Positions 1-64,000 of a stretch of DNA of 64,000 nt are shown here, one piece after another (the stretch's first letter is position 1; each line of letters opens with the position of its first letter). This stretch comes from Rhodococcus sp. Z13. Lineage in GTDB: Bacteria > Actinomycetota > Actinomycetes > Mycobacteriales > Mycobacteriaceae. The position numbers were made by a program, and so were the translations under genes. Under the pieces are notes generated by a model. It did not search any database. It was not told where the DNA came from and saw only the letters and a program-made list of their open reading frames with translations. The stretch is taken from positions 3,032,668 to 3,096,667 of the forward strand of contig NZ_CP107551.1 of NCBI RefSeq assembly GCF_025837095.1, written 5' to 3'.

Positions 1-2
1 GC

Positions 3-383
3 AGTCCCGCCCTCGAGGAGTTCCTGGCCACCACGGCGTGGCCGGCCTCGGTCGCCGGGTGCGCGCTGGTGCAGGAGGTCGTGGTGCTGCCGCCGAGCGC
101 CGAGAACGATCTCGACGACGCCTTCGCGCCGCTGCTCGCCGACGCGCACGCGGCCGACGAGGCCGCCCGCCGCGCCGCGCACAGCCATCCGGAGCGCCGC
201 GCCGCGCGGCTGATCTCCGCCGTGCTGCGCGACGGCCCGTCGATGTCGCTGCTGCAGCTGCGTCCGCTCGACGACGACGATCCGTTCGCCGGTGCCGAGC
301 TGCGGACCTACGACAACCTCGCTCCGCACGTCACCGCTGCGCTGTACGCGACCCTCGAGGCGAGCGAGGACGACTGGTCCTGA
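3..383 (+). CDS. PPA1309 family protein, C-terminal part
   Basis: The 5' end lies outside the window; the reading frame runs from base 3 to a TGA at 381-383, giving about 126 residues. The fragment has an alanine-rich helical stretch followed by the segment LISAVLRDGPSMSLLQLRP, and ends with an acidic tail. This matches the actinobacterial PPA1309 family as I remember it, which is typically found beside the PDZ/Lon-like membrane protease gene that follows here in convergent orientation (23 bp between stop codons). Function is unknown. No membrane segment or catalytic motif is visible in the part present. The family name comes from recalled sequence resemblance and context, not a search. Confidence 0.7.
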   Translation, partial: SPALEEFLATTAWPASVAGCALVQEVVVLPPSAENDLDDAFAPLLADAHAADEAARRAAHSHPERRAARLISAVLRDGPSMSLLQLRPLDDDDPFAGAELRTYDNLAPHVTAALYATLEASEDDWS

Positions 384-405
384 GCCGAGGGGTCCGGCCG
401 CGGGG

Positions 406-1431
406 TCAGCTGCAGCTCGGCGCCTCGCGGCCGGCAGCGACCGCCTCGAGCGACTCGACCGCACCCTCGAGGGTCTCGACCCGTACCAGCTGCACGTCGT
501 CGGGGGCCGCGGACACCGCCTCGGCACAGTTGTCGGTGGGCACGAGGAAGACGGTGGCGCCGTCCTCCGCCGCGGCGGTGATCTTGTGCCGGATGCCGCC
601 GATGGGACCGACGATCCCGTCGGAGTCGATGGTGCCGGTGCCGGCGACGGACAGGCCCCCGTTGATCGCGCCGGGGCTGAGCTTGTCCACCACGGCGAGG
701 CTGAACATCAGGCCGGCGGAGGGGCCGCCGATGTCGGCGAGGTTGAAGGTGACGGTGAACGGCACGTCGGGCCGTTCCTCGGTCGCGATGCCGAGGAAGC
801 CCCTGCCCGGATCGCCGGGACGCTCCCCGACGGGGACGTCGAAGGTCTCCTCGCGGTCGCCCCGCAGGACGGTGACCCGCACCGACTCACCGGGGGCCAC
901 CGCCCCCACCGCGCGCTGCACCTGGCCGGCGGTCTCGACGGGGTCCCCGCCCACCGCGACGATGAGATCGTCCGTCTCGAGGATGCCGGAGGCCGGGGCG
1001 TCCTCCCCCACCTCCGCGATCCGCAGCGAGACGGGCAGGTCGAGGTAGTGCAGGGCCGCGAGTTCGGCGGAACGCTCGGACTGGGCGAACTGCGCCTGGT
1101 CGACGGCGCGCACCTCCTCCTTGCTGCGGTCCGGCGGGTACACCTGCTCGCGGGGGGCGACGCCGTAGCGGCCGCTGACCCAGGCGGTGACGGCCTGCGC
1201 GAGGGTGAGGTTGTCGGTGACGCCCACCGTGGTCATGTAGAGGCTGCCCTCGGTCTCGTCGGCCTCGATCCCTTCGACGTCCACGACCGGGGTGCCGTCG
1301 ATCTCCCCGAGGGTGTCGAAGACGGGGCCGGGGCCGAGGGCGACGTAGGGCGCCTGCACGTTGAACGCCACCACCACGAGGACCAGGACCGGGAGGACGA
1401 GCGCGAGGGGCATGACGAGGCGACGATTCAC
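406..1431 (-). CDS. PDZ domain Lon-like serine protease, YlbL family (Rv3194c-like)
   Basis: A 341-residue membrane-anchored protein. An uncleaved signal anchor lies at about residues 4-23 (LVMPLALVLPVLVLVVVAF). A PDZ domain follows around 130-200, with a carboxylate-loop-like region and the segment ASGILETDDLIVAVGG. A Lon-type proteolytic domain ends the protein. The catalytic dyad is visible: Ser238 in GGPSAGLMFSL and Lys283 in IRHKITAA. The active site is expected outside the membrane. It is divergent from the DUF2342 gene at 1607, with a repeat-bearing 175-bp promoter region between them. Length and order match mycobacterial Rv3194c. Substrates are not known; Bacillus YlbL-type relatives act on membrane or secreted proteins in stress responses. 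Confidence 0.9.
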   Translation of the reverse strand: MNRRLVMPLALVLPVLVLVVVAFNVQAPYVALGPGPVFDTLGEIDGTPVVDVEGIEADETEGSLYMTTVGVTDNLTLAQAVTAWVSGRYGVAPREQVYPPDRSKEEVRAVDQAQFAQSERSAELAALHYLDLPVSLRIAEVGEDAPASGILETDDLIVAVGGDPVETAGQVQRAVGAVAPGESVRVTVLRGDREETFDVPVGERPGDPGRGFLGIATEERPDVPFTVTFNLADIGGPSAGLMFSLAVVDKLSPGAINGGLSVAGTGTIDSDGIVGPIGGIRHKITAAAEDGATVFLVPTDNCAEAVSAAPDDVQLVRVETLEGAVESLEAVAAGREAPSCS

Positions 1432-1485
1432 CCGGCCAGGTTATCGGGCGTGTCGATGCCGCCGTCCGCACCACCGGGCGTGGTG

Positions 1486-1554
1486 CCCGGGTTCGCCGTC
1501 GTCCGGGTTCGCCGTCGGTGTCCGGGTTCGCCGTCAGCGTCCGTGTTCGCCGTC
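1486..1554. repeat. Short tandem repeat in a divergent promoter region
   Basis: Four copies of the core GGGTTCGCCGTC (the last reads GTGTTCGCCGTC) end at about 1500, 1516, 1535 and 1554, so the spacing is 16, 19 and 19 bp. The flanking trinucleotides (GTC, GTG, AGC) also recur. The array fills the middle of the 175-bp region between the divergent starts at 1431 and 1607. It could be a slippage-prone spacer or a cluster of protein binding sites; the sequence does not decide. Confidence 0.75.
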
Positions 1555-1606
1555 AGCGTGACCACGAGGGAGGTCACCCACCTGTGGGCCTTGTACCGTT
1601 GGTGGC

Positions 1607-3052
1607 ATGAGCGACACCCCCTTCGGATTCTCGAATCCCGACGACGACCCCGACCGCAGGAAGGACGAGGGTTCCGGCGGCGGTACCGGTGGCGGTATCC
1701 CCTTCGGGTTCGGGTTCGGCCTGCCCGGCGGTGCCGGTGGTGGGGGCAACGCCGGCGATCCGTTCGGTGGGCAGGGCTTCGACCCCGCCCAGTTCGGCCA
1801 GATGCTCAGCCAGTTCGGCCAGATGCTCGCCGGTATGGGGAGCGCCATGGGGTCGGGCAGCGCGTCCGGCCCGGTCAACTACGACATCGCCGCGAAGCTC
1901 GCGCGGCAGCAGATCGGGTCGGTGAACCCGGTCTCGCCGCGCACCTCGGACGCGGTCGCCGACGCGGCCCGCCTCGCGGAGCTGTGGCTCGACGCCGTCA
2001 CCACACTCCCGGCGGGAGCGACGAAGGCGGTGGCGTGGACCCCCGTCGACTGGCTCGACAACACCCTCGAGACGTGGAAGCGGCTGTGCGACCCGATCGC
2101 GGAGCAGGTCAACGGCATGATGCTCAACGGCCTGCCCGAGGAGGCCCGCGCGATGGCCGGACCGATGCTGGGCATGTTCTCCCAGATGGGTGGGGTGGCG
2201 TTCGGTTCCCAGCTCGGTCAGGCCCTGGGCCAGTTGTCGAAGGAGGTCCTCACCTCCACCGACATCGGCCTGCCCCTGGGGCCGGAGGGCACGGCGGCGC
2301 TGTTGCCCGCGGCGATCGAGTCGTTCGGTGAGGGACTCGAGCAGCCTGCGCAGGAGGTGCTGGTCTTCCTCGCCGCCCGCGAGGCCGCCCATCAGCGTCT
2401 CTACAGCCACGTGCCGTGGCTGCGGCAGCGGGTGCTCGCCACGGTCGAGGAGTACGCCCGCGGTATCCGCATGGACCTGTCGTCGATCGAGGACCTCGCG
2501 CAGGGGATCGATCCGTCGACCCTCACCGATCCGTCCAAGCTCGAGGAGATCCTCAAGCAGGGTGCCTTCGAACCGCAGACCACTCCCGAGCAGAAGGCCG
2601 CACTCGAGCGGCTCGAGACCCTGCTCGCGCTCGTCGAGGGCTGGGTCGAGACGGTCGTCTTCGATGCGCTGTCCGACCGGTTGCCCGGCGTGTCGGCGCT
2701 CACCGAGACGCTGCGGCGCCGCCGCGCCACCGGCGGCCCGGCGGAGCAGACCTTCGCCACGCTCGTCGGTCTCGAGCTCCGTCCCCGCAAGCTCCGTGAG
2801 GCCGCGGGTCTGTGGCGGCGACTGACGACCGACGCCGGTACCGAGACCCGCGACGGCGTGTGGGCGCATCCCGACCTGCTGCCGGACTCGTCGGATCTCG
2901 ACGCCCCGGCAGCCTTCGTCGACCGGATCATCGGTGGCGGCACCGACGCCTTCGACGATCCGATCGCCCAGTTGCACGCAACCATGGAACGCGAGCAGGC
3001 CGAGCGGGAACGCGCCGAGAAGGACGCTCCCGACGAGGGCGACGACAAGTAA
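1607..3052 (+). CDS. DUF2342 / zincin-2-like protein with degenerate zinc motif (Rv3195-like)
   Basis: This 481-residue protein has an N-terminal Gly/Phe/Pro-rich low-complexity region (about 1-85, with repeated GGG and QFGQML units), then a helical domain matching the actinobacterial family annotated as zinc-dependent metalloprotease or hydrolase (zincin_2, DUF2342). Where a zincin carries HExxH, this protein reads REAAHQRL at about residue 257: Glu and the second His are kept, the first His is Arg. I recall the same change in the Rv3195 branch. That makes classical zinc peptidase activity doubtful. The C-terminus is strongly charged and probably disordered. ATG at 1607 follows the sequence GTTGGTGGC and matches the family N-terminus. 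It stands directly upstream of the Ocin-ThiF-like gene. Confidence 0.85.
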   Translation: MSDTPFGFSNPDDDPDRRKDEGSGGGTGGGIPFGFGFGLPGGAGGGGNAGDPFGGQGFDPAQFGQMLSQFGQMLAGMGSAMGSGSASGPVNYDIAAKLARQQIGSVNPVSPRTSDAVADAARLAELWLDAVTTLPAGATKAVAWTPVDWLDNTLETWKRLCDPIAEQVNGMMLNGLPEEARAMAGPMLGMFSQMGGVAFGSQLGQALGQLSKEVLTSTDIGLPLGPEGTAALLPAAIESFGEGLEQPAQEVLVFLAAREAAHQRLYSHVPWLRQRVLATVEEYARGIRMDLSSIEDLAQGIDPSTLTDPSKLEEILKQGAFEPQTTPEQKAALERLETLLALVEGWVETVVFDALSDRLPGVSALTETLRRRRATGGPAEQTFATLVGLELRPRKLREAAGLWRRLTTDAGTETRDGVWAHPDLLPDSSDLDAPAAFVDRIIGGGTDAFDDPIAQLHATMEREQAERERAEKDAPDEGDDK

Positions 3053-3154
3053 TCTCCTCCCGGCCCCGAAACCCCAGGTCATCGGGGTTACGGGGTTGTG
3101 GACAACTCCGTTTCCGCGCGCCCCGGCGAGGGTGACGGCTGCCAGGCTGGCGGC

Positions 3155-4054
3155 ATGACCATCTCCCCGGCCGCATCCACGCGCACCGCCCTCGCCGGCG
3201 AGCCCCGGCTCCTGCTGAACCCGGAACTGGCGGTTCTCCACCGGCCCGACGGCACCGTCCAGCTGGGCTGGGGACCGCAGACCGCGACCGTCGTCCACCC
3301 GCCCGAGGGCACGGACGCGTTCGACGTGGGGGTGCTGCTGCGGCTGCTCGACGGCGGTCGCACCCGCGACGAGGTGCTCACCGCCGCCGTCGAACGCGGT
3401 GTGGGGCCCGGCCCCGCTTCGGTACTGCTCGACGAACTCACCGCTTCCGGCACGGTCCGCCCGGCCCCCTCCCCCGGCTCCGGGCCGGTGCGTCCGCACC
3501 GCGTCCGGGTGTACGGATCTGGTCCGCTCGCCACCGCGATCGTCGAGCACGTGTCGCTGTGGGACGTGCGCTGGGTGCGGTCCCCCGCCGGTGACGAGGA
3601 GTGCCGGGCCACCGTCGCCGCCGACTGCGTGGTGCTGGCGGACATGCCGATCCCCGATCCGCGGCTCGTGCGGTCGCTGATGCGGGCGGGGACACCCCAT
3701 CTCGCGGTGCGGATCCGGGACGGGCACGGGGTGGTGGGGCCGTTCGTGTTCCCCGGCCGCAGCAGTTGTCTGCGCTGCGCCGATCTCGTGCGGACCGACC
3801 TCGATCCGTCCTGGCCGCGGTTGGCGGCCCAGCTGTACGGGCGGCCGGGTCGGGCCGGGCGGGCGGTCGCCGCAGCGACCGCGGCGGTCGCCGTCGGGCA
3901 GCTCGACGCCTACTTCTCCACCGACCCGGCGGTGCGTCCGATGGTGGACCGCACCGTCGAGATCGACCTGCATGCACACCGGATCACCACGCGTCGCTGG
4001 TTCCGCCATCCCGAATGCGACTGTTCCCCGATTTCACCGGACCGTCAGGCATGA
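3155..4054 (+). CDS. Ocin-ThiF-like (RiPP E1-like) protein, stand-alone (Rv3196-like)
   Basis: A protein of 299 residues from ATG 3155; an in-frame start at 3098 would add 19 residues but lacks homologous character. The middle resembles a degenerate nucleotide-binding E1/ThiF fold (RVRVYGSGPLATAIVEHV). The most telling feature is FPGRSSCLRCADLVRTDLDP at about 200-218 followed by HPECDC near the C-terminus: a CxxC plus CxC pattern shared with the Ocin-ThiF-like partner proteins of thiazole/oxazole peptide gene clusters, where it binds zinc. The N-terminal third looks like a winged-helix peptide-binding (RRE-like) domain. There is no YcaO gene or small precursor gene visible nearby. Its stop overlaps the AarF start as ATGA. 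Function is unknown; the assignment to this superfamily is by motif recognition. Confidence 0.75.
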   Translation: MTISPAASTRTALAGEPRLLLNPELAVLHRPDGTVQLGWGPQTATVVHPPEGTDAFDVGVLLRLLDGGRTRDEVLTAAVERGVGPGPASVLLDELTASGTVRPAPSPGSGPVRPHRVRVYGSGPLATAIVEHVSLWDVRWVRSPAGDEECRATVAADCVVLADMPIPDPRLVRSLMRAGTPHLAVRIRDGHGVVGPFVFPGRSSCLRCADLVRTDLDPSWPRLAAQLYGRPGRAGRAVAAATAAVAVGQLDAYFSTDPAVRPMVDRTVEIDLHAHRITTRRWFRHPECDCSPISPDRQA

Positions 4055-5376
4055 TGGTGGGCGTGCCAGACATCCCTCGCAGAAGCGCGTCCCGCACCGC
4101 CAAGCTCGCGAGTATTCCGCTCGGGATCGCCGGGCGTGCCGCGGTCGGGTTCGGCAGGCGGCTCGCGGGCGGAGATCGTCAGGAGATCGACGCCGAGATG
4201 ACCGCGAAGGCCGCGGAGCAGCTGTTCAGCGTGCTCGGTGAGCTCAAGGGCGGGGCCATGAAGTTCGGTCAGGCGCTCAGCGTCATGGAAGCCGCCGTGC
4301 CCGAGGAGTTCGCCGAGCCCTACCGCGAAGCCCTGACCAAGCTGCAGGCGGAAGCGCCTCCCCTACCGGCCCGGGCCGTCCACAAGGTGCTCGACCAGCA
4401 GCTCGGCACCACGTGGCGGGAACGGTTCAGCTCGTTCGACGATGCGCCCGTCGCCTCGGCCAGCATCGGCCAGGTGCACCGCGCCGTGTGGTCGGACGGC
4501 CGCGACGTGGCGGTGAAGGTCCAGTATCCGGGAGCCGACGAAGCGCTGCGCGCCGATCTACGCACTCTCTCCCGTTTCGCGGGGTTGTTCGCGACGGTGA
4601 TGCCCGGTGCCGATGTGCGGGCGCTGCTCGACGAGCTGACCGAGCGCACCGAGGAGGAACTCGACTACCGGATCGAAGCCGACAATCAGCGGGCGTTCGC
4701 GAAGGCCTTCGACGGCGACGACAAGTTCGCCATTCCGAAGGTGGTCGCCAGCGCCCCGAAAGTGGTTGTGACGGAATGGCTCACGGCCACCCCGCTCTCG
4801 GCGATCATCACGGGCGGCACGCGGGAACAGCGCAACCGGGCCGGGGAACTGCTCGCCGAGTTCCATTTCTGTTCGCCGGCGCGCGCCGGTCTGCTGCACT
4901 CCGACCCGCACCCGGGCAATTTCATGCTGCTCGACGACGGCCGGCTCGGCGTCATCGACTTCGGTGCGACGGCGTCGATGCCCGAAGGTTTCCCGCCTGT
5001 GCTCGGGCGCATGGTGCGGCTCGCCCTCGACGAACGGTTCGACGAGCTGACCCAGCTGCTCTACGACAACAAGTTCGTGCTGCCGGGCCGGACGGTCACC
5101 GACAAGGAGATCGCCGACTACCTGCGGCCGTTCACCGATCCGATCCACACCGAGTCGTTCCACTTCACCCGGTCGTGGCTGCAGGGGGTCGCGGGGGTGG
5201 CAACGGATTTCTCCAGCCCGACCTTCCGCACCGCCCGCACGCTGAACCTCCCCCCGGAGTACGTGAGCGTGTTCCGGGTGCTGCTCGGTTCGGTGGGCAT
5301 CTGCGCACAGCTCGACGCCGAGGCGCCGTACATGCGCATCCTGAGCGAGTGGTTGCCCGGCTTCACCGACGAGTGA
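4051..5376 (+). CDS. AarF/UbiB (ABC1/ADCK) family atypical kinase (Rv3197-like)
   Basis: The 441-residue protein has the diagnostic ADCK features: a KxGQ motif (K71-F-G-Q74) in the N-terminal extension, an Ala-rich nucleotide loop (APVASASIGQVHRAVW) in place of the glycine loop, the lysine in VAVKVQYPG, the catalytic-loop analogue SDPHPGNFMLLDDG and VIDFGA. Members bind ATP and support quinone or lipid metabolism; the mycobacterial orthologue Rv3197 has been linked to macrolide tolerance together with whiB7, which lies next downstream in convergent orientation. The start codon at 4051 overlaps the preceding stop (ATGA), implying translational coupling; GTG 4063 is an alternative. Its 3' end pairs with the hairpin repeat that follows. 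Confidence 0.92.
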   Translation: MMVGVPDIPRRSASRTAKLASIPLGIAGRAAVGFGRRLAGGDRQEIDAEMTAKAAEQLFSVLGELKGGAMKFGQALSVMEAAVPEEFAEPYREALTKLQAEAPPLPARAVHKVLDQQLGTTWRERFSSFDDAPVASASIGQVHRAVWSDGRDVAVKVQYPGADEALRADLRTLSRFAGLFATVMPGADVRALLDELTERTEEELDYRIEADNQRAFAKAFDGDDKFAIPKVVASAPKVVVTEWLTATPLSAIITGGTREQRNRAGELLAEFHFCSPARAGLLHSDPHPGNFMLLDDGRLGVIDFGATASMPEGFPPVLGRMVRLALDERFDELTQLLYDNKFVLPGRTVTDKEIADYLRPFTDPIHTESFHFTRSWLQGVAGVATDFSSPTFRTARTLNLPPEYVSVFRVLLGSVGICAQLDAEAPYMRILSEWLPGFTDE

Positions 5377-5381
5377 GGGCG

Positions 5382-5459
5382 GAGCCGGGCAACCGGCGCA
5401 GTGAGGGTAGGGAGCCGGGCAACCGGCTCGGTGAGGGTAGGGAGCCGGGCAACCGGCTC
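5382..5459. repeat. Three 30-bp repeats, each a GNRA-like hairpin, between convergent genes
   Basis: Copies of GAGCCGGGCAACCGGCTC lie at 5412-5429 and 5442-5459, with a slightly changed copy at 5382-5398, spaced by 30 bp and joined by GGTGAGGGTAGG. Each is a perfect 7-bp stem (GAGCCGG/CCGGCTC) closed by GCAA. The end of the AarF gene (5351-5362, GGTTGCCCGGCT) is the reverse complement of the core, so a fourth arm exists inside coding sequence. The array sits between the AarF stop and the whiB7 stop and probably acts as a bidirectional transcription end or RNA-stabilising structure. Confidence 0.85.
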
Positions 5460-5781
5460 ACACGCAGACGAGTTCTCTGCGCGGTTCGGGTACGGGATTC
5501 TTGCGTGGGCGTCCCCGCGGGCGTTTGCGGGCGACGACCACACCGCGGTCGATGATCTCGCCACCCCAGACACCCCAGGGTTCCTCCCGTTCGAGTGCGG
5601 CGGCAAGACAGCGGGCGCGGATCGGGCATCCCGCGCAGAGCGCTTTGGCGTGTTCCAGGTCGGCCGGGGCCTCGGCGAACCACAGGTCGGGATCGTTCTC
5701 GTGGCACGGCAGGGCCGCAGTGCGGAACGGGGTGTCCGTCTCGATCCGGTCCGACGGTCTCGACAGGGTTTGGGTCGGCAC
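5458..5781 (-). CDS. whiB7: WhiB7-type iron-sulfur transcription factor
   Basis: A 107-residue Wbl protein with four cluster cysteines, C26, C49, C52 and C58 (CxxC and CxxxxxC spacing), the Wbl turn GVWGGE and a C-terminal AT-hook RGRPRK (about 89-94). The AT-hook is the mark of the WhiB7 subclass, which with the principal sigma factor activates intrinsic antibiotic resistance genes. The neighbouring AarF gene, uvrD2 and mrx1 match the mycobacterial whiB7 locus. Expression appears to be controlled by a long leader with a uORF and a terminator-like hairpin (listed separately) and by a promoter with an AT-rich element suitable for autoactivation. ATG at 5781 is followed by typical residues; the reading frame is intact. 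Confidence 0.96.
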   Translation of the reverse strand: MPTQTLSRPSDRIETDTPFRTAALPCHENDPDLWFAEAPADLEHAKALCAGCPIRARCLAAALEREEPWGVWGGEIIDRGVVVARKRPRGRPRKNPVPEPRRELVCV

Positions 5782-5839
5782 GTGAGTTCCTTTGCTGGTT
5801 CGGTCGAATGCGAGTGCGAACCGGAGGCCGAAACGACGA

Positions 5840-5872
5840 AGGCCACGGTCCGCTGGGCGGAGTCCGTGGCCT
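5840..5872 (-). promoter_or_regulatory. Attenuator-type hairpin in the whiB7 leader
   Basis: On the minus strand AGGCCACGG (5872-5864) pairs with CCGTGGCCT (5848-5840), and inside it GCGGA-like and TCCGC arms (5849-5853 with 5857-5861) extend the stem. The 3' side continues TCGTCGTTT, a weak U-tract. It lies 18 nt beyond the stop of the leader ORF and about 58 nt before the whiB7 start. This fits ribosome-mediated attenuation reported for whiB7/wblC leaders; the alternative antiterminator pairing was not worked out. Confidence 0.75.
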
Positions 5873-5889
5873 GAGTGGAAGACGATGTC

Positions 5890-6069
5890 CTACCGGGAGA
5901 CACTCCCGGCTCGGGCCACGGACGAAACGGCGGCGGCGTCCACGCGTCGTGTACGCGCGGCGGCGGGCACAGAGGCCACCCCTGCTGCTGCGGTGGCGGC
6001 TGCCACCGTTGCGGGGGCGACGACGGCGCGAGGGGCCGCTGCCGTTACGAAGGCGTTGAAGCCGAGCAT
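5890..6069 (-). CDS. Putative whiB7 leader uORF (59 codons)
   Basis: An ATG at 6069 preceded by AGGTGG with a 6-nt gap opens a 59-codon frame beginning MLGFNAFVTAAAPRAV and ending SVARAGSVSR, with the stop at 5890. The peptide is Ala/Val-rich with an arginine cluster (AARTRRVD) and shows no domain. The position, inside the transcribed leader and just before the attenuator hairpin, matches the uORF that senses slowed translation in whiB7 leaders. Conservation of the encoded peptide is not known to me; the frame could be extended upstream to 6153, but that would precede the inferred transcription start. Confidence 0.6.
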   Translation of the reverse strand: MLGFNAFVTAAAPRAVVAPATVAAATAAAGVASVPAAARTRRVDAAAVSSVARAGSVSR

Positions 6070-6125
6070 CGGGGCCACCTCACTTCCTCGTCGCGCACGG
6101 GCCGTCTCCCGTGACATCGTCATCC

Positions 6126-6166
6126 AGCCTAGATTCGCCGGCACGATCGGCACAAGTTATTTTCTA
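6126..6166 (-). promoter_or_regulatory. Likely whiB7 promoter with AT-rich WhiB7 element
   Basis: Reading the minus strand: an AT-rich block TAGAAAATAA (6166-6157), then TTGTGC (-35, 6155-6150), an 18-bp spacer and TAGGCT (-10, 6131-6126). WhiB7-dependent promoters are known for an AT-rich element just upstream of -35, bound by the AT-hook. The predicted transcript start, near 6119, gives a leader of about 340 nt. The AT-rich run is conspicuous in this GC-rich region. Confidence 0.7.
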
Positions 6167-6216
6167 CCTGCGGTTTTCCCGATATCCCGGAGCGTCGGGA
6201 CCTACAGTCGGAAGGC

Positions 6217-6576
6217 ATGGCACTTCCGACCACGCGATTCCTGCCCGTGCTCGACTGCCCCGACCCGCGGGCACTCGCCCACTTCTACCGCGACCTGCTC
6301 GGCTGGACGATCACCGACGATCAGGACGACTGGGTCGAACTCGCCCGCGACGACTCCACGGCACTCGCCTTCCAACGCGATCCGGACTTCCGGGGCCGGG
6401 CCTGGCCCGCCGAAGGCGTCCACGCCCACCTGGACATCCATGTGCCCGACCTCGACGCGGCCGAACGGATCGCCCTGGACCTCGGGGCACTGCGCGAGGG
6501 AGGCCGGGGCGGCAGCACCGGCTTCCGAGTGTTCCGCGACCCGGCCGGGCACTACTTCTGCCTCTGCAAGGAGTAG
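6217..6576 (+). CDS. VOC (glyoxalase/dioxygenase-like) superfamily protein
   Basis: A 119-residue single-domain protein with the paired beta-alpha-beta-beta-beta pattern of the vicinal oxygen chelate fold: RFLPVLDCPDPRALAHFYRD at the start, HAHLDIHVPDLDAAERIA in the middle and FRVFRDPAGHYFCLCKE at the end. It most resembles the Glyoxalase_6 group common in actinomycetes. The conserved His of the middle strand and the terminal Glu-type end are present, so metal binding is possible; the substrate cannot be told. It is divergent from the whiB7 leader and convergent with uvrD2 (20 bp between stops). It is not part of the remembered mycobacterial order, so it is probably a local insertion. Confidence 0.85.
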   Translation: MALPTTRFLPVLDCPDPRALAHFYRDLLGWTITDDQDDWVELARDDSTALAFQRDPDFRGRAWPAEGVHAHLDIHVPDLDAAERIALDLGALREGGRGGSTGFRVFRDPAGHYFCLCKE

Positions 6577-6596
6577 CGAGCCGGAGTCCTCGGGTG

Positions 6597-8732
6597 TCAG
6601 ATGTCGAGGGTGTCGACGGTACGCTCCCCCCGCACCAGAGCCAGCACGTCGGCGCCGTACTGCTCGAGCTTCTTCGCCCCGATACCCGGGATCTTCACCA
6701 GCGCCCGATCGTCGCGCGGCTGCTGCTCGGCGATCGCGACGAGCGTGTTGTCGCTGAACACCACGTAGGCCGGGACCTTCATCTCCTTGGACCGCTCCCG
6801 GCGCCACTCCTTCAGCGCGACGAGCAGGTTCTCGTCCAGATTCGACGGGCAGCCCTCGCAGCGGCCGAGCATCGTCGCCGTGGTGCCGAGCAGCGGCTTG
6901 CCGCAGATCCGGCACTGCGGCCGCTTCTTCTTCGACGAGGCCGGCTCGGCGATCTTCGACGCCGGTGAACTGTCGGGAACGAGGCCGTGCAGGAACCGGG
7001 AGCGGCGCCGCGACCGGCGACCGCCCTGGGTGCGCGACAGCGCCCACGACAACTGCAGGTGCACCCGCGCGCGGGTGACCCCGACGTACAGCAACCGCCG
7101 CTCCTCCTCGACGCCCGCCTGGTCGGGCGGGGTCTCCTTGTCGCCGAGGACGTGGCTGATCGGCAGGGTGCCGTCGGTGAGCCCGACGAGGAACACCGCG
7201 TCCCATTCGAGGCCCTTCGCGGCGTGCAGCGACGCGAGGGTCACGCCCTGCACGGTCGGTGGCTGCCGGGCCTCGGCGCGGGCCGCTAGTTCGCGCAGCA
7301 GCATCTCGAGAGTGAGCTCGGGTTCGTGCTCGAGAAGTTCTTCGGTGAGCTGCACGAGCGCGACGAGCGACGCCCAGCGTTCCCGCGCCTGCGCACCGTC
7401 GGGTTCGGTGTCGCTCAGGCCGAGCGGCACGAGGGAGGCACGCACGAGCGAGAGCAGGTTGCTGCCGCGGTCGGCGTCCTCGGGCAGGTCGTCGCGGGCG
7501 GCGACCTGACGCAGCGCATTGACCGCCTGCCGCACCTCCGCACGCTGGAAGAAACCCTCGCCGCCGCGCACCTGATAGGGGATGCCGGCCTCGGTGAACG
7601 CCTGCTCGTAGACCTCCGACTGGGCGTTGATCCGGTACAGCACCGCGATCTCCGAGGCGGGCACGCCCTTGCCCATCAGCTTCGCGACCGCCTTCGCCAC
7701 GGCCTGCGCCTCGGCCGGTTCGTCGTCGAACTCCGCGAAGGTCGGCTCCGGGCCGGGCGGGCGCTGACCGACGAGCTCGAGCCGGGTGCCGGCGATACGG
7801 CCGCGGGCGGCGCCGATGACCCGGTTGGCGAGGTCGACCACCTGCGGGGTGGACCGGTAGTCGCGTTCGAGGCGCACCACCGTCGCGTCGGGGAACCGGC
7901 GGGAGAAGTCGAGCAGATACTTCGGGGAGGCTCCGGTGAACGAGTAGATGGTCTGGTTGGCGTCGCCGACCACCGTCAGGTCGTCGCGGTCGCCGAGCCA
8001 GGCGTCGAGCACCCGCTGCTGCAACGGCGTGACGTCCTGGTACTCGTCGACGACGAAGCAGCGGTAGCGGTCGCGGAACTCCTCCGCCACGGCCGCGTTG
8101 TCCTCGAGTGCGGCGGCGGTGTGCAGGAGCAGGTCGTCGAAGTCGAGGTACATGCCCTCGCCCGACCGGACCTTGAGCGTCTCGTAGGTCGAGTACACAC
8201 GGGCGACCCGTTCGGGATCGGCCGGGGGTGTGCGACGGGCGCGGGCCGCCGCGGCCGGATAGTCCTCGGGGGCGATGAGAGTGCCCTTCGCCCACTCGAT
8301 CTCCGAGAGCAGGTCGCGCACGGTGTCGGTGTCGGTGGCGAACCCGCAACGGTGGGCGGCCTGGGAGACCGCGGCGAACTTGCGGTCGAGGAGCTGCCAA
8401 GGGGTGTCGCCGACGACCTGCGGCCAGAAGTAGCGCAGCTGCCGCAGCGCCGCGGCGTGGAAGGTGCGGGCCTGCACCTGCGTGCCGTCGCCACCGATGC
8501 CGAGCTCACGGAGCCGGGACCGCATCTCCCCCGCCGCGCGGGCTGTGAAGGTGACGGCGAGGACCTGGCTCGCTTTGACGTGGCCGGTGGAGACGAGGTG
8601 GGCGATGCGGCGGGTGATGGTGCGGGTCTTGCCGGTGCCGGCTCCGGCGAGCACGCAGACCGGTCCGCGGGGGGCGAGTACCGCTGCCGCCTGTTCCGGA
8701 TCCAGACCGTCCACCACCGACTCCGCACACAT
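6597..8732 (-). CDS. uvrD2: UvrD2-type superfamily I DNA helicase with HRDC domain
   Basis: A protein of 711 residues from ATG 8732, chosen because GLDPEQ then starts eight residues in, as in mycobacterial UvrD2; upstream in-frame starts at 8744 and 8837 exist. Helicase motifs are present: Walker A AGAGTGKT, the DExx-box equivalent [18 protein letters not shown] and the [12 protein letters not shown] motif V. After the motor come four cysteines (CRICG and CEGC, the tetracysteine element) and an HRDC domain with [16 protein letters not shown]. UvrD2 is a 3'-5' helicase; in mycobacteria it is essential for viability. It is divergent from mycoredoxin, as in Rv3198c/Rv3198A. Confidence 0.95.
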
Positions 8733-8854
8733 GGCCTCCATCATGACAGCGCCCACCGACAGCGCACCCCGCCCCCGCTCAGGGGGCGTGTGGCACCGGA
8801 CACAACCCGACCCGCGTACGGAACATCCGGAGGACATGTGATGTTCTCGGATGC

Positions 8855-9109
8855 ATGACGACCACCGATGCGCCCGCTCTGACCATGTACTCGACCGTCT
8901 GGTGCGGTTACTGCCGGCGACTGAAGAAGCAGCTCGACGAGAACGGCATCGCCTACACCGAGATCGACATCGAGGCCGATCCTGCGGCCGCGGAGTTCGT
9001 CGGCAGCGTCAACGGCGGCAACCACGTCGTACCCACGGTGAAGTACGCCGACGGCAGCACCGCCACCAACCCGTCGCTGGTCGAGGTCAAGCAGGCCCTC
9101 GGCCTGTAA
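8855..9109 (+). CDS. mrx1: Mycoredoxin-type glutaredoxin
   Basis: An 84-residue thioredoxin-fold protein with the active-site motif WCGYC at about residues 17-21 and the cis-proline segment VPTVKYADG. The CGYC-type motif and the locus next to uvrD2 identify it as the Rv3198A-type mycoredoxin, which reduces mycothiol mixed disulfides using mycothiol, the actinobacterial counterpart of glutathione. It is cytosolic, with no signal sequence. ATG 8855 is the first reasonable start; upstream spacing to uvrD2 is about 120 bp. A strong hairpin follows between it and nudC. Confidence 0.93.
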
Positions 9110-9129
9110 CCCACGGAATCGTTCGTCCC

Positions 9130-9158
9130 GGGCCGGTCGCGCATCGCGCGGCCGGCCC
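9130..9158. terminator. Hairpin between convergent mrx1 and nudC
   Basis: GGGCCGGTCGCGC (9130-9142) pairs with GCGCGGCCGGCCC (9146-9158) through a 3-nt loop, with one T-G mismatch/wobble. It is followed by TGTCTCGTTC on the plus strand. The position between two convergent stops fits a bidirectional terminator. Confidence 0.75.
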
Positions 9159-9199
9159 TGTCTCGTTCAGGCCCGGCACCGGGCGGGCCTGCCTGTCGT

Positions 9200-10099
9200 T
9201 CAGCCCTTGGCCCAGCCCTCGAGCATGCCGCGGGCGATCGAGATGGAGCCGGGCAACAGCAGCGGGGCGTCCTCGGAGGACGCCCAGTCCCCCGTCGCCA
9301 GGGCCGCGCGCACCTCGTCGCGGGTGAACCAGCGTGCCTCGGTGATCTCGCCGTCGCGGAACTCGAGGGGCTGCTCGGGGTCGGCGATCGCGGCGAAGCC
9401 GAGCATCAGCGAGCGGGGGAAGGGCCACGGCTGGCTGCCGAGATAACGCACCTCGCGCACGTCCACGCCGACCTCCTCCCGGATCTCCCGCACCACACAG
9501 GATTCGAGCGACTCCCCGGCCTCGACGAAACCTGCGAGCACCGAGAACCGGCGTTCGGGCCACACCGGCTGGCGGGCGAGCAGCACCCGGTCGTGCCCGT
9601 CGTGCACGAGGCAGATGATCGCGGGATCGGTGCGGGGGAACTCCTCGTGGCCGGTGACGGTGCTGATCCGCGACCAGCCGGCCGTCGTGGGACGGGTAGG
9701 TGAGCCGTCGACCGCGCTGAACCCGGCGTTGTCGTGCCAGTTCAGCAGGGCGACGGCACTGACCATGAGATCGGCGTCGGCATCGTCGAGCCGGGGACCG
9801 ACCTTCCGCAGGTCGGCGACCTTCCCGGTCTGCGCGAGCACCCGCACCGCCCAGACGTGCCGACCGTCGCGGATACCGAGGAAGACCGCGCCGGGCACCG
9901 GTTCCGGACCGAGTTCGGAGGTGTCGCCGAAGACCAGGGCACCGTCGTCCACGCGGACCTGGTTGCGCCGGTCCACGCGCAGCAGCAGGGCGTCGGCCCA
10001 GCCGGCGCGCAAAGCCTCCTCGTCGGAGCGCAGATCCTCCGCCCGATCGACCACGGTGCGTGAGAGCAGCGGCGTACCCGCCAGTGAAAAACCGGTCAC
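9200..10099 (-). CDS. nudC: NADH/NAD+ diphosphatase (NADH pyrophosphatase), NudC type
   Basis: The 299-residue protein has the Nudix box GFVEAGESLESCVVREIREE followed by VGVDV and, just after it, SQPWPFPRSLM, the signature of NudC enzymes that split NADH and can decap NAD-capped RNA. The N-terminal domain is the NUDIX-like/NADPPase-N type. The zinc-ribbon region between the two domains lacks the usual four cysteines (it reads NAGFSAVDGSPTRP and GHEEFPRTDPAII), as I recall for mycobacterial homologues. It is 9 bp downstream of the K+ channel gene and probably cotranscribed with it, matching Rv3199c-Rv3200c. Confidence 0.92.
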   Translation of the reverse strand: MTGFSLAGTPLLSRTVVDRAEDLRSDEEALRAGWADALLLRVDRRNQVRVDDGALVFGDTSELGPEPVPGAVFLGIRDGRHVWAVRVLAQTGKVADLRKVGPRLDDADADLMVSAVALLNWHDNAGFSAVDGSPTRPTTAGWSRISTVTGHEEFPRTDPAIICLVHDGHDRVLLARQPVWPERRFSVLAGFVEAGESLESCVVREIREEVGVDVREVRYLGSQPWPFPRSLMLGFAAIADPEQPLEFRDGEITEARWFTRDEVRAALATGDWASSEDAPLLLPGSISIARGMLEGWAKG

Positions 10100-10108
10100 A
10101 CCGGAACC

Positions 10109-11197
10109 CTATCCACGCATGGCCCCCGGCGGCGAACCCACCAGGCGGATGTAGAGCAGTTTGTCGTCGGCCTCGAGCGCGTCGACCTCCGGGGAGCCGA
10201 TGCGCCACATGCGCCCGTCCCGGACCACGGCCAGGACGATGTCCTTGAGGTGGCGCGGCGAGCCGCCCACCTCGTGGGGTTCGACGTCTCGTTCGGCGAT
10301 GGCGAAACCGGCCTCGGGGGTGAGCAGGTCCTCGATCATCTCGACGACGTTGGGGGTGGTGGTGGCGATGCCCAGCAGGCGGCCGGCGGTCTCCGAGGAG
10401 ATCACCACGGAGTCGGCGCCCGACTGCCGCAGCAGGTGGGTGTTCTCCGACTCCCGGATCGCGGCGACGATCTTGGCCTTGGGGGCGATCTCACGGGCAC
10501 TGAGGGTCACGAGCACGGCGGTGTCGTCGCGGTTCGCGGCGACGATCACCGCGGCGGCGTGCTGGACGCCCGCGAGGCGCAGCACGTCGGATTTCGTCGC
10601 CGATCCCTGGACCGTCACCAGTCCCTGGCTCGCGGCCGACTCGAGGACGACCGGATCGGTATCGACCACGACGATGTCGGACGGGGCCACGCCGTCGCCG
10701 AGCATCGCGTCGACCGCGGTGCGGCCCTTGGTTCCGTAGCCGATGACGACGGTGTGATTACGCACGCGGCGCCTCCAACGCTGAATCTTGAATGCTTGCC
10801 GGGAGCTCTCGGTGAGAGCGGACAGGGTGGTACCGACCAGGACGATGAGGAAGAACAGCCGCAGCGGGGTGATCAGCAGGACGTTGACCAGCCGGGCCTG
10901 CGGTGTGATCGGGGTGATGTCGCCGTAGCCGGTGGTCGAGAGCGAGACGCTCGCGTAGTAGATGCAGTCCAGCAGCGACAGCGGGTTGTCCTGGGCGTCG
11001 CGGTAGCCGTCGCGGTCGAGGTAGACCACCAGCACCGCGGCCGCCAGCGCGACGAGTGCGTAGCCGATCCGGCGCGCGATCGCGATTCCCGGGCTCGTCA
11101 GCTCCTGCGGGACACGGAGCACACCGACCAGCGCGTAGTCCGGTCGCTCGGTGAGCTGATCGGAGCGGCTGAACCGCGCACGCAACCTCCCGGGCAT
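10109..11197 (-). CDS. Two-TM potassium channel with RCK (TrkA-N) domain
   Basis: This 362-residue protein has a first membrane helix at about 42-60, a pore helix and selectivity filter TTGYGD at 88-93, a second helix at about 104-128, and a cytoplasmic RCK domain with the nucleotide motif GYGTKG at about 153-158 followed by a TrkA-C-like end. The domain order is that of prokaryotic ligand-gated K+ channels such as MthK-type proteins, which assemble as tetramers and respond to cytosolic ligands. It corresponds to Rv3200c. ATG at 11197 is the longest start without overlap. The 127-bp region upstream is shared with the divergent DoxX gene. Confidence 0.92.
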   Translation of the reverse strand: MPGRLRARFSRSDQLTERPDYALVGVLRVPQELTSPGIAIARRIGYALVALAAAVLVVYLDRDGYRDAQDNPLSLLDCIYYASVSLSTTGYGDITPITPQARLVNVLLITPLRLFFLIVLVGTTLSALTESSRQAFKIQRWRRRVRNHTVVIGYGTKGRTAVDAMLGDGVAPSDIVVVDTDPVVLESAASQGLVTVQGSATKSDVLRLAGVQHAAAVIVAANRDDTAVLVTLSAREIAPKAKIVAAIRESENTHLLRQSGADSVVISSETAGRLLGIATTTPNVVEMIEDLLTPEAGFAIAERDVEPHEVGGSPRHLKDIVLAVVRDGRMWRIGSPEVDALEADDKLLYIRLVGSPPGAMRG

Positions 11198-11324
11198 CGC
11201 GGGTGTCCCACCTTCCTCGTGTCGGCCCGCGGCTGTGCGCCCGGCCCCCTTCGTCGTTGCGGTACCGCGTCTCTGTGCTCGATACCGGATCGCAGCCTAC
11301 GCGCCGCGCGCTACTGTGGCGCGC

Positions 11325-11711
11325 ATGTCCACGCAACCGGCTCGGCGGTCCGCGATCAGGCTCGCCGGTCTCCTGTTCGGGGTGGGGGTACTGCATTTCG
11401 TGCGGCCGGAGCCGTTCGACGGCATCGTCCCCCGCGCTCTGCCGGGCCGCGCCCGCACCTACACCTACGTCTCGGGCGTGGCGGAGATCGCAGTGGCCGG
11501 GGCGCTCGTGGCGCCCCGGACGCGGCGGTGGGGCGGCACGCTGGCCGCCGCGCTGTTCGTCGCGGTGTTCCCGGCGAACGTGCAGATGGCGGTGACCTGG
11601 CTGCGTAGCCCGAAGACCTCGCCCGCCGCGAAGGCGCTCGCCGTCGCGCGGTTGCCGCTGCAGATCCCCATGATCACGGAGGCCTGGAAGGTCCGCCGCC
11701 TCTCGCGGTGA
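11325..11711 (+). CDS. DoxX-like small membrane protein
   Basis: From ATG 11325 the product has 128 residues and about four hydrophobic helices (LAGLLFGVGVLHFV, TYVSGVAEIAVAGALVA, GGTLAAALFVAVFPANVQMA, LQIPMITEAW). The pattern, including the VSGVAEIAVAG and FPANVQM segments, matches small DoxX-family membrane proteins of actinomycetes. Some DoxX members join detoxification complexes with superoxide dismutase and thiosulfate sulfurtransferase; no such partners are here. It does not occur in the remembered mycobacterial order at this position. The upstream ATG-less extension to 11235 is probably not translated. Confidence 0.8.
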   Translation: MSTQPARRSAIRLAGLLFGVGVLHFVRPEPFDGIVPRALPGRARTYTYVSGVAEIAVAGALVAPRTRRWGGTLAAALFVAVFPANVQMAVTWLRSPKTSPAAKALAVARLPLQIPMITEAWKVRRLSR

Positions 11712-11766
11712 TTCCCGGCTGTGTTCCCCGGCGGGTTTCGTCCCGCCCGACGGGGTATGCACTCGT

Positions 11767-12849
11767 ATGGACAACGAGCCCGAACCGAGGACCGAGCCCG
11801 GACTGAAGGTCGTGGTGATCGGCGCGACCGGCAACGTCGGCACGGGTGTGGTCGGGGCACTGAGCCGTGAACCGGCCGTCGACGAGATCGTGGGTGTCGC
11901 GCGGCGGCCGACGAACTGGTCGTGTCCGAAGACATCGTTCACCACCGCCGACATCAGGAGCGACGACCTGCGCCCGATCGTCCGGGGTGCCGACGCGGTG
12001 ATCCATCTGGCGTGGCTGTTCCAGCCCACCCACCGACCCGAGGTGACCTGGTCGAACAACGTTCTAGGCGCGATCTCGGTGTTCGAGGCGGTGGCCGCCG
12101 AGGGCGTCCCGGCGCTGCTCTACTCCTCGTCGGTGGCTGCGTACTCGCCGGGCTCGTCGACGGAGCGGGTGACCGAGGAGTGGCCCACCCACGGCCGGCC
12201 CGGCGCGGCCTATCCGCGGGAGAAGTCCTATCTGGAGCGATATCTCGACGCCTTCGAACTGCGGAACCCCGAGACCCGGCTGGTGCGGATTCGGCCGTAC
12301 TTCATCTTCAAGCGCGAGTCGGCGACCTCGCAGCGACGGTTGTTCCTCGGCCCGTTCCTCCCCGGAAACCTGGTGCGCGGCGGGCTGCTCCCAGTGGTCC
12401 CACTGGTGAAGGATCTGCGCTTCCAGGTCCTGCACACCAGCGACGTCGCCGACGCCTTCGCCCGCGCCGTGGTCCGGCCGGTGCGGGGTGCGTTCAATCT
12501 CGCCACCGAACCGGCGGTGGACGGCGCGTATCTCGCCGACCTGTTCTCCGCCCGCGGGATCCCGATGCCGCGCACGGTACTGAGGGAGGCGGTGCGCGCG
12601 GCGTGGCGCACACACCTCGCTCCGGCCTCCCCCGGCCTGCTCGACACGGTGCTGTCACTGCCGTTGCTGGACTGCACCCGGGCGCGCACGGAACTCGGCT
12701 GGACCCCGCGGTATTCCCCGCAGGAAGCCCTCGGAGAGCTCCTGACCGGCCTGCAGGAGGGGGCCGGGATGCCCACCGCGCCCCTCGCCCCGGACTCCCT
12801 GCGACGCCGGATGCACGAGGTGGCCACCAGGGTGGGCCGCCGACCCTGA
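11767..12849 (+). CDS. NAD(P)-dependent epimerase/dehydratase (extended SDR)
   Basis: A 360-residue extended short-chain dehydrogenase/reductase. The Rossmann motif GATGNVGTG is at about residues 19-27, the strand LLYSSSVAAYS carries the catalytic Ser/Thr, and YPREK (YxxxK) supplies Tyr and Lys. The C-terminal substrate domain includes VLHTSDVADAFARAV and FNLATEP, usual in sugar-nucleotide or sterol-type SDRs. Substrate unknown. ATG 11767 is used; a few residues before the Rossmann strand (about 13) are polar. It is 55 bp after the DoxX gene on the same strand, possibly cotranscribed, and its stop lies 7 bp from the adnB stop on the other strand. Confidence 0.88.
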   Translation: MDNEPEPRTEPGLKVVVIGATGNVGTGVVGALSREPAVDEIVGVARRPTNWSCPKTSFTTADIRSDDLRPIVRGADAVIHLAWLFQPTHRPEVTWSNNVLGAISVFEAVAAEGVPALLYSSSVAAYSPGSSTERVTEEWPTHGRPGAAYPREKSYLERYLDAFELRNPETRLVRIRPYFIFKRESATSQRRLFLGPFLPGNLVRGGLLPVVPLVKDLRFQVLHTSDVADAFARAVVRPVRGAFNLATEPAVDGAYLADLFSARGIPMPRTVLREAVRAAWRTHLAPASPGLLDTVLSLPLLDCTRARTELGWTPRYSPQEALGELLTGLQEGAGMPTAPLAPDSLRRRMHEVATRVGRRP

Positions 12850-12856
12850 GCGGGGA

Positions 12857-15800
12857 TCAGTCCGGCACGGGCGGGGGATGCGGCCCGGGCAGTGGGTCGG
12901 TGCCCGCCTGGGCCACGAGCCGCTCCAGCGCGGCCGCGCCCGGCAGGTCCTCGGGCGAAACGGTGCGGCCGGTGCGTACGTAGTGGAACGCCGCCCGCAC
13001 CTTGTCCAGAGGAAGCTCGGCACGCCGCCCGGTGCGGCGTTCCTCCCGGGCGGCCATCAGCTGGGCCCACGCCAGCCGGTACGCCGCGAGCTGGATGCCC
13101 ACGGCCGCGAGTTTCTCCCCCTCCGGTTCGGCGCCGGTCTTCCAGTCGATCACCGTCCATCCACCGTCCGGGTCCTCGAAGACCGCGTCGATGCGACCGC
13201 GGATCACGGTGCCGCCCAGGGCCGTTTCGAACGGGACCTCCACCTCGACGGGATTGCGCGCCGCCCACGGCGACCGTAGGAAGGCCTCCTGCAGCCGGTC
13301 GAAGTGCGAGTCGTCGCCGTCCTCGTCGTCGGCGCCGGGCAGCTCGTCGAGGTCGAGCAACCGGGTCGCGCCGAAGCGTCGTTCGAGCCAGGCGTGGAAG
13401 GCGGTGCCGCGGCGGGCGAGCGGGTTGGGCCGGAACGGCAGCGGCCGACGCAGGCGCGCGGCGAGACCGTCCGGATCGGTGGCGAGGTCGACGAGCTGGC
13501 TCACCGACATCTGCGCCGGGAGCACCACCTCGGCGCTGCGTTCGGCGCGCTGCTCACGTTCGGCGAGCAACGCGTCGACGTCGGCGGCCCACTGGTCGGG
13601 GTCGTCCTCGTCGGATTCGGGTGGCGCCGGTTCGGGTTCGGCGAGCGCGGCGAGCACGAGCTCGGCGCCCCGCTCGACGTCGGCGCGGCGCGCACCGAGC
13701 GGGTCCCGCGGCCACAGCGCTTCGCGCGGCTCGGCGGCGAGGGGGTTCTCCTCTCCCTTCTCGGGCTCGGGTGCCCAGTGCTCGACAACCCCGAGTTCCG
13801 GCCGGGCCGTGACGAGTTCGTGCAGTTCCTCGAGGAAGAGTGAGGGTCCCTTCGGCTCGGAGCCGGTCTCGGCCCAGTGGTGCGCGGAGACGAACAGGGC
13901 GCGTTCGGTGCGGGTGAGGGCGACGTAGAACAAGCGGCGGTCCTCGTCGCGCCGACGCCGCTTGAGGGCGTCCTTGTGGGCGTCGATGGTCTTCTCGAGC
14001 ATCTTGCGGTCGAAGACGTCGGCGAGGTCGGGCACCGGCACCCCGTCGGTGGCGTCGGCGTCGTCGTCGGGCAGCACCCGGTCGCCGCGCAGGTGGGGCG
14101 GCAGTTCGCTCGCCGAACCGAGCCAGGTGGATCCGGCGGTGTTCGACGGGAACACGCCGGTCGCGACGTGCGGGACGGCGACGACCTCCCATTCGAGGCC
14201 CTTGGCGGAGTGCACGGTGAGTACCTGGACGCGTTCGGGGTCGACCTCCACCTCGCCGGGGGCCAGACCCTGCTCGATCTCCTCGGCGGCGGACAGATAG
14301 GCCAGCAGACCCGGCAGCGTCGCGTTGGTGCGTCCCGCGTAGTCGGCGACGACGTCGGCGAAGGCGTCGAGGTGTTCCCGGCCGGCGACACCGCGGCGGC
14401 TCCCCACCCGCGCCTCGGTCTCGATGCCGATGCCGAGCACCCGTTCGACCTCGGCGACGAGTTCGGTGAGGGGCTGGCCGAGCCTCTCGCGCAGGGACGA
14501 CAGTTCCCGGGCCAGCGCGACGATCCGCGCGTAGCCGAACTTCGAGTACCGGCCGGGATCACCGGGATCGGAGATCGCGTCGGCCAGGCCGGCCTGGTCG
14601 GCGTACTCGCCCGGCATCACCGAATCCAGCGCCTCCTCGAGCGCGTCGGGGTCGGTGACCGTCCCGGCGACGCCGTAGCGTCCGGCGATGGCCAGTTCCT
14701 GGGCGCGTTCCCACAGCGCCTTCAGGTCGGCGGCGCCGAGCTGCCAGCGGGCTCCGGTGAGCACCCGCACCGCTGCGCTTCCGGCCAGCGGGTCCGCTGC
14801 GAGCCTCAGCATCGCGACGACGTCGGCGACCTCGGGGGTGTGCAGCAGACCGCCGATGCCCACGACCTCGACGGGCAGGCCCCGGCCCCGCAGTTCCTCG
14901 GCGATGGGGGCGGCGTCGGCGTTGCGGCGCACGAGCACCGCCGCGGTGGGTGGCTTCCGGCCCTCGGCGCGGGCCGCGTCGTATTCGGCGGCGATGCGGT
15001 CGGCGACCCACCGACGTTCGGCCGCGACGTCGGTGTGCAGGGCCAGGCGGATGTCGCCGCCGGTCGCATCGGGGCGCGGGCGCAGCCGGCTGACCGGGAC
15101 ACCCCGATCGCGCAGCGGCTCCGACGACAGGTTGGCCAGTTCCAGGGCCTCCGGCGGGTTCCGCCAGCTGGTGAGCAGTTCGCGGCGTGGGGCGGGGCTG
15201 CCGTCGGGCAATGCGAAGTCGGTCGCGAAGCGGGGCAGGTTCGCAGCGGAGGCGCCGCGCCAGCCGTAGATGGACTGCATCGGGTCGCCCACCGCGGTGA
15301 CCGCCAGCCCGGGATCCTTACCGCCCCCGAACAGGGCGGCGAGCAGGATGCGCTGGGAGTGGCCGGTGTCCTGGTATTCGTCGAGCAGCACCGCCCGGAA
15401 TCGGGTGCGTTCGCCGGCCCCCACCTCGGGGTGGTCGCGGGCGACCCGCGCCGCGAACGACATCTGGCTGCCGAAGTCGAGGGCACCCTCGCGGCGCAGG
15501 GTCTCGGCGAGCCGTTCCACGAGGGGCAGCAACTGCAGGCGTTCGTACTGCGTCTCCAGGTAGCCGAGCAGGGTTTTCGACGGTCCGCCGCGCTGCCCCG
15601 GCCCGGCCGGCAGGGTGTGCACGAGCTTCTCGAGTTCGAGATGGGCGGTGCGCAGCAGGTCGGGTTCGACAAGATGTTCGGCGAGCTGACCGGACAGCGC
15701 GAGCACGGCCTCGGTGATCGAGGCGGGACTGCGGTCGGTGTCGAGGTCGTCGTCCCACGACGAGACGACGCGGTGCGCGACCTGCCACAGCTGCGTCTCG

Positions 15801-16249
15801 GACAGCAGGGTGGCCGAGGGTTCGATGGGCAGCAGCAGGCCGTGTTCGGCGAGCAGCCGACCGGCGTAGGCGTGGTAGGTGCTCACCTCGGGTTCGCTGC
15901 CGAGGATGCGGGCGCGCAGTTCGCCGGACGGGTCGAGGTCGCGGATCAGCGACGATCCGGCAAGCTTGGCGAGGCGGGCGCGGATGCGGGCTGTGAGCTG
16001 CTGCGCGGCCTTGCGGGTGAAGGTCAGGCCGAGGACCTCCTCGGGTTCGACGAGGCCGTTGGCGACGAGCCACACCACGCGGGAGGCCATGGTCTCGGTC
16101 TTGCCGGCCCCGGCGCCGGCGACGACGAGCATCGGTCCGAGGGGTGCCTCGATGACGGCCGCCTGCTCGTCGGTGGGCGGGAACTGGCCGAGTGCCTCGG
16201 CCAGACGGGCCGCGCTCACCCGTGGCGCGGTCGCACGTGGTGCGCTCAC
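12857..16249 (-). CDS. adnB: AdnB subunit of the AdnAB helicase-nuclease (Rv3201c-like)
   Basis: From the GTG at 16249 the protein has 1130 residues. It has a UvrD-like motor with Walker A VVAGAGAGKTETMAS, DEYQDTGHSQ, GWRGASAAN and motif V/VI segments (HSAKGLEWEVVAVPHV, LFYVALTR), and a C-terminal RecB-type nuclease with GRIDAVF, VIDWKTG and QLAAYRLAW carrying the PD-(D/E)xK acidic residues. AdnAB resects DNA double-strand breaks in mycobacteria in place of RecBCD/AddAB. The GTG start overlaps the adnA stop (GTGA), so the two are translationally coupled; GTG 16219 is an alternative start. Length is close to mycobacterial AdnB (about 1100). Confidence 0.95.
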   Translation of the reverse strand: MSAPRATAPRVSAARLAEALGQFPPTDEQAAVIEAPLGPMLVVAGAGAGKTETMASRVVWLVANGLVEPEEVLGLTFTRKAAQQLTARIRARLAKLAGSSLIRDLDPSGELRARILGSEPEVSTYHAYAGRLLAEHGLLLPIEPSATLLSETQLWQVAHRVVSSWDDDLDTDRSPASITEAVLALSGQLAEHLVEPDLLRTAHLELEKLVHTLPAGPGQRGGPSKTLLGYLETQYERLQLLPLVERLAETLRREGALDFGSQMSFAARVARDHPEVGAGERTRFRAVLLDEYQDTGHSQRILLAALFGGGKDPGLAVTAVGDPMQSIYGWRGASAANLPRFATDFALPDGSPAPRRELLTSWRNPPEALELANLSSEPLRDRGVPVSRLRPRPDATGGDIRLALHTDVAAERRWVADRIAAEYDAARAEGRKPPTAAVLVRRNADAAPIAEELRGRGLPVEVVGIGGLLHTPEVADVVAMLRLAADPLAGSAAVRVLTGARWQLGAADLKALWERAQELAIAGRYGVAGTVTDPDALEEALDSVMPGEYADQAGLADAISDPGDPGRYSKFGYARIVALARELSSLRERLGQPLTELVAEVERVLGIGIETEARVGSRRGVAGREHLDAFADVVADYAGRTNATLPGLLAYLSAAEEIEQGLAPGEVEVDPERVQVLTVHSAKGLEWEVVAVPHVATGVFPSNTAGSTWLGSASELPPHLRGDRVLPDDDADATDGVPVPDLADVFDRKMLEKTIDAHKDALKRRRRDEDRRLFYVALTRTERALFVSAHHWAETGSEPKGPSLFLEELHELVTARPELGVVEHWAPEPEKGEENPLAAEPREALWPRDPLGARRADVERGAELVLAALAEPEPAPPESDEDDPDQWAADVDALLAEREQRAERSAEVVLPAQMSVSQLVDLATDPDGLAARLRRPLPFRPNPLARRGTAFHAWLERRFGATRLLDLDELPGADDEDGDDSHFDRLQEAFLRSPWAARNPVEVEVPFETALGGTVIRGRIDAVFEDPDGGWTVIDWKTGAEPEGEKLAAVGIQLAAYRLAWAQLMAAREERRTGRRAELPLDKVRAAFHYVRTGRTVSPEDLPGAAALERLVAQAGTDPLPGPHPPPVPD

Positions 16250-19200
16250 TCCCCTGTCACCTGCCTGCCTTCGTCGTGGGCGGGGCAGCTCGACAGCACC
16301 GGGCAGTGCCGGCATCCGTCGTTGACCCGCGCGAGGAACTGCGGACCGCGGGTCGCCGCGGCCGCTTCGTGGATGACCGAGCGCCAGTGCGCGAGAGCCT
16401 CGTCGTCCAGGGGTGGCTGCACCCGCTGGGTGGCGCCTTCCTTGTTGTGCGGTTTGGCCACGAACACCAGTCGCGCGCCGCCGGGTTCGGAGGCCGGGAC
16501 ACCGTCGATCGCTCCCGCCGCGGCGGCCACCTGGTAGGCGGCGAGCTGGGCGTGTTCGCGTGCGGCGTCCTTCGAGACCGGGTTCTTCGCGGTCTTGACG
16601 TCGATGATCACGGGACGGCCGTCGGGGTCGCGTTCGAGCCGGTCGATGCGGCCGCGCAGGCGGACCCGCGGCTCGTCGCCGGAGTCGGGTTCGAGGATGC
16701 CGTCGACCTTGACCTCCACCCCAATCTCGGTGAGCTCGTCGCGGGTGCCGCGCAACCAGGTCGAGAAGGTGTCGAGCATCCGGCGGGTGCGTTCGAGTTC
16801 GCGGCGTGCGTACCATTCGGCACCCAGATCGACCGAATCCCATGCCTTTTCGAGCGCCTGGTCGATCCGGTCCGGGGGGATCCGCCCGGCGAGCGCCTGG
16901 ACCAGGGTGTGCACGAGGGTACCGGTGACGGCGAAACTGTTCTCGCCGTCGGAGCCGCCGTGACGTTCGAACATCCAGCGCAGCGGGCAGGTGACGAGCT
17001 GTTCGACGGTGGACGGGGACAGCCGTACGGCGTCGTCGTCGGGATCCCACAGCGGGTCGGAGGTGCTCGGATCGGACGTGCCGTACCAGTCGTCGGGATG
17101 GGCGCCGCGCACTCCCGCCCGCGCCAGCCGCGCGAGTTGCTGCGCGGCCCGGCGCTGTCGTTCGGGTTCGTGTTCGGCGATCTCGGGATCGCAGACCACG
17201 CTGCGCAGTTCGGCGACGAGCGCCGACAGGGCGAGCACCCGGGTACGCACCTCCTCGGGTACCGGCTCGGCGAGTTCGTCGCCGGTGTGCTCGGCGTCCT
17301 CGGAGAGGCGGAGTTCGTCGACGAACCGGGAGGGGACGAGTTCGGCGTCGCTCGTCACCGAGTCGACGGCGGTGACGAGCACCTGCGTGCGGGCGCGGCT
17401 GCAGGCGACGAGGAACAGGCGGCGTTCGTCGGCGAGAAGCGGTGCGGTGCGGGACAACCGGGCGGTGCTCTCCTCGCCGCCGTCGGCGCCGGAGACCGCG
17501 TCGATGAGCGCTTCGATCCCGAGCAGGGTGCCGCGGGGCCGCAGGCTCGGCCACAGGCCCTCCTGCACCCCGGCGACCACCACGACGTCCCACTCGCGGC
17601 CGGCGGCGGAGTGTGCGCTGACGACGGTGACGGCCTCGGACTCGGCCGCCATCCGGGCGCGGACGGTGCCGGGGATCTCCTGTTCGGTGAGGTAGTCGAC
17701 GAATCCGGCGATGTGGGCGCGCGGCAGGCGGTCGACGTAGTCGGCGGCGGCGTCGAACAGGGCCACCACCCCGTCGAGGTCGCGGTCGGCCTGCGCCCCG
17801 ATCGGCCCGCCACGGGCGGACGCGGCGGCCCAGCGTCGCTCGAGACCGGTGGCCTGCCAGGCCTCCCACAGCACGTCCTCGAGGCCACCGCCGCGCAGCG
17901 CGGCCGCCCGGGCCTTACGGAGCACGCCGAGCGCCTTCTTCAGCGGGGCCGCCTCGACGTCGGTGAGGCCCTGGATCAGGTGCGCGTTCTCGGGTTTCTC
18001 CCCCTCCTCGCTGAGCAGGAGGCGCAGCAGTTCCGCAGAATCGCGGTCGTTGCCGGAGGCCAGCTCGACGCGGCGCAGACCGCGCCGCAGCCGGCGCAGC
18101 GCGACCGGCTCGGCGCCGCCGATCGGCCCGGACAGCAGCGCCAGCGCCTCCTCGGCCCCGAAACCGTTGCCGGCCACGGCGCGCAGCACGAGCAGCAGCC
18201 CGGCGACGCTGTGCTGCCGGGCGAGCGGCAGCTCGGAGGCTGCGGTGGTCATCGGCACGCCCGCGGCGAGCAGCGCCCGGCGCAGCGGCGCGAGCACGCG
18301 GGGCACGGACCGGACCACGATCGCCATGCGTGACCACGGCACCCCGTCGACGAGATGGGCGCGGCGCAGGGTGTCGGCGACGAGCGCTGCCTCCTTGGCC
18401 TGCGACGAGCACACCGCGACCCGGACCCGGCCGGGATCCTCCGAGCCGCGGTGTGCGGCGACCCCACGGTGCGGCGGCAGGCCGGGCAGGCGGCGGGCGA
18501 CGCGGTCGGTGAGGGTGGCGACCTCCGGTGCGGCGCGGTGGTTGACCTTCAGCACGATCCGGCGGGAGCCGTCGTCGCCGCCGAGCCCTTCGAGGAAGGA
18601 CGGGTCGGCGCCGCGGAACCCGAAGACGTGCTGGTCGGGGTCGCCGGCGACGGTGCAGGTGCGGGTGCCCGTCCCGAGGACCCGTACCAGATCGGCGGCC
18701 TGGGGGTCCAGATGCTGGGCGTCGTCGACGAGCAGGTGCCGGATGCGGCTGCGTTCGGCGGCGAGCAGATCCGGGTCGGTGGCGAAGGCCGCCAGGGCCG
18801 CGCCGACGAGCTCGGCGGCGTCGAGGGCAGGGGCCGTGGCCTCGGGGGCCTCGAGACCGACCGCGCCGCGCAGCAGCATCACCTGCTCGTAGCGCTGCGC
18901 GAACCGGCCCGCGGCCACCCATTCGGGCCGGCCGCGGCGTTCGCCGAGTTCGATGAGGTCCTCCGGGCCGAGGCCGCGCTCGTTGGCGCGGAGCATCAGG
19001 TCGCGCAGTTCGACGGCGAACCCGGTCATGCCCAGGGCGGGGCGCAGCCGCTCGGGCCACATCTCGGCGCCGTCGTCGATGTCGCCGCGCAGCAGCTCGC
19101 GCATCACGGCGTCCTGTTCGGCGCCGGTGAGCAGCCGGGGCGGCGGGTTGCCGTGCGCGGAGGCCTGCAGCCGCAGGACGGCGAAGGCGTAGGAGTGCAC

Positions 19201-19668
19201 GGTGCGCACGAGCGGCTCGCGGGTGGCGCGGGGCACCGCACCGCCGCCGTGGGCGAGCAGGCCCGCGGTGATCGCCTCGCGCACGGCGGTCGCCGCGCGC
19301 CGCGAGTGGGTGAGGACAAGCACCGACTCGGGTTCGGCGCCACCGGCGATGCGGTGGACCGCGAGGTCGACGAGCAGCGACGTCTTGCCCGTGCCGGGGC
19401 CGCCGAGCACCTGCCAGGGCCGCCAGCGCGGCGCGGGCGGGGCGTCCTCGAAGAGCACCCGCACCTCGTCGGGCCACTCCCGGCGGGCGGGTGCCTCGTT
19501 CACCCGGCGCACCAGCTTCGCCGCCGGGCGGCGCACACGGTCGCCGGTCTCGACCGGATGCGCGGCGGCTGCGGGCACGACGGGATCCTGCGCCGGTCCG
19601 GGGCGCAGGTCGACGGTGCCGGTCTCGACGTCGGACATGGGCACCATCTCATCAGACCGGTCCGACAT
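16246..19668 (-). CDS. adnA: AdnA subunit of the AdnAB helicase-nuclease (Rv3202c-like)
   Basis: A protein of 1140 residues from ATG 19668; ATG 19647 and 19638 are alternatives. The motor starts with VLGGPGTGKTSLLV and has LVDDAQHLDP, which deviates from a standard DExQ box, and FGFRGADPSF. The C-terminal nuclease has RGRIDRLERDPDG, VIIDVKTAKNP and QLAAYQVAA. Cysteines in LVTCPLRWMF and, at the C-terminus, CRHCPVLSSC match the 4Fe-4S staple of AddB-type nuclease domains. It is the upstream gene of the adnA-adnB unit and divergent from the hydrolase at 19717, 48 bp away. Together with AdnB it forms the heterodimeric end-resection machine. Confidence 0.94.
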   Translation of the reverse strand: MSDRSDEMVPMSDVETGTVDLRPGPAQDPVVPAAAAHPVETGDRVRRPAAKLVRRVNEAPARREWPDEVRVLFEDAPPAPRWRPWQVLGGPGTGKTSLLVDLAVHRIAGGAEPESVLVLTHSRRAATAVREAITAGLLAHGGGAVPRATREPLVRTVHSYAFAVLRLQASAHGNPPPRLLTGAEQDAVMRELLRGDIDDGAEMWPERLRPALGMTGFAVELRDLMLRANERGLGPEDLIELGERRGRPEWVAAGRFAQRYEQVMLLRGAVGLEAPEATAPALDAAELVGAALAAFATDPDLLAAERSRIRHLLVDDAQHLDPQAADLVRVLGTGTRTCTVAGDPDQHVFGFRGADPSFLEGLGGDDGSRRIVLKVNHRAAPEVATLTDRVARRLPGLPPHRGVAAHRGSEDPGRVRVAVCSSQAKEAALVADTLRRAHLVDGVPWSRMAIVVRSVPRVLAPLRRALLAAGVPMTTAASELPLARQHSVAGLLLVLRAVAGNGFGAEEALALLSGPIGGAEPVALRRLRRGLRRVELASGNDRDSAELLRLLLSEEGEKPENAHLIQGLTDVEAAPLKKALGVLRKARAAALRGGGLEDVLWEAWQATGLERRWAAASARGGPIGAQADRDLDGVVALFDAAADYVDRLPRAHIAGFVDYLTEQEIPGTVRARMAAESEAVTVVSAHSAAGREWDVVVVAGVQEGLWPSLRPRGTLLGIEALIDAVSGADGGEESTARLSRTAPLLADERRLFLVACSRARTQVLVTAVDSVTSDAELVPSRFVDELRLSEDAEHTGDELAEPVPEEVRTRVLALSALVAELRSVVCDPEIAEHEPERQRRAAQQLARLARAGVRGAHPDDWYGTSDPSTSDPLWDPDDDAVRLSPSTVEQLVTCPLRWMFERHGGSDGENSFAVTGTLVHTLVQALAGRIPPDRIDQALEKAWDSVDLGAEWYARRELERTRRMLDTFSTWLRGTRDELTEIGVEVKVDGILEPDSGDEPRVRLRGRIDRLERDPDGRPVIIDVKTAKNPVSKDAAREHAQLAAYQVAAAAGAIDGVPASEPGGARLVFVAKPHNKEGATQRVQPPLDDEALAHWRSVIHEAAAATRGPQFLARVNDGCRHCPVLSSCPAHDEGRQVTGE

Positions 19669-19716
19669 CCCCGGTCCGGCCGGCACCGGCCCGCCGGGAC
19701 TGCGATAGTGGTCGGC

Positions 19717-20514
19717 GTGAGCGACACGACCGTGAGCGGCACGCCCCTGAACACCCACCTCTTCGGCCCCACCGACGCTCCCGAGGTGCTGGCCCTGCAC
19801 GGGCTGACCGGGCACGGCCGGCGCTGGCGGAACCTCGCCGAGCAGCATCTGCCCGACGTCCGCGTGATCGCACCGGACCTGCGCGGGCACGGACGCTCCC
19901 CCTGGGCGCCGCCGTGGACGCTCGAGACGCACGTCGCCGACCTGCTCGCCGTGCTCGACGCGCACGCACGCGGTCCCGTGACGGTCGTCGGGCACTCCTT
20001 CGGTGGTGCGCTCGCCCTGCACCTGGCAGCGACGGCCCCGGAACGGGTGCGTGCGCTCGTGCTGCTCGATCCGGCCATCGGGCTCCCGCCCGACCGGATG
20101 CTCGAGGTCGCCGACCTGACGGTGCGCTTCCCCGACTACACGGACGCCGCGGAGGCCCGCGCCGAGAAGGTCCACGGCGATTGGGGCGAGGTGGCCGTCG
20201 AGCTGCTGGAGGAGGAGATCGTCGAGCATCTCGTCGAGCTGGAGTCGGGCCGGGTGAACTGGCGGATCTGCGTGCCGGCGCTGGTTGCGTCGTGGGGTGA
20301 GCTGGCCCGCGAGCCCGTGCTGCCCGCGGCGGGGATCCCGACGATCCTGGCGCAGGCGGGCAAGGTCGACCCGCCGTACACCACCGCCGGGTTCCGGGCG
20401 GCGCTCGCCGAGCGGCTCGGCGACGACCTGACGGTGCTGCGGATCGACTGCGACCACATGATCGACCAGGCGCGGCCCGCCGAGACCGCCGAGCTCGTCC
20501 GCCGGGTGCTGTAG
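19717..20514 (+). CDS. lipV: Alpha/beta hydrolase (LipV-like)
   Basis: A protein of 265 residues from GTG 19717. The nucleophile elbow is GHSFGGA (about residues 94-100), the oxyanion region is LHGLTGHGRRW, DLRGHGRSPW follows it, and the acid and histidine are probably in AGKVDPPY and CDHMIDQ. The fold is a classical serine hydrolase without signal peptide, so it is cytosolic. The position between adnA and the alkyltransferase-like gene matches Rv3203 (LipV), an esterase/lipase. Its TAG stop is directly followed by the ATG of the next gene. Substrate cannot be inferred from sequence. Confidence 0.88.
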   Translation: MSDTTVSGTPLNTHLFGPTDAPEVLALHGLTGHGRRWRNLAEQHLPDVRVIAPDLRGHGRSPWAPPWTLETHVADLLAVLDAHARGPVTVVGHSFGGALALHLAATAPERVRALVLLDPAIGLPPDRMLEVADLTVRFPDYTDAAEARAEKVHGDWGEVAVELLEEEIVEHLVELESGRVNWRICVPALVASWGELAREPVLPAAGIPTILAQAGKVDPPYTTAGFRAALAERLGDDLTVLRIDCDHMIDQARPAETAELVRRVL

Positions 20515-20817
20515 ATGGCGGTCACGACCGACGAGCAGATCGAGCGGGTGCGCGAACTCGTCGCGGCGGTGCCCGCCGGGAAGGTCGTCACCTACGGGGA
20601 CATCGCGGCCGCGGCGGGCCTGTCCAGCGCCCGCACGGTCGGGTGGATCATGCGCACCGACTCCGCCGACCTGCCCTGGCACCGGGTGGTGCCCGCCTCC
20701 GGCCGCCCGGCCGCGCATCTCGCCCGGAAACAGCTGGCGCGTCTCGAACTCGAGGGTGTGCCGATCACCGGCGACCGGATCGATCTGGCCCGGGCGCGGC
20801 ATCGCTTCCCGGACTGA
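20515..20817 (+). CDS. Alkyltransferase-like protein (ATL), MGMT family
   Basis: The 100-residue protein matches the DNA-binding domain of O6-alkylguanine transferases, with VPAGKVVTYGDIAAAAG (helix-turn-helix approach) and ARTVGWIM. At the active-site position where true transferases have PCHR it reads PWHRVV, with Trp in place of the catalytic Cys. That defines an alkyltransferase-like protein, which binds alkylated guanine and hands the lesion to nucleotide excision repair. It begins on the base after the lipV stop and is evidently cotranscribed. It corresponds to Rv3204. Confidence 0.92.
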   Translation: MAVTTDEQIERVRELVAAVPAGKVVTYGDIAAAAGLSSARTVGWIMRTDSADLPWHRVVPASGRPAAHLARKQLARLELEGVPITGDRIDLARARHRFPD

Positions 20818-20834
20818 TACGGCAGCATGAGGAC

Positions 20835-22571
20835 ATGAGCACGCTCACCGAGGTCGAGGCCGTGATCGTCGCGGGTGGCCGCGCGAGCCGCATGGGCGGC
20901 GTGGACAAGCCCGCCCTCGAGGTCGGGGACCGCACGATGCTCGGGACCGCGCTCGCCGCCGTGGAGGGGTGCGCGCGTGTCACCGTCGTCGGCCCGCACC
21001 GCGACGATCTCGACCCGCACATCCACCAGGTGCAGGAGAGTCCCGCCGGGACCGGGCCGGTCGCCGCGCTCGCCGCCGCCGACCCCACCGCCGATCTGGT
21101 GGTCACGCTCGCCGCCGACCTGCCGTTCATCACCCCGGGCACGGTCGTCGCGCTGCTGGAGGCGTTGAACTCGGATGCCCACGCGGAGGCCGCCTTCGCC
21201 GTCGACACCGACGGGCGCCTGCAGTTCCTGCTGGCGGCGTGGCGCACGCCCGCGCTGGCGGCGCGTCTCGCGGCGCTCGGGGGCGACGTGGCGAACCGGC
21301 CGATGAAGGTGCTGCTGCCCGAACGCCACGTCACCGTCCCCGTGCCGGAGACCACCGACTGCGACACCCCCGCCGACCTGCACGCCGCCCGCCGTGCGCA
21401 TCCGGGCCGGATCGCCGCCGATCCCGCCGAGGCGCGCCGGTTGCTCCGCGACGCGCTGCTGCCCGTGCCGTCCCGGGTGGTCCCCGTGGCCGAGGCGCGC
21501 GGTGCCACCCTCGCCGCCGCGCTGGTGGCGGCCGAGGCGTTGCCGCCGGTGCCGACCTCGGCGATGGACGGGTTCGCGGTGGCCGGTGACGGCCCGTGGG
21601 TGCTGCGGACCGAGATCCGCTACGCCGGTGACGGTTCCGCCCTTACCCTGCGCGACGGGGAGGCAGCCCGGATCGCCACGGGCGCACATCTTCCCGAGGG
21701 GGCGACCGCTGTCGTCCGCGACGAGTTCGTGCACGTGGACGGCGACCGGGTCACCCGCCTGCCCGACGCTCCGGTCCGGGACGACGCGCGGCGCCGCGGC
21801 GAGGACTGGGAACCCGGAAAGGTCCTGGCGCAGGCCGGAACTCCGGTGGCCCCGGCGGTGGCGTCCGCAGCCGCGAGCGGGGAGGTCACCCGGCTGGAGG
21901 TCCGCGGTCCGCTGCGGGTGCACATCGTGGTGACCGGCGACGAGATCCGGCGCAGCGGGCCGCTGCGGCCGGGACAGACCCGCGATTCGCTCGGTCCCGT
22001 CCTGCCCGATCTCGTCCGCTGGTGCGGCGCCGAGGTCTCCGGCGAGGGCCACCTGCGCGACACGGCGGACGGTTTCGACGCGCTCCTGTCGGGCACCCGC
22101 GACGCCGACGCGGTCGTGATCGTCGGCGCGACCGGCGGCGGGGCCGCCGACCAGTTGCGCGGCGCCCTGGCACGGGCCGGGGCGCACACGGTGGTGGAAC
22201 GGGTCCGGTGCAAGCCGGGCGGATCGCAGGTCGCCGCCGTCCTGCCCGACGGCCGTGCGGTTCTCGGGTTGCCGGGCAATCCGGTGGCGGCGGTGGCCAC
22301 GCTGCTGGTGATGCTGCCGGCGATCGTCGACGGCCGCACCGGCCGCATCCCGCCCGCTCCCCTGCTCGGCCCGCTCGCGAACGCCGAGGAGGTCGCCGGG
22401 GACATCACCCGCCTGTTGCCGGCCCGTCAGGGGACGGACGGAAGGTGGTTGTGCGACAACGCCGTCCGCACCTCCCACCTCGCGGGCCTGATCGGGCGCA
22501 CCGCCGTCGCGGTGGTGCCGCCGCGGGCCGTGGACGGGGACCTCGTGGAGCTGATCCCCCTGCCCCGCTGA
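20835..22571 (+). CDS. MobA-MoeA fusion, molybdenum cofactor synthesis
   Basis: A single intact frame of 578 residues from ATG 20835 (GAGGAC upstream). Residues 1 to about 190 are a MobA-type nucleotidyltransferase: AVIVAGGRASRMGGVDKPAL is the GTP-binding signature, with LAADLPFI as the metal-binding Asp strand; it would attach GMP to molybdopterin. Residues from about 200 are MoeA-type molybdenumtransferase: PVPTSAMDGFAV, HIVVTGDEI, RDSLGPVLPDLVRWCGAEV, CKPGGSQVA and LGLPGNPVA. Fusing the insertion step and the GMP step could channel the cofactor. It stands beside the nitrite assimilation unit, where assimilatory nitrate reductase needs this cofactor; the reductase itself is not in the window. 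Confidence 0.93.
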   Translation: MSTLTEVEAVIVAGGRASRMGGVDKPALEVGDRTMLGTALAAVEGCARVTVVGPHRDDLDPHIHQVQESPAGTGPVAALAAADPTADLVVTLAADLPFITPGTVVALLEALNSDAHAEAAFAVDTDGRLQFLLAAWRTPALAARLAALGGDVANRPMKVLLPERHVTVPVPETTDCDTPADLHAARRAHPGRIAADPAEARRLLRDALLPVPSRVVPVAEARGATLAAALVAAEALPPVPTSAMDGFAVAGDGPWVLRTEIRYAGDGSALTLRDGEAARIATGAHLPEGATAVVRDEFVHVDGDRVTRLPDAPVRDDARRRGEDWEPGKVLAQAGTPVAPAVASAAASGEVTRLEVRGPLRVHIVVTGDEIRRSGPLRPGQTRDSLGPVLPDLVRWCGAEVSGEGHLRDTADGFDALLSGTRDADAVVIVGATGGGAADQLRGALARAGAHTVVERVRCKPGGSQVAAVLPDGRAVLGLPGNPVAAVATLLVMLPAIVDGRTGRIPPAPLLGPLANAEEVAGDITRLLPARQGTDGRWLCDNAVRTSHLAGLIGRTAVAVVPPRAVDGDLVELIPLPR

Positions 22572-22594
22572 GATCCCGGCCCCGTCCGGTCCTG

Positions 22595-23311
22595 TCAGGC
22601 GCCCCGGTGCACCACGGCGGGCGTCGAGAGCCCCGCGGCCGCGGCACGGTACCGCCGCACAACGAGATCGACGACGGGCGCGGCCACACCGATCGGTGCG
22701 GCGACGCCGTCCGCGCCGATGTCGAGGAGCCGGCGGTGGAACAGTCCGTCCGCCAGCAGGTACGACGCGACGAACACGCGGTGGGCGCCCTCGGCGCGCA
22801 CCTCGTCCACCACCTGCGCGATACGGGGTTCCCCGGTCGCGATCCAGCCGACCCGCACGGGAGTGCGCACGATCGCCGAGAGCATCCGTGCGGCGACGTA
22901 CACGTCCCGCCGCGCGCGGGGATCGGAGGAGCCGGCCGCGGCGAGCACCACCGCGTCGCCGCGGGTCCAGCCCGCCTGCCGCAAGCGGTAGACCAGCATC
23001 CGGGCCAGCGCCGGATCGGGTCCGAGCGCCGGGGTGACGGTCACCGCGTCGTTGCCGCCGGCGGCCACCTCACGCGGCACATCGGTGTGCACGTGGTAGC
23101 CGGAGGCGAGGAAGGCGGGCACCAGCACGGTCGGGCCGGTGGTGTCGCGCAGGACCTCCGAGGGCGACGGTCCGAGCACGTCGACGAAGGCGACGCGGGT
23201 GGGTCCGACCCGGCTCGCGACGGCGTCGGCGAGCGCGGCGATCATGTCCACCCCGCGCGGGTTCCGGGTTCCGTGCGCCACCAGCAGCAGCGACGGATCC
23301 ACCCGGCTCAC
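22595..23311 (-). CDS. Sirohydrochlorin chelatase, CbiX/SirB type
   Basis: A protein of 238 residues from GTG 23311, overlapping the hemD stop (GTGA). It contains two chelatase half-domains: the first with LLVAHGTRNPRG, bearing the metal-contacting His, and HVHTDVP; the second with VVLAAAGSSDPRARRDV and FVASYLLADG. These match CbiX/SirB enzymes that insert Fe2+ into sirohydrochlorin to give siroheme, the nitrite reductase cofactor, or Co2+ in B12 synthesis. As the last gene of narK-nirB-nirD-hemD-cbiX it most likely makes siroheme for NirB. It is similar to Rv0259c, next to the mycobacterial hemD-like gene. Confidence 0.88.
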   Translation of the reverse strand: MSRVDPSLLLVAHGTRNPRGVDMIAALADAVASRVGPTRVAFVDVLGPSPSEVLRDTTGPTVLVPAFLASGYHVHTDVPREVAAGGNDAVTVTPALGPDPALARMLVYRLRQAGWTRGDAVVLAAAGSSDPRARRDVYVAARMLSAIVRTPVRVGWIATGEPRIAQVVDEVRAEGAHRVFVASYLLADGLFHRRLLDIGADGVAAPIGVAAPVVDLVVRRYRAAAAGLSTPAVVHRGA

Positions 23312-24447
23312 GGGAACACCTCGTCCGGGTCCACGGCGAGACGGTAGCCGCGCTTGACGACGGTCTGCACGATCGCGGGGGCACCGAGCGCCGAACGAAC
23401 CCGTGCCACAGCGGTTTCCACGGCGTGGGTGTCGTCGCCACCGCCGGGCAGGGCGGCGAGGAGTTCCTCGCGGGAGACGACCCGGCCCGAGCGCGCGACG
23501 AGCGTGCGCATGAGCGCCATGCCGGCGGGCGGCAGGCACTTCACGGAACCGTCGACGATCACGCACCGGCCGCGGGGGCTGAGCACATGCCCGCCCGCCT
23601 CGATGCGCAGGGCGTGCTTGGGCAGTTCCTCGGCGATGTGCCGCGCCAGCGAACCGAGACGGGCCCGGCCGGGCATGGTGACGGGCACGTCGAGGGCGAC
23701 GAGCGGCGCCGCGGTGACGGGACCGACGCAGACCGCGGTGACGCCGGAGCGCATGGCCCGCAGCATCGGTTCGAGGACGCCGGTCTCCTTGGCGCGCATG
23801 AGCATCGACGCGACCGCGGGGGCGCTGGTGAAGCTCACGGCGTCGAGTCCGCGCTCGGTGATCTGCTCGATCATCCGGTCGAGCGCGGTGAGGTCGTCGG
23901 GTGGGGTCCACCGGTAGACGGGCACGGGCACGACGTCGGCGCCGGCCACGCGCAGGGCCTCGCACAGGTCGGTGCCGGGCTCCCATTCGGTGCGTTCGCC
24001 GTGCAGCTGCACCGCGATGCGCAGGCCTTCGACGCCCTCCTCGAGCAGCCGGTCGAGGAGTTCGGCGGAGGACTCGGACGACGGCGACCAGTCCTCGCGC
24101 AGTTCGGCGGCGCGGATGGCGCCGGTGACCTTCGGTCCGCGCGCGACGATACGGCCCGAGTTCAGGGCCCCGATCAGGTCGTCGACCAGACCCCAGCCCT
24201 CGGCCGCGCCCATCCAGCCGCGGAAACCGATGCCGGTGGTGGCGACGGTGACGTCCGGGGGCCGAGCGACGATCTCACGGGTGACGCGTTCGAGTTCGGT
24301 GTCGTCGGAGAGCGGGATGATCCGGATCGCGGGGGCGTGCACCACCTCGGCGCCGCGCCGGGTGAGCAGGGTCGCGAATTCGTCGGCGCGGCGCGAGGCC
24401 GTCACCCCGACGGTGAACCCCCGCAGCGGCGCGCTGTCCTCGGTCAC
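23308..24447 (-). CDS. hemD: Uroporphyrinogen-III synthase fused to a winged-helix domain
   Basis: A 379-residue protein starting at GTG 24447, which overlaps the nirD stop. Residues 1 to about 265 are a HemD-type synthase (LRGFTVGVTASRRADEFATL, AVSFTSAPAVASML, AVCVGPVTAAPL). From about 285 there is a winged-helix DNA-binding domain of the OmpR/PhoB effector type (RVVSREELLAAL, AVETAVARVRSALGAP, IVQTVVKRGYRL) but no phosphoacceptor receiver. The same architecture is seen in Rv0260c. It may both make the first siroheme precursor and regulate genes; the regulatory role is inference. Coupling on both sides by 4-base overlaps ties its expression to nirD and cbiX. Confidence 0.9.
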   Translation of the reverse strand: MTEDSAPLRGFTVGVTASRRADEFATLLTRRGAEVVHAPAIRIIPLSDDTELERVTREIVARPPDVTVATTGIGFRGWMGAAEGWGLVDDLIGALNSGRIVARGPKVTGAIRAAELREDWSPSSESSAELLDRLLEEGVEGLRIAVQLHGERTEWEPGTDLCEALRVAGADVVPVPVYRWTPPDDLTALDRMIEQITERGLDAVSFTSAPAVASMLMRAKETGVLEPMLRAMRSGVTAVCVGPVTAAPLVALDVPVTMPGRARLGSLARHIAEELPKHALRIEAGGHVLSPRGRCVIVDGSVKCLPPAGMALMRTLVARSGRVVSREELLAALPGGGDDTHAVETAVARVRSALGAPAIVQTVVKRGYRLAVDPDEVFP

Positions 24448-24878
24448 GAATCCTCTCCGGTCGCACTGCCGTACCGGCCCTCGGCGAGGGCGACGTTGTG
24501 GATCTGGACGACGCCGGCCCACACGCGCACCTCGTAGACGGGCAGCCGCACCGACGGGTCGTCGAGACAGCGGCCGTCCTCGAGCGAGAAGACCTGCTTG
24601 AGCAGCGGGGAGGCAACGGTGGGCTCACCGCCGCGGTCCCCCACGATGCCGCGCGACATCACGGCGGCGCGGCCGTACGGGTCGATGTTGCCGACGGCGC
24701 GCAGGGTGCCGTCGTCGAGCAGGAACAGGGCCGCCTGCTGTCCGCCGCGCAGCAGCACGGCCACGCCGCGGCCCGGAATGAGGTGGCTGAGCGGACACGC
24801 GGAGGTCCAATCCAGCCGTCCGTCGAACACGCTCTCGCGCGTCGTCCCCCCTACGGTGTACGTCTCGATGACCGTCAT
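24444..24878 (-). CDS. nirD: Nitrite reductase (NADH) small subunit
   Basis: A protein of 144 residues from ATG 24878, preceded by AAGGAGG with a 6-nt gap. It matches the NirD Rieske-like fold: CPLSHLIPGRGVAVLLRGGQ, AVGNIDPYGRAAVMSRGIV, SPLLKQVFSLEDGRCLDD and YEVRVWAGVVQIH. As in other NirD proteins, the Rieske iron-sulfur ligands are not retained. NirD works with NirB in cytosolic NADH-dependent reduction of nitrite to ammonium. It is separated from nirB by 124 bp that can form two hairpins. Confidence 0.93.
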   Translation of the reverse strand: MTVIETYTVGGTTRESVFDGRLDWTSACPLSHLIPGRGVAVLLRGGQQAALFLLDDGTLRAVGNIDPYGRAAVMSRGIVGDRGGEPTVASPLLKQVFSLEDGRCLDDPSVRLPVYEVRVWAGVVQIHNVALAEGRYGSATGEDS

Positions 24879-24936
24879 CGGTGTCCTCCTTGAAACTGCC
24901 GTGCTCGAAGTCTGTGGGCGTGGTGTTTCGGATGCG

Positions 24937-24992
24937 TTACCCGCTCGTTCCCGCCGGGTAAGGACGGCCGACGGCGCCCCGGACCGTCGGCC
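24937..24992 (-). other. Two hairpins in the nirB-nirD intercistronic region
   Basis: TTACCCG (24937-24943) pairs with CGGGTAA (24955-24961), and GGCCGACGG (24966-24974) pairs with CCGTCGGCC (24984-24992), all inside the 124-bp gap between the nirB stop and the nirD ribosome binding site. Neither is followed by a T-run on the minus strand. They may reduce or process the distal part of the message. Confidence 0.55.
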
Positions 24993-25002
24993 GCCGGGCC
25001 GT

Positions 25003-27519
25003 TCAGCTCCGCGGGGCCGGTCCGATACCGGGCATACCGACCAGGACCGGGACCCTGCGCGGGCCGCTGTCGTCGAACCGGATGGTGGGATCGGGCTGCG
25101 CGGGGGCGTTGACGAAGGACACGAAGCGGGCGAGCTTCTCGGGGTCCTCGAGGACACCGGCCCACTCGTCCTTGTATCCGGCGACGTGCTTGGCCATCGC
25201 CGCCTCGAGTTCGTCGGCGATGCCGAGTGCGTCGTCGCACACGACCGCCTTGAGGTGCTCGAGGCCGCCCTCGAGTTCGTCGAGCCACGGCGCGGTGCGC
25301 TGCAGCCGGTCGGCGGTGCGGATGTAGAACATGAGGAACCGGTCGATGTAGCGCACGAGGGTCTCGTCGTCGAGACCGCCGGCCAGCAGCTGGGCATGCT
25401 TGGGCGACTGGCCGCCGTTGCCGCAGACGTACAGGTTCCAGCCGTTCTCGGTGGCGATCACACCGACGTCCTTGCCGCGGGCCTCGGCGCATTCGCGGGC
25501 GCAGCCGGACACGCCCATCTTGAGCTTGTGCGGCGAGCGCAGGCCGCGGTAGCGCAGCTCGAGGTCGACGGCCATGCCGACCGAGTCCTGCACGCCGTAG
25601 CGGCACCAGGTGGAGCCGACGCAGCTCTTGACGGTACGCAGCGACTTGCCGTACGCCTGACCCGATTCCATGCCGGCGTCGACGAGGCGCTTCCAGATCT
25701 GCGGGAGCTGCTCGACGCGGGCCCCGAACAGGTCGATGCGCTGCCCGCCGGTGACCTTCACGTACAGGCCGAAGTCGCGGGCGACCTCCCCGATGACGAT
25801 GAGCTGTTCGGGGGAGCACTCGCCGCCTGGCATGCGCGGCACCACCGAGTAGGTGCCGTTTTTCTGGATGTTGGCGAGGAAGTGGTCGTTCGTGTCCTGC
25901 AGACCGGCCTGCTTCGGGTGCAGGATGTGGTCCGAGTCGGTGGAGGCGAGGATCGACGCGACGACCGGCTTGCAGATGTCGCAGCCGTAACCGGTGCCGT
26001 ACTTCTCGATGAGCGCGGAGAAGGTGCGGATGCCGGTGGCCTGGACGATCTGGAACAGCTCGGCGCGCGACTGCTGGAAGTGCTCGCACAGCGCCTTGGA
26101 CATCTGCACACCCGACTGCGTGAGCAGCTGCTTGATGCTCGGGAGGCATCCACCGCAGGTGGTGCCGGCGCTGGTGCACGACTTGATCTGGGCGATGTCA
26201 CAGGCGCCCTCGGCGATGGCCCCGCAGATCGTGCCCTTGGTCACGCCGTTGCAGGAGCAGATCTCGGCGTCGTCGGGCAGCGATCCGGCGCCGGGCTTCT
26301 CCCCCGCCGGGGAGATGAGGGCGGCCGGGTCGCCGGGCAGTTCGCGGCCGACGAGCGGTCGCAGGTTGCCGTAGGCGGAGGCGTCGCCGACGAGGATGCC
26401 GCCGAGCAGGGTCTTCGCGTCGTCGGAGACGACGAGCTTGGCGTAGGTGCCCTTGGCGGCGTCGGACAGCACCACCTCGAGGGCGCCCGGGGTGGTGGCG
26501 TGGGCGTCGCCGAAGCTGGCGACGTCGACGCCGAGCAGCTTGAGCTTGGTGGACATGTCGGCGCCGGGGAACTCGGCGGTGCCGCCGACGAGCCGGTCGG
26601 CCACGACCTCGGCGGTGCTGTAACCGGGGGCGACGAGGCCGTAGCAGACACCCTCGACCGCGGCGCATTCGCCGACGGCGTAGATCGCCTCGTCGCTGGT
26701 GCTGCGGCAGGCACGGTCGGTGAGCACACCGCCGCGGGCGCCGAGCTCGAGACCGGCCTCACGGGCGAGTTCGTCGCGGGGCCGCACGCCGGCGGAGAAG
26801 ACCACGAGCCCGGCGTCGAGAACGGTGCCGTCGGACAGGGTGACCTGCAGGCCGTCGGGTCCGTTCTCGATCTTCTCGGTGCCCACGCCGGTGTGGGTCA
26901 CGAGGCCGAGGTCGGTGACGAGACGGTCGAGGACGCGGCCGCCGGCCTCGTCGATCTGGGCGGGCATGAGCCGGTTGTTGAACTCGATCACGTGCGGGGT
27001 GACGCCGAGCAGCCGCAGGGCGTTGGCCGCTTCGAGCCCGAGCAGGCCGCCGCCGATGACGATGCCGATCCCCCCGACCGCCGCCGTCCTCTCGGCGGCG
27101 ACGCGGATGCCGTCGAGGTCGTCGAGGGTGCGGTAGACGAAGCAGCCGGGCAGGTCGTGTCCGGGCACCGGCGGGACGAAGGCGTAGGAGCCGGTGGCGA
27201 ACACGAGCGCGTCGTAGGGCACCACGTCGCCGCCGGTGGTGGTGACGGTGCGGGTGGACCGGTCGAGGGCCGTCGCCCGGGTCCCGAGCCGCAGGTCGAC
27301 GAGATCGTCTGCGGCGTAATCGTTTCCGGCGAGAGCGAGTTCCTTGCGGTCCCAGGATCCGACGTAGGAGGACAGTCCCACCCGGTCGTAGGCGGCGTCG
27401 GCCTCCTCACCGAGGACGGTGACCGACCACTGGTCCTGTTCGTCGCGGACGCGCAGGGCCTCCACGAAGCGGTGTCCGACCATTCCGTGTCCGACGACGA
27501 CGACGTTCTTGCGGCTCAT
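25003..27519 (-). CDS. nirB: Nitrite reductase (NADH) large subunit
   Basis: An 838-residue protein with full-length domain order: N-terminal FAD/NAD(P) domains (VVVGHGMVGHRFVEAL, GIGIVIGGGLLGLEAAN), a BFD-like [2Fe-2S] domain (EICSCNGVTKGTICG, CTSAGTTCGGCLPS), then ferredoxin-like half domains and the siroheme/4Fe-4S sulfite/nitrite reductase domain. The cluster ligands follow C-x5-C (about 633 and 639) and GCAREC (C-x3-C, near 671). It reduces nitrite to ammonium with NADH in the cytosol. It lies 49 bp after narK and shares its transcript direction with nirD, hemD and cbiX. A ribosome binding site AGGAAAGAG precedes ATG 27519. Confidence 0.96.
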   Translation of the reverse strand: MSRKNVVVVGHGMVGHRFVEALRVRDEQDQWSVTVLGEEADAAYDRVGLSSYVGSWDRKELALAGNDYAADDLVDLRLGTRATALDRSTRTVTTTGGDVVPYDALVFATGSYAFVPPVPGHDLPGCFVYRTLDDLDGIRVAAERTAAVGGIGIVIGGGLLGLEAANALRLLGVTPHVIEFNNRLMPAQIDEAGGRVLDRLVTDLGLVTHTGVGTEKIENGPDGLQVTLSDGTVLDAGLVVFSAGVRPRDELAREAGLELGARGGVLTDRACRSTSDEAIYAVGECAAVEGVCYGLVAPGYSTAEVVADRLVGGTAEFPGADMSTKLKLLGVDVASFGDAHATTPGALEVVLSDAAKGTYAKLVVSDDAKTLLGGILVGDASAYGNLRPLVGRELPGDPAALISPAGEKPGAGSLPDDAEICSCNGVTKGTICGAIAEGACDIAQIKSCTSAGTTCGGCLPSIKQLLTQSGVQMSKALCEHFQQSRAELFQIVQATGIRTFSALIEKYGTGYGCDICKPVVASILASTDSDHILHPKQAGLQDTNDHFLANIQKNGTYSVVPRMPGGECSPEQLIVIGEVARDFGLYVKVTGGQRIDLFGARVEQLPQIWKRLVDAGMESGQAYGKSLRTVKSCVGSTWCRYGVQDSVGMAVDLELRYRGLRSPHKLKMGVSGCARECAEARGKDVGVIATENGWNLYVCGNGGQSPKHAQLLAGGLDDETLVRYIDRFLMFYIRTADRLQRTAPWLDELEGGLEHLKAVVCDDALGIADELEAAMAKHVAGYKDEWAGVLEDPEKLARFVSFVNAPAQPDPTIRFDDSGPRRVPVLVGMPGIGPAPRS

Positions 27520-27568
27520 GGGTTTTCTCTTTCCTGATACGTGCGGATCGATCGGGCCGTGCGGCCGA

Positions 27569-29032
27569 TCAGACCGTGAGGTCGACGCGGGTCCGGGCGG
27601 GAGCGTCCGCGGCGGGGGTGGTGTCCGGGGCGGGAGCGGCGGGGCGGCGGAGGAAGATCGCCCAGGTCACCGCGATGCACACGACGTAGAAGATCGCGAA
27701 CACCCAGAAGGCTGCGGTGGCGGACTGGGCGGCTCCGCCGTAGGAGGCGCGGAAGACGAGGTTGATGCCCACGCCGCCGAGGCCGCCGATGGCGCCGGCG
27801 AAGCCGATGAGGGCGCCGGACATGCTGCGCGACCAGGCCGCCTTGGCGTCGCGGTCGAGTCCCTCGAGGTCCTGGGCCTTGGCCTCGAAGATGGACGGGA
27901 TCATCTTGTAGACCGAGCCGTTGCCGATGCCGGACAGCAGGAACAGGGCGATGAAGCCGAGCACCATGGCGACGAGGATGCCGCCGCTCGCAGCACCGGC
28001 CGCGGCGTCGTCGAGGGTGCCGGCGACGATGAGCACACCGGCGGCGAGGGTCATGGCGACGAAGGTGTACAGGGTGATGCGGCCACCGCCGATGCGGTCG
28101 GCGAGCTTGCCGCCGAGCGGGCGGGCGATCGATCCGAGCAGCGGGCCGATGAATGCGATCTGCGCGGCGTGCAGGGCGGCCTGGGCGGGGGTGTCACCGC
28201 CGGCGAGGAAGTTGATCTGCAGGACCTGACCGAAGGCGAAGCTGAAGCCGATGAACGACCCGAAGGTGCCGATGTAGAGGAAGGAGATGATCCACGAGTC
28301 GCGGAACCTCAGGGCTCGTCCCATGACGCGCAGGTCGGCCTTCTGGTCGCCGAGGTTGTCCATGAACAGGGCCGCACCGAGGGCGGCGACGCCGCAGAGC
28401 ACCAGGTAGACCGAGCACACGATCCACGGTTCGGTGTTGCCGACGGTGGCGATGACGAGCAGGCCGATCAGCTGGATGGCCGGCACACCGATGTTGCCGC
28501 CACCGGCGTTGAGGCCGAGTGCCCAGCCCTTCAGCCGCTGCGGATAGAAGGCGTTGATGTTGGTCATCGACGACGCAAAGTTGCCGCCGCCCACACCGGC
28601 GAGCGCCGCGACCAGCATGAAGGTCGTGTAGGAGTGGCCCGGGTTCAGCATCAGGTACAGCGCCCCGAGGGTCGGCACCAGCAGCACGAGGGCGCTGAAG
28701 ACCGTCCAGTTGCGGCCGCCGAAGCGGGCGGTGGCGACGGTGTAGGGGATGCGCAGGAGCGATCCGACGAGCGTGGGGACCGCGACGAGGAAGAACTTGC
28801 CCGCGGCGTCGATGCCGTAGACGTCGGTGGGCATGAACAGCACCATGACCGACCAGATCGACCACACCGAGAAACCGACGTGCTCGGCGATCACCGACCA
28901 GATCAGGTTGCGCCGGGCGACCTGCTTGCCTCCGGCCTCCCACGCCTCGACGTCCTCGGCGTCCCAGCGTTCGATATAGTGCTTGCGCACGAATTTGGCT
29001 CGGAGACTTTCCTTTTCGACGATAGTCGCCAT
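27569..29032 (-). CDS. narK: NNP-type MFS nitrate/nitrite transporter
   Basis: The 487-residue protein has about 12 membrane helices and both nitrate signature motifs: NS1 in AGVGGGNFASSMTNINAFYP, after helix 5, and NS2 in LSGIGNGSVYKMIPSIF, after helix 11. The charged N-terminus (about 45 residues) is cytoplasmic. A strong ribosome binding site GAGGAGGAAG precedes ATG 29032. As the first gene of the narK-nirB-nirD-hemD-cbiX run it probably imports nitrate or exports nitrite for assimilation. The 148 bp upstream hold the promoter; I could not find a convincing GlnR box there. Confidence 0.94.
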   Translation of the reverse strand: MATIVEKESLRAKFVRKHYIERWDAEDVEAWEAGGKQVARRNLIWSVIAEHVGFSVWSIWSVMVLFMPTDVYGIDAAGKFFLVAVPTLVGSLLRIPYTVATARFGGRNWTVFSALVLLVPTLGALYLMLNPGHSYTTFMLVAALAGVGGGNFASSMTNINAFYPQRLKGWALGLNAGGGNIGVPAIQLIGLLVIATVGNTEPWIVCSVYLVLCGVAALGAALFMDNLGDQKADLRVMGRALRFRDSWIISFLYIGTFGSFIGFSFAFGQVLQINFLAGGDTPAQAALHAAQIAFIGPLLGSIARPLGGKLADRIGGGRITLYTFVAMTLAAGVLIVAGTLDDAAAGAASGGILVAMVLGFIALFLLSGIGNGSVYKMIPSIFEAKAQDLEGLDRDAKAAWSRSMSGALIGFAGAIGGLGGVGINLVFRASYGGAAQSATAAFWVFAIFYVVCIAVTWAIFLRRPAAPAPDTTPAADAPARTRVDLTV

Positions 29033-29180
29033 CGGATACTTCCTCCTCGGGTCTGTGTTGAACCCAAGGTAGGAAAAGGGTGTTGCTACGGTGCTGCCCG
29101 CGGTGACCTCCGCGTCAAGACTTGCTCACCCTGCCTCCGCGTCCCCTGTGAGGAAGAACCGGACCGGCCCCCGCGGGGCG

Positions 29181-30035
29181 TCAGAGCAGGAAACGCACCA
29201 GGTCGGCGGTGTGCGCGAGTCCCGGGAACGCCTCCTCGGTGGACCGCGGGTGCAGGGCGTGCACCGCGAGCCGGAAGATGACCGCGCGCAGCAGCATCTG
29301 CGGCCACTCCGGCAGGTCCTCCCAGCGTGCGATCAGCCCCTCGTCGGCACCACCCCAGGACAGTGCGTCGACGACGGCGACGGCCGCGGCCCACTCGGCG
29401 GGCCGCCAGTAGGGAGTGATGTCGGTCAGCCCCGGGGCGGCACGGCCGGCGAACAGCACCGTGCCGAACAGGTCGCCGTGCACCAGCTGGTCGGGCAGGT
29501 GCACGGGCTTGCGGAAGGTCGCGAGCTGGTTGATCAGGTCGAGGCTCTTGCGGCCGTCGGGGGTCGTCGTCTCGGGCGCACCGGCAGCGCGGGCGCTGCG
29601 CAGCGGCACGGTCTCCCAGGCGGCGCGGTCGGCGGCGACGAAGACATCGACGTCCTCCCACGGCGCGACCGGCGGCTGCATGAGGAAACGGGGCCGTTCG
29701 AGCTGCGCGGTGGCGGCATGCAGCCGCAGCGACAGCGACACGACCTCGTCGTGCCGGGGCTCGGAGGTGCCGACGATGTAGGTGTCCGCACGCCAGCCGG
29801 ACACGACGTAACGGCCGTCCGTGGATCTCACCGGCCGCGCGAGTCGCACCCCGTCGACGGTGAGGGTCTCCCGCACCTTGGCGGACCAGGCCGCGCGGGC
29901 GTGATCGGCGACGCGGGACAGGACGACGTCCCCACATCGGAACCCTCCGTCCCAGTCGGGTCCGAGCGGGACCGGTTCGACGTCGCGGAGACCGAATGTG
30001 GAGCACACGTGCTGCGGGGGTTCGAGTGAGCTCAC
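29181..30035 (-). CDS. TIGR02569 family kinase-like protein (Rv3205c-like)
   Basis: A protein of 284 residues from GTG 30035 (GAGG upstream); in-frame starts to 30140 would add up to 35 residues. It looks like a remote member of the aminoglycoside phosphotransferase/protein kinase fold: an N-terminal lobe and LVHGDLFGTVLFAG as the HGDxxxxN-like catalytic loop. The Asn is missing and the metal-binding segment reads LTDITPYWRP. The family is restricted to actinobacteria and uncharacterised. It stands between narK and moeZ, which matches the mycobacterial order once the nitrogen block is removed. No membrane segments are present. Confidence 0.8.
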   Translation of the reverse strand: MSSLEPPQHVCSTFGLRDVEPVPLGPDWDGGFRCGDVVLSRVADHARAAWSAKVRETLTVDGVRLARPVRSTDGRYVVSGWRADTYIVGTSEPRHDEVVSLSLRLHAATAQLERPRFLMQPPVAPWEDVDVFVAADRAAWETVPLRSARAAGAPETTTPDGRKSLDLINQLATFRKPVHLPDQLVHGDLFGTVLFAGRAAPGLTDITPYWRPAEWAAAVAVVDALSWGGADEGLIARWEDLPEWPQMLLRAVIFRLAVHALHPRSTEEAFPGLAHTADLVRFLL

Positions 30036-30164
30036 GCGCCTCACGGTACCGCCGGACACCGCGCGAACCGGGAAGGCACTCCGCTGTTTCAGGTCACAAC
30101 GAGGTCTCCGTCGGGCATCGGCCCCACGGTTCGCACTCACATCCCGGCGTCGGTGCCGGGAAGC

Positions 30165-31361
30165 TCAGTAGACGGGCAGCGAGGGATCCACCTGCTGCGC
30201 CCAGGCGATCACACCACCGTGCAGGTGCGTCGCGTCGGCGAAACCGGCCCGGGTGAGCACCTCGAGGGCCTCGGCGGAGCGGATGCCGGTCTTGCAGTAC
30301 AGCACGATGGGGGTGTTCTGCGGCAGCTCGGCGAGCGCCTCACCGGACAGGATGCGGCCCTTCGGCACAAGGCGGGCGCCGTCGATGCGGACGATGTCCC
30401 ACTCCACCGGTTCGCGGACGTCGATCAACGCGAGGTCGCGGCCCTCGTCGAGCATGCGCCGCAGCTCGGTGGGGGTGATCGCCTTCTGCGCCGCCGCGGT
30501 GTCGTCGGCGGGAGCGATGCCGCAGAACGCCTCGTAGTCGACGAGTTCGGTGACGGGCACCCGCCCGGGATCGCGTCGCAGGGTCACGGTGCGGAAGTTC
30601 ATCGCCAGCGCGTCGTAGATCATCAGCCGCCCCAGCAGCGGCTCACCGATGCCGGTGACGAGCTTGACGGCCTCGGTGGCCATGAGGGTGCCGATGGTGC
30701 CCGGCAGCACGCCGAGGACCCCGCCCTCGGCGCAGGACGGGACCATGCCCGGCGGCGGCGCCTCGGGGTACAGGTCGCGGTAGTTCAGGCCGCGGCCGTC
30801 GGGGGCGTCCTCCCAGAAGACCGACAGCTGCCCCTCGAAGCGGAAGATCGAGCCCCACACGTAGGGCTTGCCGGCGAGGACCGCGGCGTCGTTGACGAGA
30901 TAGCGGGTCGCGAAGTTGTCGGTGCCGTCGAGGATCAGGTCGTACTGCTCGAACAGCTGCACCGCGTTGCCCGAGTCGAGCCGGGTCTCGTGCAGCCGCA
31001 CGGTGACACGGTCGTTGATCGCCAGGATGCTGTCGCGGGCGCTCTCCCCCTTGGACCGGCCGACGTCGTCGCGGCCGTGGATGATCTGGCGCTGCAGGTT
31101 GGAGGTCTCCACCTCGTCGAACTCGACGATCCCGATGGTGCCCACCCCGGCGGCGGCGAGATAGAGCAGCGCCGGGGATCCCAGGCCGCCCGCACCGATG
31201 CACAGCACCCTCGCGTTCTTCAGCCGCCGCTGCCCGGTGACCCCGACGTTCGGGATGATCAGGTGCCGGCTGTACCGGGCGACCTCGTCGTGACCGAGTT
31301 CCGCTGCGGGCTCCACCAGCGGCGGAAGCGAACGTCGGTCCAACGGTGTCGGTGCGGTCAC
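30165..31361 (-). CDS. moeZ: Adenylyltransferase/sulfurtransferase MoeZ (MoeB-rhodanese)
   Basis: A protein of 398 residues in two domains. Residues about 25-270 are an E1-like adenylyltransferase with the nucleotide loop GAGGLGSPALLYLAAAG and the catalytic Asp region LILDGTDNFATRY. Residues about 295-398 are a rhodanese domain with the active cysteine in LYCKTGIRS. MoeZ activates the C-terminal glycine of MoaD-like and CysO-like sulfur carriers and loads sulfur on them, for molybdopterin and cysteine synthesis. It corresponds to Rv3206c. Two 21-bp direct repeats lie directly upstream. Confidence 0.94.
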   Translation of the reverse strand: MTAPTPLDRRSLPPLVEPAAELGHDEVARYSRHLIIPNVGVTGQRRLKNARVLCIGAGGLGSPALLYLAAAGVGTIGIVEFDEVETSNLQRQIIHGRDDVGRSKGESARDSILAINDRVTVRLHETRLDSGNAVQLFEQYDLILDGTDNFATRYLVNDAAVLAGKPYVWGSIFRFEGQLSVFWEDAPDGRGLNYRDLYPEAPPPGMVPSCAEGGVLGVLPGTIGTLMATEAVKLVTGIGEPLLGRLMIYDALAMNFRTVTLRRDPGRVPVTELVDYEAFCGIAPADDTAAAQKAITPTELRRMLDEGRDLALIDVREPVEWDIVRIDGARLVPKGRILSGEALAELPQNTPIVLYCKTGIRSAEALEVLTRAGFADATHLHGGVIAWAQQVDPSLPVY

Positions 31362-31398
31362 GGGGTCTCCTGTCGCGGTCCGGCTACGGCACCGCCCA

Positions 31399-31438
31399 TT
31401 CTCCCATCCGGTGACCCACGTCTCCCAGCCGGTGACCC
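31399..31438. repeat. Two 21-bp direct repeats upstream of moeZ
   Basis: TTCTCCCATCCGGTGACCC (from 31399) recurs as GTCTCCCAGCCGGTGACCC (from 31420), a 21-bp period equal to two helical turns. They sit in the 87-bp gap between the DUF3152 stop and the moeZ start, likely overlapping the moeZ promoter. They may be a pair of regulator sites. Confidence 0.6.
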
Positions 31439-31448
31439 TCGCCGGAGG

Positions 31449-33307
<1,859 letters not shown>

Positions 33308-33366
33308 GCGTCGCCTCCGTACGCGAGCAGTACCGCTGCACGAACGACTGCTGCACGAACGACGAG

Positions 33367-33393
33367 GGGCCGGGGCTGCGGAAGCCCCGGCCC
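33367..33393. terminator. Bidirectional terminator between tetR and DUF3107 genes
   Basis: GGGCCGGGGCT (33367-33377) pairs perfectly with AGCCCCGGCCC (33383-33393) through a 5-nt loop, followed by a T-rich GTCGCCTTCTTCGTC on the plus strand. The site lies between the stops at 33307 and 33413. Confidence 0.85.
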
Positions 33394-33412
33394 GTCGCCT
33401 TCTTCGTCGATG

Positions 33413-33643
33413 TCAGATCGCGGCGAATCCGACGCGGCCGGCGGTGGCCGGTCCGATGTCGACGTAGCTGATCTTCGAGGCCTGCACGATGACCTTGCGG
33501 CCCTTCTCGTCGACGAGGGAGAGGATGCCGTCGTTGGCGCCGTTGAGCGCGTCCCGCACGAGCTTCTCCACCTCGTCGGGCGTCTGGTCGCTGACGACGA
33601 GGACTTCGCGCGGGCTGTCCGCGACGCCGATCTTGACCTCCAC
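33413..33643 (-). CDS. DUF3107 family protein (Rv3208A/TB9.4-like)
   Basis: A 76-residue cytosolic protein starting MEVKIGVADSPREVLVVSD and ending with an Ala/Gly/Ile tail (ATAGRVGFAAI). It matches DUF3107, a small actinobacterial family represented by Rv3208A (TB9.4). A beta-alpha-beta pattern with a conserved GRKVIVQASKISYVDIG strand pair can be read. Function is unknown. It is the distal gene of a possible pair with the ferritin-like gene upstream (55 bp apart). Confidence 0.88.
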   Translation of the reverse strand: MEVKIGVADSPREVLVVSDQTPDEVEKLVRDALNGANDGILSLVDEKGRKVIVQASKISYVDIGPATAGRVGFAAI

Positions 33644-33698
33644 GATGGACCTCCGAATCTCCTGCTGCAGGAATACGTGTACTGCTGTCCGCCTCAGG

Positions 33699-34412
33699 CT
33701 AGTGCAGTCCGAGCACCGACATCCGCTTGGCGTGCTCGACCTGCATGCGATCGAACAGCGCCGCGATGTTGCTCAGGTCACCGGAGGCGAGAATCACCAG
33801 TTCGGCGAGTTCCTCGTTCTGCGCGAGGACGTACTGCGCCTGGGTGATGGCCTCACCGAGGAGACGCCGGCCCCACAGCATGAGGCGGTCCTTCTGCAGC
33901 GGGCTGCGTTCGACGACCTCCCGCACCTCGTGCACCACGAACTCGGAGTGGCCGGTCTCCGCGAGCACCTCCCGCACCACCGAGGCGACCTCGGGGGCGA
34001 GCATGTCGGCGATCTCGCAGTAGAAGTCGGCGGCGATACCGTCGCCGACGAAGGCCTTGACCAGCACCTCCATCCAGGTGGAGGGCGTGGTGGAGGCGTG
34101 ATAGGCGTCGAGGGCCTTGCGGTAGGGCTCCATCGCCGCGTAGATCTCCACGCCGCGCGCCTCGAGGGCGGTGTGCAGCGTCTCGAAGTGGCTCATCTCG
34201 GCGGCGGCCATGCTCGCGAGCGCGACCCGGCCCCGCAGCGACGGGGAGAAGCGGGCGTCCTCGGCGAGCCGGTAGAAGGCCGAGATCTCGCCGTAGGCGA
34301 GGACGGCGAACAGTTCGGAGACACCGGGATGGTCGGCGGGGACGGCCGGGGCCGGGGCCCCCTCCTGCGCCCGGCCGGGTTCTGCTGTGGACGGCGACGT
34401 TTCGGCTCCCAT
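33699..34412 (-). CDS. Ferritin-like fold protein (Rv3210c-like)
   Basis: A protein of 237 residues from ATG 34412; a start at 34433 would add seven residues. A disordered Ala/Pro-rich N-terminus is followed by a four-helix bundle with carboxylate and His positions typical of di-iron ferritin-like proteins: AYGEISAFYRLAEDA, AAAEMSHFETLH, YCEIADMLAPE and AETGHSEFVVHEV. This suggests a di-iron or MiaE-like centre, though the metal cannot be proven. It corresponds to Rv3210c and is divergent from the RhlE-type helicase gene. Confidence 0.85.
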   Translation of the reverse strand: MGAETSPSTAEPGRAQEGAPAPAVPADHPGVSELFAVLAYGEISAFYRLAEDARFSPSLRGRVALASMAAAEMSHFETLHTALEARGVEIYAAMEPYRKALDAYHASTTPSTWMEVLVKAFVGDGIAADFYCEIADMLAPEVASVVREVLAETGHSEFVVHEVREVVERSPLQKDRLMLWGRRLLGEAITQAQYVLAQNEELAELVILASGDLSNIAALFDRMQVEHAKRMSVLGLH

Positions 34413-34648
34413 GACGACGAAGCGTAGTACCACCTCGTGGAATGCGCTGGAACCGGTACAATGGTCAGAGGAGCCCGCGCTTCGAGCCGCCGACAGTGGC
34501 CCGCGAGCTTCCCAGATGATGTGCGCGCACCCGAACTGCGTATCGCTGCCGCGCTTCGCCGAGCCTGGTCGATACCGCTCGCGCTGAGGTGCAGGCCGGT
34601 CGCCTTTCCCCCTCGTGCGTGCGTGCCGAGACCAGGAAGGCCAGACCC

Positions 34649-36292
<1,644 letters not shown>

Positions 36293-36296
36293 CCGC

Positions 36297-37520
36297 GTGC
36301 TCGCACCCGAGCGCCGTACACGCACCGACCTGCTGGTCGCACTCGCACTCGTCGCCACCGTCCTGGTGGCGGCGAGTGTCGTCTGGTTCCGGTCGGACGC
36401 GCGGGGCACCACCTCCATCACCTGGGACGAACCCGTCCCGGGCCTGACCGCGGCGGGATCGCCGCCTTCGGCCCTCGAGGAGGCGTGGCGGGCACCCAGT
36501 GCGGCGTCGACCCGCCCGATCCTCGCGGGCGCGACCGTCGCGACCGCCGACGGCGGTACGGTGATCGGCCGCGATCCCGCCTCCGGGAAGGAACGCTGGC
36601 GCTACGAACGCGACCGGCCGTTGTGCGGGGCCGTCGAGTCGTGGGGCGACGTGGTGTCCGTCTACCACGACCCGCGCGGGTGCGGGCAGGTCACCTCCCT
36701 CGAGGCGGGGAGCGGGGCACGCGGGGCGCAACGCTCCAGCGATGCCGACGATCCGATCCGGCTCGTCGACGCCGGCTCCCACCTGATCGCCTTCGGCGAC
36801 ACCCGGCTCGAGATGTGGCGTTCCGATCTGGTGCGCACCGTGGAGTACGGGCGGGTGGACGCCCCGGTGAATCCGAACGCCCAGCCGCGCGCCGACTGCG
36901 AACTGCTGTCGGCGGCGGCGAGCGGCACCGTACTGGCGGTGCTCGAGCAGTGCGAGGGCGAGGCGGCGAACCGTCTCACCCTGCTCGATCCGGTCCCCGA
37001 CGACAGTCAGAAGCCCCAGGAGTTCGCGTCCTCGGTGCTGCCCGAGGCTCCCCGGGGCAGCGGCGCCCGCATCGTCTCCGTGAGCGGCGACCTCACAGTG
37101 GTCTATCTGCCCCCGGTCGGGGCCTCCGGGCCGCGTATCGGCACCTACGACGAGGACGGTGCGCTCGTCGACGTCCACGACCTGCGGTCCCCCGCGAGCG
37201 ACGCCGACACGGTCGCGCGCGAACTCGCCGGGGTGCTGGTGTGGTGGACCGGCACGGACACCGTCGGCCTGTCCCCCACCGACACCCGGCCGCTGTGGAC
37301 CGTGCCCGGCACGCTGGGCGAGGGCGACGTCGTGGCGGGGTCGCTGCTGCTGCCTGTCGAGGGGGCGCTGCTGGCGGTCGACCCGGCCACCGGTGCCGTC
37401 GACCGGCGCGTCGAGGTCGCTCGCGACGCAGCCGGCGAGGATCCGGTGTCCGTGACGGTTGCCGGGGAGCTGGTGCTCGAGCAGCGCGGCGACGAGGTCG
37501 TGGCCCTGCGCCGTCCCTGA
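36297..37520 (+). CDS. Membrane-anchored propeller-like protein (Rv3212-like)
   Basis: A protein of 407 residues from GTG 36297, four bases after the rhlE stop, so the two genes are probably cotranscribed. An N-terminal membrane anchor (LLVALALVATVLVAASVVWF, about 11-30) precedes an extracytoplasmic domain of repeated beta-strand segments, such as GGTVIGRDPASGKERWRYE and GALLAVDPATGAVDRRVEV, reminiscent of PQQ-like propeller blades. Cysteine pairs are present. The length equals the 407 residues I recall for Rv3212. Function unknown; a scaffold or sensor role outside the membrane is possible. Confidence 0.8.
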   Translation: MLAPERRTRTDLLVALALVATVLVAASVVWFRSDARGTTSITWDEPVPGLTAAGSPPSALEEAWRAPSAASTRPILAGATVATADGGTVIGRDPASGKERWRYERDRPLCGAVESWGDVVSVYHDPRGCGQVTSLEAGSGARGAQRSSDADDPIRLVDAGSHLIAFGDTRLEMWRSDLVRTVEYGRVDAPVNPNAQPRADCELLSAAASGTVLAVLEQCEGEAANRLTLLDPVPDDSQKPQEFASSVLPEAPRGSGARIVSVSGDLTVVYLPPVGASGPRIGTYDEDGALVDVHDLRSPASDADTVARELAGVLVWWTGTDTVGLSPTDTRPLWTVPGTLGEGDVVAGSLLLPVEGALLAVDPATGAVDRRVEVARDAAGEDPVSVTVAGELVLEQRGDEVVALRRP

Positions 37521-37543
37521 CGGATCAGGGCCGACACCTCATC

Positions 37544-38344
37544 TCACTCCGTGATCAGCTGATCCAGCACCTCGAGCTCCGACTCCCCCGACCAGTAGCC
37601 GACGAGGTTCCGGGCCAGTTCCCGGTACGCCTCGGCCCCCTTGTTCCTACGGCCCGCCAGCACCGTCGCGCCCGAGGCCGACGCCTCGGCGAAGCGGACC
37701 GTGCGCGGGATCGGCGGGGACAGCACCGGCAGGTCGTAGCGGTCGGAGACGTCGGCGAGCACGTCCCGGCTGTGGGTGGTCCGCGAGTCGTAGAGCGTGG
37801 GCAGCGCGCCCAGCAGGTCCAGATCGGGGTTGGTGATCTGCTTGACCTCCCTCACGGTGCGGAGCAACTGCCCCACCCCGCGGTGCGCGAGGGTCTCGCA
37901 CTGCAGCGGCACGAGCACCGAATGCGCGGCTGTGAGCCCGTTGAGCGTGAGAACACCCAGTGAGGGCGGGCAGTCCACCACGATGACGTCGAAGGCGCCC
38001 TCGAGCGTCGCCAGGGCCCGTTTCAGGGCGTATTCGCGGCCCGGCTTCATGAGCAGCATCGCCTCGGCCCCGGCGAGGTCGATGGTCGCCGGCAGCAGCG
38101 ACATCCCCTCCTCGGTGTCGAGCAGCACGTCCTTGGCCTCGGCCTCGCCGAGGAGCACCTCGTGCACGGATCGTTCGAGTCTGTCGGGGTTGTGGCCGAG
38201 GGAGAAGGTCAGACATCCCTGGGGGTCGAGGTCGACGACGAGCACCCGACGGCCGAGGGCCGACAATGCGGCGCCCAACGACGCGACGGTGGTCGTCTTG
38301 GCGACGCCACCCTTCTGATTTGCCACCGCAAGTACCGTTGTCAC
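37544..38344 (-). CDS. ParA/Soj-type ATPase (Rv3213c-like)
   Basis: The 266-residue protein has the deviant Walker A motif KGGVAKTTT at 11-19, the Asp-bearing motif LVVDLDPQG and VIVVDCPPSLG. These are typical of ParA-type ATPases that dimerise on ATP and bind DNA non-specifically. No ParB gene is adjacent, so it is an orphan rather than the chromosomal partition ParA, as with Rv3213c. It is convergent with the Rv3212-like gene (23 bp) and divergent from the acetyltransferase. Cargo is unknown. Confidence 0.9.
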   Translation of the reverse strand: MTTVLAVANQKGGVAKTTTVASLGAALSALGRRVLVVDLDPQGCLTFSLGHNPDRLERSVHEVLLGEAEAKDVLLDTEEGMSLLPATIDLAGAEAMLLMKPGREYALKRALATLEGAFDVIVVDCPPSLGVLTLNGLTAAHSVLVPLQCETLAHRGVGQLLRTVREVKQITNPDLDLLGALPTLYDSRTTHSRDVLADVSDRYDLPVLSPPIPRTVRFAEASASGATVLAGRRNKGAEAYRELARNLVGYWSGESELEVLDQLITE

Positions 38345-38454
38345 GGGTTCGATCCTCGCGTACTCGACGGCTCGGTGCGAGAGGAACGTCCCAGGGTGGG
38401 GAGCATCACCCCGCCCTTCCAGATCGACATCCCGTCCAGCAGGAGGAACACGTC

Positions 38455-38955
38455 GTGATCCGCAGGGCCACCCCCGAGGACGTCGAGGCCATCACCGGGT
38501 TGGTCTACGACCTGGCCGAGTACGAGAAGGCCCGGCACGAGTGCACGGTGGTCCCGCAGCAGATCCACGACGCCTTGTTCGGTCCCGAACCGTCGGTGTT
38601 CGCGCACGTCGCCGAGGAACCCGCCACGGGCGGCGCCCCGGCGCGGGTGGTCGGGGTGGCGCTGTGGTTCCGGAACTTCTCGACCTGGGACGGGGTGCAC
38701 GGGATCTACCTCGAGGACCTCTACGTCCGTCCCGAGCACCGCGGCAAGGGGCACGGCCGGGCCCTGCTGGCGGCGCTGGCGCAGGAGTGCGTGGAGCGCG
38801 GTTACACCCGCCTGAGCTGGTCCGTGCTGGACTGGAACACTCCGTCCATAGGTTTCTACCGGTCGCTCGGTGCCGTGCCGCAGGACGAGTGGACGACCTT
38901 CCGCCTGTCGGGCGACGCGCTGCAGGCACTCGGCGGCGCCGGCGTCACCGCCTGA
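38455..38955 (+). CDS. GNAT family N-acetyltransferase (Rv3216-like)
   Basis: A protein of 166 residues from GTG 38455, with AGGAGG about 9 nt upstream. The acetyl-CoA site is VRPEHRGKGHGRALL (motif A, RxxGxG) around 95-109, preceded by the strand IYLEDLYV. The segment FSTWDGVHGIYLEDLYV is typical of diamine/spermidine-type acetyltransferases, but the substrate cannot be fixed. It corresponds to Rv3216; Rv3214-Rv3215 counterparts (gpm2, entC) are absent at this point. Confidence 0.88.
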   Translation: MIRRATPEDVEAITGLVYDLAEYEKARHECTVVPQQIHDALFGPEPSVFAHVAEEPATGGAPARVVGVALWFRNFSTWDGVHGIYLEDLYVRPEHRGKGHGRALLAALAQECVERGYTRLSWSVLDWNTPSIGFYRSLGAVPQDEWTTFRLSGDALQALGGAGVTA

Positions 38956-38984
38956 ACGTCCCTCACCCCCGCACGCCGCCGGGA

Positions 38985-39410
38985 TCACTCCTCATCGGCG
39001 TCGGGGGCGTACTCGCGTGCCAGCCAGCGCGTCGTGGGCGGGCTGAACAGCAGCACGAGGGTCGGCACCACCACGAGCGCGAGCAGCACACCGAGGACGG
39101 GCTGGTGCGAGTCGGTCAGCAGCGCCCACACCACCGGCAGCAGGAGCAGCTGCGCCAGTACGGCCACGGAGCGGCCCCAGCGCACCCCGCGCACGAGGGC
39201 GATGCCGGCGGCCAGCACGCCGCCGAACAGGATCGTCAGCCACAACGCGAGCCCGTAGCCGTTCGTCACGGACTGGTCGTAGTGACCCGACGCGGCGCGG
39301 ATCACCGAGTAGATCGCGAAGCCGATCGCGACCACACCTTCGAAGACGACGAGCCAGCCCGCGGCGCGGACGGTCGACGGAACACTGCTGCGAGGTGTTT
39401 CGAGAGGCAC
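38985..39410 (-). CDS. Four-helix membrane protein (Rv3217c-like)
   Basis: A protein of 141 residues from GTG 39410. Four hydrophobic segments: AAGWLVVFEGVVAIGFAIYS, LALWLTILFGGVLAAGIALV, VAVLAQLLLLPVVWALLT and LGVLLALVVVPTLVLLF. An acidic C-terminus follows (APDADEE). The size and order match Rv3217c, an uncharacterised integral membrane protein. It is convergent with the acetyltransferase and divergent from the diacylglycerol-kinase-like gene. No functional motif is visible. Confidence 0.83.
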   Translation of the reverse strand: MPLETPRSSVPSTVRAAGWLVVFEGVVAIGFAIYSVIRAASGHYDQSVTNGYGLALWLTILFGGVLAAGIALVRGVRWGRSVAVLAQLLLLPVVWALLTDSHQPVLGVLLALVVVPTLVLLFSPPTTRWLAREYAPDADEE

Positions 39411-39457
39411 CAGTCCAGCGTAGTGGACCGATCGGCCAGCACTTAGGCTGATGTTCC

Positions 39458-40408
39458 GTGCGCGCCCTGCTGATCGTGAACCCGAATGCGACGACGACCA
39501 CCCCGGCCGGTCGCGACCGGCTCGTTCACGCGTTGAAGGGCAGTCTGGCGCTGACGGTGGCCCACACCACCCACCGCGGTCACGCCGCGGAGCTGGCCCG
39601 CTCCGCGCACGCCGACGGGATGGACGTGATCGTCGCACACGGCGGCGACGGCACCGTGAACGAGATCGTCAACGGCCTGCTCGGCCCCTCCCCCGAGCGG
39701 GTCGCCGATCCCACCCTGCCGCGGCTGGCGGTGGTGCCGGGTGGTTCGGCGAACGTCTTCGCCCGCTCGCTGGGCATCTCCGCCGACCCGCTCGAGGCGA
39801 CCGCCCAGGTGCTCGAGTTGCTGCAGGACGGCACCTCGGTGCGCATCGGTCTCGGACACTGCGACGGCCGCTGGTTCACCTTCAACGCCGGCCTGGGCCT
39901 CGACGCGCAGGTGTGCGAGGCCATCGACCGGAGCCGCGCGCTGGGCCGGAAGGTCACCACGGCCCGGTACGTGCGTCACGCCGTCGCCCGGTTCTTCGCC
40001 GCGAAGCGCGCCGAACCCACCCTGACGCTCGAGATGCCCGGCCGTGAGCCGGTCACCGGGGTGCATTACGCCTTCGTGTCGAACTCGAGTCCGTGGACCT
40101 ATCTCGAGTCGCGCCCCGTCCACACCAATCCCGGCACCTCCTTCGACACCGGGCTGGGCGTGTTCGCCATGACGACCATGCGGGTGGTTCCGAGCCTGCG
40201 GGTGGTCCGGCAGCTCCTGGCCACCCACGGCGAACCGGCATCGCCACATCTGGTGCGTGCGGACGACATCGCGCGTGTGCACGCGCGGGCATCGCACCCC
40301 ATCGGCCTCCAGGTCGACGGTGACTATCTCGGACTCCGTTCCGAAGTGGAGTTTCTCGCCGTACCCTCGATACTGGATGTCGTCGCGTCCGGGATCCGAC
40401 CGGAGTGA
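39458..40408 (+). CDS. Diacylglycerol/sphingosine kinase-like lipid kinase (Rv3218-like)
   Basis: This 316-residue protein carries the DAGK catalytic signature HGGDGTVNEIVNGLLG at about 61-76, the N-terminal strand LLIVNPNAT and the second-domain motif PGGSANVFARSLG. It phosphorylates a lipid hydroxyl (diacylglycerol or a related polyol lipid) in the DagK/YegS superfamily. No membrane segment; peripheral association is expected. GTG 39458 begins immediately at the first strand. It precedes whiB1 as in Rv3218-Rv3219. Confidence 0.9.
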   Translation: MRALLIVNPNATTTTPAGRDRLVHALKGSLALTVAHTTHRGHAAELARSAHADGMDVIVAHGGDGTVNEIVNGLLGPSPERVADPTLPRLAVVPGGSANVFARSLGISADPLEATAQVLELLQDGTSVRIGLGHCDGRWFTFNAGLGLDAQVCEAIDRSRALGRKVTTARYVRHAVARFFAAKRAEPTLTLEMPGREPVTGVHYAFVSNSSPWTYLESRPVHTNPGTSFDTGLGVFAMTTMRVVPSLRVVRQLLATHGEPASPHLVRADDIARVHARASHPIGLQVDGDYLGLRSEVEFLAVPSILDVVASGIRPE

Positions 40409-40576
40409 TCCCGCGGCGCCGGAACTCCACTGCCCGAATTCCGTGACCGCGGATTCTGCGACTGCGGTTACCTTCTCGTCGCAGAATCCGCACGACCCGA
40501 GGACCGGCGAACAGGGACACACCCGAGCGTGAGCTTCCCCACGATCATGGTCGATTCTATTGACTACTCGCTCGTT

Positions 40577-40592
40577 CGTGAAAGCATTCACA
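40577..40592. promoter_or_regulatory. CRP/Rv3676-like operator upstream of whiB1
   Basis: CGTGAAAGCATTCACA matches the CRP consensus TGTGA-n6-TCACA in 9 of 10 defined positions, with a perfectly symmetric GTGA/TCAC. It lies 92 bp before the whiB1 start. CRP (Rv3676) controls whiB1 in M. tuberculosis through upstream sites. The rest of the 275-bp intergenic region shows AT-rich patches near 40555-40615 that probably hold the promoter. Confidence 0.75.
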
Positions 40593-40683
40593 AGTAACCG
40601 CGCGGAAATACTCCGCGCCGCAGGCGTGAACACGCAATGACCATTCAGCCGGTGCACACGCACCATCGAAGGAGAGTAGAAGC

Positions 40684-40938
40684 ATGGACTGGCGCCACAA
40701 GGCCATCTGCCGCGACGAGGATCCGGAACTGTTCTTCCCCGTGGGGAACAGCGGCCCGGCCCTCGCGCAGATCGCCGATGCCAAGCTCGTGTGCAACCGC
40801 TGCCCTGTCACCACCGAATGCCTGTCCTGGGCTCTCGAGTCCGGCCAGGACGCCGGCGTCTGGGGTGGTATGAGCGAGGACGAGCGTCGCGCCCTCAAGC
40901 GCCGCAACGCCCGCACCCGGGCCCGCACCGCGGTCTAG
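40684..40938 (+). CDS. whiB1: WhiB1-type iron-sulfur transcription factor
   Basis: An 84-residue Wbl protein with cluster cysteines C9, C37, C40 and C46 and the Wbl turn GVWGGMSEDER, ending in a basic tail RRNARTRARTAV. The sequence is of the WhiB1 class: an essential, nitric-oxide-sensitive [4Fe-4S] protein that binds the principal sigma factor. The ribosome binding site AAGGAGAG lies upstream of ATG 40684. Regulation by a CRP-type protein is suggested by the site at 40577. It is followed by a strong terminator and then the convergent pdtaS gene. Confidence 0.96.
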   Translation: MDWRHKAICRDEDPELFFPVGNSGPALAQIADAKLVCNRCPVTTECLSWALESGQDAGVWGGMSEDERRALKRRNARTRARTAV

Positions 40939-40961
40939 GAAACACGCTTCACGCAACACCG

Positions 40962-40992
40962 AAGGCCCGGCTCCCCCTCGGAGCCGGGCCTT
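40962..40992. terminator. whiB1 terminator
   Basis: AAGGCCCGGCTCC (40962-40974) pairs with GGAGCCGGGCCTT (40980-40992), a perfect 13-bp stem with a 5-nt loop, 23 bp after the whiB1 stop. The T-run after it is short (TTCGTG). Confidence 0.85.
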
Positions 40993-41013
40993 CGTGCATG
41001 TCCGGTGGCAGTG

Positions 41014-41067
41014 TCTGCCGGTAGGACCCGGCCGGAAAGGCCATGCCAGGAGGGCCCTACCGGCAGA
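41014..41067 (-). terminator. Compound hairpin downstream of pdtaS
   Basis: TCTGCCGGTAGG (41014-41025) pairs with CCTACCGGCAGA (41056-41067). Inside, GGCC-GGAAA-GGCC forms a second stem. It lies 16 bp beyond the pdtaS stop and probably ends that transcript. Confidence 0.65.
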
Positions 41068-41082
41068 GCCCGCGCCGAGCGC

Positions 41083-42561
41083 TCAATTCGCGACCTTGCC
41101 CAGCGGCAGCCGCAGCCGCGCGTCGGTGCCGCCCTTCTCGTTGGAGGTCAGCTCCAGCGACCCACCGAGTTCGGCGGCGACGAGCGTGCGCACGATCTGC
41201 AGACCGAGCCGGTTCGACGACTCGAGACTGAACCCCTCCGGCAGCCCCTTGCCCTCGTCGCGGACCACGACGTCGAGCATGCGGGCCGAGCGCTGCGCGT
41301 TGACGGTGACCGTCCCGTCGGTGCCCGGCTCGAAGGCGTGCTCGACGGCGTTCTGGACGAGCTCGGTCAGCACCATCACCAGCGGGGTGGCGCGGTCGGC
41401 GGGGAACACCCCGAGCTTGCCGACGCGCTCGACACGGATCTGGCTGCCCACCGTCGAGACGTCCACGACGATCGGGATCAGCTGATCGAAGACCCCGTCG
41501 AGGTCGACCTCCTCGTCCACCGACATCGACAACGCTTCGTGCACGAGCGCGATGGACGTCACCCGCCGCACCGCCTCACCGAGCGCCTGCCGCGCCTCCT
41601 CGTTGCCGGTGCGGCGCGCCTGCAGCCGCAGCAGCGCCGCGACGGTCTGGAGGTTGTTCTTGACCCGGTGGTGGATCTCGCGGATCGTCGCGTCCTTGCT
41701 CAGCAGGGCGCGGTCGCGGCGCTTGACCTCGGTGACGTCGCGGACGATCACCGCGGCTCCCTCGATCCGGCCGCGCGGCACCAGGACCAGGGCGCGGATC
41801 AGCACGGTCGCGCCGCGCGCCTCGACCTCCATGCGCTGTCCCAGCCGGCCCTCCACGGCGCCGCGGAGGTACTCGATGACGTCGCGGCTCTCGAACGGGT
41901 CGGTGACCAGCGCACCGGTGGTCTCCACGAGGTCCTGGCCGATGAGATCGGAGTTCAGGCCCATCCGGTGGTAGGCGGACAGTGCGTTGGGGCTGGCGTA
42001 GACGACGCGGCCCTGCCGGTCCAGGCGGATGAAACCGTCGCCGGCACGGGGGCTGGACTTGGTGTCCGAGCGGGCCTCCGGCGTCGGGAAGGTGCCCTCG
42101 CTGATCATCTGGTACAGATCGTCGGCGCATTCGAGGTAGGCGGTCTCGAGGGCACTGGCGGAGCGGCGCGAGACCCGGGCGGCGTCGCGGCTGAGCACGG
42201 CCACCACCCGTCCGTCCCAGCGCACCGGCACACCCTGCCGGGTGTTGATGCCGTCGCCGGAGGCCGGGCTCGCGGTGACGATCTCGCCTGTCTCGAAAGC
42301 CTTTCGCACGTAAGGATGTTCGTCGTCGGACACGAGGGTGCCGACGGCGTCCTCGGGGATGACCGTGGAGGCCGTGGTGGGGCGGCACTGCGCGACACAC
42401 ACGATCCCGTTGGGTGCCGCGTCGACCCACAGGAGGACGTCGGCGAACGACAGGTCGGCGAGCAGCTGCCACTCGCCCACCACCCTCTGCAGATGATCGA
42501 CAGCGGCTCCCGGCAGATCCGTGTACTTCGCGAGCAGCGAGCTGAGTGTGGACACCGTCAA
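41083..42561 (-). CDS. pdtaS: Sensor histidine kinase PdtaS (GAF-PAS-HisKA_2)
   Basis: The 492-residue soluble kinase has an N-terminal GAF domain (about 1-150), a PAS domain (about 170-280, with DGFIRLDRQGRVVYASPNA) and a HisKA_2/HATPase core with the phosphorylated His in EIHHRVKNNLQTVAALL near residue 295, then ELVQNAVEHAF (N box) and DEGKGLPEGF (G box). It lacks membrane segments. It matches Rv3220c, which signals to the RNA-binding antiterminator PdtaR; that partner is not in the window, as usual. It is cotranscribed in the minus direction after the biotinyl protein gene (26 bp apart). Confidence 0.95.
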   Translation of the reverse strand: MTVSTLSSLLAKYTDLPGAAVDHLQRVVGEWQLLADLSFADVLLWVDAAPNGIVCVAQCRPTTASTVIPEDAVGTLVSDDEHPYVRKAFETGEIVTASPASGDGINTRQGVPVRWDGRVVAVLSRDAARVSRRSASALETAYLECADDLYQMISEGTFPTPEARSDTKSSPRAGDGFIRLDRQGRVVYASPNALSAYHRMGLNSDLIGQDLVETTGALVTDPFESRDVIEYLRGAVEGRLGQRMEVEARGATVLIRALVLVPRGRIEGAAVIVRDVTEVKRRDRALLSKDATIREIHHRVKNNLQTVAALLRLQARRTGNEEARQALGEAVRRVTSIALVHEALSMSVDEEVDLDGVFDQLIPIVVDVSTVGSQIRVERVGKLGVFPADRATPLVMVLTELVQNAVEHAFEPGTDGTVTVNAQRSARMLDVVVRDEGKGLPEGFSLESSNRLGLQIVRTLVAAELGGSLELTSNEKGGTDARLRLPLGKVAN

Positions 42562-42587
42562 CGCCTTCGTGATCAGGAGCGGGCCGC

Positions 42588-42803
42588 TCAGGAGATGACC
42601 GCGATCAGGTCACCCTGCTGGATGACGTCGCCGACCGTGACCGCCACCGAGGTCACCGTTCCGGCGGATTCCGCGAGCACGGGGATCTCCATCTTCATGG
42701 ATTCGAGGACGACGAGCGTGTCGCCCTCGGCCACCACGTCGCCCTCGCGCACCACGACCTCGAACACGGTCGATACCATCTCCGCGCGCACATCCTCTGC
42801 CAT
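42588..42803 (-). CDS. Biotin/lipoyl attachment carrier protein (Rv3221c/TB7.3-like)
   Basis: A protein of 71 residues from ATG 42803, the same length as Rv3221c. It is a stand-alone biotinyl/lipoyl domain with the modification site ESMKMEIPV, where Lys37 would be biotinylated. It may serve an acyl-CoA carboxylase, although none is adjacent. A GAGGTG ribosome binding site precedes the ATG. The frame stays open further upstream, but that part has no sense as protein and crosses the bL37 gene on the other strand. Confidence 0.92.
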   Translation of the reverse strand: MAEDVRAEMVSTVFEVVVREGDVVAEGDTLVVLESMKMEIPVLAESAGTVTSVAVTVGDVIQQGDLIAVIS

Positions 42804-42897
42804 CGAACACCTCGTTTCGCCCTCGGCGGTGGACCTGCCGACAGGACCCCTCGACCGCACGTGAAACACTGTAATGAAACAGAAAGGAGAACCCACC

Positions 42898-42972
42898 ATG
42901 GGCAAGCGAGGCCGCAAGAAGCGCAGCCGCAAGGGCAACGCCGCGAACCACGGCAAGCGTCCCAACGCCTGA
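42898..42972 (+). CDS. Ribosomal protein bL37 (24 residues)
   Basis: A 25-codon gene, below usual gene-finding limits: MGKRGRKKRSRKG at the start and HGKRPNA at the end, almost wholly basic. AAAGGAGA lies 6 nt before ATG 42898. I recognise it as bL37, the small mycobacterial-type 50S protein first seen in ribosome structures, which in other actinobacteria also sits beside the biotinyl protein and sigH genes. It is followed by a perfect 16-bp terminator, indicating an independent transcript. Confidence 0.88.
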   Translation: MGKRGRKKRSRKGNAANHGKRPNA

Positions 42973-42980
42973 GACGCACG

Positions 42981-43016
42981 TCAGGGGCCGGAGAGCAGCA
43001 GCTCTCCGGCCCCTGA
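42981..43016. terminator. Strong terminator after bL37
   Basis: TCAGGGGCCGGAGAGC (42981-42996) pairs without mismatch with GCTCTCCGGCCCCTGA (43001-43016) around an AGCA loop, 8 bp after the bL37 stop. It may also end the rshA transcript from the other side (stop at 43083). Confidence 0.9.
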
Positions 43017-43082
43017 TGCATGTACGGGGTCGGCGCACCGGCCGGCCGGTCCGAGCGACGAGGACTCCGGTGGGTGGGAGCC

Positions 43083-43361
43083 TCAGGCGGTGGGATCGGT
43101 GTCGGTGATCACGACCGTGCGGCGGATCTCGAGCATCAGCCGCTCGCGCAGCCCCTCCGGGGCGTGTTCCCCGCGGCACTTGCGGCCGATCAGCGCCTTG
43201 ATCTTCTCCTCGATCCCGTAGGCCTCGAGGCACGACCCGCAGTCGTCGAGATGTCGCTGCAGGCGCTCGCGGGAGGTCTCGTCGCACTCGGAGTCGAGAA
43301 GCAGGTACACGTCCGCGATGACCGCCGAGCAGTCGAGTCGATCGAAGTCCGGTTCGCTCAC
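43083..43361 (-). CDS. rshA: Zinc-associated anti-sigma factor RshA
   Basis: A 92-residue protein with the ZAS motif HLDDCGSC (HxxxCxxC; about 37-44), preceded by a further Cys (SECDE). This arrangement senses thiol oxidation by releasing zinc and forming a disulfide, freeing SigH. GTG 43361 overlaps the sigH stop (GTGA), tying the stoichiometry of the pair. The C-terminal part is basic then acidic ([11 protein letters not shown]). Confidence 0.93.
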
Positions 43362-43996
43362 TGCGGTGCTCCCTTTCCGCTGTCGGTGGAGTCCGATGGC
43401 CCGGCCGCCGCGTCGACCGCTCCGTTCCGGTTGAATCCCCGCTCGCGCGCCACGTCGGCGAGCAGGCCACGCAGTTGCTTCCGCCCCCGGTGCAACCTCG
43501 ACATCACGGTGCCGATCGGCGTCCCCATGATCTCGGCGATCTCCTTGTAGGGGAAGCCCTCGACGTCGGCGTAGTACACCGCCATGCGGAACTCCTCGGG
43601 GAGTTCCTGCAGGGCGGCCTTGATGTCGTCGTCGGGCAGGGCGTCGAGCGCCTCGACCTCGGCCGACCGCAGACCGGTCGACGTGTGCTCGGCGGTGGCC
43701 GCGAGCTGCCAGTCGGTGATCTCGTCGGTCGGGTACTGCGCGGGCTGACGCTGCTTCTTCCGGTACGAGTTGATGTAGGTGTTGGTGAGGATCCGGTACA
43801 GCCAGGCCTTGAGGTTGGTGCCCTCCCGGAACGAGCGGAAGGCGGAGAACGCCTTGATGTACGTCTCCTGCACGAGATCCTCGGCGTCGGAGGGATTGCG
43901 TGTCATCCGCAGCGCCGCGCCGTAGAGCTGGTCGAGCAGGGGCAGCGCATCCCGCTCGAACCGCTCCGTCAGTTCTTCCACAGACTCCTCGACCAC
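43358..43996 (-). CDS. sigH: RNA polymerase sigma factor SigH (ECF12-type)
   Basis: From GTG 43996 the protein has 212 residues. Region 2 contains [20 protein letters not shown] and [23 protein letters not shown]; region 4 contains [20 protein letters not shown] and [16 protein letters not shown]. Its sequence is close to Mtb SigH, the oxidative and heat stress sigma. The ribosome binding site GAAGGG precedes the chosen GTG; GTG 43969-region codons are lesser options. The reading frame continues open upstream, and a second GTG at 44206 with GGAG before it would add 70 residues with four 9-residue repeats (see findings). It controls its own promoter by inference. Confidence 0.94.
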
Positions 43997-44061
43997 ACCG
44001 ATCCCTTCATCGACGTCTGCCGAGAAGGCTACCGGTAGCTCCGGGCCGGAAGCCGGGAGAC

Positions 44062-44168
44062 GGCGGTCCCCGTCGGGACCGGTGGGGCGGCGGTCCCCGT
44101 CGGGACCGGTGGGGCGGCGGTCCCCGTCGGGACCGGTGGGGCGGCGGTCCCCGTCGGGACCGGTGGGA
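44062..44168 (-). repeat. Four 27-bp repeats in the sigH leader, each a hairpin and nine codons
   Basis: The core CGGTCCCCGTCGGGACCGG starts at 44064, 44091, 44118 and 44145, exactly 27 bp apart. Each core is an inverted repeat (CGGTCCC, loop CGTC, GGGACCG). Read in the sigH frame on the minus strand, each unit codes RRPTGPDGD. The array ends 66 bp before the conventional sigH start. The units are nearly identical, so it has probably expanded recently or is maintained. Confidence 0.93.
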
Positions 44169-44256
44169 CGCCGGACGGGGTCCGGGGCGAGACACGTCAC
44201 TGCCACGAATTCTCCGATCGTCGGTCCTCGGGTGGCCGGTGCGCACCCGGAAGGCA

Positions 44257-44283
44257 CAACAACCGGTCGGCGCGGGTTGTTCC
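44257..44283 (-). promoter_or_regulatory. SigH-type promoter upstream of sigH
   Basis: On the minus strand GGGGAAC, whose core GGAAC spans 44283-44279, is followed after 18 bp by GTTG (44260-44257), matching the SigH/SigR consensus GGAAT-n18-GTT. The predicted start, near 44250, leaves a 250-nt leader covering the repeats. The divergent ybaK gene begins 50 bp away. Confidence 0.7.
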
Positions 44284-44332
44284 CCTTCACCTGCCCGTGT
44301 GTCGCAGGTCGCGGGTTTCCTACAGTGGGGCA

Positions 44333-44830
44333 ATGGCTTCGACGTCGACTCCCGCGACCGTTCTGCTGAGACGCGAGAAGATCGCCCACCGCGTACACGA
44401 GTACGAGCACGATCCCCGCGCCGCGTCGTTCGGCGCGGAGGCCGTGGAGGAGCTCGGCAACCGTCTCGGGGTCTCCCCCGCGCAGATCTTCAAGACGCTG
44501 GTGGTGTCGCTGTCCGACGGCAAGCTCGCCGTCGCGGTGATCCCGGTGCCCGACACCCTCTCGCTCAAGGCCGTGGCCGGGGCGCTCGGAGGCGGCAAGG
44601 CCGTGATGGCCGACCACACCGCCGCCGAACGCTCGACCGGCTACGTGGTCGGCGGGATCTCCCCGCTGGGGCAGCGCAGGAAGCTGCGCACCGTCGTCGA
44701 CGCCTCCGCCGAGCAGTGGGACCGGGTGCTGTGCAGCGCGGGCCGGCGGGGCCTCGAGATCGAGCTGGATCCGCGGGAGCTGATCCGACTGACCGGCGCG
44801 GTCGTCGCGCCGATCACCGCCGGCCCCTGA
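44333..44830 (+). CDS. ybaK: YbaK/EbsC-type Cys-tRNA(Pro) deacylase
   Basis: A protein of 165 residues from ATG 44333. It matches the bacterial YbaK/ProX editing fold: the conserved Lys in [12 protein letters not shown], the segment [19 protein letters not shown], and [14 protein letters not shown] followed by GLEIELDP. This group hydrolyses Cys-tRNA(Pro) to prevent Cys incorporation at Pro codons. It is divergent from sigH, with a shared intergenic region that includes the inferred SigH promoter. It is convergent with the SRAP gene. Confidence 0.9.
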
Positions 44831-44854
44831 GCCGCCGCGCCCCGCGGGAGGCGG

Positions 44855-45601
44855 TCAGAGCAGGGCCAGCTGGTCGCCGGCGCCGTCGTCGGGGGCGAGC
44901 AGTTCCGGGCCGTTGTTGCGCACGCTGTTGACCTTCTCGGACACGCGCCGGATCTCGATGGCCGACACCGCCTCGAGGCTCGGCACGATGAGGTCGGGGT
45001 GGCCGAGACTGTCGGGATCGAGCCAGGCGTCCCAGCGGTCCGGCGGCAGGATCAGCGGCATCCGTTCGTGGACGTTGCACAACCGGTCCACCGACTGCGC
45101 GGTGAGGATCGTGGTGCTCAGCAGCGGCGGTGCCTGCGGCTCGCGCGGGTCGCGCCAGACCGACCACAGTCCCGCCATGTGGATGCGGGCCCCGTCGCCG
45201 CGGGACATGAAGTAGGGCACCCGGCGGGTCTTCCCACCCGGCGCGGGTTCGACCTGCCATTCGTACCAGCCGTCCATCGGCACCAGGCAGCGTCTGTAGC
45301 GCAGCGAGTGCGCGAAGCTCGGTTTGGTGGCCACCGACTCCGAGCGGGCGTTGAACAGCGGCGCGCTCGTCCCGATCCGCTCGGCGAACGACGGGACGAG
45401 ACCCCAGCGCATGCGGCGGATGCGGCGGCGGGCCGGGCCGTCGGGATCGTCGCGGTCGTGGCGAGCAACGACGGTGAGCACCCCGGTGGTGGGGGCGACG
45501 TTGTAGTTCGGCCGGGGTTCGGTCTCGCCGGTCTCGTCCAGCGCATCGAGTTCGACGGCGAGCGTGGCCGGGTCGGCCGTGGACGCATACCTTCCGCACA
45601 T
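44855..45601 (-). CDS. SRAP (HMCES/YedK) abasic-site shield peptidase (Rv3226c-like)
   Basis: A protein of 248 residues from ATG 45601. The start is MCGRY, leaving Cys2 as the N-terminal nucleophile after Met removal. Other SRAP positions are kept: NYNVAPT (Asn), GWYEW (Glu) and NVHERMP (His). Such proteins form a thiazolidine crosslink with abasic sites in single-stranded DNA and so shield them. It matches Rv3226c. Divergent from aroA (85 bp). No partner genes of the SOS type are adjacent. Confidence 0.93.
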
Positions 45602-45686
45602 GGGCACGAGTGTCGCACCGACCCGCCCGGGGCGGCCCGGGCGGGCGAGGATGTCCTCCCGGACCGCGATGGGCGAAGATGGTCGG

Positions 45687-46955
45687 GTGAGTTTGTGGAG
45701 AGCACCCCGTGCCGTGTCCCCGATCGAGGCGTCGGTGACGCTGCCCGGATCGAAGTCGATCACCAACCGAGCGCTGATCCTGGCGGCGCTGGCGGATGGG
45801 CCCTCGACGGTGCGCGGCGCGCTGCGCAGCCGCGACACCGACCTCATGATCGGTGCGCTGCGCACCCTCGGCGCCACGATCACCGAACGCGACGGCGGCA
45901 CCACCCTCGACGTGACCCCCGGGCCGCTACGCGGCGGCGAGGTCCACTGCGGGCTCGCCGGCACCGTGATGCGCTTCGTCCCGCCGGTCGCGGCGCTCGC
46001 CGACGGCACCGTGCGGTTCGACGGCGACGAGCAGGCCCGGGTCCGCCCGATGAGCACCGTCCTCGACGCCCTGCGCGCCCTCGGCGCCGAGATCGACGGC
46101 GACCGCCTCCCGTGCACCGTGCACGGCCGCGGCGCGGTGCGCGGCGGCTCGGTGACCATCGACGCCTCCGCGTCCTCCCAGTTCGTCTCGGGCCTGCTGC
46201 TGTCCGGCGCGGCCTTCGACGAGGGGGTGACGGTCCGTCACTCCGGTGAGCCGGTGCCGTCGATGCCGCACATCGAGATGACGGTCGAGATGCTGCGGGC
46301 CGCCGGGGTCGTCGTCGACACCTCCGAGCCCGACACCTGGCGGGTGCCGCCGTCGACGATCCGCGCCGTGGACGTCACGGTCGAACCCGACCTGTCGAAC
46401 GCCACCCCCTTCCTCGCCGCCGCGGCCGTCACGGGCGGGACCGTGTCGGTGCCGCTGTGGCCGGAGTCGACCACCCAGGCCGGCGACGCGATCCGCGGCA
46501 TCCTCGAGCGGATGGGCGCCGAGGTGTCGTGGGCGGACGGGGTCCTCACCGTCCGCGGCCCGCAGAAGCTGACCGGCATCGACGTGGACCTGCACGACGT
46601 CGGTGAGCTGACGCCCACCGTCGCGGCCCTCGCGGCGCTCGCCGATTCGCCGTCGTCGCTGCGCGGGATCGCGCACCTGCGCGGCCACGAGACCGACCGG
46701 CTCGCGGCCCTCGCCACCGAGATCGTGCGTCTCGGCGGCGCCGTCACCGAGACCGCGGACGGCCTGGAAATCGAGCCGGCGCCGCTGCACGGCGGCATCT
46801 GGCACTCCTACGCCGACCACCGGATGGCCACTGCGGGAGCGATCGTCGGCCTGGTCGTCGACGGGATCGAGGTCGAGGACATCGGCACCACCGCCAAGAC
46901 CCTCCCCGGCTTCGAGGAGCTGTGGCTGTCGTTCCTGTCGGGGAGGTCCTCCTGA
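45687..46955 (+). CDS. aroA: 3-phosphoshikimate 1-carboxyvinyltransferase (EPSP synthase)
   Basis: A protein of 422 residues from GTG 45687, chosen because WRAP follows at once as in other AroA proteins; ATG 45669 would add six residues. Substrate motifs are clear: [20 protein letters not shown] (phosphoshikimate/PEP Lys), [13 protein letters not shown] and [12 protein letters not shown]. It catalyses the sixth step of the shikimate pathway. The stop overlaps the inferred rsgA start, as in Rv3227-Rv3228. Confidence 0.95.
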
Positions 46956-47941
46956 GACGGCGCGAATACGACGAGTCCGACGTCCGGGTACGGCCCGGGC
47001 GCGGCTCCCGGCCCCGGACGAAGGACCGTCCCGCCCACCGCGACGCGGTGGAGGGCATGGTCGTCTCCGTCGACCGCGGCCGCTGGGGCGTGGTGCTCGA
47101 GGGTGATCCCGACCGGCGGATGACGGCGATGCGGGCCCGCGAGCTCGGCCGGACACCCATCGTGGTCGGCGACCGGGTGGGGGTCGTCGGCGACCTGTCG
47201 GGCCGACCCGACACGCTCGCGCGCATCGTCCGCGTGGAGGACCGCAGCACCGTGCTGCGCCGCACCGCCGACGACACCGATCCGTTCGAACGCGTGGTCG
47301 TCGCGAACGCCGAACAGCTGCTCATCGTGGTCGCGCTCGCCGACCCCCCGCCCCGCACCGGTCTCGTCGAGCGGGCCCTGGTGGCGGCCTACGCCGGTGG
47401 TCTCGAGCCGATGCTCGGGCTGACCAAGAGCGACCTCGCCGATCCCGAGGAGTTCGCCGCGCACTTCGCCGATCTCGACGTCCCCGTGCTGCTGGTGGGC
47501 CAGGGCGACGACCTCACCGCCCTGCACGAGCGGATCGACGGTCGCCTGACCGCGCTGATCGGGCATTCCGGGGTCGGCAAGTCGACGCTGGTGAACCGGC
47601 TCGTGCCCGACGCCGACCGCGCCACCGGCGAGGTCTCCGGGGTCGGCAAGGGACGGCACACCTCCACCCAGTCGGTGGCACTGCCCCTCCCCGAGGGCGG
47701 GTGGGTGGTCGACACCCCCGGCATCCGGTCGTTCGGGCTGGCCCACATCGAACCCGACGACGTCGTCGCAGCGTTCGCGGATCTGGCCGAGGCGGTCGAG
47801 GACTGCCCGCGCGGGTGCACGCATCTCGGCCCGCCGGCCGACCCGGAGTGCGCCTTCGACGCCCTCGAGGGCAAGTCGCACCGCCGTGCGATGGCCGTGC
47901 GCGACCTGCTCGCGGCGCTGGCGTCCAACGACCCCTGGTGA
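46952..47941 (+). CDS. rsgA: Ribosome small subunit GTPase RsgA, probable CTG start
   Basis: The circularly permuted GTPase order is visible: an OB-fold domain, G4 (LGLTKSDL), then G1 ([14 protein letters not shown]), the switch region GRHTSTQSV and G3 (DTPGIRSFG), then zinc ligands [16 protein letters not shown]. RsgA checks late 30S assembly. GGGAGG ends 5 nt before CTG 46952, which overlaps the aroA stop as CTGA and yields [10 protein letters not shown], the N-terminus remembered for mycobacterial Rv3228 (329 residues). GTG 46922, ten codons upstream, lacks a binding site but would be chosen by standard gene finders. Confidence 0.92.
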
Positions 47942-47947
47942 ACGAGC

Positions 47948-47978
47948 GAACCCCCGGCACCGTCGGTGCCGGGGGTTC
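47948..47978. terminator. Bidirectional terminator, rsgA/desA3
   Basis: GAACCCCCGGCACC (47948-47961) pairs perfectly with GGTGCCGGGGGTTC (47965-47978), loop GTC. It lies between the convergent stops at 47941 and 47996; GTCTCTCGTGCTT follows. Confidence 0.88.
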
Positions 47979-47995
47979 GTCTCTCGTGCTTCGGA

Positions 47996-49231
47996 TCAGC
48001 GCATGCCGAGCGCGCGACGGATGAATCCGCGCTTGCGGGTCTTCTCGATGGTGGTCGCCAGACCCACACGCCGGCCGGTGACCGGGTCGATCTCGGGCGC
48101 CCCGCCGAATCCCTTCTCGGAGGCGGTCTCCGGGGCGGCGTCGCGATCGTCCTTGAGGTACTTGTCGGGCAGCGACAGCTTGGCGATGGTGCGCCAGGAC
48201 TTCCAGTACTGCACCGCGAGCGGACCCGTGGTGTAGGGCAGGTCGTACTTCTCGCACAGCTGCCGCACGCGCACGGCGATCTCCGCGTACCGGTTGGACG
48301 GCAGGTCGGGGTAGATGTGGTGCTCGATCTGGTAGCTCAGGTTGCCGGTCATGAAGTCCATGACGCGGCCGCCGGAGATGTTGGCGGAGCCGAGCATCTG
48401 ACGCAGGTACCACTCGGCGCGCGTCTCGTTCTCGACGTCCTTTTTCGTGAACTTCTCCGCACCGTCCGGGAAGTGACCGCAGAAGATCACCGCGTTGGTC
48501 CAGATGTTGCGGACGAAGTTGGCCGTCGCGTTGGCCTTCATCGTGGACTTCCACGACCTGCCGCTGAGCGCCGGGTAGACGACGTAGTCCTTGAGGTGCT
48601 GCTTGCCGAGCTTGGCGAGCACCTCCTTGCCGCGCGCCTTGGTCAGCTCGCGGTCGTCGCGCCCCTGGATGACCTTGCCGAGCTCGAGCAGCTGGATGGC
48701 GATGCCGTACTGGAACAGTGCCGCGAGGATCGCGTTGTAGGCGAGGTTGCCGAGGTAGAACGGCTTCCACCGCTGGTCGCGGGTCACGCGCAGCAGGCCG
48801 TATCCCACATCGTCGTCCATGCCGAGGATGTTGGTGTACTTGTGGTGCAGGTAGTTGTGGGTGATCTTCCAGTGCGCCGACGGGTCGACGTTGTCCCATT
48901 CCCAGTTGGCGGAGTGCACTTCCGGGTCGTTCATCCAGTCCCACTGCCCGTGCATCACGTTGTGCCCGAGCTCCATGTTCTCGATGATCTTCGAGAGGGA
49001 CAGCGCGGCCGTGCCGAGCCACCACAGGGGCCGCTTGTTCGATCCGAGCAACGCGAGACGCCCACCGATCTCGAGGCCTCGCTGCAACCGGATCGTGTTG
49101 CGGATGTATCGGGCGTCGCGCTCACCGCGCGACTCCTCGATATCGCGCCGGATGGCATCGAGCTCGCGGCCGATGGCCTCGACGTCCGCCTCCGTCAGGT
49201 GCGCGTACTCCTTGACATCCGATATCGCCAT
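47996..49231 (-). CDS. desA3: DesA3-type acyl-CoA/acyl-lipid desaturase, copy 1
   Basis: A 411-residue membrane di-iron desaturase. The three histidine boxes are HNVMH (90-94), HNYLHH (125-130) and QIEHH (about 301-305). A hydrophobic segment WWLGTAALSLSKIIENMELG precedes box one. The family inserts the delta-9 double bond into stearoyl-CoA in mycobacteria, using electrons from the Rv3230c-type reductase. Here it has its own upstream operator-like motif at 49250. It is separated by 63 bp from a second, closely related copy. The C-terminal tail is basic (KTRKRGFIRRALG). Confidence 0.94.
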   Translation of the reverse strand: MAISDVKEYAHLTEADVEAIGRELDAIRRDIEESRGERDARYIRNTIRLQRGLEIGGRLALLGSNKRPLWWLGTAALSLSKIIENMELGHNVMHGQWDWMNDPEVHSANWEWDNVDPSAHWKITHNYLHHKYTNILGMDDDVGYGLLRVTRDQRWKPFYLGNLAYNAILAALFQYGIAIQLLELGKVIQGRDDRELTKARGKEVLAKLGKQHLKDYVVYPALSGRSWKSTMKANATANFVRNIWTNAVIFCGHFPDGAEKFTKKDVENETRAEWYLRQMLGSANISGGRVMDFMTGNLSYQIEHHIYPDLPSNRYAEIAVRVRQLCEKYDLPYTTGPLAVQYWKSWRTIAKLSLPDKYLKDDRDAAPETASEKGFGGAPEIDPVTGRRVGLATTIEKTRKRGFIRRALGMR

Positions 49232-49249
49232 GCGGGCTACCCTACCGTA

Positions 49250-49268
49250 GGTTACGGCTCCGTAGGTT
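49250..49268. promoter_or_regulatory. Operator-like motif (site A) before desA3 copy 1
   Basis: GGTTACGGCTCCGTAGGTT differs at one base from site B and four from site C, both before the reductase gene. TACG/CGTA form an inverted core. It ends 19 bp from the start codon on the minus strand, so binding would probably block transcription. An overlapping extra half-site CGTAGGTT sits at 49246-49253. Confidence 0.7.
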
Positions 49269-49294
49269 GATCGATTTCCCGGCTGTGGCGCGAA

Positions 49295-50581
49295 TCACAC
49301 GGCGGCGGGCAGCCTACCACTCCGCGTCCGTCCACGCCGTGCCCGCCGGTCCGCGACCGCCTGCGCGGCATGGGTCCGCAGCGCGGTGAGCAGGCCGCGG
49401 CGACGTCCCGTCAACGAATCGGTGAGCGCCTCGGCGGCCCCGGCACGCAGCCGCTCGAACTTGCGCTCCGAGGAGGTCTCCGGCGCATCGTCGGAGGTCG
49501 CCTTGAGGAACCGGTCGGGCAGGGCGAGCTTGTGGATGGTGCGCAGTGCCAGCAGGTACTGCCGGCTCAGCGGACCCGTCGTGTACGGCAGGTCGTACCT
49601 GGCACACAGCGCCCGCACCCGCGCGGCGATCTCCGGATAGCGATTGCTCGGCAGGTCCGGGAACAGGTGGTGCTCGATCTGGTAGCTGAGATTGCCGGTC
49701 AGGAAGTCCATCGCCTTCCCGCCGGAGATGTTCGCACTGCCGAGCAGCTGACGCAGGTACCACTCCCCGTGCGTCTCGTTCTCGTAGTGCTCGACGGTGA
49801 ACTTCTCCGCGCCGTCCGGGAAGTGACCGCAGAAGATCACCAGATACGCCCAGATGTTGCGGACCACGTTCGCGGTGAGGTTCGCATACAGCGTGCTGCG
49901 CCAGTTGCGTCCCGTCAGGGCCGGGAAGAACACCAGATCCTTGACGATCTGACGCAGCGCCTTGACCGCGAAGTCCTTGTTGGGCTGCGAGTTCCACTGC
50001 GCGGGGGGCACTCCCCGCATCTGCTTCTCGGCCGCGAGATCGTGCAGCGCGATGCCCCACTCGAAGGTCAGGGCGAGCACGACGTTGGCGAGCGGCTGCG
50101 CGAGATTGCGTGGGCGCCACTTCTCGTCGCGGGTCATCCGCAGGATGCCGAATCCCACGTCCTCGTCCATGCCGACGATGTTGGTGTAGGTGTGGTGCGC
50201 GTAGTTGTGGGCGCGCTTCCAGTGCTCGGACGGCCCGGTCTGATCCCACTCCCACGAGGTGGAGTGGATCTCCGGGTCGTTCATCCAGTCCCACTGCCCG
50301 TGCATCACGTTGTGCCCGAGCTCCATGTTCTCGATGATCTTCGCGAGCGACAGCGCGGTCGTCCCGGCGACCCAGCGCGACCGGTGACGCGAACCGAACA
50401 GCAGGCACCGGCCCACCACCTCGAGTCCGCGCTGCAGGCGGATGACGGAATGGACGTAGCGGGCGTCCCGCGGGCCGCGCGAATTCTCCACATCCCGCCG
50501 AATGGCATCGAATTCGTTTGCCAGAGAAACGATATCGGTTTCTGTCAGATGTGCGAATGCACGGATGTCGGTGATGGCCAA
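49295..50581 (-). CDS. DesA3-type desaturase, copy 2
   Basis: A 428-residue paralogue of the neighbouring gene with the same histidine boxes (HNVMH, HNYAHH, QIEHH) and the same segment order. It has a longer Arg/Ala-rich C-terminal tail (about 45 residues, RRARRGRTRSGR). Tandem duplication is the simplest origin. It is 31 bp downstream of the reductase gene and so probably expressed from that promoter, whereas copy 1 has its own. The two may differ in acyl chain preference; the sequence does not say. Confidence 0.93.
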   Translation of the reverse strand: MAITDIRAFAHLTETDIVSLANEFDAIRRDVENSRGPRDARYVHSVIRLQRGLEVVGRCLLFGSRHRSRWVAGTTALSLAKIIENMELGHNVMHGQWDWMNDPEIHSTSWEWDQTGPSEHWKRAHNYAHHTYTNIVGMDEDVGFGILRMTRDEKWRPRNLAQPLANVVLALTFEWGIALHDLAAEKQMRGVPPAQWNSQPNKDFAVKALRQIVKDLVFFPALTGRNWRSTLYANLTANVVRNIWAYLVIFCGHFPDGAEKFTVEHYENETHGEWYLRQLLGSANISGGKAMDFLTGNLSYQIEHHLFPDLPSNRYPEIAARVRALCARYDLPYTTGPLSRQYLLALRTIHKLALPDRFLKATSDDAPETSSERKFERLRAGAAEALTDSLTGRRRGLLTALRTHAAQAVADRRARRGRTRSGRLPAAV

Positions 50582-50612
50582 GCAGGATTCCTAAGCAGGT
50601 TGCGGTCGGTGT

Positions 50613-51743
50613 CTACACATCCAACGTGCAGTCACCGGCCGCAGCGGAGATACAGGTCTGGACGCGTTCGCCCTCTGCGCGTTCCTTGCCGGATCGCAGA
50701 TCGACGACGTGCCCCTTCTCGAGCGGCACCACACAAGTCTGACAGATTCCCATGCGGCAGCCGAACGGCATCAGCGCGCCGACCTTCTCACCGGCCTCCA
50801 GAATCGTGGTCGCACCGTCCACGGTAACCGTCTTTCCGGACTTCGCGAAGGTGATCGTCCCACCCGAGCCGGAGGTGTCGGCGCGGCTGACGGCGAACCG
50901 TTCGAGGTGCACGCGGTCCTCGATCCCGGCCGCGGACCAGTGCGCGGTGATGTCGTCGAGCATCTGCTGCGGGCCACACGCCCAGGTTTGCCGCTCGCGC
51001 CAGTCGGGGCACACCTCGTCGAGCTCGGACAGCGCGAACTTGCCCTGATCACGCGTGTGCCGGATGTACACGCGGAACTTGTCGTGCGTGGCGTCGAGGC
51101 GCTCGAGCTCGGAACGGAACATCACCCGGTCGGCGGTGGGCGCCGAGTGGACGTGCACGACGTCGGGCAGGTCGAGCTCGCGCTCGCCCGCACGGCGGTC
51201 GAGGGTGCGCAGCATCGACATGATCGGGGTGACGCCACTGCCGGCGGTGAGGAACAGGATCTTCTCCGGCGGCGGGTCGGGCAGCACGAAGTCGCCCTTC
51301 GGGGCCGCGAGGCGCACGACCGTGCCCTCCGGCACACCGCCCACGAGGTGGGTCGACAGGAAACCCTCGGGCATCGCCTTGACCGCGATGGAGATGAGCT
51401 TCTCGTCACGGGTCGGCGCCGAGGTCAGCGAGTAGGACCGCCAGTGCCAGCGGCCGTCGATGTGCAGGCCGATGCCGATGTACTGACCCGGGGCGTAGTC
51501 GAAGTCGAAACCCCAGCCCGGGCGGATGACGATCGTCGCGGAGTCCGGCGTCTCCCGGGACACCGACACGATGCGGCCACGCAGCTCACGTGCCGACCAC
51601 AGCGGGTTGACCAGGTGCAGGTAGTCGTCGGGCAGCAGAGGCGTCGTCAGCCGGGCCGCGGCGCCGCGCAGGATGTTGGAGATCGATCGATCCCTCGTCG
51701 CGACGTGCGCCGCAGGCTTCTCGATCCATTCCTTGAGACCCAT
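50613..51743 (-). CDS. Ferredoxin-type oxidoreductase, DesA3 electron donor (Rv3230c-like)
   Basis: A protein of 376 residues from ATG 51743 (GAGGAG about 10 nt upstream); GTG 51761 would add six. The FAD domain has [10 protein letters not shown], the NAD(P)H domain has [20 protein letters not shown] and [11 protein letters not shown], and the C-terminal plant-type [2Fe-2S] domain has [10 protein letters not shown] with the fourth Cys in VQTCISAA. It would pass electrons from NADPH to the desaturases. It is upstream of both desaturase genes and follows two operator-like motifs. Confidence 0.94.
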
Positions 51744-51764
51744 CCGACCGCTTCTCCTCACTCC

Positions 51765-51808
51765 GGTTACGCCTCCGTAGGTTATCAGAGGTTACGGTAG
51801 CGTAGGTT
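51765..51808. promoter_or_regulatory. Operator-like motifs (sites B and C) before the reductase gene
   Basis: Site B is GGTTACGCCTCCGTAGGTT at 51765-51783 and site C is GGTTACGGTAGCGTAGGTT at 51790-51808, centres 25 bp apart. Site B stands at nearly the same distance from its gene (22 bp) as site A does from desA3 copy 1 (19 bp). The shape suits a TetR-type repressor responsive to acyl-CoA, as inference. Confidence 0.72.
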
Positions 51809-51844
51809 TTCCGTGAGCGCGATACCCGCCACCGGCACCCGGGA

Positions 51845-52354
51845 TCAGAGCAGTTCGAGCAGGAACGGCAGCTCCTGTGCCGCGTACCAGGCGAGCTCGT
51901 GGTCCTCGGCGTCACCGAGCACGAACTCGGCTTCCTCGTCCCCCAGATCCGCCTGGTCGATCACCTCGCGGGCGCGGGCGATGTCGGTCTCCGCCTCCTG
52001 CAGATCGATGTGCACGGACGCCACCGCCGACATCGGGATCGCCCCGGGGAGCTTGACCACCGCGTCGTCGAGATCCGGGCGCGGCTTCACGTCGCCGACG
52101 TCCGCGGCGATGACCACGCGGCGGGAGGTGAAGGCAGGATGCTCTCCCGGCTTCTCGTCGGCGAGCAACCGCAGCGACGCACGCGCCGCCTCCGCCATCG
52201 CGACCTCGGCGAGTTCCTCGTCGTCACCGGCCGTGTAGGCCTCCCGCAGGGCGGGGGTCACCGCGAAGGCCGTGCGGCCCACCGCGTCCACCTCGTCGTC
52301 GGCCACGAGCCGCTGCACCATCGCGAGCGTTGCCGGTACATAGACACGCGTCAC
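51845..52354 (-). CDS. DUF6912 family protein (Rv3231c-like)
   Basis: A 169-residue acidic cytosolic protein beginning MTRVYVPATLAMVQRLVADD, with alternating strands and Ala/Glu-rich helices and ending AAQELPFLLELL. I recognise it as the actinobacterial family DUF6912, represented by Rv3231c, which follows the reductase gene in mycobacteria too. Function unknown. It is 4 bp downstream of the WS/DGAT-like gene and so probably cotranscribed with it and the HAD gene. Confidence 0.78.
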   Translation of the reverse strand: MTRVYVPATLAMVQRLVADDEVDAVGRTAFAVTPALREAYTAGDDEELAEVAMAEAARASLRLLADEKPGEHPAFTSRRVVIAADVGDVKPRPDLDDAVVKLPGAIPMSAVASVHIDLQEAETDIARAREVIDQADLGDEEAEFVLGDAEDHELAWYAAQELPFLLELL

Positions 52355-52357
52355 TTC

Positions 52358-53767
52358 TCACCTACCGGCATCCAACAACTCCTCGAGTGATTCCTGTAGC
52401 AACGTCGATGCCACCTCGACGTCCGGCATCGCGTCGCGATCCGCATTCAAACCGTAGTAGATGCTGCCGTCGTAGGACGTCAGCGCGATGCTCAACGCCT
52501 GATTCCGCAGCAGCGGCGCCACCGGGTACATCTCCAGCAGCCGCGCACCCGCCAGGTAGAGGGGGTGCTGCGGCCCCGGCGCGTTGGTGATCATGAGATT
52601 GAACATGCGCTGGGAGAAGCCCATCGCGACACGGGCACCCACCGCGTGCATCGTCGCCGGCGCGAAACCGGACAGCCGGATCATCGACTGCGCGGAGATC
52701 CGCCGCCGCTGCCGCTCGTAGGCCTCCCCGGCATGCGCGATGTGCGACAGCCGCACCACCGCGTTCGGCTCCCCCACCGGCAGGTCGAGCAGGAAGGACG
52801 AGATCTCGCCCCGGGGATGGACCTGGATGGTGTCGTCGGTGGTGTCGGCGTCGGGTTCCTGCGCGTACACCGACATCGGCACCATCACCCGCACCACGGT
52901 CGATTCGGTGACCGCCTCCCCGCGCGAGAGCAGCCAGTACCGCAGCGCCCCCGCGATGACCGCGAGGACGACGTCGTTGATGGTGCAGCCGTAGCGCGCG
53001 TGGATCTTGCGGTACGGCGCGAGGTCGGAACGCACCACCGCGAACCGGCGGCTCCGCGAGATCGAGGTGTTCAGCGGCGTCTCGGGCGCCGACTGCGTGG
53101 CCGTGCGGGCCAGGCGACCGACGGCCTCGACGGTGTCGGTGAGGGTCGATGCGAGATCCCCCACCGCGTTGCGGACGGCGGCCACCCCCTCCCCCGGCCG
53201 GGCCACCAGATCGGCGAGGGCACCCACCAGCAACTCGGTGTCCGAGGGTTCCCGCTCGGGCATCCACAGTTCTTCCGGCGTCTTCCGGGGCACCGGGTCC
53301 TTGTCGAAGAGAACCTGCCCGATCTCGAGCGACTCCTCCCCGTCGACGAGCGCCGAGTGCGATTTGATGAACAGCGCGACGCGCCCGCCGGCCAGACCCT
53401 CGACGAGATACATCTCCCACAGCGGCCGGGTGCGATCGAGCGGCCGGGAGACCAGGCGCGCGACGAGGTCGTGCAGCTGCTCGTCGGAACCGGGCTTCGG
53501 GAGGGCCGAGCGCCGCACGTGATAGGTGATGTCGAAGTCGCGGTCGTCGACCCAGACCGGGCGCGACAACCCGAATGCGACCTCCCGCACCTTCTTCCGG
53601 TACCGCGGCACCTCGGGCAGCCGCTGCTCGACCAGCTTCAGGACATCCTCGTGGTCGAATCCGCTCTCGGGAGGTTCGAGGATGGCCAGCGAGCCGATGT
53701 GCATCGGCGTGTCGCTCGTCTCCAGGTAGTAGTACGACGCGTCCTGCGCCGTCATCCGAGTCACCAT
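52358..53767 (-). CDS. WS/DGAT-like O-acyltransferase with altered active-site motif
   Basis: A 469-residue wax ester synthase/diacylglycerol acyltransferase family protein, with the N-terminal signature SYYYLETSDTPMHIGSLAIL and the C-terminal LMITNAPGPQHPLYLAGARL. The catalytic motif HHxxxDG reads HSALVDG at about residue 137: the second His, considered the general base, is Ser. Family members join acyl-CoA to diacylglycerol or alcohols at the inner membrane face. It starts within the HAD gene's end (ATGGTGA overlap); ATG 53755 (MTAQDAS) is an alternative. The locus matches mycobacterial tgs-type genes (Rv3233c-Rv3234c). Confidence 0.88.
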   Translation of the reverse strand: MVTRMTAQDASYYYLETSDTPMHIGSLAILEPPESGFDHEDVLKLVEQRLPEVPRYRKKVREVAFGLSRPVWVDDRDFDITYHVRRSALPKPGSDEQLHDLVARLVSRPLDRTRPLWEMYLVEGLAGGRVALFIKSHSALVDGEESLEIGQVLFDKDPVPRKTPEELWMPEREPSDTELLVGALADLVARPGEGVAAVRNAVGDLASTLTDTVEAVGRLARTATQSAPETPLNTSISRSRRFAVVRSDLAPYRKIHARYGCTINDVVLAVIAGALRYWLLSRGEAVTESTVVRVMVPMSVYAQEPDADTTDDTIQVHPRGEISSFLLDLPVGEPNAVVRLSHIAHAGEAYERQRRRISAQSMIRLSGFAPATMHAVGARVAMGFSQRMFNLMITNAPGPQHPLYLAGARLLEMYPVAPLLRNQALSIALTSYDGSIYYGLNADRDAMPDVEVASTLLQESLEELLDAGR

Positions 53768-54321
53768 CGTCGCGTGTCCCCCTCCAGCGCAGAACCTCCT
53801 GTCCGGCGCCGGTCCGCCGCCGCACCGTCGGGGGGTGCGTCGTCGAGCCCGGCGAGGTCGATATCGAAGAGTACGGCCAATTCCGTCAGTACTTCGCGTG
53901 AACCATCATGGTGGACACCGACCATCCCCGCAGCGGCGGCGCCGCGCACATTGCCGACGAAGTCGTCGACGAAGACGCAGTCGCCGGGTTCGAGGTCGAG
54001 CAGACGGGCCACCAGCCGGTAGCTCTCCGGGTCCGGTTTGGCGATCCCGACGTCTCCGGAGAGCACCACCCGGTCGACGAACGGGCCCTCGAGGTCGCGC
54101 AGCCACTGCGCGCCGGGGCCGCCGGGGTCGTTGCTGAGCAGGGCGGTGTGCACCCCGCGCCCGCGCAGGTGCCGCACCACGGCACCGATGGTCTCCGGGT
54201 CGGTTCCCGGACCGACGAGCACACCACCGACATCGAGCACCAGTCCTCGCAGCACCAGACCACCGTATGCCGCCGCGGCCGGTTCCTCGTGCTGCGAACC
54301 GGCACCCGGTCGTGGCATCAT
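53761..54321 (-). CDS. HAD superfamily hydrolase
   Basis: A protein of 186 residues from ATG 54321 (or 54318); GAGAGGAC lies upstream. The HAD motifs are in order: LVLDVGGVLVGPG (motif I, nucleophile Asp), LLSND (II), AKPDPESYRL (III Lys) and FVDDFVGNVRGA (IV). The small cap suggests a subclass IA phosphatase. A frame open to 54417 exists but lacks support. It is upstream of and overlapping the acyltransferase gene. Substrate unknown. The C-terminal 30 residues are Asp/Arg-rich. Confidence 0.85.
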   Translation of the reverse strand: MMPRPGAGSQHEEPAAAAYGGLVLRGLVLDVGGVLVGPGTDPETIGAVVRHLRGRGVHTALLSNDPGGPGAQWLRDLEGPFVDRVVLSGDVGIAKPDPESYRLVARLLDLEPGDCVFVDDFVGNVRGAAAAGMVGVHHDGSREVLTELAVLFDIDLAGLDDAPPDGAAADRRRTGGSALEGDTRRW

Positions 54322-54402
54322 CGTCGCGGTTCGTCCTCTCCCGAGCCACACCGCACCGGTCTCCGACCGGTGGTCCGTCGTTTCTTCTCTCGGGAGGGAT
54401 CC

Positions 54403-54948
54403 GTGTCCGATCGTCACACCGGCCGCTACGTCCGCCGCCTCGTCCGTGTGGAACCCCCGGCCGTGGAACTACCGGCCCTCGAGCCCACAGCCATCGCACC
54501 CACAGCCGCCACCGCGAGTCTCCCTCGCCGCCGCGCCGTCCGCGGGCACGCCGTGCCGCGGCAGACCCCGCACGACGGCCGCTCCGGGCGGCCGGCACGA
54601 CCCGCACCCGGGATCGTCCTCGAACCGGGGGCGGCCCGGTTCGCCGAATCCGCGCTGCGCCTGGTCCTCGAAGCGATCGACGGGCGTCGGCCGGTCGCGC
54701 AGCTGAAGACGGTGCTCGACCCGCGGATCGTCACCACCGTCGCCGGATCCCGGTCGGCGCGCGCCGGCCGCGGAGCCGCGGTGCTGCTGCGGACGCGGGT
54801 GCGGGCCGTCGACGCGGAGACCGCCGAGATCTTCGGCAGCTACAGCCGGGGGCCGCGGGTGTTCGCCTTCGCCGGGCGGATGGTGCTCGCTGCGCCCCGC
54901 GCCCGCGCACCGAGACGCTGGACGATCACGACCCTGTGGCTCGGCTGA
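54403..54948 (+). CDS. Rv3235-family protein
   Basis: A protein of 181 residues from GTG 54403, with GGGAGGG about 5 nt upstream. The first 75 residues are Pro/Ala/Arg-rich and probably disordered; then a small folded domain with FAESALRLVLEAIDGRRPVA and AQLKTVLDPRIV, ending AEIFGSYSRGPRVFAFAGRM. The family is known from the gene upstream of secA in many actinobacteria. Its role is unknown; conserved linkage suggests a link to protein export. The stop codon is inside the terminator hairpin. Confidence 0.8.
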   Translation: MSDRHTGRYVRRLVRVEPPAVELPALEPTAIAPTAATASLPRRRAVRGHAVPRQTPHDGRSGRPARPAPGIVLEPGAARFAESALRLVLEAIDGRRPVAQLKTVLDPRIVTTVAGSRSARAGRGAAVLLRTRVRAVDAETAEIFGSYSRGPRVFAFAGRMVLAAPRARAPRRWTITTLWLG

Positions 54949-54960
54949 GCCACAGGGTCG
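54929..54960. terminator. Terminator overlapping the Rv3235-like stop
   Basis: CGACCCTGTGGCTC (54929-54942) pairs with GAGCCACAGGGTCG (54947-54960), loop GGCT, perfect 14-bp stem; the TGA stop (54946-54948) is within it. It separates this gene from secA on the other strand. Confidence 0.87.
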
Positions 54961-54981
54961 TGTGTCGGAGTCCCTCGGGAG

Positions 54982-57801
<2,820 letters not shown>

Positions 57802-57942
57802 TGGTGTGTTCGTCCTCAATCTCGGGTACCTGCACGGACAAGAAATCCGGCCGAGGCCTTGTCGGACCCCGGCCGGATTCCATGGTAGGCGCTGCAGCGA
57901 AGCGACCGCGATGGCGAGGTGCCTTCGGTCACTCCGCGTGGC

Positions 57943-58611
57943 TCACACGAGCCTGATCAGACCGTAGTCGAAGGCGTGCCTCCGGTACACGACGGACGGC
58001 CTGTCCGTCTCCTTGTCGTGGAACAGGTAGAAGTCGTGACCGACGAGTTCCATCTCGTAGAGGGCGTCGTCGACGGTCATCGGCTGGGCGTTGTGCTCCT
58101 TCACGCGCACGATACGACCGGGACCGTCCTGCGGTTCCTTGTCGTAGTCGGAGAGCGACAGGTCCTGGGAGATTCCCAACGAGTCGTCCTGCGCGAGGGC
58201 TGCCGTCGCTTCCGCGACCGACACCGGCGTCTTCTCGCCGTAGGACACCTTCCGGCGTTCCTTGGTGCGACGCAGTCGTGCCTCCAGCTTGCCGATCACC
58301 GACTCGAAGGCCGCGTAGAAGCTGTCGGCGCTGGCCTCGGCCCGCACGATGGGGCCCTTCCCTCGGGCTGTGATCTCGACTCGCTGACAACTCTTCCTCT
58401 GACGGCGGTTGCGTTCGTGCTGCAACTCGACGTCGAAGATGAAGATCGTCGGATCGAAACGCTCGAGCCGAGCGAGTTTCTCGGAGACGTAGATCCGGAA
58501 GTGATCGGGGACCTCGACGTTGCGTCCTTTCACGACAACGTCGGCACGGGGGCCTTCCGTAGCGGCATCTGCCTCTGCAACGGAAACTCTGGACTTCGAA
58601 GGGGTCGTCAC
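57943..58611 (-). CDS. hpf: Long ribosome hibernation factor (HPF)
   Basis: A protein of 222 residues from GTG 58611 with GAGGTA upstream. The N-terminal ribosome-binding domain has ADVVVKGRNVEVPDHFRIYV and ADSFYAAFESVIGKLEARLRR; the C-terminal dimerisation domain has VRVKEHNAQPMTVDDALYEMELVGH and PSVVYRRHAFDYGLI. Two domains make it the long HPF that joins 70S ribosomes into 100S dimers in stationary phase. It corresponds to Rv3241c. About 140 bp separate it from secA, with no gene in between. Confidence 0.93.
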   Translation of the reverse strand: MTTPSKSRVSVAEADAATEGPRADVVVKGRNVEVPDHFRIYVSEKLARLERFDPTIFIFDVELQHERNRRQRKSCQRVEITARGKGPIVRAEASADSFYAAFESVIGKLEARLRRTKERRKVSYGEKTPVSVAEATAALAQDDSLGISQDLSLSDYDKEPQDGPGRIVRVKEHNAQPMTVDDALYEMELVGHDFYLFHDKETDRPSVVYRRHAFDYGLIRLV

Positions 58612-58822
58612 GCGTACCTCCCGAGTTTCGGCCGGCGCAGCCCGCGCGCCGGCATTGTCGATGAGCGCCACGAGGGCACTCGCCCGGAATCGGAAGAACA
58701 GGCGTTTCCACCCGTCTACCTTGTTGTTTCCGGGTCTGATTGCGACGGTAGTACGTAACCGACCCGTGTGCCACCGTTCCCGCGCTATTTCACCGCGCGT
58801 CACCTGTTCGCCCGTGTGGAAG

Positions 58823-58859
58823 GGGTCCGCCGGCCCTCGGCGAGGGGGTCCGGCGACCC
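58823..58859 (-). terminator. Possible terminator after comF
   Basis: GGGTCCGCCGG (58823-58833) and CCGGCGACCC (58850-58859) pair with a bulge, and CCTCG/CGAGG pair inside. It lies 13 bp beyond the comF stop. The 260-bp stretch 58612-58871 otherwise holds only the hpf promoter region. Confidence 0.4.
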
Positions 58860-58871
58860 TCGGAGACGGGA

Positions 58872-59516
58872 TCAGGCGTGGGCGGAAGTGAGCACTCCGA
58901 CCGGTCGGAAACCCGCCTTCCGGAGGGCGCGTACGGCCTCGCGGGCGGTGGCGCCGGTGGTGACCACGTCGTCGACGACGAGCACCGGCAGCGTCCGCGG
59001 CACCGCTCCTGCGCGCACCACGATCCGGCCCGCGAGATTGCGTTGCCGGGCCGCGGCGTCGAGTCCCACGGAGTCGCGCACCCCGGCGGTGGTGCGCAGG
59101 ACGGGGTGCACGTGCAGGCGCCGGTCGTGGTCCGCGGCTCCGCGGGCCGCGCGGGTGACGGGATCGCCGCCCCGCGCCCGCGCGGCCCGGACCCGGGTGG
59201 GGGCGGGCACGACGAGCAGCGGACCGGCCGGCAGTTCGCCCCAGCGCCGCAGCCGCGACACCGCGACCGCCCACGCGAACCCGAGCGGGGCGGCGAGGTC
59301 GCGGCGACCGCGTTCCTTCGCGACGATCACGGCGCGGCGTCGGGCGCCCGTGTACGGGCCGAGACTCCACACCGGCACCCCGGGGTCGACGCGGGGTGTC
59401 ACGCGGGCCGGATGGTCGGCGAGTTCGGCGGCGCAGCGGCGGCACCAGGACGTGCCTGCGGCGCCGCACCCTCCGCACGCGAGGGGCAGCACGAGGTCGA
59501 GGAGGGCGGCGAGCAC
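58872..59516 (-). CDS. ComF family phosphoribosyltransferase-like protein (Rv3242c-like)
   Basis: A protein of 214 residues from GTG 59516, which is a provisional start as no good ribosome binding site is visible. An N-terminal zinc finger (CGGCGAAGTSWCRRC) and a C-terminal PRTase with the PRPP loop VLVVDDVVTTGATAREA match the ComF/GntX family, linked in competent bacteria to DNA uptake. No other competence genes are present. It is 38 bp downstream of lpqB, probably part of the mtrA-mtrB-lpqB transcript. Confidence 0.87.
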   Translation of the reverse strand: MLAALLDLVLPLACGGCGAAGTSWCRRCAAELADHPARVTPRVDPGVPVWSLGPYTGARRRAVIVAKERGRRDLAAPLGFAWAVAVSRLRRWGELPAGPLLVVPAPTRVRAARARGGDPVTRAARGAADHDRRLHVHPVLRTTAGVRDSVGLDAAARQRNLAGRIVVRAGAVPRTLPVLVVDDVVTTGATAREAVRALRKAGFRPVGVLTSAHA

Positions 59517-59554
59517 AACGGCAGTGTGCAGGCCGTCACCGACAGCTGCCCGGG

Positions 59555-61339
59555 TCAGCCCGGCAGGACGGGGATCGCGGCGAGGCCGGCCAGGCCGGGT
59601 ACCTCCCGCCAGTAGCGGTCGCCCGCCGGGTCGCGGTTGTTGAGCTGGAAGACGGTGCGCGAGTCGGCGACGAACTCGCTCGCCGTCGACGCCTCCACCG
59701 CCACGACCGGCGGGGTGAGGTTGCGGCTCGGCAGCGCGTCGATCCGGGAGCCGTCCACCGCGATCTGCACGACCGGCACGTCGGAGGCCGCGCGGGAGAC
59801 GACGATCGTGTCGGCCGTGCTCCAGTCCAGCGCCAGCGCGGGGCCGCCGAGGCCGAAGCCGATCTCGCGGGGGTTGGTGAGGGCGTACTCGCCGCTGGTC
59901 GTGGGCACCACGGTCGCGACGAACACCCGGCCGTCGACGATCAGTGCGGCGCGCACCCCGTCGCGGGACAGGCGCAGTTCGCTGATCCGGCCGCCGAGGC
60001 CGCGGACGGCTCCGGCCTCCACGCCGACCACGGTGACGCGGCCGGTGCCGGGTTCGCGGACCGCGCGCACCACCGCGGTGCCGTTGACGACCGCCCACAC
60101 GGAGTTGTTGTTCGGCGCCCAGGACGGGCGGGTGATGAACTCGCCGTCGACGGCGGGTTCGGCGACCCCGTCGGTGTAGGTACCGATCATGAGCTGGGCG
60201 GCGGGTTCGGGAGCGGGTTTGCCGGTGGACTGGACGGCGGCGACGAGTTCCCCGTCGAGCGACAGGGCGACGGACTGCAGGTCGGTGGCGTTGCCGAAGA
60301 AGCCGCGCACCGGGGTGACCCCGTTCTCGGCGACGCTGACCAGGCCTCCGTCGAGCAGGGCGTGCAGGCCGACCGTGACGCTGGAGGCGGCGAGGGGGTT
60401 CATCGACGCCACGTCGGCGGTGGTCCACCCGTTGGGGAACCGTTCGTCGAGGGGCTGCCCGTCGGCGAGCAGCTGATAGGGGCCACTGATGTCGGCATTG
60501 GCGAGCGTCCAGATCACCTGGGCGGCGAGCAGTTCCCGGTCCTGCCGGCTCATCGTGCCGATGCCCTGGAAGTCGATGCGGATGCCGCCGAGCCCGACGC
60601 CCACGTCCGTGGTGCGGCCGTCGGCCTTGGTCACTGCGCCGACGACGGTGAGGCCCTCGAGCAGGTTCTGCACGGCCGGTGCGAGCACGGTCTTGGGGCC
60701 CTCGACGAGCAGGCCGATCAGCTGCGCCGCCGTCTGCTCGGGGGTGCCGGTGATCCAGCGCGGGTCGGGGACGATCGCGGTGCCGGACGGGTCGACGAAG
60801 TACAGCGACCGGCTGCGGTAGCTGTTGAGGAAGCGCGGGCGGTCCATGATCACGCCCGGCGGCATCTCGTCGATGCGCCACTCCCCGTCGGTACGCACGA
60901 GCGAGAAGCGGGCCTCGAAGGGACCGTCGGCGGCCCGGTAGACGCCGCCCTCCTCGAGATGGCCGACCGTGTTGGCCCGCACCACGTAGGTGGCGGAGTC
61001 GCCGTCGCGTTGCTCGACGAGGACGTCGACCTTGTCGACGATGGTCGTGCTCGCGGCGTCGTCCCACCGCTGCGACATGCTGCCGGTGAGGAACTGCCGG
61101 GCGGCGCGGTGCCGGTTGGTGGGGTCGGTGCTGGCCTGCAGGAAGTCGCGCAGCAGCAGGTCCGGTTCGCGGCCGGGGACTGGTGCGGCGACCTCCGTGG
61201 TCGACGGTCCCCGCTCGAGGGTGCCGATGGCCTGCGGGGACGACGAGTCGGGCAGGGTCGCGCAGCCGGACACCACGAGGCCGAGCACCGTCAGCAGCAC
61301 GACGAGCACGCCCGCCCGGCGCGGGATCGAGCGGGTCAT
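59555..61339 (-). CDS. lpqB: MtrB-associated lipoprotein LpqB
   Basis: A 594-residue protein with a lipoprotein signal peptide ([16 protein letters not shown]; lipidated Cys26), then a GerMN-like domain and beta-propeller repeats in the C-terminal half. AAGGAG precedes ATG 61339, which overlaps the mtrB stop (ATGA). LpqB interacts with the MtrB sensor domain and modulates MtrA signalling. It is exposed outside the cytoplasmic membrane. Confidence 0.95.
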
Positions 61340-63180
61340 GGGGCGGCTCCTTCGGACGGCGAGTCGGTCGGCCGGTTCGCCGGGGGTGCTGCTTCGTGCG
61401 GGGCTGCGTCGTGGGGCGGGACCGCGCCGTCGGGTGGGACCGCGCCGTCGGGTGGGACCGGGCCGTCGGAAGGTGCGGGAGTGCTCGACGTGTCCTCCAC
61501 ACGCCACCCGCCCACGGCAGGGCCCTCGGGATCGGACGCGGACTCCGGCGGCTTGCCCTGCACCGCCTTCACCGCGCTGGGCACCAGCGGAAGCGGGCTG
61601 CGGCCCACCTTGCGGCCCCGTTCGCGGGGCAGGGTGAGGCGGAAGCTGGCGCCACGGCCTGGTTCGCCCCACGCCTCGAGCTTGCCGTTGTGCAGGTTCG
61701 CGTCCTCGACGCTGATGGCCAGGCCGAGGCCGGTGCCGCCGGAGCGGCGGACCCGGGACGGGTCGGAACGCCAGAACCGGTTGAAGACGAGCTTCTCCTC
61801 GCCGGGGCGCAGGCCGATGCCCTGGTCGCGCACGACGAAGGCCGCGGCGGTGTCGTCGGCACGCAGCCGCAGCAGGATGGGCTTGCCCTCGCCGTGGTCG
61901 ATGGCGTTCGCCAGTAGGTTCCGCAGGATGCGTTCGACGCGGCGCGGATCGACCTCGGCCTCGACGGGTTCGTCGGGCAGGTCGACGATGAGTTCGGTGG
62001 CGGTCTCGCGGGCGAGATGCCGCACGGTCGAGACGGCGGCGCGGGCACACATGCGCAGGTCGAGGCGTTCGGCGGCGAGTTCGGCGACGCCCGCGTCGTG
62101 GCGGGAGATCTCGAGCAGGTCGTTGAGCAGGCTCTCGAACCGGTCGAGTTCGGTGACGAGCAGTTCGGAGGACCGCTTGAGCATCGGGTCGAGGTCGTCG
62201 CTGGCGTCGTGGATGAGGTCGGCGGCCATGCGGACGGTGGTGAGCGGGGTGCGCAGTTCGTGGCTCACATCGGAGGTGAACCGTTTCTGCAGGTTGCCGT
62301 ACTCCTCGAGCTGGGTGATCTGCCGGGACAGGCTCTCGGCCATCTCGTTGAACGACATCGCCAGCCGCGCCATGTCGTCCTCACCGCGGACCGGCATGCG
62401 TTCCTTGAGCCGGCCGTCGGCGAACCGCACGGCGATGCGGGAGGCCGACCGGATCGGCAGCACGACCTGCCGCGCGACGATCATCGAGATCGCGGCGAGC
62501 AGCACGAGCAGCACCACGGCGCCGACGAGGAGGGTGCCGCGGACCAGCGCGAGGGTGCGTTCCTCACCACCGAGCGGGAAGATCAGGTACAACTCGAGGG
62601 TGGAGATGTCGGAGTCGGTGGGGCTGCCGACGATGAGCGCCGGGCCGGTGTAACCCTCCGGATCCGCCACCGTCGCGAACTGGTAGGCGATCTGACCGTT
62701 CTGGACGAAGGCGCGCAGGTTCTGCGGGATCTGGTCGGCGGGACCACTCGCGGTGGGGGCCCGCGGCCCCTCACCGGGCACGATGAGCACGGGATCGAAG
62801 GTGCCGGCGACGCCGGTGTCCTGTCCCCCGTCGCTGCCGCGGTTGGTCAGCGTCGCCGCGGCCCCGTCGAGACGCACCGCGAGCGAGCCGGAATCGTCGG
62901 CACCCGCGAGTTGCGCCTCGACCAGGGCGCGGGAGCGTTCCATCTCCTCGGTCGCGGCGTCGATCTTCACTTCGAGCAGGCGGTCGGTGATCTGACTCGT
63001 GAGCACCACACCGAGGACGAACATGACGATCACCGACAGCGTGAGGGTCGAGGTCACGACCCTCAGCTGCAACGAGCGTCGCCAGGTGTGCGCGATGCGG
63101 CTGCTCACCGATCGCGACCACCTCACCAGCGGCAGCGTTCTGCGTGTGATACGCCGCCGTAGCCGGTAGGTACGGATCAC
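61336..63180 (-). CDS. mtrB: Sensor histidine kinase MtrB
   Basis: A protein of 614 residues, GTG 63180 overlapping the mtrA stop. Membrane helix one ([20 protein letters not shown]), an extracellular domain of about 150 residues, helix two ([19 protein letters not shown]), HAMP, the phosphorylated His in [14 protein letters not shown] (near 310) and ATPase boxes [12 protein letters not shown] and [10 protein letters not shown]. The C-terminal 90 residues are Pro-rich with repeated PPDGAV units and would be in the cytosol. Controls cell wall and division functions with MtrA. Confidence 0.96.
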
Positions 63181-63854
63181 GGCGGTCCGGCCTTGTAGCC
63201 GACCCCCCGCACCGTGAGAACCGCCTGGGGATTCTCGGGATCCTTCTCGACCTTGGCACGCAGCCGCTGGACGTGGACGTTCACGAGACGGGTGTCGGCG
63301 GCGTGCCGGTAGCCCCAGACCTGCTCGAGCAGGACCTCACGGGTGAACACCTGCCGCGGCTTGCGGGCGAGGGCGACCAGCAGGTCGAACTCCAGCGGGG
63401 TGAGCGAGATGGTCTCGTCGCCGCGGGTCACCTTGTGGGCCGGGACGTCGATCGTCAGGTCGCCGATGGTGAGGACCTCCGCCGGCTCCTGCTCGGTGCG
63501 GCGCAGGCGGGCCCGCACCCGGGCGACGAGTTCCTTCGGCTTGAACGGCTTGACGATGTAGTCGTCGGCGCCGGATTCGAGGCCGAGGACGACGTCGACG
63601 GTGTCGGACTTGGCGGTGAGCATCACGATGGGCACACCGGAATCGGCGCGGAGCACCCGGCAGACGTCGATCCCGTTCATGCCCGGAAGCATGAGATCGA
63701 GCAGTACCAGATCCGGGCGGATCTCACGGACGGCCCCGAGCGCCTGGGTGCCGTCTCCCACCACGAACGGTTCGAATCCCTCGCCGCGCAGCACGATGGT
63801 GAGCATCTCCGCCAACGCGGTGTCGTCGTCGACTACCAGAATCCTCGGCTTCAT
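63177..63854 (-). CDS. mtrA: Response regulator MtrA
   Basis: A 225-residue OmpR/PhoB-type regulator: receiver with acidic residues D9-D11, phosphoacceptor Asp53 ([10 protein letters not shown]), T80 and K102, and a winged-helix effector domain ([30 protein letters not shown]). Essential in mycobacteria, it regulates cell wall and division genes, including dnaA-region and ripA targets. The stop overlaps mtrB. It begins 4 bp after the tmk stop, so the four genes form one operon. Confidence 0.97.
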
Positions 63855-63858
63855 GTCC

Positions 63859-64000
63859 CTATCGTGTCACCCCTTCACCGTCGTGAAGCAGATTTGAGAT
63901 GCGAACGGCGAGTTGCTGCGGGTCCGTATCGGGGCCCGCCACCTCCCAGGTCGACATCCAGTGCCGTTGCGCGAGTCCGTCGTACACCTCGCCCGTCCGG
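63859..64000 (-). CDS. tmk: Thymidylate kinase, C-terminal end
   Basis: Only the last 47 codons are inside the window (5' part beyond 64000). The frame reads RTGEVYDGLAQRHWMSTW and ends in HDGEGVTR with stop TAG at 63859-63861. The position directly upstream of mtrA, as in Rv3247c, and the C-terminal helix identify thymidylate kinase, which phosphorylates dTMP to dTDP. Active-site motifs lie outside. Confidence 0.75.
   Translation of the reverse strand, partial: RTGEVYDGLAQRHWMSTWEVAGPDTDPQQLAVRISNLLHDGEGVTR

Follow-up and report, generated by a model that had tools for sequence, protein, structure and literature searches.

A probable two-promoter, two-start arrangement of sigH in Rhodococcus, with a tandem-repeat linker in Rhodococcus sp. 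Z13

Does the reading frame which stays open upstream of the usual sigH start in Rhodococcus sp. Z13 encode a second, longer form of the sigma factor, and is the tandem repeat within it the essence of this form or a local addition? The window, the whole stretch of 64,000 nucleotides analysed here, contains a sigH-rshA operon on the minus strand, with a sigH orthologue recognised by TIGR02947 (379.2 bits, cut-off 251.55) and an rshA orthologue downstream of it recognised by TIGR03988 (104.2 bits, cut-off 62.5). Read from 5' to 3' the order is SigH-type promoter, GGAG, GTG 44206, the extension with its array, TAGCCT, GAAGGG, GTG 43996, the sigma factor and rshA (Table 1). The usual start at GTG 43996 is located 210 nt (70 codons) 3' of GTG 44206. 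The initial annotation had described a GTG behind GGAG opening 70 in-frame residues before the usual start, four RRPTGPDGD repeats in these residues, and a promoter of the type GGAAC, 18 bp, GTTG upstream, and all three are confirmed by the sequence and the peptide. Its statement that the long start lies just inside the p2 transcript agrees with the positions, as transcription from p2 would start near 44250. Divergent from sigH lies a YbaK-type Cys-tRNA(Pro) deacylase gene (TIGR00011; 44297-44830, plus strand), whose likely start, ATG 44333, is about 50 bp from the -35 element of sigH p2.

Table 1. Features of the sigH-rshA locus (positions in the window).
Feature	Position	Strand	Remark
p2, SigH-type promoter GGAAC-N18-GTTG	44257..44283	-	GGAAC 44283-44279, 18 nt, GTTG 44260-44257; putatively active
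GGAG, ribosome-binding site of long form	44212..44215	-	five nt before GTG 44206
SigH' long reading frame, 282 aa from GTG 44206	43358..44206	-	frame open to stop TGA 43360-43358
Four 27-bp tandem copies (RRPTGPDGD x4) in extension linker	44066..44173	-	Tandem Repeats Finder
TAGCCT, probable -10 element of putative internal promoter p1 for short form	44026..44031	-	conservation
GAAGGG, ribosome-binding site of short form	44003..44008	-	conserved in frame
Short-form SigH, 212 aa from GTG 43996	43358..43996	-	TIGR02947 match starts at long-form residue 71
rshA, anti-sigma factor	43083..43361	-	TIGR03988

The closest known system is SigR of Streptomyces coelicolor, where SigR' is translated from the SigR-dependent p2 transcript, carries 55 or 58 extra residues, has a half-life of about 10 min and is a Clp substrate, while the stable form is made from p1 (PMC4921905, PMC5472188). 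An upstream long start, a downstream short start and an adjacent anti-sigma gene are common to both loci, as is, by sequence, a p2 promoter of the type read by the sigma factor itself, and the putative p1 of Rhodococcus would correspond to p1 of S. coelicolor (PMC4921905, PMC5472188). The likeness to SigR' pointed out in the initial annotation (SigH-type promoter, long start, short start and rshA) is supported by the sequence. The two differ in the short start, which is GTG in Rhodococcus and GTC in S. coelicolor SigR (PMC5472188), and in the 27-bp array of the Rhodococcus linker. As a positive control seven Streptomyces-like loci were read (L134, L139-L141, and L143-L145, so labelled from their GTC start and sequence). 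This yielded extensions of 58 residues in four and of 55 residues in one, while one locus had no long start by the simple rule applied and one was left unparsed; six of the seven showed the GTC short start of the published SigR (PMC5472188). N-termini such as MGSTICPSR in this comparison bear a loose likeness to VPVLCPPR, and common descent of the two types of peptide is plausible. SigH of Mycobacterium tuberculosis likewise has two promoters with the upstream one SigH-type (PMC4921905), but its short form starts from ATG (PMC5472188). With reference to Yoo 2016, PMC10727445 mentions for both M. tuberculosis and S. coelicolor that SigH/SigR isoforms vary in stability, whereas the part of Yoo 2016 used here (PMC4921905) deals with transcripts rather than isoforms for M. 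tuberculosis. The mycobacterial loci read here, which are from other species than M. tuberculosis, carry an extension in frame, such as VPTACLERP in L064. Corynebacterium glutamicum shares the sigH-rshA operon (PMC3489674), but its SigH has an ATG start with its own ribosome site (PMC5472188), and the portions of these papers used here describe no comparable extension. Among the matches listed from the open-access literature, judged by title, there was no paper on a Rhodococcus SigH isoform.

A protein search, made for comparison across genomes, detected sigH in all 18 genomes of the genus, the own one included. The same search of GTDB genomes supplied further sigH loci (the best 80 of 551, with Rhodococcus gordoniae as best match), and another set consisted of the 30 best of 148 genomes. 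Before sigH, each of these 18 shows GGAACAA...GTTG in an unchanged position, then a GGAG or GAGG-type ribosome site with a long GTG or TTG start, and a frame which is open from there into the sigma core. When one Rhodococcus metagenome-assembled genome is added, 19 non-identical loci result, all with such a ribosome site ahead of the long start, which is GTG in 17 and TTG in two of them. Similar layouts were also seen in Nocardia, Gordonia, 15 of 26 mycobacterial loci and Streptomyces-like genomes. The initial annotation had proposed that the repeats form a new extension, evolved independently and giving a self-limiting SigH loop. The array does occur in this genome alone among those searched, and the layout does match that of SigR', but the promoter, the long start and the extension are present without the repeat in the 17 other same-genus genomes, as well as in other genera, and this proposal has become extremely unlikely. 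Judged by the genomes compared, the extension is the local copy of one carried by related actinobacteria, and only the four repeats are peculiar to this locus. A long SigH isoform would thereby be placed in every genome of the genus examined.

An N-terminal alignment was made from the window and 22 of 32 relatives, ten being left out. The peptide of the window is partly altered, with CLAPDP in place of the CPPRP of relatives. The consensus MxVxxxERP is partly built in, since long starts were chosen by a rule favouring a ribosome site and certain first residues. A redox role of the cysteine at residue 5 was considered and rejected; as a serine is found there in 5 of 19 loci, this cysteine is probably non-essential. 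The length of the extension varies, being long in the close relative L090 and compact in other relatives. In Nocardia mexicana (L045) an unrelated in-frame tandem repeat, resembling SRPHRIPGTLSRA, is found farther upstream of sigH.

An open frame may be there without being used, and one alternative is that the region serves as 5' leader only, its conservation stemming from promoters and ribosome sites. Substitution patterns across Rhodococcus, which the initial annotation had named as support if of coding type, speak on both sides. For extension codons 2–8 (18 loci, window excluded) purifying selection is seen in the true frame only, where pN/pS was 0.19; the other two frames gave 1.68 and 121, and the sigma core 0.07. 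In a second clade (five loci) codons 2–12 gave 0.36 in the true frame against 1.24 and 2.09 in the others. In the window's nearest clade, however, codons 2–21 showed no purifying selection in the true frame (pN/pS 1.38, against 0.30 in frame +1; six sequences with 14 variable columns), and this longer stretch looks unconstrained as protein. Conservation near the short start at the level of the DNA would also fit a mere leader. Against it stand the mostly synonymous changes in codons 2–8 throughout the genus, seen in the true frame only, and the lengths: the distance from the long start to TAGCCT takes five values in the 19 non-identical loci (24, 39, 51, 66, and 171 nt), all multiples of three, whereas the distances from the promoter to the long start in the same loci include every residue modulo three. 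Neither frameshifts nor stops, which the initial annotation had named as speaking against the extension, were found in these length classes or in the 18 open frames of the genus. In a wider set of 124 non-identical loci, obtained by removing four identical ones from 128, a promoter match was present in 109, of which 101 possess a start codon in frame 100 nt or more upstream and 79 show no stop in the sigma frame between the core and the expected transcription start, compared to 8 and 12 in the other frames; the loci compared are kin, and such frame and stop counts do not represent independent events. Because of the true-frame pN/pS values, the length classes that keep the frame and the mostly closed other frames, the extension is very probably translated, as far as sequence can tell, and a leader without a translated long frame is unlikely. 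The linker can be read as a spacer which would have to keep the frame and be otherwise free.

Continuity of the frame from p2 to the sigma core might also mean that the long form is the sole product and the usual short start just a convention of annotation. This is very unlikely in view of GAAGGG-N6-GTG, which together with an upstream TAGCCT at fixed spacing is found in 19 of 19 Rhodococcus loci and fits a second initiation site. The stretch CCGGTAGCCTTC is identical in all 19 non-identical loci and uses GTA, a rare codon which accounts for 2 of 128 valines in sigH cores and, in five gene stretches of the window, for 1 of 138. Blocks 44035-44024 and 44008-43994 are invariant across the 19 loci except for one base in one locus, as would be expected of a second promoter, which is probable here, and the ribosome site of the short form; from this near-invariance protein and regulatory signals appear to overlap in the codons of SigH'. 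In the wider set in-frame GAAGGG occurs in 94 of 124 non-identical loci, including all 19 of Rhodococcus, and in 55 of these 94 TANNNT starts exactly 23 nt upstream of it, with the next commonest distance found in five. The fixed distance makes TANNNT look like a -10 element with a short leader; a clear -35 element was not seen upstream of TAGCCT. The mycobacterial arrangement is different, because GAAGGG is kept there in 26 of 26 loci while TANNNT at the Rhodococcus spacing is found in none of the 26, and because a p2 match with the consensus used is absent within 480 nt of the core in 11 of them (L061, L066, L067, L069, L070, L073, L074, L081, L083, L087, and L088). These 11 are among the 15 of 124 loci without a promoter match.

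Taken as a whole the locus is likely to be the Rhodococcus version of the SigR/SigR' two-promoter, two-start arrangement, with an expansion of the linker in this species. Basal short SigH would be made from the internal promoter p1 and GAAGGG-GTG. Upon oxidation RshA would be inactivated and SigH would drive p2, the transcript of which would be read from GTG 44206 to give the longer SigH', which would begin with the conserved peptide and continue with a linker that here would have grown in frame by tandem duplication of a 27-bp unit. Both promoters would be active as described, SigH' would be made on stress, and it would be shorter-lived than SigH. Three layers which are easily confused can be kept apart in this way: the conserved N-terminal peptide, the DNA elements of the short form situated in the same codons, and the linker, which can gain repeats.

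As to the regulon around such a loop, the loose pattern GGAAY-N16-20-GTT is not over chance in the window (seven matches, 5.27 expected), but the stricter GGGAAY-N18/19-GTTG is enriched in the genome, with 37 sites compared to four for a reversed control pattern. Seven of the 37 are copies of one sequence. The sequence GGGAACCGAAACGGCTGCGGCTGCGGTTG has seven exact occurrences in the genome (e.g., L160, L161, and L165) and is probably part of a dispersed repeat. Six of the 37 sites, a non-random sample picked for GGGAACA, were followed. Thioredoxin reductase and a DHA2-family transporter are each preceded by one and IMP dehydrogenase has one upstream, while two precede genes with tentative names only and one has no assigned gene. 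The proteins behind L184, L186, and L188 gave no NCBIfam model match at 1e-20; that of L184 is presumably pirin-like and that of L186 we take to be DsbA-like. In a consensus scan clpB has a SigH-type match about 110–140 nt upstream, and a further Hsp100 gene, L193, has GGAATT-N18-GTT directly 5' of its frame. The same scan detected no GGAA[CT]-N16-20-GTT in the stretches covering the clpP1P2 and clpC loci (L192 is assumed to be ClpC), unlike S. coelicolor, where Clp genes belong to the regulon. Since clpP1P2 and clpC lack such a match, the Streptomyces loop via induced Clp is unsupported here by this promoter scan; Clp produced by other means could still remove SigH'.

There remains the array itself. 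Of its 27-bp copies the last three are the same in sequence, whereas two synonymous bases set the first apart from them. Tandem Repeats Finder reports 4.2 copies with 97% matches and a score of 214, the highest of 16 rows for the window. When 151 family genomes were searched with up to three mismatches allowed, the array turned up in no other genome, and two others gave a single three-mismatch match each; this search included 10 of the 18 same-genus genomes, and the other eight were checked for the array at sigH alone. Comparison with the extensions of close relatives places the array between two shared ends, at an RRP which these relatives have once. It looks young, as three units are identical and the first is off by two synonymous bases only, and slippage is its most likely origin, with tolerance explained by a unit length, 27, that is divisible by three. 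On the sequences compared, the best reading is a species-specific expansion of a linker that close relatives also have. A dispersed element was rejected, as the rest of the own genome contains no copies of the array within three mismatches. RNA structure was rejected as well: each unit could form a 7-bp hairpin, yet folding was no better than that of shuffled sequences (z of 0.04 for the region of 255 nt and -0.39 for the array). It is conceivable, though quite improbable, that the tandem unit multiplies an xRP module like the ERP or PRP of the conserved N-terminal peptide, and that the number of copies adjusts either how long SigH' lasts or the ratio of its long to its short form; if true, the array would act on the thiol-stress response as a contingency dial that leaves the frame intact. 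What determines the lifetime of SigH' might be learnt from the natural comparison between species that carry the array and those that lack it. The window also contains tandem arrays at 5381-5460 (30 bp, 2.7 copies) and at 61394-61469 (18 bp, 4.2 copies).
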